A stretch of DNA of 10,972 nt from Kiritimatiellales bacterium. GTDB lineage: Bacteria > Verrucomicrobiota > Kiritimatiellia > Kiritimatiellales > Tichowtungiaceae. Position 1 is the first letter of the stretch. Every line of letters starts with the position of its first letter. Below the pieces are notes generated by a model. The model searched no databases and was not told where the DNA came from. It saw only the letters and a list, made by a program, of their open reading frames with translations. The stretch spans positions 1-10,972 of the forward strand of contig JAQUXG010000035.1 of the NCBI GenBank assembly GCA_028692515.1, written 5' to 3'. Of this stretch, positions 1-10,972 are shown piece by piece. A program made the translations under genes and the position numbers.

Positions 1-2
1 TT

Positions 3-950
3 TTCACCTCCACCCACTGGTATCCGTCGGGGCATCCGGCGGAGTTCGGTGCACTGGCGATTTTTTTCGGTACGGCATTGGTTACACTGGGTGCCGTGCT
101 GGTCGCCGTACCGCTCGGCGTTTCGGCCGCGGTCTGTTTGAGTGACGTGCTTCCGTTTAATGCACGGCAGATTGTGAAGCCGGTGATTGAAATTCTGGCG
201 GCGATTCCGTCGGTAGCTTATGGCTTTTTTGCGCTGGTTGTTTTTGCGCCGCTTTTGCAGAACCACGGCGGCGTGGTGCTGGCGACCGGCGCATGGCTGA
301 TTCTCGCGCCGATGCTGGCTCTACTGGTGGTTGTGGCCGGTGATTTGATTGCCGACCGCTGTCCGGATTCGATGCGCCGCGCCGCCCGCCTGATTTTTAC
401 ATTGGTTCTCGGCGGGGCCGCGCTGACCGGCATGATTCTGCTGGGGAACCGGCTGCTGGGCATTACCATTTCCAGCGGAGCCAATGCGCTGAACGTTTCG
501 ATTATTCTCGGAATTATGGCGCTGCCGACGGTGGTCAGTGTGTCGGAAGATGCGCTGCAGGCGACGGGCCGCGAGCTGCGCGAAGGGAGCTATGCGCTGG
601 GGGCCACCCGTGCGGAAACGATTCTGAAAACCATTATTCCTGCGTCGCTCAGCGGAATTCTGGCAGCCGTGATTCTCGGCGTGATGCGCGCGATCGGCGA
701 AACGATGGTGGTCTGGATGGCCTCCGGCAACGCGGCGCGCATTCCGGAGCCTTGGTATAACATGCTTCAGCCCGTCCGCACGCTGACCGCCACGATTGCC
801 GGTGATATGGGCGAGGCGGATCAGGTGACCGGCTCGGCCCGCTTTCACGTGCTTTTCGCCATGGCGCTTTGTCTGCTCGCCTTTTCTTTTCTGATGAACC
901 TTGCCAGCGAAATGATCATCCGCCGCTCACGAAAGAAATTGGGTAAATAA
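3..950 (+). CDS. pstC: PstC, phosphate ABC transporter permease (5' end missing)
   Basis: This is one of the two inner-membrane channel subunits of the high-affinity phosphate importer PstSCAB. The reading frame is open from base 3, so the true start lies upstream of the window; 315 residues are visible. The TTG at 78 is internal, because the residues before it (W-Y-P-S-G-H-P, then F-G-A-L) match the usual PstC segment ahead of the permease domain. The permease EAA loop is seen as R-E-G-S-Y-A-L-G-A-T-R-A-E, with I-I-P-A-S-L-S-G-I after it and A-I-G-E-T further on. Visible residues about 88-163 form an extra block with two hydrophobic stretches and a charged linker, placed where ordinary PstC runs directly into its next helix. 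The gene ends in a basic tail. It lies upstream of pstA, pstB and phoU, which fixes the identity. The PstC rather than PstA call rests on the order and on the A-I-G-E-T motif. Confidence 0.93.
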   Translation, partial: FTSTHWYPSGHPAEFGALAIFFGTALVTLGAVLVAVPLGVSAAVCLSDVLPFNARQIVKPVIEILAAIPSVAYGFFALVVFAPLLQNHGGVVLATGAWLILAPMLALLVVVAGDLIADRCPDSMRRAARLIFTLVLGGAALTGMILLGNRLLGITISSGANALNVSIILGIMALPTVVSVSEDALQATGRELREGSYALGATRAETILKTIIPASLSGILAAVILGVMRAIGETMVVWMASGNAARIPEPWYNMLQPVRTLTATIAGDMGEADQVTGSARFHVLFAMALCLLAFSFLMNLASEMIIRRSRKKLGK

Positions 951-958
951 ATGAACGG

Positions 959-1026
959 CCCACGAATTCTCACGAATTTTCACGAACGGCTTTTCTGGAT
1001 TCGTGTTGATTCGAGTTATTCGTGGG
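959..1026. repeat. Inverted repeat of CACGAAT-type units in the pstC-pstA gap
   Basis: The left arm carries three CACGAA(T) units with a period of about 10 bases. The right arm carries the complementary units TTCGTG, ATTCG and ATTCGTG. The outer 9 bases, CCCACGAAT at 959-967 and ATTCGTGGG at 1018-1026, are perfectly complementary. A single-stranded transcript could fold into a long imperfect stem around a loop near 987-999. It occupies most of the roughly 125-base gap inside an otherwise tight operon, and no T-tract makes it an obvious terminator. It resembles dispersed intergenic repeats I recall from other bacterial genomes, but copy number cannot be judged from one window. Confidence 0.75.
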
Positions 1027-1075
1027 AAAATTTAATCCTGCTAGATTCAATAGTGAAGATTAGTGGTTGAAAATT

Positions 1076-2422
1076 ATGAGACTTGGAACCCGCAGATTAC
1101 TCGACCGCGCCTTCTCCAGTCTGGGGCTGATCGCCATCGGACTGATGGCGCTGGTGCTGATTGTGATTCTGACGCCGATCGTTTCGAAGGGAACCGGTGC
1201 GTTTGTGTTCCGCGCAACGGTTGAGCATCGCAAGCTGATGTTTGATCAATGGAGCCGCGGAAATCCGGAAAAGCTGGAGAAGGATAAGGAGGCTGCGGTT
1301 GCGGCGCGCGCGCCGGTTTATCAGATGCTGGCTGATTTCGATGCCGAGCTGAAAGCGATGCCGCGCGCGGACCGCGCGCCGTATAAACAGCCATTGCGCG
1401 ATGTCGAGAAGGCTTTAAACGAACTGCTTGGCCCGGAACCGGGAACCCGCACGCCGGTTTTGATGCGTCAGCAGTACGGTGCGACTCGCTGGGATCGCAC
1501 GCAGGTTAAACTGCAGAACGTGCTCTACTCAGAAGAGTGGGACTATTCGAAAACCGGCGAGCTGGGCGTTAAAGTGATGCGTCCGCGTGTAGAAGATTTT
1601 AAGGGAACCAAGCTGGAACCGCTGTTCGGTTATGTAAAAGCGAATATTGATCCGATGATGCGTCCGCGCTGGACGTTCTATTGGCAGTTTCTTTTCGATA
1701 CGTCGAAGGACTCGCACATTTTCGGAGGGATCGGCCCGGAAGTGCTGGGTACAATTTATCTGACGCTTGGCGCGATGCTGTTTGCCGTTCCAATGGGTGT
1801 GATTGCGGCGATCTATCTGTGTGAATACGCCCGCGAAGGGCGGGTGATCAGCTTTCTGCGCATCTGTATCAGCACGCTGGCCGGTGTGCCGAGTATTGTG
1901 TTCGGTCTGTTCGGTCTGGCGTTCTTTCTGAATACGATTCATGTCTCGGATTCCAAGAGCGTTCTGGCCGGTTCGCTGACGCTGTCGCTGCTGATTCTTC
2001 CGACGGTTATTCGCGCGTCGGAAGAAGCGATTCTGGCGGTGCCGCGCGCCTATAAAGAGGCCGCGTTAAGTCTCGGATCGGGGCGCTGGCATACGGTGAT
2101 GACGGTGATTCTGCCCGCCGCGCTGCCGGGAATTCTGACCGGAACCGTGATCAGCATGGGCCGCGCGGCCGGCGAAACCGCGCCGATTATTTTCACCGCC
2201 GCTGTGAGTGTGGGGCGTCCGCTTCTGCCGCTGGAAGCCTTGTCGCAACCGACCCCGGCGCTGCCGTGGAATATTTATAACCTCTGTACGGAACATGAAG
2301 CGGTGGATGAAATCCGTCATGTTCAGTACGGAATGGTGTTCACGCTGGTCGCGGTCGTTCTGCTGTTGAATGTGTTTGCGATTGTGATGCGCGCCCGGAT
2401 TTCGAAAAAGCTGAGAGGATGA
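1076..2422 (+). CDS. pstA: PstA, phosphate ABC transporter permease with a large N-terminal insert
   Basis: This is the second channel subunit of the Pst phosphate importer in the inner membrane. I chose the ATG at 1076 (448 residues) over the in-frame TTG at 1067, although neither has a good ribosome-binding site. One membrane helix spans residues ~15-36. A hydrophilic, charged region follows at ~50-205, and the multi-helix permease domain runs from ~220 to the end. Typical features of that domain are G-T-I-Y-L-T-L near 225, I-Y-L-C-E-Y-A near 246, and the EAA loop E-A-A-L-S-L-G with I-L-P-A-A-L-P-G-I at ~328-353. Ordinary PstA is about 280-300 residues, so the excess is almost entirely the 50-205 block, which should face the periplasm. 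Longer PstA proteins with an N-terminal extension (DUF3333) exist in some proteobacteria, but I cannot say whether this block is related. pstB starts 4 bases after the stop. Confidence 0.93.
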
Positions 2423-2426
2423 GACC

Positions 2427-3251
2427 ATGAGTGAAGCGATTCAAATGAAACGGGCCGACCGCTTTGCCGGACACGGGGAAGAGGATTTTAGCCTTCGGCC
2501 TGCGCATGTTAAAACCGAAGAGTTTTCTGTTTTCTACGGCGGATTTGAGGCGGTCAAAAAAGTGAACTGCACGTTTCACGAAGGATTGGTGACGGCAATG
2601 ATCGGGCCGAGCGGATGCGGCAAGAGTACGCTGCTGCGCGCGATCAACCGGATGAACGATCTGATTCCTTCCTGCCGCGCGGGCGGAAAAATGATTTTTC
2701 AGGGCGAAGATATTTACCGTAAAGATATTGATGTGGTGTCGCTGCGTATGCGCGTCGGCATGGTGTTCCAAAAGCCGAATGTTTTCCCAAAATCCATTTA
2801 TGACAACATCGCCTACGGCCCGCGGCTGCAGGGAATCAAAAACCGCAATCAGCTCGATGAACTGGTGGAGTCGAGTCTGAAGCAGGCGGCCATCTGGGAT
2901 GAAGTAAAAGACCGGCTGGAGTCCAACGCGCTGGGCATGTCCGGCGGACAGCAGCAGCGTCTCTGTCTGGCGCGAGCGCTGGCGGTGAAACCGGAAATTC
3001 TGCTGATGGATGAACCCACCTCTGCGCTCGACCCGAAAGCTACGGCGAAGATTGAGGATCTGATCGGGCAGTTGCGCGGTCAGTACACCATCATCATTGT
3101 GACGCATAATATGCAGCAGGCTGCGCGCGTCTCCGATTTAACCGCTTTTTTGTATGAAGGTACGCTGGTAGAGTTCGGGGCAACCCGACAGATTTTCACC
3201 AAGCCATTGGAAAAACAGACGGAAGATTACATCACCGGACGATTCGGTTAA
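2427..3251 (+). CDS. pstB: PstB, phosphate transporter ATP-binding protein
   Basis: This is the cytoplasmic ATPase that powers phosphate import through PstC/PstA (274 residues). The nucleotide-binding motifs are complete: Walker [10 protein letters not shown] at 60-68, Q-loop glutamine 115 in V-F-Q-K-P-N, signature M-S-G-G-Q-Q-Q-R at 171-178 (methionine in place of the usual leucine), Walker B I-L-L-M-D-E-P at 191-197, and switch histidine 227. The V-F-Q-K-P-N-V-F-P and S-I-Y-D-N-I segments are typical of PstB. The first ~28 residues are a polar extension ahead of the domain. AGAGGA near the end of pstA sits about 7 bases before the ATG and the genes are only 4 bases apart, so translation is probably coupled. 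Confidence 0.97.
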
Positions 3252-3279
3252 ACGTTCGATTTGAAAAGAAGGAGATGCC

Positions 3280-3948
3280 ATGTCACGGGTTTTTATTCAC
3301 GAAATAGAACGACTCAAGAAGAAGATTCTTGAGCTGAGCGCACAGGTGGAAGAGGGGTTGATTCTGGCCGTCAAAGCGCTTCAGACACGTGATGAAGCAC
3401 TGGCGAATCAAGTGATCCGCGGCGATTTTGATGTGGATCAGGCGGAAGTGGAAGTGGAAGAGGAGGCGCTGAAGATTCTGGCGCTTTATCAGCCGGTTGC
3501 CACGGATCTGCGCTTCCTGACCGCCGTGCTGAAAATCAATAATGATCTGGAACGCATCGGGGATCTGGCCACCAACATCGCCAGGCGCGCCGTGAAACTG
3601 TGCAAGGAACCGGCCTCTTTGGTTCCCGAGCAGATGATCGAATCGGCAACCCGCGCCCGCGATATGGTGCGCGACAGCCTTAACGCCTTTGTCCGTTTGG
3701 ATGCCGATCTGGCCCGGTCGGTTTGCGCCGCAGACGACCGGATTGATCAGCTCTGCCGTGATATTCGGCAGTTTGTAGAAGAGCAGATCAAGGCGCATCC
3801 GGAACATCTGAAAAGCTATCTGGATCTGCTGCTGGCCTCGCGCAATATTGAACGGATTGGCGACCATGCCACCAACATCGCGGAAGATGTCATCTATTTA
3901 GTTGAGGGGGTCATCGTGCGGCATCGTCCGGCGGACGGAAAAGGCTGA
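3280..3948 (+). CDS. phoU: PhoU, phosphate-signalling regulator
   Basis: This cytoplasmic protein connects the Pst transporter to the PhoR kinase and represses the Pho response when phosphate is plentiful. At 222 residues it has the family length. The internal duplication of two three-helix halves is visible as two matching metal-binding segments: N-D-L-E-R-I-G-D-L-A-T-N-I-A at 88-101 and R-N-I-E-R-I-G-D-H-A-T-N-I-A at 188-201. Their E/D residues bind metal clusters in studied PhoU proteins. Between them is a charged helical region with an acidic patch (V-E-V-E-E-E-A) near 57-63. The ATG has a strong AAGGAG site 5 bases upstream. The gene lies 28 bases after pstB and 60 bases before the response regulator, matching the usual Pst-Pho arrangement. 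Confidence 0.95.
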   Translation: MSRVFIHEIERLKKKILELSAQVEEGLILAVKALQTRDEALANQVIRGDFDVDQAEVEVEEEALKILALYQPVATDLRFLTAVLKINNDLERIGDLATNIARRAVKLCKEPASLVPEQMIESATRARDMVRDSLNAFVRLDADLARSVCAADDRIDQLCRDIRQFVEEQIKAHPEHLKSYLDLLLASRNIERIGDHATNIAEDVIYLVEGVIVRHRPADGKG

Positions 3949-4008
3949 AAATCGGTTGTTTGCCCTCCGGGGCTGGAGTAACTTCAGCGCAGCAAAAGGA
4001 AAGAAATT

Positions 4009-4710
4009 ATGGCCGTTGTAAAACCGCAGATTCTAATTATCGAAGATGAAGAGGATATCCGCGAACTGGTACGCTATAATCTGGAGCGCGACAACTTCAG
4101 CGTCAGCGAGGCGGACTCCGGCGAGGCCGGTTTGAAAGCCGTGTTACAGAAAAAACCCGATCTGATTCTTCTCGATTTAATGCTGCCCGGAAAAGACGGC
4201 CTGCAAATCTGCCGCGAGCTGAAGCAAAACCCCGCGACGAGCGATATTCCGGTGGTCATGATGACGGCCAAGGGCGAGGAGAGCGACATCGTCGCCGGCC
4301 TTGAGCTCGGTGCGGAAGATTATATCGTCAAGCCGTTCAGCCCCAAAGTGCTGGTCGCCCGCGTGAAGGCGGTGCTGCGTCGTAAGACAACGCCTGTTGC
4401 GCCGTCCGGTGAAGACGTACTCAGTATTCACGATATCGTCATTCATCCCGGACGCCATGAAGTGACCGTGAGCGGCAAGCCGGTCGATTTGACGGCGAGC
4501 GAATTCGGGATCCTTCATTTTCTGGCCCGCCGTCCCGGCTGGGTATTCACGCGCTACCAGATCGTCGATGCGGTGCATGGCGAAGACTATCCGGTGACAG
4601 AGCGATCCGTTGATGTTCAGGTCGTCGGCTTGCGCAAGAAACTGAAAAAGGCCGGGGAGCTGATCGAAACGGTTCGCGGAGTCGGCTACCGGTTTAAAGA
4701 TACGGAGTGA
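4009..4710 (+). CDS. phoB: PhoB-type OmpR-family response regulator
   Basis: This is a DNA-binding response regulator, presumably activating phosphate-starvation genes after phosphorylation by the next gene's product (233 residues). The receiver domain at ~6-120 has the acidic pocket I-E-D-E-E-D with D13, the phosphoacceptor D56 in L-L-D-L-M-L-P, T86 in M-M-T-A-K-G, and K108 in V-K-P-F. The C-terminal winged-helix domain (~137-230) shows L-T-A-S-E-F, R-S-V-D-V-Q-V, L-R-K-K-L and the closing V-R-G-V-G-Y-R-F. The ATG is preceded by an AAGGA site about 8 bases upstream. The name PhoB rests on position between phoU and a PhoR-like kinase; from sequence alone it could be any OmpR-family regulator. 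The kinase gene begins 2 bases after the stop. Confidence 0.93.
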   Translation: MAVVKPQILIIEDEEDIRELVRYNLERDNFSVSEADSGEAGLKAVLQKKPDLILLDLMLPGKDGLQICRELKQNPATSDIPVVMMTAKGEESDIVAGLELGAEDYIVKPFSPKVLVARVKAVLRRKTTPVAPSGEDVLSIHDIVIHPGRHEVTVSGKPVDLTASEFGILHFLARRPGWVFTRYQIVDAVHGEDYPVTERSVDVQVVGLRKKLKKAGELIETVRGVGYRFKDTE

Positions 4711-4712
4711 GC

Positions 4713-6491
4713 ATGCATTCTCGGCGCATTTTCTGGCAGATTTACCCCAGCTATCTGATTGTTACACTTCTTTCTCTGATGGCGGTTTTCCTGCTGTCCT
4801 CTTCTGCTGTCAGCCGTTTCTACCACCGCCAGACGGCGGAAAGTCTCGGCTTGCAGGCGGTCTTCATCGAAGAAAAAGTGCGTGATCTCTTTGATGGAAC
4901 AGACCTGACCGGGTTGAATCAACAGGCCGAAATGCTGGGCTCCCGCACCCCGGCCCGCGTCACACTGATTCTTCCCGACGGAACCGTTGCCGGCGATTCC
5001 GAAAAGGCGAACAAGGAGATGGGCAATCACCGTGACCGCCCCGAAATTCAGGAGGCGCTTGCCGGCCACACCGGGCAGTCGCTGCGCTACAGCAATACGC
5101 TGCGTAAAAACATGATGTATGTTGCCGTTCCGGTGCGGCTCAATGACCGGGTCGTTGGCGTCGTGCGTGTGGCTATGCCCCTGACTGCAATGGATCAGGT
5201 TTTCCAGGAAGTTCAGCATAAGATTATTTTCGGCGGTCTGGTCATCCTTCTGCTGGCGGCCGTGTTGAGTCTGCTGGTTTCCCGCCGCATATCCCGTCCG
5301 CTCGAACGGATCAAACAGGGTGCCGAGCGCTTTGCACAGGGCGATTTTTCGCACCGGCTTCATTCTGTCGGCTCGGCAGAAATCGGCTCGCTGGCTGAAA
5401 CCATGAATACGATGGCCGCCCAGCTCGAAGAGCGGTTGCAAACTGTCAGCAACGAACGCAACCAGCGCGAAGCGGTTCTTTCCAGTATGGTGGAGGGCGT
5501 CCTCGCCGTGGATACCACCGGACACATCATCAGCATGAATAAAGCCGCCGCGCAGTTCTTCAGTGTTTTTCAGCCCGATACCGCAACCGGACGAAGTCTC
5601 GAAGAGGTTTTCCGGAATGTCAAATTGCAGAAGTTTGTTGGCGACGTGCTGGAGGGGCAGGATACCCGCGAGTGCGAAATTACGGTGCAGAACAATCAGA
5701 CCTATTATCTGCAAGCACGCGGAACGAATCTGCTCGGGTTGCAAGGCCGCCGTATCGGCGCGGTCGTTGTCTTCAACGACGTTTCCCGCCTGCGCCGTCT
5801 CGAAAACCTGCGCCGCGACTTTGTCGCCAATGTTTCGCATGAATTGAAGACGCCGATTACCTCCATTAAAGGATTTGTCGAAACGCTGCTCGATGGAGCC
5901 ATGAACAATCCGGCGGAAGCTGAACGCTTTTTGAAAATTGTCGCCAAACACGCCGACCGTCTTAACGCCATTATCGAAGATCTGCTGATGCTCTCTCGCC
6001 TCGAACAGGAAGGCAAAGAGGGCATGGAGCTGCAGAATACGGAGCTTTGCGGAATTCTAAATTCGGCCGTCGAAGTCTGTGAGCAGCGTGCTGCCGCGAA
6101 AAATATTACCGTCAACGTCGAGTGTCCTGAGACCCTGACGGCGACAGTCAACCCGCCGCTGATTGAGCAGGCGTTAATCAATCTGCTCGGCAATGCGCTG
6201 AAATACAGCGCGGACGGGAAGTCTGTGACCCTCAGCGCCCGGCAGGAAAACGGCGGCGTTGTGCTGTCCGTAATCGATCAGGGATATGGCATTGAGGAAC
6301 AGCATCTCGAGCGTCTCTTCGAACGCTTTTACCGTGTGGACAAAGGCCGCAGCCGTCAGGAAGGCGGAACCGGCCTGGGGCTCTCCATCGTCAAGCACAT
6401 CGCACAGGCGCCCGGCGGAACGGGTTCAGTGCAAAGTCGCTATGGACACGGCTCCACCTTCTCTATCTTTCTTCCGGCAACTCAGGTTTGA
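4713..6491 (+). CDS. phoR: PhoR-type sensor histidine kinase
   Basis: This is a membrane sensor kinase that should phosphorylate the PhoB-type regulator (592 residues). I placed the start at ATG 4713, which has GGAG 5 bases upstream; an in-frame GTG at 4707 would overlap the phoB stop and lacks such a site. Domains in order are: membrane helix ~8-32, extracytoplasmic sensor ~33-168, second helix ~170-190, HAMP ~191-243 (R-R-I-S-R-P-L-E-R-I), PAS ~253-360, and the phosphoacceptor domain with H376 in N-V-S-H-E-L-K-T-P. The ATPase domain has N494 in N-L-L-G-N-A-L-K-Y-S, D-Q-G-Y-G-I near 522, F-E-R-F-Y-R-V-D near 536, and G-G-T-G-L-G-L-S-I near 551. The large periplasmic sensor differs from the small loop of E. 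coli PhoR and is more like Bacillus/PVC-type PhoR. One oddity is A-P-G-G near the C-terminus, where kinases of this class usually have A-H-G-G. Confidence 0.93.
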   Translation: MHSRRIFWQIYPSYLIVTLLSLMAVFLLSSSAVSRFYHRQTAESLGLQAVFIEEKVRDLFDGTDLTGLNQQAEMLGSRTPARVTLILPDGTVAGDSEKANKEMGNHRDRPEIQEALAGHTGQSLRYSNTLRKNMMYVAVPVRLNDRVVGVVRVAMPLTAMDQVFQEVQHKIIFGGLVILLLAAVLSLLVSRRISRPLERIKQGAERFAQGDFSHRLHSVGSAEIGSLAETMNTMAAQLEERLQTVSNERNQREAVLSSMVEGVLAVDTTGHIISMNKAAAQFFSVFQPDTATGRSLEEVFRNVKLQKFVGDVLEGQDTRECEITVQNNQTYYLQARGTNLLGLQGRRIGAVVVFNDVSRLRRLENLRRDFVANVSHELKTPITSIKGFVETLLDGAMNNPAEAERFLKIVAKHADRLNAIIEDLLMLSRLEQEGKEGMELQNTELCGILNSAVEVCEQRAAAKNITVNVECPETLTATVNPPLIEQALINLLGNALKYSADGKSVTLSARQENGGVVLSVIDQGYGIEEQHLERLFERFYRVDKGRSRQEGGTGLGLSIVKHIAQAPGGTGSVQSRYGHGSTFSIFLPATQV

Positions 6492-6546
6492 TTTTTACAT
6501 GCAAGATGATTTATAAGGGGTCATTGCTGAAAAGGGGTTCTGTAAA

Positions 6547-7422
6547 ATGCCTGACTTGCCACTATTTGATGCGGACAAAATTGCCGCCACCATAGGCATG
6601 CGGACCTCGCTTACACCGACCGAATTATCCACGATTATTCAGGAACGGGATCTCGTTCTGGAACGGATCATTAACGGAACCAGCGATCTGCTGCCCTTCA
6701 GCTTTCTTGAAGAAGGTGTACGCGTCGGGCGGGCCGTCGTGCGAATCACTGTACGGGAAGATAAAGGACGCGGCCCGCAGGTTCTCGGCTACGGAACGGG
6801 CTTTATGGTTTCACCGCAGTTATTAATGACCAATGCCCACGTTTTCCCTTCTGCCGGTCTTTGCAAAGACAGCTTTGTGGAGTTTGATTTTGAATATGAT
6901 GCGTTAGGTAATGAAAAGGCCCCAGACAAGTGGCAGATCCGGCCGGATTTGTTTTTCATGTCCTCACCGCAGGCAGAGTTGGATTTTACAATTGTCGGAC
7001 TCGAAAAAAAGGAAGCCTGTGCAGGCGATCTCTACGGGCATATTGCTCTTCGAGAGAGCCCGGCTAAAGTTAAGCTGGGTGAGCATGTTAACCTGATTCA
7101 ACATCCTCAAGGCCGAAGAAAAGAAGTGGTGGTTCAGGAAAACAAAATCACCAATTTTTTCAAAGAAGGATTTTTACATTACACCGCCGATACCCTTAAG
7201 GGATCTTCCGGGTCTCCTGTTTTTAATAATCAATGGGATCTGGTCGCCCTGCATCATAGCGGCGTGATGAAAATGGACGCAAACGGCAAGCCGGTTATTT
7301 GTGATGGCGCGTGTGTTTTCATTGCGAATGAAGGCGTTCGGATCTCTTCGATTGCGGCCTTTCTGAAAAGCAATGTTCCTGCAGAGCAATATCAGGAATA
7401 TCTTGCCGCCTATTTGTGTTGA
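6547..7422 (+). CDS. Trypsin-like serine protease without signal peptide
   Basis: A 291-residue protein of the chymotrypsin/trypsin fold (Trypsin_2 or V8-like class). The catalytic triad is readable: H98 in M-T-N-A-H-V-F, D146 in E-L-D-F-T-I-V, and S221 in G-S-S-G-S-P. The beta-strand context G-Y-G-T-G-F-M-V-S and I-Q-H-P-Q-G also fits. The first ~60 residues are a polar, probably helical region (L-T-P-T-E-L-S near 22, L-L-P-F-S-F-L-E-E-G near 48) with no signal peptide or membrane helix, so the enzyme is probably cytoplasmic or delivered by another route. Such N-terminal regions occur in proteases recruited to bacterial conflict systems, but I cannot assign a named domain. The last residue is a cysteine. 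AAAAGGGG sits 9 bases before the ATG. The gene follows phoR by 55 bases with no terminator visible, and it converges on the radical SAM gene with only 20 bases between the stops. Codons look more AT-rich than in the pho genes. The substrate is unknown. Confidence 0.85.
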   Translation: MPDLPLFDADKIAATIGMRTSLTPTELSTIIQERDLVLERIINGTSDLLPFSFLEEGVRVGRAVVRITVREDKGRGPQVLGYGTGFMVSPQLLMTNAHVFPSAGLCKDSFVEFDFEYDALGNEKAPDKWQIRPDLFFMSSPQAELDFTIVGLEKKEACAGDLYGHIALRESPAKVKLGEHVNLIQHPQGRRKEVVVQENKITNFFKEGFLHYTADTLKGSSGSPVFNNQWDLVALHHSGVMKMDANGKPVICDGACVFIANEGVRISSIAAFLKSNVPAEQYQEYLAAYLC

Positions 7423-7442
7423 TACGGGAAGCGGCTGAAGTT

Positions 7443-8789
7443 TTATTCTGAACCCACTGAGCTCGGGGCGTGTTGCATCCCGATGAATTTATCAGTAAAT
7501 GACCGGTATAAAACATCGCAAAGGTTGTCTTCCCGGCTCAGGCTGCCGAATGAATAATAGGCTCCTGCGCGGCATCCCCCGCCGCATAGCGCGACAAATT
7601 TACACGTTTTACATTTGCTGATTTGCGTGGCACTAATTCTCACCCGCCGTGCTTCTGCCCCATCAATAATCTCCCGGATACGGTTAACCATAATATTGCC
7701 TAGCTTGAGTTCTTTGGCAGCCAGCAGATGGCACGGGTATACGTCTCCGTTGTAATCAATGCTTATCAGGGTGCGGGCCATGCCGCATAGGAGTTTCGGC
7801 TCTCTGCGGCACGACGGCGTATGATCCGGCGTTGATTTTCCGGCAGGGGAGTGGCGGGTTGACGTTTCTGCCGCCAGGCGGAGATTGAGTTCTTTTAAGG
7901 CCTCATATGCCGCCATGTCGTTGATGGATAAGTCGCTGCGCTGGTCGTGCGCGCTCAATCGAAGATTGTTCGGGGAAAATTCAGCACCGATGGAGAGCGC
8001 AAACCGGGCTAAATCTTCGAGTTCATGCAGGTTTTTAGAGTGGATCGTGGGTGCCAAAGCCAACGGGATGCCGTGATTTCTCAACGAATGAATTCCCGCA
8101 AGGATCTTTGGCAGTGAACCTTTTCCGCGTGTAATAGCATTTGTACTTTCGGTGATGCCGTCGATGCTGACCTGAACTTTAGTCAGACGTTGATATGCGT
8201 CCAGCCTGCGAGCGATCCGGTCGGTAATCAACGTTCCGTTTGTTAAGATGGAAAAGCGAAGCTCCGATGCATCCAGCAGATCGAGATAGTCGAAGATCCG
8301 TCGGGTTAAAAACGGCTCTCCTCCCGTAATGATTATTTCGCAATCCGGATTGGTCGTCTTCACTTCATCGGTAATCCGGGCGAATACCGCCTCCTCCATA
8401 TCCATCGCACTTCGGCTCTCGAACGCCTGAAAGCAATACGGGCATTTCAGGTTACATCGCAATGTGATGGCCACATACGCAGCGTGAAGCGGTTTGGAGT
8501 CCGGTGGCTCCAGCGTTGTCCTGTTCCAGCCGTCCCGATCCAGTTTTTTCAGGAATGCGGCGGTTTTTTCGTGAGCAGTGGTTTCGTCGTAGTTGAGATC
8601 GATAAGGAAGCGTTCCAGTTTCCCCGTTTCCCCGCTTGAGGCGGACAACAGGATGAAAAGAAGACTCTCTTCCGCATGTAATATGCTCAGGGCTCCTATC
8701 GATGGATTGCTTAGCAAATATCCACCGCCACAGCGCTCAATCTGTTGCGCTGTTACGTTTCCTGGAGCTGTTTTTATGGCGGTAGGCAT
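7443..8789 (-). CDS. Radical SAM/SPASM peptide maturase
   Basis: A 448-residue radical S-adenosylmethionine enzyme, presumably modifying the small peptide encoded just upstream. Residues ~9-95 look like a winged-helix peptide-recognition (PqqD/RRE-like) region, including C-G-G-G-Y-L-L-S-N-P. The radical SAM core starts at ~104 with C112, C116 and C119 (CX3CX2C) for the catalytic iron-sulfur cluster, then G-G-E-P-F at 156-160 and a V-S-I-D-G motif near 207. The SPASM domain is complete: C335, then G348-x4-C353, then C393-x2-C396-x5-C402-x3-C406, then C424, enough for two auxiliary clusters. Related enzymes form thioether, carbon-carbon or similar crosslinks in peptides (sactipeptides, ranthipeptides, others); the reaction here cannot be told. 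The ATG at 8789 has only a weak CAGG site; a much better GGAGG lies 29 bases upstream. An anaerobic-maturase (sulfatase-activating) role is less likely, since no sulfatase is present and a precursor-like gene is adjacent. Confidence 0.9.
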   Translation of the reverse strand: MPTAIKTAPGNVTAQQIERCGGGYLLSNPSIGALSILHAEESLLFILLSASSGETGKLERFLIDLNYDETTAHEKTAAFLKKLDRDGWNRTTLEPPDSKPLHAAYVAITLRCNLKCPYCFQAFESRSAMDMEEAVFARITDEVKTTNPDCEIIITGGEPFLTRRIFDYLDLLDASELRFSILTNGTLITDRIARRLDAYQRLTKVQVSIDGITESTNAITRGKGSLPKILAGIHSLRNHGIPLALAPTIHSKNLHELEDLARFALSIGAEFSPNNLRLSAHDQRSDLSINDMAAYEALKELNLRLAAETSTRHSPAGKSTPDHTPSCRREPKLLCGMARTLISIDYNGDVYPCHLLAAKELKLGNIMVNRIREIIDGAEARRVRISATQISKCKTCKFVALCGGGCRAGAYYSFGSLSREDNLCDVLYRSFTDKFIGMQHAPSSVGSE

Positions 8790-8843
8790 ATCAAAACCTG
8801 ACGCGCGGATGACGTTCGCCTCCGTGCTTGCTCATATAGATTA

Positions 8844-8881
8844 AAAAACCGTGCATCGACGGGGTCGATTGCACGGTTTTT
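8844..8881 (-). terminator. Hairpin with T-tract between precursor and maturase
   Basis: A 12-base perfect stem (AAAAACCGTGCA at 8844-8855 with TGCACGGTTTTT at 8870-8881) continues after a single bulged T into a 4-base TCGA/TCGA stem around a CGGGG loop. Read on the minus strand it starts 15 bases after the precursor stop and ends in a run of T, so it has the form of an intrinsic terminator. Because the maturase gene follows with no obvious promoter, it probably lets only part of transcription through, giving more precursor than enzyme. The symmetric A/T flanks mean it could also act on the opposite strand. Confidence 0.82.
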
Positions 8882-8896
8882 CACGATGCGGGTTAG

Positions 8897-9139
8897 TTAC
8901 ACATCTTTGCCTAAGGTGTACCCGATACACGCATTTATTAACGGGATGCCCGGACAGACTGTCCCGCACACCTGTCCCGCCTCCTCCGCAGAAGGAATGA
9001 TTGCTTCGCCGATTTTAACTTCATCGGTAGCGACCCCGAGTTTTTTGAGGGTTGCCGCAGGGTTCGCAGCAAATTCCTTCGTTAATTTCACGTCGGAATA
9101 TACCTGTCGAATAGCACGATCTAGACTCTGATCACTCAT
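8897..9139 (-). CDS. Candidate RiPP precursor peptide (three-cysteine tail)
   Basis: An 80-residue peptide encoded immediately before the radical SAM maturase. Residues 1-45 are a charged, helix-forming leader-like part (L-D-R-A-I-R-Q-V-Y, then F-A-A-N-P-A-A-T-L-K-K-L-G-V). Its pattern is reminiscent of NHLP/Nif11-type or similar RiPP leaders ending in a 'dP..al..lG' helix, but I do not recognise the exact family. Residues ~50-80 are small, hydrophobic and glycine-rich with cysteines 58, 62 and 71 (C-G-T-V-C-P-G-I-P, then N-A-C-I-G-Y), a plausible core for crosslinking. There is no clear double-glycine cleavage site. AAGGAG lies 9 bases before the ATG, a strong site fitting high expression. 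A hairpin terminator follows the stop. Identity as a precursor is inferred from size, composition and the adjacent maturase. Confidence 0.8.
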   Translation of the reverse strand: MSDQSLDRAIRQVYSDVKLTKEFAANPAATLKKLGVATDEVKIGEAIIPSAEEAGQVCGTVCPGIPLINACIGYTLGKDV

Positions 9140-9290
9140 ACTGTTCCACTCCTTTCCTGTCTTGTTTTCTCCTGACCCGGTTCTTCTATTTTAAAAATCA
9201 GTTTCGTGCAAGAATTTTACGCAAAAATATTTAGTACCATTATATTTTTTTTCTTTTCACGTCCGGCGGTTTGCGGTCACTCTTCCCGCC
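9140..9290. promoter_or_regulatory. AT-rich divergent intergenic region with candidate promoter
   Basis: This 151-base gap separates the minus-strand precursor from plus-strand comF, so promoters for both should lie here. It is strikingly AT-rich compared with the flanking genes. On the minus strand, TATAAT occurs at 9239-9244, a possible -10 element that would leave a leader of about 90 bases before the precursor; no good -35 element is seen. On the plus strand, TATATT at 9241-9246 overlaps it. The precursor ribosome-binding site (AAGGAG) is near 9149-9154. These assignments are weak because sigma-factor consensus in the host is unknown. Confidence 0.4.
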
Positions 9291-9986
9291 ATGTCCGACA
9301 TGCTCTATCCTCGCAACTGCCTTCAGTGCGGCGTGTCATCGCCGGAACCTTTCCGGCATATCTGCTGGGACTGTTTTTCTGATACACCAAAGATCGAGGC
9401 CCCGTTTTGCGCGCTCTGCGGCGATCCGGTCGCCGGATCGATCCAGCACGACTACATCTGCTTTGCCTGCGCCCGCGAAAAACCCGCATTTGAGCGGGCC
9501 CGTTCAGCAGTTCGCTATGAAGGGGCCGTGGGAAATGCCGTTCGTGACCTTAAATACAAGCACGCCCTGTGGCTGGTGAGAGATATGGCTGAGCTCCTGT
9601 TCAACTGCCTGCAGGCGGAATATCCGGAGATCCTGTTCGATCAGATTACCGCGGTGCCGCTTCATCCACCGCGTCGCCGCGAGCGGGGATTTAACCAGTC
9701 GGCGGTTCTTGGCGCGGCGCTGGCCCGGCGGCTGGAGCTCCCGTTTAGTGAGAGACTGCTGCGCCGTGTCCGCCCAACCGTCAGCCAAACGGGTTTGACA
9801 GCGCCGCAACGTGCGGCTAACGTGTGCGGCGCTTTTCGAGTCGGGTGGTTTGCCCGTCCAGCGGGGCGAAGAATTTTACTGGTTGATGATGTAATGACCA
9901 CCGGAGCCACGGTTAATGCCTGTGCAAAGACTCTGAAACAGGCCGGGGCGGTATCCGTGCATGTGATAACGGTGGCGAGAGGATGA
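9291..9986 (+). CDS. comF: ComF-family phosphoribosyltransferase-like protein
   Basis: A 231-residue protein of the ComF/GntX family. The N-terminus has paired cysteines C10-C13, C25-C28, C40-C43 and C57-C60, suitable for binding two zinc ions. The C-terminal half is a type I phosphoribosyltransferase fold: A-V-P-L-H-P-P-R-R-R-E-R-G-F-N-Q-S near 121-137 and the PRPP-binding loop I-L-L-V-D-D-V-M-T-T-G-A-T near 195-207. In naturally transformable bacteria ComF helps bring incoming single-stranded DNA into recombination; in others the role is unclear. The start could be the ATG at 9291 or the in-frame ATG at 9300, where the protein would begin M-L-Y-P-R-N-C, the more usual ComF beginning. Neither has a good ribosome-binding site. 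accD follows 74 bases later. Confidence 0.9.
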   Translation: MSDMLYPRNCLQCGVSSPEPFRHICWDCFSDTPKIEAPFCALCGDPVAGSIQHDYICFACAREKPAFERARSAVRYEGAVGNAVRDLKYKHALWLVRDMAELLFNCLQAEYPEILFDQITAVPLHPPRRRERGFNQSAVLGAALARRLELPFSERLLRRVRPTVSQTGLTAPQRAANVCGAFRVGWFARPAGRRILLVDDVMTTGATVNACAKTLKQAGAVSVHVITVARG

Positions 9987-9996
9987 AAACAACGAT

Positions 9997-10050
9997 GGAA
10001 TGATGGAGTAACGGAATCTTGTTTTCCTGATACTCCAACACTCCTATTCC
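9997..10050. repeat. Inverted repeat of GGAAT/GGAGT units in the comF-accD gap
   Basis: The left arm contains three units with an 8-base period (GGAATGAT, GGAGTAAC, GGAATCTT). The right arm contains their approximate complements (TTTTCC, ACTCC, ACTCC, ATTCC). The outermost five bases, GGAAT at 9997-10001 and ATTCC at 10046-10050, pair exactly, and the arms fold imperfectly around a loop near 10017-10024. It ends 10 bases before the accD ATG, close to the GAGG ribosome-binding site at 10052-10055, so a folded transcript could affect accD translation. It is unrelated in sequence to the repeat in the pstC-pstA gap but is built on the same plan. Confidence 0.65.
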
Positions 10051-10060
10051 CGAGGTACTT

Positions 10061-10912
10061 ATGGCTTTACGATTCGGTAAGAAAAAATATTCGACGGTTC
10101 AGGTTCGCAAACGGGATGTTCCGGATGGTCTATGGGAAAAATGCCCCGGCTGCGGCGAAATCCTCTATGCCAAAGAACTTGAGGCCAGCCTGCAGGTTTG
10201 CCCCAAATGCGACTTCCATTTTCCGTTGGCGCGGCAAAAGCGTATCGACATGTTTGCCGATGAAGGCACCTTTGTTGAATGGGATGCCGACATGATCTCC
10301 TCCGATCCGCTCGGCTTCACCGGTAAAGACTCCTATGTCGCCAAACTCGAAGCCAACCAGAAAAAGACCGGCTTCAAAGATGCCGTCACCTGCGGCGCCG
10401 CCAAAATGAGCGGACGCGACATTGGTCTCGGCGTAATGGACTTCTCCTTCCTTGGTGCCAGTATGGGCAGCGTCGTCGGTGAAAAAATCACCCGACTCAT
10501 TGAGCGCTGCACCGCTGAAAAACGTCCCTGTGTTCTGATCTGCGCCTCCGGCGGCGCCCGCATGTACGAAGGCCTCTACAGCCTCATGCAGATGGCCAAA
10601 ACCAGCGCCGCGCTCGCTCGCCATGCCAAAGCCGGCCTTCCGTATATTCCCGTTTTGACCCATCCGACAATGGCCGGCGTCATGGCCAGCTTCGCCACGC
10701 TCGGCGATGTCATCGTTGCCGAACCCGGCGCACTCATCGGTTTTGCCGGCCCGCGCGTTATCAAAGAAACCACGCAGCAGGATCTGCCCGAAGGCTTTCA
10801 GCGCGCCGAATTCCTTGAAAAACACGGCCTCATCGACATGGTCGTCCCGCGCCCGCAGCTCAAAGCCCGTCTGGTTCTGGTCCTCGACTACATGACCGAC
10901 AATGCTCAATAA
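10061..10912 (+). CDS. accD: Acetyl-CoA carboxylase carboxyltransferase subunit beta
   Basis: With AccA this subunit transfers the carboxyl group from biotin-carrier protein to acetyl-CoA, giving malonyl-CoA for fatty acid synthesis in the cytoplasm. The 283 residues match the family length. The N-terminal zinc ribbon is complete (C28, C31, C47, C50; C-P-G-C and C-P-K-C). The crotonase-like domain shows G-A-S-M-G-S-V-V-G-E-K near 132-142, A-S-G-G-A-R-M at 162-168, H-P-T-M-A-G-V near 201, and A-L-I-G-F-A-G-P-R-V-I near 224-234, where the subunit helps form the acetyl-CoA and biotin sites with AccA. GAGG lies 5 bases before the ATG. accA is not in the window. Confidence 0.97.
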   Translation: MALRFGKKKYSTVQVRKRDVPDGLWEKCPGCGEILYAKELEASLQVCPKCDFHFPLARQKRIDMFADEGTFVEWDADMISSDPLGFTGKDSYVAKLEANQKKTGFKDAVTCGAAKMSGRDIGLGVMDFSFLGASMGSVVGEKITRLIERCTAEKRPCVLICASGGARMYEGLYSLMQMAKTSAALARHAKAGLPYIPVLTHPTMAGVMASFATLGDVIVAEPGALIGFAGPRVIKETTQQDLPEGFQRAEFLEKHGLIDMVVPRPQLKARLVLVLDYMTDNAQ

Positions 10913-10936
10913 ACAATTCTCAATGTTCTATTGAAC

Positions 10937-10972
10937 AAGGAGTTTTGGAAACTGACGTGTCGGACGTTTCTC
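10937..10972 (+). other. Ribosome-binding site and possible start of the next gene
   Basis: AAGGAG at 10937-10942 follows the accD stop and is in front of an open frame that runs off the window. The likeliest start is the GTG at 10957 (14 bases downstream, rather long spacing), giving V-S-D-V-S. A TTG only 2 bases from the site is too close. folC often follows accD in other bacteria, but five codons are not enough to identify a gene. Confidence 0.35.

Follow-up and report, generated by a model that had tools for sequence, protein, structure and literature searches.

Among described systems, the closest to the locus reported here are the TIGR04064/NHLP systems. As far as the available part of PMC3023750 describes them, they share with it an NHLP motif-1-like leader segment, a cysteine-bearing tail and a single adjoining radical SAM enzyme. 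Measured against that same part of the source, the leader found here is shorter, falls under the NHLP cut-offs and has no Gly-Gly, and no ABC transporter is seen. The enzyme scores 70 bits against TIGR04064, for which the cut-off is 518.7. A second comparison is offered by the thioether (ranthipeptide/sactipeptide) systems of CteB, StsB and PapB. The enzyme reaches 160 bits for StsB against a cut-off of 625 and 109 bits for PapB against one of 340, and is 18% identical to CteB over the aligned part. The precursor has three cysteines, and no relative of it was found in those families.

We read the locus as a RiPP-type precursor with a sole radical SAM/SPASM maturase, and put the probability of the pairing at roughly 0.75. 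The pairing of the two genes is the best reading of the sequence in view of their order and strand, the intergenic terminator, the enzyme's ten cluster cysteines and marginally RRE-like N-terminus, and a peptide whose first half resembles a leader and whose tail carries cysteines. What is likely to be new is the orphan pair itself, for whose precursor the searched collections yielded no close relative; the radical SAM RiPP-type system is known. Among radical SAM peptides the locus would stand as one more precursor-maturase pair, minimal in make-up, whose leader is barely detectable with NHLP models. Should the peptide prove to be modified, those models would be shown to miss short, Gly-Gly-less relatives, and a small two-gene system, easy to express, would be at hand for testing cross-linking chemistry.

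Gene layout and expression signals

The window, meaning the whole stretch of DNA that was analysed, is the complete contig C131 of 10,972 bases, and belongs to a draft genome (288 contigs, 1.81 Mb in total) that is 86% complete. The genes, signals, domains and cysteines described below are present in the DNA itself, and their positions are collected in Table 1. A preliminary description had proposed the precursor and enzyme reading frames, and both were recovered at the positions given there; its remark that no exporter lies nearby is true of the window. The protease gene, which that description left out, adjoins the enzyme gene and converges on it from the opposite strand. No structured RNA was found within the window by Rfam matching.

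Table 1. Features of the window, with the basis of each assignment
Feature	Position	Strand	Basis
Phosphate transport system genes	within window		transporter name by reading
PhoU	within window		Pfam
PhoB/PhoR-like regulator pair	within window		response regulator by Pfam, PhoR name by reading
Trypsin-like protease, 291 aa	6547-7422	+	PF13365 (Trypsin_2)
Putative sole maturase, a radical SAM/SPASM enzyme of 448 aa	7443-8789	-	ORF, Pfam, cysteines
Intergenic terminator-like hairpin and T run (precursor/enzyme)	8842-8884	-	folding z -6.9
Putative RiPP precursor, 80 residues; C58, C62, C71 in tail	8897-9139	-	
Precursor ribosome-binding site region, GGAAAGGAG then start	9140-9157	-	read from sequence
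ComF-like phosphoribosyltransferase	9291-9986	+	phosphoribosyltransferase by Pfam, ComF name by reading
AccD-like carboxyltransferase	10061-10912	+	carboxyltransferase by Pfam, AccD name by reading

The 80-residue frame is probably a real gene. The strong ribosome-binding site claimed for it is present, the bases 5' of the start being GGAAAGGAGTGGAACAGT, followed by ATG. Over its span the frame has the highest codon score of the six possible; for the 81-aa ORF that lies opposite, the score is -0.29 per codon. On these three grounds, a chance ORF was rejected as the source of the precursor.

The terminator that had been noted between the two genes was likewise recovered, as a hairpin that folds at -25.2 kcal/mol (z -6.9; equalled by 0 of 200 shuffles) and is followed by a T run; its stem is readable on both strands. 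This hairpin is absent from the list produced by a generic terminator scan, and the same scan found no sigma-70-type promoter. Because the terminator lies 3' of the precursor gene, we infer that the 80-residue peptide would be produced in excess.

The first ATG of the enzyme has a weak ribosome-binding site; further upstream, a good Shine-Dalgarno-like GGAGG stands 8 bases before an in-frame ATC (8790-8825). The enzyme start as read from the sequence may be misplaced, or a rare start codon may be used.

The putative precursor peptide and its leader-like half

Three NCBIfam models matched the precursor, all of the NHLP clan and all under cut-off: TIGR03793 (E 0.03, 14.2 bits against a cut-off of 50.9, in register at positions 7-38), NF038399 (E 0.14) and TIGR04509 (E 0.18). 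As a control, no model was matched by the opposite-strand ORF or by any of nine shuffles. The precursor was not among the matches when the genome was searched with TIGR03793, and over 97 relatives this model gave weak matches in 7 genomes, none above cut-off and none at the precursor. Residues 10-26 (IRQVYSDVKLTKEFAAN) are similar to NHLP motif 1 as tabulated in the available part of PMC2887384. With the NHLP consensus of that table, 29 of 5000 shuffles scored as well, and with the NHLP-Burk consensus 153 of 5000; the four consensuses taken together gave 70 of 5000. Scores with the NHase (2912 of 5000) and lichenicidin (1158 of 5000) consensuses were no better than those of shuffles. The first half of the precursor thus compared points weakly to a leader like those of the nitrile-hydratase-leader (NHLP) clan. 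The precursor had been called unfamiliar, which holds insofar as no homologue was found, but is tempered by this weak pointer to a described clan.

A Gly-Gly cleavage site is missing, with no GG anywhere in the 80 residues. A peptidase-containing ABC transporter, searched for as PF03412 (C39 peptidase), was not found in the peptide's own draft genome (0/1; 86% complete). Two chemistries were set aside on the peptide sequence, using motifs named in the available part of PMC11002830: splicease chemistry, for which the Xaa-Tyr-Gly motif is missing (there is no YG), and poly-cyclopropylglycine formation, for which the Thr-Val-Gly-Gly repeats are missing along with any GG. The predicted fold had a mean pLDDT of 54.7, too poor for a structure search. 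No PHROG phage family was found for the precursor, and it was unmatched in the PADLOC defence-system search.

Homologues of the precursor were confined to its own genome among 97 relatives (1/97), among 387 genomes of the phylum (1/387), a sample that overlaps the first, and among 345 genomes of the class at E <0.01 (1/345). There was no match in 72,556 plasmid records, in 50,697 phage records or in the viral contigs searched, nor among 9,289 ORFs of collected loci, where the best E value was 1.3. At E 0.1 or better, 26 of the 345 class genomes were matched, the own genome included. Of the 25 other matches (E 0.013-0.097), nine were fetched, and these were taken as chance, not as members of a conserved precursor family. 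Five of these nine lay inside ORFs of other apparent proteins, presumably type III pantothenate kinase (three), tryptophan synthase alpha (one) and ribosomal protein uS11 (one); two had stops within the match, and two fell in frames 591 and 602 residues long. Because no precursor homologue was found, neither conserved co-occurrence of precursor and maturase, which is how such pairs are usually proved, nor homologues standing apart from a radical SAM gene were seen. The RiPP-like pair is still the best reading.

The enzyme and the proposed maturation

The description of a full radical SAM/SPASM enzyme was borne out, with PF04055 (E 2.1e-23) and PF13186 (SPASM; E 2.7e-11) each exceeding its curated Pfam cut-off and all ten cluster cysteines in place. 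Three (C112, C116 and C119) form the CxxxCxxC of the radical SAM cluster, and seven (C335, C353, C393, C396, C402, C406 and C424) were assigned to SPASM clusters by what we take to be the SPASM spacing pattern. Among the 25 NCBIfam maturase models listed, none matched the enzyme at cut-off. In a fold search the best match was the thioether-forming CteB, with model residues 1-92 barely covered.

The N-terminal ~95 residues are marginally RRE-like. This earlier suggestion survives in part: residues 21-97 align co-linearly with a PqqD-bearing distant relative (L003) at 8.9 bits, a score reached by 0 of 300 shuffles (252 with a reported score, best 6.4), but the enzyme N-terminus has no Pfam RRE match. 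The hhalign probability was about 1%. Six distant relatives were scanned, and PqqD was found at the N-terminus of three (L003, L043 and L047). At L003 (1438-3461), from class relative G087, a protein with a PqqD domain comes next after the PqqD-radical SAM-SPASM protein, with a second radical SAM match downstream.

An enzyme of this kind might instead act on another protein, for example in the manner of a sulfatase maturase, with the 80-residue ORF unrelated and upstream by chance. We hold this to be unlikely. For sulfatase_rSAM (TIGR03942) the enzyme scores 97 bits where 349 are required, and the ~95 residues that the enzyme carries at its N-terminus beyond AnSME are those that align with PqqD-bearing relatives. 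Directly upstream of the enzyme stands a peptide with a leader-like half and a cysteine-bearing tail, and GC3 is low in both genes.

If precursor and maturase are indeed a pair, the enzyme would bind the helical, NHLP-like leader half of the peptide through its RRE-like N-terminus. The enzyme would cleave SAM at its CxxxCxxC cluster and abstract hydrogen from the precursor tail, and with its SPASM clusters would make cross-links. Thioethers from C58, C62 and C71 are the likeliest product, and we would give this chemistry slightly less than even odds. A protease would then cut off the leader; the adjacent trypsin-like enzyme is one candidate.

The adjacent protease and the origin of the genes

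The motifs NAHV, LDFT and GSSGSP of the protease are read as holding the catalytic His, Asp and Ser. A link between this gene and the precursor-enzyme pair is possible and concerns position, composition and distribution only: the gene is adjacent and convergent, has the low GC3 of the pair, and was found in 1 of 45 relatives, its own genome only, and in 2 of 345 class genomes, its own included. That the protease belongs to a three-gene system, as the peptide's maturation protease or as a target that it inhibits, is nonetheless doubtful. It is encoded on the opposite strand, and the sole other class match (L190) has no radical SAM gene within its 3.6 kb. Identity to the best plasmid relatives is 40-44%; in the three of 83 records inspected the relative lies within a protein of about 600-660 residues, in one case annotated as a DNA/RNA non-specific endonuclease, and no radical SAM gene occurs in the stretches shown around it. 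Because these plasmid relatives lie in longer proteins and no radical SAM gene was seen, the family appears not to be a RiPP protease by habit. PADLOC gave generic radical SAM matches for the enzyme (pVip, E 6e-21) and RT-Protease_XI for the protease (E 6e-10); a defence system was rejected, these matches being taken as shared domains.

GC3 is 0.50 in the precursor gene, 0.565 in the enzyme gene and 0.495 in the protease gene, against 0.63-0.67 in the seven other genes of the window. Codon scores were 0.050, 0.050 and 0.153, respectively. The initial scores were trained on the same seven core genes, and a rerun was added in which each was left out singly; six of them then scored 0.23-0.35 and the ComF-like gene 0.047. 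GC3 separates the three genes from the others better than the codon score does. Codon usage was dismissed as proof of foreign origin, given that the ComF-like gene scores like the precursor and enzyme genes.

ComF and PhoR were each found in 13 of 14 genomes of the genus, the own genome included in both counts. Around comF in 12 genus mates (stretches of 4.4-11 kb) there was no phoR, protease, enzyme or precursor, and at 12 phoR loci of genus mates (2.9-4.8 kb) no comF, protease, enzyme or precursor. An empty site was not found, comF and phoR not being neighbours in the genus-mate stretches fetched; the distance between the two genes is about 150 kb in one genus mate (G007) and about 367 kb in another (G009). 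Because the phoR/comF junction at which the three genes sit was unseen in the genus mates examined, where phoR and comF lie far apart, precursor, enzyme and protease perhaps arrived together as one acquired island.

The same distances, together with a contig of 10,972 bases in a genome of 288 contigs, would also fit a draft bin in which the three genes were misjoined to those of the host; a related alternative is a decaying remnant that has lost its exporter. Either is improbable in our judgement: the three frames are all open, the enzyme keeps 10 of 10 cysteines, and the context of comF differs among genus mates too, which makes a real rearrangement plausible. Returning to the precursor-maturase pair, a long shot would extend it to a self-contained three-gene island, with an NHLP-derived leader without Gly-Gly, one radical SAM/SPASM cross-linker and a convergent protease that acts in the peptide's maturation or is under its control. 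Such an island might serve as an intracellular modified-peptide switch, not as an exported antibiotic.

Other rows of radical SAM genes were noted in the collected loci. On the C. difficile plasmid p_TW11 (L100, 3935-9122), a row of genes that looks like a peptide-maturation cluster comprises two for radical SAM proteins, a small one of 180 bases, and those for an S8 peptidase and an ABC transporter. In a Bacilli MAG (L022, 7986-13164), two radical SAM genes are adjacent, and a 74-aa ORF that overlaps the end of the second terminates in GGNYCSDTC; past it lie a gene read as aminotransferase-like and a further ORF read as radical SAM-like.
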